Of a DNA stretch of 8,206 bases, positions 1-8,206 are shown one piece after another. Origin of the DNA: a bacterium. GTDB taxonomy: Bacteria; UBP15; UBA6099; DSWB01. The stretch is taken from contig JAGUYV010000131.1 in NCBI GenBank assembly GCA_020061125.1, positions 1 to 8,206 of the forward strand. Direction: 5' to 3'. The position numbers were made by a program, and so were the translations under genes. Positions within the stretch are counted from its first letter, which is position 1. Every line of letters begins with the position of its first letter. The notes beneath the pieces are model-generated. The model made no database searches. It saw nothing but the letters and a program-made list of their open reading frames with translations, and was not told where the DNA came from.

Positions 1-1
1 A

Positions 2-586
2 CAGCCCGTGATCGCCCCGCCGCCGGACGCGCACGCGCTGGACCCGGATTCCGCGTTCTTCGACGAGCAGTTGTTCTACGGCATGCTCACCCAGGCCCCG
101 CCGCGCAAACCGGACCATTCCAGGAACTGGATTTTTTCCGGCAACACCTTCGAGCACAAACAGTACCGGTACCGGCTCACAGCGCCAAGCGGCAACTGGG
201 TGTTCCAGCCGTTCACGCTCGGCAACCAGGTCATCACCGAGTTCACAGCGTTCCACAAGGGGTTCGTGGGTTCCGAAATCACCCTCGAAACCTTCCACAA
301 GCCCGGCCCGCACGAAATAGATCCCCTCGAGGACATGATTGTGTTCGTGCGCCAGCAAATGGGCAGCTTCGAGGTGGTGAGCGATCGCCGCACAACCATC
401 GCGGGGCTGCCCGCGCGCGAGGTCACGCTCAAGGGCGCGCTCATCATCCCCATCACAGCGCGCTACACCGAACTTACCGGCAAGGACCGCGTGTTCGTGT
501 TCACCTGCGCCACGGCCTCGTATCTGTACGAAAAGCTCAAGCCCGAGTTCGACGCCTTCATCGCGTCCTTCGAATTATTGAAGTGA
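2..586 (+). CDS. Uncharacterised protein, 3' part (PsbP/DUF1795-like fold suspected)
   Basis: The reading frame is open to the left edge of the window, so the gene very probably begins upstream; a GTG at position 8 is the first possible start inside the window but nothing supports it. About 193 residues are visible. The first 40 are Pro/Asp-rich and look like a linker. They are followed by a compact alpha/beta domain from about residue 50, running from 'YRLTAPSGNW' through 'AGLPAREVTLKG' to a C-terminal helix ending 'FDAFIASFELLK'. The order (a 'P.gW' strand, a 'G.pa..v...g' strand, a late strand before a terminal 'F...ASF' helix) resembles small PsbP/DUF1795-like domains often found in bacterial lipoproteins. 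That assignment is inference from pattern only, and no catalytic motif is visible. No signal peptide can be judged because the N-terminus is missing. A terminator-like hairpin follows about 20 bases after the stop. Confidence 0.7.
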   Translation, partial: QPVIAPPPDAHALDPDSAFFDEQLFYGMLTQAPPRKPDHSRNWIFSGNTFEHKQYRYRLTAPSGNWVFQPFTLGNQVITEFTAFHKGFVGSEITLETFHKPGPHEIDPLEDMIVFVRQQMGSFEVVSDRRTTIAGLPAREVTLKGALIIPITARYTELTGKDRVFVFTCATASYLYEKLKPEFDAFIASFELLK

Positions 587-606
587 ATCCGCGGCATGGC
601 TATATT

Positions 607-638
607 ATGCAAAGCGCAAAAGCGCTAATGCATGTTTT
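607..638 (+). terminator. Probable rho-independent terminator of the first gene
   Basis: Twenty bases after the stop codon at 586, ATGCA (607-611) pairs with TGCAT (629-633) and AGCGC (613-617) pairs with GCGCT (622-626). The loop is AAAA, with a small internal asymmetry between the two stems. A short T run (635-638) follows. The stem is modest and the T tract is only four bases long, so this is a plausible rather than strong terminator. Confidence 0.5.
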
Positions 639-673
639 CGTCACGGCAGGGAGCGTAAAAGCGACTCGTAAAA

Positions 674-896
674 TTGTAGGGCGGGGTCACCGCACCCCGC
701 CGCTCTCAAGTTTCGAGGGGCGCACATGCGCTTCATGACCGGCAGCCCGACTTTAAGATCGCACCGGAAACATCTGCCGTGAACTGAAAATCATGGCGCG
801 GCAAGAGTTGGACATAAATTGAGAGGCGCGCCCGGACAGCGGCAAATCGTCGCGCGGCACATGGCAACGGCGGGGTGCGGTGACCCCGCCCTACAA
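674..896. repeat. 223-bp element bounded by perfect 29-bp inverted repeats (MITE-like or REP doublet)
   Basis: The bases at 674-702 and 868-896 are exact reverse complements over 29 bp, and the match stops at both ends. Each arm starts (outer end) with TTGTAGGGCGGGG and is itself palindromic: GGCGGGGT pairs with ACCCCGCC around a 6-base loop (CACCGC). The 165-bp interior has no convincing coding sequence; the minus-strand frame that crosses it runs through the right arm and lacks protein-like composition. Perfect arms around a non-coding core fit either a miniature inverted-repeat transposable element or a pair of oppositely oriented REP-type palindromes. No clear target-site duplication is seen: the left flank is GTAAA and the right flank is CATAT. 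The element fills most of the gap upstream of leuB. Confidence 0.75.
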
Positions 897-987
897 CATA
901 TGCGCTACTAATAGCAACTGTTTTTGAGCCGTCAGGCGTTTCCGGCGAGACGAACTTTGTGTCTTGATTCAGTATTTTTCCGTGACT

Positions 988-994
988 GAAAGGA
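988..994 (+). promoter_or_regulatory. Ribosome binding site of leuB
   Basis: GAAAGGA lies 10 bases upstream of the ATG at 1005 and supports that start. It sits in a short palindrome, GAAAG-GA-CTTTC (988-999), whose two-base centre is too small for a normal RNA hairpin. No convincing -35/-10 pair could be placed between the repeat element and this site. Confidence 0.5.
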
Positions 995-1004
995 CTTTCC
1001 AACC

Positions 1005-2078
1005 ATGAGCGCAGGCAAACGCAGCTATGACATCGGAGTCATGCCCGGTGACGGAACCGGGCCGGAAGTGGTGCGCGAAGCCGTCAAGGCGCTGGACGCC
1101 GTGGCCGCGCTCGAAGGGTTTTCCGTGAACTATACGCACTATGATTTCGGCGGCGCGCGCTATCTCAAGACCGGCGAAACGCTTCCGGATTCAGCCATGG
1201 ACGAGTTCCGCAAACAGCAGGCCATTCTGCTGGGCGCCATCGGCCACCCGGAGGTCAAGCCCGGCATCCTGGAAAAAGGCATCCTGCTGCGCACGCGCTT
1301 CGAGCTGGACCAGTACATCAACCTGCGCCCGGTCAAGCTGTACCCGAGCGTGGACACGCCCCTGAAAGACAAGGGGCCGGAGCACATAGACTTCGTGGTG
1401 GTGCGCGAAAACACCGAGGGCCTGTATGCGGGCGCGGGCGGCACGCTCAAAAAAGGCACGCCCGACGAAATCGCGGTCCAGGAATCCATCAACACGCGCA
1501 AGGGCGTGGAGCGCTGCCTGCGCTTCGCTTTCAATTACACACTCAAGCGCGCGCGGGACAACAAGCTCACCCTCTGCGGCAAGACCAATGTACTCACCTA
1601 CGCCTTCGACCTGTGGGAGCGCGCGTTCCATGAAATCGCGCCCGAATACCCGGCCGTCAAGACCGACTACGCGCATGTGGACGCCATCTGCATGTGGATG
1701 GTCAAGAACCCGGAATGGTTCGATGTGATTGTGACGGACAACATGTTCGGGGACATCATCACGGACCTCGGGGCCATGATTCAGGGCGGCATGGGCATCG
1801 CCGCGGGCGGCAACATCAACCCCGAGGGCACATCCATGTTCGAGCCGATCGGCGGCTCCGCGCCCAAGTACACCGGCCAGAATGTGATCAACCCCCTGGC
1901 CGCCATCTGCGCCGCGCAGATGATGCTCGACCAGCTCGGCGAAACCGCCGCGGCCGCGCGCATCGAGAAGGCCGTGATCACCTGCCTGTCAAAAGACATA
2001 AAAAGCCTGCAGGCCGGCCGCATGGGATACTCCACGACCCAGGTCGGCGACCTGGTGGCGGGCTACCTGGACGCATAG
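1005..2078 (+). CDS. leuB: 3-isopropylmalate dehydrogenase (LeuB), with an atypical Lys-Tyr cofactor motif
   Basis: The 357-residue length is normal for the family. The enzyme oxidises and decarboxylates 3-isopropylmalate to 2-oxoisocaproate in leucine synthesis, in the cytoplasm. Visible family features are the N-terminal 'GDGTGPEVV' (residues 15-23), and the substrate arginines R98 and R108 in '[16 protein letters not shown]' with hydrophobic L94/L95 where isopropyl recognition is expected. R134 and Y141 fall in '[11 protein letters not shown]', K193 in 'GKTN', and D226, D250 and D254 are metal/catalytic aspartates. The decarboxylating-dehydrogenase signature runs from N246 to about I265. 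The cofactor loop reads '[15 protein letters not shown]': K288-Y289 replace the Asp-Ile that binds the NAD ribose in classical LeuB, and match the Lys-Tyr of NADP-dependent isocitrate dehydrogenase. The isocitrate-type substrate loop is absent, so leuB is preferred over icd. The start has an RBS at 988-994. No other leu genes are adjacent. Confidence 0.92.
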
Positions 2079-2087
2079 CCGCGCGCC

Positions 2088-2107
2088 GATTCCGCTCAAG
2101 CGGATTC
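2088..2107. terminator. Weak hairpin between convergent genes
   Basis: TCCGC (2091-2095) and GCGGA (2100-2104) pair around a TCAA loop. The stem extends by two further pairs after one T-T mismatch. It lies just after the leuB stop and overlaps the stop codon of the convergent small gene, where a bidirectional terminator would be expected. There is no T run on either side, so the call is tentative. Confidence 0.25.
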
Positions 2108-2488
2108 CATGTCTCTTTCAATCTCGTTCCAGAATTTCTGCATACCCACGAACACGGACTGCAGAAGCTGGCGGCCGCATTCGGCATCGCTCTGCGGCCC
2201 GGATATGCGCGCCGCGCTTTGCGACACCCGGCGCAGCAGGGCCTGGAGTTCCCGGGGCGAGGTTTCGGGCAGAAGCCGCTCCAGCGCAACCTCGGTCAGA
2301 GGCTCGTTGTGCCGGCACGCGGCCTCGATTCTGCCGGGCAGGTCCTTGAGAAAAATCAGAGAGAACCTGCTGGCGTTCTCAAAGCCCCACTCCACCCCGA
2401 ACTCACCCAGGGCGTGCAGTTGCGCTTCGCGCGCCTCCTGTTTCCGGTCCAACGCCATTACGCCGCCCGCGCTTTGCTTTTTTCCCAC
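2096..2488 (-). CDS. Small uncharacterised helical protein (130 aa)
   Basis: I do not recognise the family. I chose the GTG at 2488 because GGGAGG (2496-2501) lies seven bases upstream on the minus strand; the frame stays open to another GTG at 2545 and has an internal ATG at 2458, both without such a site. The N-terminus is short and basic ('GKKQSAGG'). The rest is charged and probably mostly helical: 'LDRKQEAREAQLHALGEFG', then 'RFSLIFLKDLPGRIEAAC', a Glu/Leu-rich middle 'TEVALERLLPETSPREL', and a C-terminal helix ending 'FWNEIERDMESA'. There is no signal peptide, membrane segment or catalytic motif. Composition (Glu, Leu, Ala, Arg) is protein-like, whereas the opposite-strand frame is Ser/Arg/Cys-rich and implausible. 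The gene converges on leuB, 17 bp from its stop, and diverges from the large lipase-like gene. Confidence 0.6.
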   Translation of the reverse strand: MGKKQSAGGVMALDRKQEAREAQLHALGEFGVEWGFENASRFSLIFLKDLPGRIEAACRHNEPLTEVALERLLPETSPRELQALLRRVSQSAARISGPQSDAECGRQLLQSVFVGMQKFWNEIERDMESA

Positions 2489-2495
2489 GATGACA

Positions 2496-2501
2496 CCTCC
2501 C
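2496..2501 (-). promoter_or_regulatory. Ribosome binding site that decides the GTG start of the small minus-strand gene
   Basis: Read on the minus strand, GGGAGG is followed by seven bases (TGTCATC) and then the GTG at 2488. It is the best Shine-Dalgarno match in the window and argues against the longer start at 2545. Confidence 0.6.
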
Positions 2502-2718
2502 GCGTTTTCGCCGCGCCGCATGCGCGCCACGGCTCTCGGACTCACCCACCGTGATCTTGAAGACGCTCCCGCATGGCCCGATTGGCTGGCCTGTCTCGCG
2601 TGAAGTCTCCACCAGTCGTGGAGGCCGGACCCGGATCGTGGGCTGTGGCAATACTTCTTTATGAAACTGTGCGAAATCCTTTTTTACATGATACCACTTT
2701 CCACAAATTCAAACAATG

Positions 2719-2748
2719 CCGCACGCATCCGGGCCGCACGCATCCGGG
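2719..2748. repeat. Two perfect 15-bp tandem repeats upstream of the lipase-like gene
   Basis: CCGCACGCATCCGGG occurs twice back to back (2719-2733 and 2734-2748). It is followed at once by a small GC-rich palindrome, GGGCG-CCGGA-CGCCC (2747-2761). These lie in the 385-bp divergent gap 2489-2873, roughly 50 bp upstream of the candidate promoter. They could be a regulator binding site or a simple sequence duplication. The rest of the gap holds one other small stem-loop (CTCCAC/GTGGAG, 2607-2623) and no convincing gene. Confidence 0.6.
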
Positions 2749-2796
2749 GCGCCGGACGCCCAGAGTCTCGGAATCCGTCATTTTATAAAGATCTAT

Positions 2797-2826
2797 TTGC
2801 GGAGAATTTATCAGGTGTGATATATT
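2797..2826 (+). promoter_or_regulatory. Candidate sigma70-type promoter of the lipase-like gene
   Basis: TTGCGG (2797-2802) and TATATT (2821-2826) are separated by 18 bases in a locally AT-rich stretch. This would give a leader of about 40 bases before the ATG at 2874. The -10 box matches consensus at five of six positions, the -35 box only at its TTG. This placement also argues that translation does not begin at an in-frame ATG at 2661, which would lie upstream of the promoter. Confidence 0.35.
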
Positions 2827-2873
2827 TAAGCCGCAAGAGTTTCGTTTTAAAGCATGTTGGGCGGGGGATAACC

Positions 2874-5800
2874 ATGATGAAAAACCGCATGCGCGCCGCA
2901 TTGCTGGGCGCAATTATATTGATGGCGTTTGCCGCGCCGTGCGCGGCGGGCAACCAGCTTGTGCGCGAGAGCGGCAAGGATCCCGTGGTGCTGGTGCACG
3001 GCTACGCCGGGTCCGTGCTCGGCCAGTTGTCCGTGGAGGGCTACTGGCTGTATTACACGACCCGCTTCGCCATTGACGGATACGACGCCTACAAAATCGC
3101 GCTGCCGGACGCGGCTCTCGCCGATGTGCGCGAGAGCGCGGACAAGCTCAAAAATTTCGTGAATGATGTGCGCGCACGCACGGGCCGCAGCAAGGTGGAC
3201 ATCGTGTGCCACAGCGAAGGCGGTCTGGTGGCGCGCTACTACATCCAGATGCTGGGCGGCGCGCAGTTTGTTGACGACATGGTCACCATCGCCACCCCGC
3301 ACCGCGGCACCACCGTGGCCCACATCGGCCCGGGCAAAGCCTCCCGCCAGATGGAGGTCTACAACGATTTTCTCAACGAACTGAACCGCGTCAACACCTT
3401 TCCTGCGGGCATTGATTACACGGCCATCCACAGCAACCACGACGAGATCGTGTTCCCCTCGCAGAACGGGTTCTGGGAAGGCGCGGTCAACATTAATGTC
3501 AACCTGCTGGGCCACGCGGGCATCATGGCCAACGAGCATGTGTACCAGTCGGTTAAGGGCGCGATTTCCACGGACATCAGCGGCGGCATGAGCCGCCTTC
3601 CCGTGCAAATCCAGCGCCCGTCCATGACCACGAACTCGAACGCCGTGACCCTGGCCATCAACCCCTTCAACCATCATCACACGGGCGAGGACATGCGGCA
3701 GATGCGGATCAGCAATTGCCCGTTCATGAGCGGCTCGGACTGGGAGAGCGTGTCCGGATCGCGCTCGTGGTCTCTCGACGGCGGCGAGGGACTCAAGGCC
3801 GTGTATGTGCAGTTCCGCCATTCGGGCAACTGGCTATTCCCCAAGGAATCGCCGGTGTACGCGGACTACATTTTCGTGGACAAATCCGCGCCCGAGGGCG
3901 CGGTGAACATCATCCCGGATTCCACGATCAGCGCGCGTGTGGACATCGAGATTACGGCAAAGGACAACTCGGACAATTACAAGGAATTCAAAATCTGGAA
4001 CGCGCTCATCGCGTTCGGGATCGAAGACCTTGGCGTGAAGGAAATGATGGTGTCCGCGAATTCGGATTTCAGCGGCGCGCAGTGGGTTCCGCTGGCGTCG
4101 CGCACGAGCGTTGACCTTGCGCCCGGCTCGGGGCCGCGCGGGGTCTTCGTGAAGTTCCGCGACGGCGCGGGCAATGTGAGCAGGGTTTATTCCGACACCG
4201 TGAACAAGATTGATCCCGTGGCCGACGGCCTGGCCATGGTGGATGAAGACATCCGCAACCCCGTGGTGTTCGTGCATGGGTACATGGGTTCCATCGTGGG
4301 CGATGTAAGCACTTACATCAACTGGGTGTATTACATCGAGAAACTCAAGCGCGAGGGTTTCAGCACGCACCGCATCACATTGAGCGACGCCGGGCTGCAG
4401 GATGTGACAAAGAGCGCTGCGGAGCTTGATGCGTTCATCAACGGCGTGCTATCGGAAACCGGCGCGGCCAAAGTGGACATCGTGTGCCACAGTGAAGGCG
4501 GGCTGGTGGCGCGTTACTACCTCCAGAACCTTGGCGGCGCGGGCAAGGTGGACGACCTGGTCACCATCTCCACGCCGCACCGCGGCACCACCGTGGCCGC
4601 CATCGGCCCGGGCATGGCCGCGCGGCAGATGGAAGTGGCCAGCGATTTCCTCAAGCAGCTCAACAGCGGGAACACCCTGCCAGCGGGCGTGGAATTCACG
4701 GCCCTTTTCAGCAACGGCGATGAAATCGTGGTCCCTGGCAAAAACGGCTTCTTCGACGGCGCCATGAATGTGAACTGGAACATCTTCGGGCACGCGGGCA
4801 TCCTGTTCGCGCCCGAGCCGTACAATGTGGTCAAGGCGGCGATCTCCAAAAAGAACATTGCGGCAGCGCCTCGCGCCGTCGAAATTGCGCTCCCCGGCAT
4901 GGCCGCGGCGTCAACCCAATGGCCGCTCAAACTCACGGGCTACAACCACTTCGACCCGGACAAGCGGCAGACGCAGATGATGATCAGCACGAACCCGCTG
5001 TTCGCGGGCGCGTCCTGGCAGCCGTTCTCCGAGTCCGCGTCCGTATCCGTGTCCGGCGAACAGGACGGCCTGATCGGCGTACATGTGAAGTTCCGGCGCG
5101 ACGGCGGCGCGGAGTCGCCCTCGTATGCGGACTACATGGTGCTGGACCGCACCGCGCCCCAGGGCGCACTGGCTGCGGAATCCGTGGACGAAACCACGAA
5201 CACCGCGAGTCTCAAGATTTCCGTCACGGACAATTCCGACGAGTACGGCGCCGCCAAATGGACCAACCTGCTGCGCGCATACGGCATCCTGAACATCGGC
5301 GCGGCAGCCATGATCGTGAGCGAGTCCCCGGATTTCTCCGGCGCAAAATGGGAAGCGATCGCGTCGAGCAAGACCCTGCAGCTTTCGCCCGGCCCGGGCA
5401 ACAAGACGATTTACGCGAAATTCCGCGACCGCGCGGGCAACGAGAGCGCGGCCGTGTCCACGGAGATCAATATCTTCGACGGCGTGAACGGGTACATGGC
5501 CTTGGAGCAGACCAAAAACCCCGTGGTGTTCGTCCACGGGTACGGCGGCTCCATCGTGGGCGACATCAGCGCTTACATCAACTGGGTTTTCTTCTATGAA
5601 AAACTCAAGGCCGACGGGTACAGCGTGCACCGCATCACCATCTCGGACGGCGCCATGCAGGACATCACCATCAGCGCCAGAGAGCTGTTCGATTTCGTGA
5701 TGGATGTGCGTTCGAAAACCGGGGCGAACCGCGTGGATCTGGTGTGCCACAGCGAGGGCGGGCTGATCGCGCGCTACTTCATTCAGAACATGGGCGGCGC

Positions 5801-7277
5801 ATCCCTGGTGGACGACCTGGTCGCAATCTCAACACCGCACCGCGGCACCTCCACCTCGCACATCGGGCCGGGCATGGCCGCGCGCCAGATGGAGATCGCA
5901 AGCCAGTTCCTGCAAACCCTCAACGCCGCGGACACCACGCCGGGCGGCGTGGACTACACCGCGATCTTCACCAACGACGACATCACGGTCACACCCGCGG
6001 AAAACGCGTTCTTCGACGGCGCGCTCAACATCAACACCAACGGTTATAACCACGCCACCATCCTGTTCTCGGACGAGGTTTACAAGTGGGTGAAGAGCGC
6101 CGTGTCCCTGGACATCGGGCACAGCCTTTCGCAACTTCCCGTGCGCATCGCCCGCCAGAGCATGGTCACGGCGTCGCCCCAGGTTTCGCTTTCGTTGAAT
6201 TACTACAACCACAACGACCCGCAGTCCGCCCCCGCGCAGATGATGCTCTCAAACGACAAGCTGTTCCGGGGCGCGTCGTGGCAGCCGGTCTCCGGTTCGC
6301 AGTCCTGGACCCTGGACGACGGACGCGACGGACTCAAGGCGGTGTATGTGAAATATAAATCCGAATCCGGCGCCGAGTCCCCGGCGTATGTGGACTTCGT
6401 GGTGCTGGATCGCACTGCGCCAGAGGCGTCGGTCATGATGCAGCAGGCCGCGGACGGCGCCGTCGAGGTGTTCGTGTCCGCGTCCGACAACACGCAGGTT
6501 TACGAGCAGTTGAGCCTGGCGCACCTGCTCAAATCCTACGGCATCACCGGCATCGGCGTGAATGAAATGCTGGTGTCCGCATCCGCCGGGTTCGAGGGCG
6601 CGCAATGGCAGCCGTTTGCGGAAAAGATTTCCTGGACCTTCCCCGCGGGCGCGGACAAAAAGCTGTACATCAAGGTGAGAGACGCCGCTGGCAACGAGAG
6701 CAAGGCGTACACGGCGGGAATCGAAACCGTGGCGGACACCGCGCGCGAGATCACGGATCTGGCCGTGGACTTCCTGCTGCAGATGGATTCTGGATGGACC
6801 TTCGTGTATCTGCCGCCGGTTCTTCCCGAGGAGATCCGCACGGCCCTGGCCGCGGCAACGCGCCAGCGGGAGCGCCGCGCGTACGATTTCAAAGAGCGCA
6901 TGTTCCGCGATGTGAGCGAGGCGTGGCAGGCCGCGGGCGGCTCCGCTTTCTGGGTGCACCTGGACCGCCCCCTGCAACAAGCCGTGCAGTTCACCGTGAG
7001 CGGCGCGGGCGTGGCGCGCGCCGCATCCTCGCGCATCGCGCTCGAACCCGGCTGGAATGTGGTCGGCCTGCCCGGCTACGAGTCCATGTCTCCGGACAGC
7101 CTCACCATCGTTCACGGCGCGGAATCGCTCTCACTGGCCCGCGCCGGGGAAATGGGCGTGGCGCTCGGCAAGCTCTTTGAATTCAAGGACGGATCGTATG
7201 TGGAAGTGCGGGAGATGCAGCCGTTCCGGGCGTATTTTATGCGCGCGTACCAGCCCTGCTTCCTGCAGTTCCCGTGA
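2874..7277 (+). CDS. Secreted triple-domain lipase/esterase: three alpha/beta-hydrolase plus Ig-like units and a duplicated C-terminal module
   Basis: The protein has 1467 residues. The start at 2874 follows GGGGGA five bases upstream and opens a signal peptide: a basic N-terminus, a hydrophobic core 'LLGAIILMAFAAP' and a likely cut after A25. No lipobox is seen. Three lipase-like hydrolase domains follow, at about residues 36-235, 462-661 and 882-1081. Each has an oxyanion 'HGY.GS', a nucleophile elbow 'CHSEGG' (S114, S540, S960), 'TPHRGT', an acid (D190, D616, D1036) and a His (H214, H640, H1060). Ser-Asp is 76 and Asp-His 24 residues in all three. Each is followed by two Ig-like modules with 'vYvkFRd..G..S' and 'D.sAP' strands. 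Residues 1291-1467 hold two related 'GW..V.LP' halves. The family hydrolyses carboxyl esters; the substrate is unknown. Classical lipases carry one such domain, so the triplication is exceptional. In-frame sequence between 2661 and 2874 does not look coding. Confidence 0.85.
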   Translation: MMKNRMRAALLGAIILMAFAAPCAAGNQLVRESGKDPVVLVHGYAGSVLGQLSVEGYWLYYTTRFAIDGYDAYKIALPDAALADVRESADKLKNFVNDVRARTGRSKVDIVCHSEGGLVARYYIQMLGGAQFVDDMVTIATPHRGTTVAHIGPGKASRQMEVYNDFLNELNRVNTFPAGIDYTAIHSNHDEIVFPSQNGFWEGAVNINVNLLGHAGIMANEHVYQSVKGAISTDISGGMSRLPVQIQRPSMTTNSNAVTLAINPFNHHHTGEDMRQMRISNCPFMSGSDWESVSGSRSWSLDGGEGLKAVYVQFRHSGNWLFPKESPVYADYIFVDKSAPEGAVNIIPDSTISARVDIEITAKDNSDNYKEFKIWNALIAFGIEDLGVKEMMVSANSDFSGAQWVPLASRTSVDLAPGSGPRGVFVKFRDGAGNVSRVYSDTVNKIDPVADGLAMVDEDIRNPVVFVHGYMGSIVGDVSTYINWVYYIEKLKREGFSTHRITLSDAGLQDVTKSAAELDAFINGVLSETGAAKVDIVCHSEGGLVARYYLQNLGGAGKVDDLVTISTPHRGTTVAAIGPGMAARQMEVASDFLKQLNSGNTLPAGVEFTALFSNGDEIVVPGKNGFFDGAMNVNWNIFGHAGILFAPEPYNVVKAAISKKNIAAAPRAVEIALPGMAAASTQWPLKLTGYNHFDPDKRQTQMMISTNPLFAGASWQPFSESASVSVSGEQDGLIGVHVKFRRDGGAESPSYADYMVLDRTAPQGALAAESVDETTNTASLKISVTDNSDEYGAAKWTNLLRAYGILNIGAAAMIVSESPDFSGAKWEAIASSKTLQLSPGPGNKTIYAKFRDRAGNESAAVSTEINIFDGVNGYMALEQTKNPVVFVHGYGGSIVGDISAYINWVFFYEKLKADGYSVHRITISDGAMQDITISARELFDFVMDVRSKTGANRVDLVCHSEGGLIARYFIQNMGGASLVDDLVAISTPHRGTSTSHIGPGMAARQMEIASQFLQTLNAADTTPGGVDYTAIFTNDDITVTPAENAFFDGALNINTNGYNHATILFSDEVYKWVKSAVSLDIGHSLSQLPVRIARQSMVTASPQVSLSLNYYNHNDPQSAPAQMMLSNDKLFRGASWQPVSGSQSWTLDDGRDGLKAVYVKYKSESGAESPAYVDFVVLDRTAPEASVMMQQAADGAVEVFVSASDNTQVYEQLSLAHLLKSYGITGIGVNEMLVSASAGFEGAQWQPFAEKISWTFPAGADKKLYIKVRDAAGNESKAYTAGIETVADTAREITDLAVDFLLQMDSGWTFVYLPPVLPEEIRTALAAATRQRERRAYDFKERMFRDVSEAWQAAGGSAFWVHLDRPLQQAVQFTVSGAGVARAASSRIALEPGWNVVGLPGYESMSPDSLTIVHGAESLSLARAGEMGVALGKLFEFKDGSYVEVREMQPFRAYFMRAYQPCFLQFP
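2979..4256 (+). repeat. Coding repeat unit 1 (hydrolase 1 plus two Ig-like modules)
   Basis: Residues 36-461 of the large protein, 426 residues. The hydrolase part carries S114, D190 and H214. The first Ig-like module covers about 242-340 and the second about 341-447. Its N-terminal 76 residues are the most diverged of the three copies. The first Ig-like module has an 'FNHHHTGED' loop where the others have 'YNH.DP'. Confidence 0.85.
4257..5516 (+). repeat. Coding repeat unit 2 (hydrolase 2 plus two Ig-like modules)
   Basis: Residues 462-881, 420 residues, in direct tandem with unit 1. It carries S540, D616 and H640. By hand count the hydrolase matches unit 3 at 49 of 76 residues before the nucleophile elbow, but unit 1 at only 35 of 76. 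From the elbow to the catalytic His region it matches unit 1 best (74 of 106). The Ig-like modules lie at about 666-761 and 762-869. Confidence 0.85.
5517..6734 (+). repeat. Coding repeat unit 3 (hydrolase 3 plus two Ig-like modules)
   Basis: Residues 882-1287, about 406 residues. It carries S960, D1036 and H1060. Local changes around the active site distinguish it: 'TNDDITVTP' replaces 'SN.DEIV.P' and 'NHATI' replaces 'GHAGI', although the triad residues stay. The Ig-like modules lie at about 1087-1182 and 1183-1287. Confidence 0.85.
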
Positions 7278-7279
7278 CG

Positions 7280-7302
7280 GCCGCGCGCTGCGGCGCGACG
7301 GC
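7280..7302. terminator. GC-rich hairpin between convergent genes
   Basis: CGCGC (7284-7288) pairs with GCGCG (7293-7297) around TGCG, and GCC (7280-7282) with GGC (7300-7302) across a small internal loop. It lies in the 32-bp gap between the stop of the large gene and the stop of the minus-strand glycosyltransferase gene. This suits a shared terminator, but neither strand has a T run after it. Confidence 0.35.
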
Positions 7303-7309
7303 ATAAAAT

Positions 7310-8206
7310 CTATTCCAATATCTCACGGATAATGTCCATGAACTGCCGCGCCACGGCGCGGCTTTCGTATTCCGGACATGGGGTGTTCAAATTGCCAGGC
7401 TTGCTTTGCAGCAGTTGTGTGAGAGCGGAGGCTGCGGCGGCGGGGTCGTCCACGGGCGCGACGGTTGCCCCGGCTGCGGACGCAATGCGCCGCGTGGCGC
7501 CCTCGGGGGTAAGCGCGAATATGTGCCGCCCGGAACCCATGAAGTCCACGAGCTTAGATGGGAAAAACACAGAGACCTCGGACGGCGCATCCACTGCGAG
7601 CAGGCAATCCGCGCCCAACGAAAGCCGCAGGCTTTCCATGTATGGAACCGATCCCTTGAAAGAGATGACGCGTTCTGCCGCGGGATAGTTTTCGATCAGT
7701 CCCTTGAGTCGCGCTTCGGTGTATCCATAAAATTCCACGCGCACGCCGTGGAGCAGGCCGGGTTCGTTGCGCGCCACGGTTTCAAGCGCGGCGTAAAAAG
7801 GCTCGGGCGAGCGCACTCCATAGAAACTTCCGATGGAGCGGATCACATATTCGCCGTTTCGCGGGGCGCGGTCCGGCTCCAGGCTGTCGAACAGCGCACG
7901 GTTGTAGCAATGGGGCAGCACGCGCGCCTTGCCGCGGATGTCCGGCCCGTATTTGCGCATGACCAGATCCACGGTTTCCGGCGAGGTGAACACGAGTGCG
8001 TCCGCAGCGCGGGCCACTTGCGCCTCGAGGTTCGCATTGGCGCGCGCCGCGGCGCGGGTTGCGGCGCGGTATGGGCTGTCCGCCCACGGGTCGCTGAAAT
8101 GCGCCACCCAGGGCGCGCCCGTGCGCTTCTTGAACTCCAGCCCGAACAGGTGGCAGCTCATGGGCTGGCCGAAAGTTACGAGCGCATCGGGCGAGGCGTC
8201 CGTGTG
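7310..8206 (-). CDS. Glycosyltransferase, GT4-like, missing its N-terminus (gene runs off the right edge)
   Basis: About 298 residues are visible and the frame is open to the window edge; an internal ATG at 8161 is unlikely to be the start, because the residues before it ('DALVTFGQP') continue the fold. The order fits a GT-B enzyme that moves a sugar from a nucleotide donor to a cell-surface or secreted acceptor. 'CHLFGLEFKKRTGAPWVAHF' followed by 'SDPW' is the end of the acceptor half. 'ADALVFTSPETVDLV' and 'VLPHCYN' form the interdomain region, and 'IRSIGSFYGVRSPEPFYAAL' opens the donor half. 'VSFFPSKLVDFMGSGRHIFAL'-type sequence near the end is the donor-binding motif, with Asp where the second Glu of the GT4 'E-x7-E' pattern is usual. 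Acceptor and donor are unknown. The gene is convergent with the large lipase-like gene and probably belongs to a cluster beyond the right edge. Confidence 0.82.
   Translation of the reverse strand, partial: HTDASPDALVTFGQPMSCHLFGLEFKKRTGAPWVAHFSDPWADSPYRAATRAAARANANLEAQVARAADALVFTSPETVDLVMRKYGPDIRGKARVLPHCYNRALFDSLEPDRAPRNGEYVIRSIGSFYGVRSPEPFYAALETVARNEPGLLHGVRVEFYGYTEARLKGLIENYPAAERVISFKGSVPYMESLRLSLGADCLLAVDAPSEVSVFFPSKLVDFMGSGRHIFALTPEGATRRIASAAGATVAPVDDPAAAASALTQLLQSKPGNLNTPCPEYESRAVARQFMDIIREILE

Follow-up and report, generated by a model that had tools for sequence, protein, structure and literature searches.

The triple-lipase gene and its surroundings

The window, that is the whole stretch of DNA analysed, measures 8,206 nucleotides and is dominated by a gene predicted to encode a single exported chain that contains three complete active sites of the lipase type, in agreement with what an earlier note on this DNA had claimed (Table 1). 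The 1,467-aa chain is ordered as a signal peptide, three blocks, each made of a lipase domain (~210 aa) and a pair of Ig-like domains (~210 aa together), and finally a C-terminal domain of ~170 aa that the earlier note had overlooked; the repeat unit of lipase plus Ig-like pair spans about 420 residues. The reading frame is open already from an ATG at 2661. Nevertheless a start at 2874 or 2877 is preferred as the probable one, since it agrees with the relatives and with the predicted signal peptide, and this ATGATG is closely preceded by GGGGGA. The traits of the signal peptide, a basic start, a hydrophobic core and small end residues, are present in the relatives too. No promoter-like site above chance was found upstream of the triple-lipase gene and no Rfam match was found within the window.

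Table 1. Features of the triple-lipase gene (positions in the window).
Feature	Position	Strand	Remarks
Whole gene, triple-lipase protein	2874..7277	+	1,467 aa; stop 7275-7277
Predicted Sec-type signal peptide	2874..2948	+	Cleavage likely after ...APCAA; read from sequence
Lipase unit 1	2955..3587	+	S114 (3213-3215), D190 (3441-3443), H214 (3513-3515)
Ig-like pair 1	3588..4235	+	About 216 aa; without Pfam match; fold inferred from unit-2 model
Lipase unit 2	4236..4862	+	S540 (4491-4493), D616 (4719-4721), H640 (4791-4793)
Ig-like pair 2	4863..5495	+	Two beta-sandwich domains in model, second with short helical insert
Lipase unit 3	5496..6122	+	S960 (5751-5753), D1036 (5979-5981), H1060 (6051-6053)
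Ig-like pair 3	6123..6734	+	Without confident Pfam match
C-terminal 'GWN' domain	6765..7274	+	Two similar halves, conserved Cys close to end

Elsewhere in the window, NCBIfam identifies positions 1005-2078 as a 3-isopropylmalate dehydrogenase (537 bits against a cut-off of 393). Upstream of this isopropylmalate/tartrate dehydrogenase gene lies an inverted repeat (674-722 / 848-896) of 49 nt, 82% complementary, with its arms 125 nt apart and without Rfam match.

About 2.3 kb upstream of the triple-lipase gene, a truncated ORF (1-586, + strand) shows an about 34% match to the last ~190 residues of an exported protein of 620-640 aa and of no known family. This protein is encoded directly downstream of the triple lipase in genome G005 and in genus g3 (L036, 2590-4512, - strand; L039, 12595-14475, + strand), whereas none was found next to the triple lipase of G001. 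The best-connected neighbour family is itself without known function. Since the remaining neighbours vary between genera, the operon gives no function; evidence on the substrate was not found in the neighbourhood, nor was a lipase foldase noticed next to the gene.

The lipase units and their accompanying domains

Each of the three units passes the cut-off of the Pfam Lipase_2 model (PF01674) with 45-47 bits against 20.3 and has the catalytic Ser-Asp-His triad and the nucleophile elbow. In sequence alignments all three triads are in register with that of Bacillus subtilis LipA, which we take to be S77/D133/H156, or with that of MAS1. As the earlier note had it, the spacing of the triad is identical in the three units of the window protein, with 76 residues from Ser to Asp and 24 from Asp to His.

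The predicted structure of unit 2 (mean pLDDT 78) has an alpha/beta-hydrolase fold (Z 20-23), a fold that for units 1 and 3 is suggested by sequence. Its best structural match is the MAS1-type lipase from a marine Streptomyces (PDB 5h6b, 5h6g; Z 22.8, rmsd 3.2, 204 residues aligned, 30% identity), followed by LipA (PDB 1isp, 1i6w; Z 20.3, rmsd 2.1, 168 residues). Confidence of the unit-2 model is low near residues 117-123 and 161-171, the latter adjoining the catalytic Asp. In sequence, too, units 1 and 2 match MAS1 best. However, MAS1-type lipases are single-domain proteins of about 265 aa that have a larger insert separating Ser from Asp and lack Ig-like and C-terminal domains, and at about 30% identity the units are distant homologues rather than members of that type. 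LipA and relatives such as Lip_vut1 (6nkc) share the alpha/beta-hydrolase core, the H-S-x-G-G elbow and Asp and His in register, whereas LipA is a minimal single domain of 181 aa without tandem in which Ser and Asp are 56 residues apart rather than 76. Every lipase domain is an ordinary Lipase_2 domain, with MAS1 and LipA as its closest relatives in sequence and predicted fold. The extracellular polyhydroxyalkanoate (PHA) depolymerase PhaZ7 shows weak similarity around the nucleophile elbow; membership of its family (NF050060) was rejected, as the score summed over three stretches is 59.4 bits, far short of the 450 required of an equivalog.

For the Ig-like parts a confident Pfam match was not found, and in a Foldseek search the Ig-like part of the unit-2 model resembled fibronectin-III-like modules and repeat adhesins weakly. 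The C-terminal 'GWN' domain is modelled with a pLDDT of 88 but had no match in the PDB (Foldseek best E 0.08; VIA best Z 4.2) and no confident match in Pfam or NCBIfam. It has 7-18 matches per genome in the phylum, often at the C-ends of ORFs of 700-5,200 aa (paralogues for instance at L082-L091, L094, L098 and L102), and was found in 30 of the 186 other genomes of the same sample. 'GWN' is a widespread domain that has no model in Pfam or NCBIfam and perhaps serves in sorting. Its recurrence at the C-ends of other large ORFs, which is the basis for the proposal, makes sorting or surface tethering a fair guess.

Conservation, divergence and age of the triplication

The gene is carried by all seven genomes covered of a small phylum of uncultured bacteria; these genomes represent three families and four genera. 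Five copies are complete, one has an in-frame TAG and one, in G006, is cut by the contig end and misses lipase unit 1. When 60 genomes were searched, each of the six further members of the order proved to encode this protein, with an identity of about 51-59%, and a search at the level of the phylum returned these seven genomes and no others. Scanning 84,980 genomes of named species, with patterns that were taken from the Ig part and cover this exact architecture rather than every multi-lipase protein, gave six loci, apparently copies from these same genomes, including those of bacterium UBP15_UBA6099 and bacterium ADurb.Bin236. In each of the seven genomes the triple-lipase gene is the sole Lipase_2 locus. 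The TAG of the G001 copy (L040, 11027-11029) falls in unit 1, before the catalytic Ser. It was considered as a pyrrolysine codon, but PylS exceeded its cut-off in none of the seven genomes, and the codon more likely reflects an error in sequencing or a broken gene.

No unit present in the seven genomes has lost its catalytic Ser, Asp or His. The surrounding motifs are less strict than the window protein suggests. Therein every unit shows the oxyanion motif HGY.GS, the elbow CHSEGG and no indels between Ser and His, as had been noted earlier, but these do not extend to all relatives. In genus g3 the oxyanion motif reads HGHSGS in unit 2, where an insertion of three residues also separates Ser from Asp, and HGYGAV in unit 3. 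The elbow across relatives reads [C/A/T/V/S]-H-S-[E/M]-G-G, in which the Cys is variable and H-S-[E/M]-G-G constant; this is a LipA-like form rather than a strict GxSxG.

The description of the lipase domains as near-identical was mistaken, since amino-acid identity between units is 50-61% for the lipase parts and 38-41% for the Ig pairs; the DNA repeats of the window gene are 60-81% alike. Within genus g3, to which the estimates were confined as comparisons between genera are near synonymous saturation, dN/dS lies at 0.015-0.021 in lipase 1 and 0.017-0.041 in lipase 2 and at 0.056-0.070 in lipase 3. Purifying selection acts on all three lipase units, which together with the triads kept in the relatives bears out the earlier argument that all copies are under selection. 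In the tree of the Ig parts units 1 and 2 form well-supported positional clades while unit 3 is loosely grouped; the lipase tree again shows positional clades for units 1 and 2, with unit 3 less resolved. Since units cluster mainly by position, the triplication is older than the split of the three families. A recent duplication with redundant copies is ruled out by the positional clades and dN/dS.

The earlier impression that the architecture is unfamiliar stands, as it was not found outside the phylum in the data searched. The comparison concerned a sample, one broad set and one other phylum, rather than all of UniProt, and considered the best candidates of each genome, seven at most. A set of 386 genomes, drawn mostly from other phyla, yielded matches in 66, and ORFs with multiple matches were confined to the seven genomes of this phylum. 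A second set, 396 genomes from one other phylum, yielded matches in 87; here every match lay in an ORF of its own, mostly of 200-600 aa. In total, comparable matches in about 780 other genomes all had one lipase domain per ORF, again among the best seven candidates or fewer per genome. A tandem pair in G328 (L068) was rejected as a multi-lipase protein because it consists of two separate single-domain genes. No plasmid or phage record covering most of the protein was found, nor was literature on tandem, two or three lipase domains in one protein among the papers searchable. The triple lipase is a real, ancient and phylum-wide protein, the component domains of which belong to known families.

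Proposed function and alternatives

We consider it probable that the protein is an exported, multivalent lipase-type carboxylic-ester hydrolase, built as beads on a string and tethered or sorted by its C-terminal domain. The chain would string together three alpha/beta-hydrolase domains, every one with a triad of its own, and the Ig-like pair after each lipase unit may serve as a spacer, while the C-terminal domain, common to other large proteins of these bacteria, is probably responsible for sorting the chain or for tethering it at the cell surface. Catalysis would proceed in each unit independently via the usual serine-hydrolase cycle, forming an acyl-enzyme that is then resolved by water. 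Carrying three units on one tether would concentrate the enzyme locally and keep it longer on an ester that is insoluble or lies at an interface. The most economical reading is that a single tether carries three independent serine esterases; lipid droplets, polyesters, PHA and cutin are guesses as to substrate. The chain has been kept intact since before the known order diverged and is probably useful. It may provide a natural test of tethering several similar active sites on insoluble esters, of relevance to lipid digestion in anaerobic systems and the design of polyester-degrading enzymes, as well as a protein with assayable activity from a nearly undescribed phylum.

The stronger proposal that in this ancestral triple lipase the units cooperate from a surface tether on one insoluble polymeric or particulate ester, in a multivalent or processive manner, is tentative. 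Such a mode is familiar in polysaccharide-degrading enzymes; for natural lipases no description was found as far as we could trace. Among multi-catalytic modular hydrolases, glycoside hydrolases of Caldicellulosiruptor bescii have two catalytic domains per secreted chain with non-catalytic modules between them (PMC4892530). Their chemistry differs, and they combine two glycoside hydrolase domains with carbohydrate-binding modules, whereas the triple lipase repeats one lipase type three times.

Alternatively the units could be specialised, acting on different esters or chain positions, which would make the protein a three-activity enzyme instead of an avidity device. The positional clades, which imply separate unit identities since before the order diverged, are consistent with this, as are the limited identity between units, the faster evolution of unit 3 (dN/dS 0.056-0.07 against 0.015-0.04) and the Thr that in unit 3 replaces Gly two residues past the catalytic His. 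However, only five sites in about 208 lipase residues show fixed differences between unit positions, fewer than a change in specificity would suggest, and the spacing of Ser, Asp and His is equal. Three of these five sites fall within ten residues after the catalytic His. This pattern points to a chemistry common to the three units, any specialisation being modest and mainly that of unit 3, and we regard specialised units as rather unlikely.

Conservation of the triad cannot separate a lipase from an esterase, thioesterase or acyltransferase, and the Palm_thioest, DUF676, LCAT and Tle3 models match the units as well. Hence the units might be periplasmic or outer-membrane enzymes, of thioesterase, acyltransferase or phospholipase type, that act on cell-envelope or protein-bound acyl groups. 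A BamA-like Omp85 protein encoded near the G001 copy points to an outer membrane; a diderm envelope fits such a location, and export past the periplasm would need a route. Lipase_2 nonetheless has the best E-value and the nearest neighbours in both structure and sequence are secreted lipases, so that this alternative appears more doubtful still than specialisation.

As the window is the entire 8.2-kb contig of an incomplete MAG, one might fear that its three repeats arose in assembly or from a recent duplication without function. This can practically be dismissed, since the three-unit ORF recurs in independently assembled genomes that have diverged to the identities given above, and the units within one chain are too divergent for a collapse artefact.
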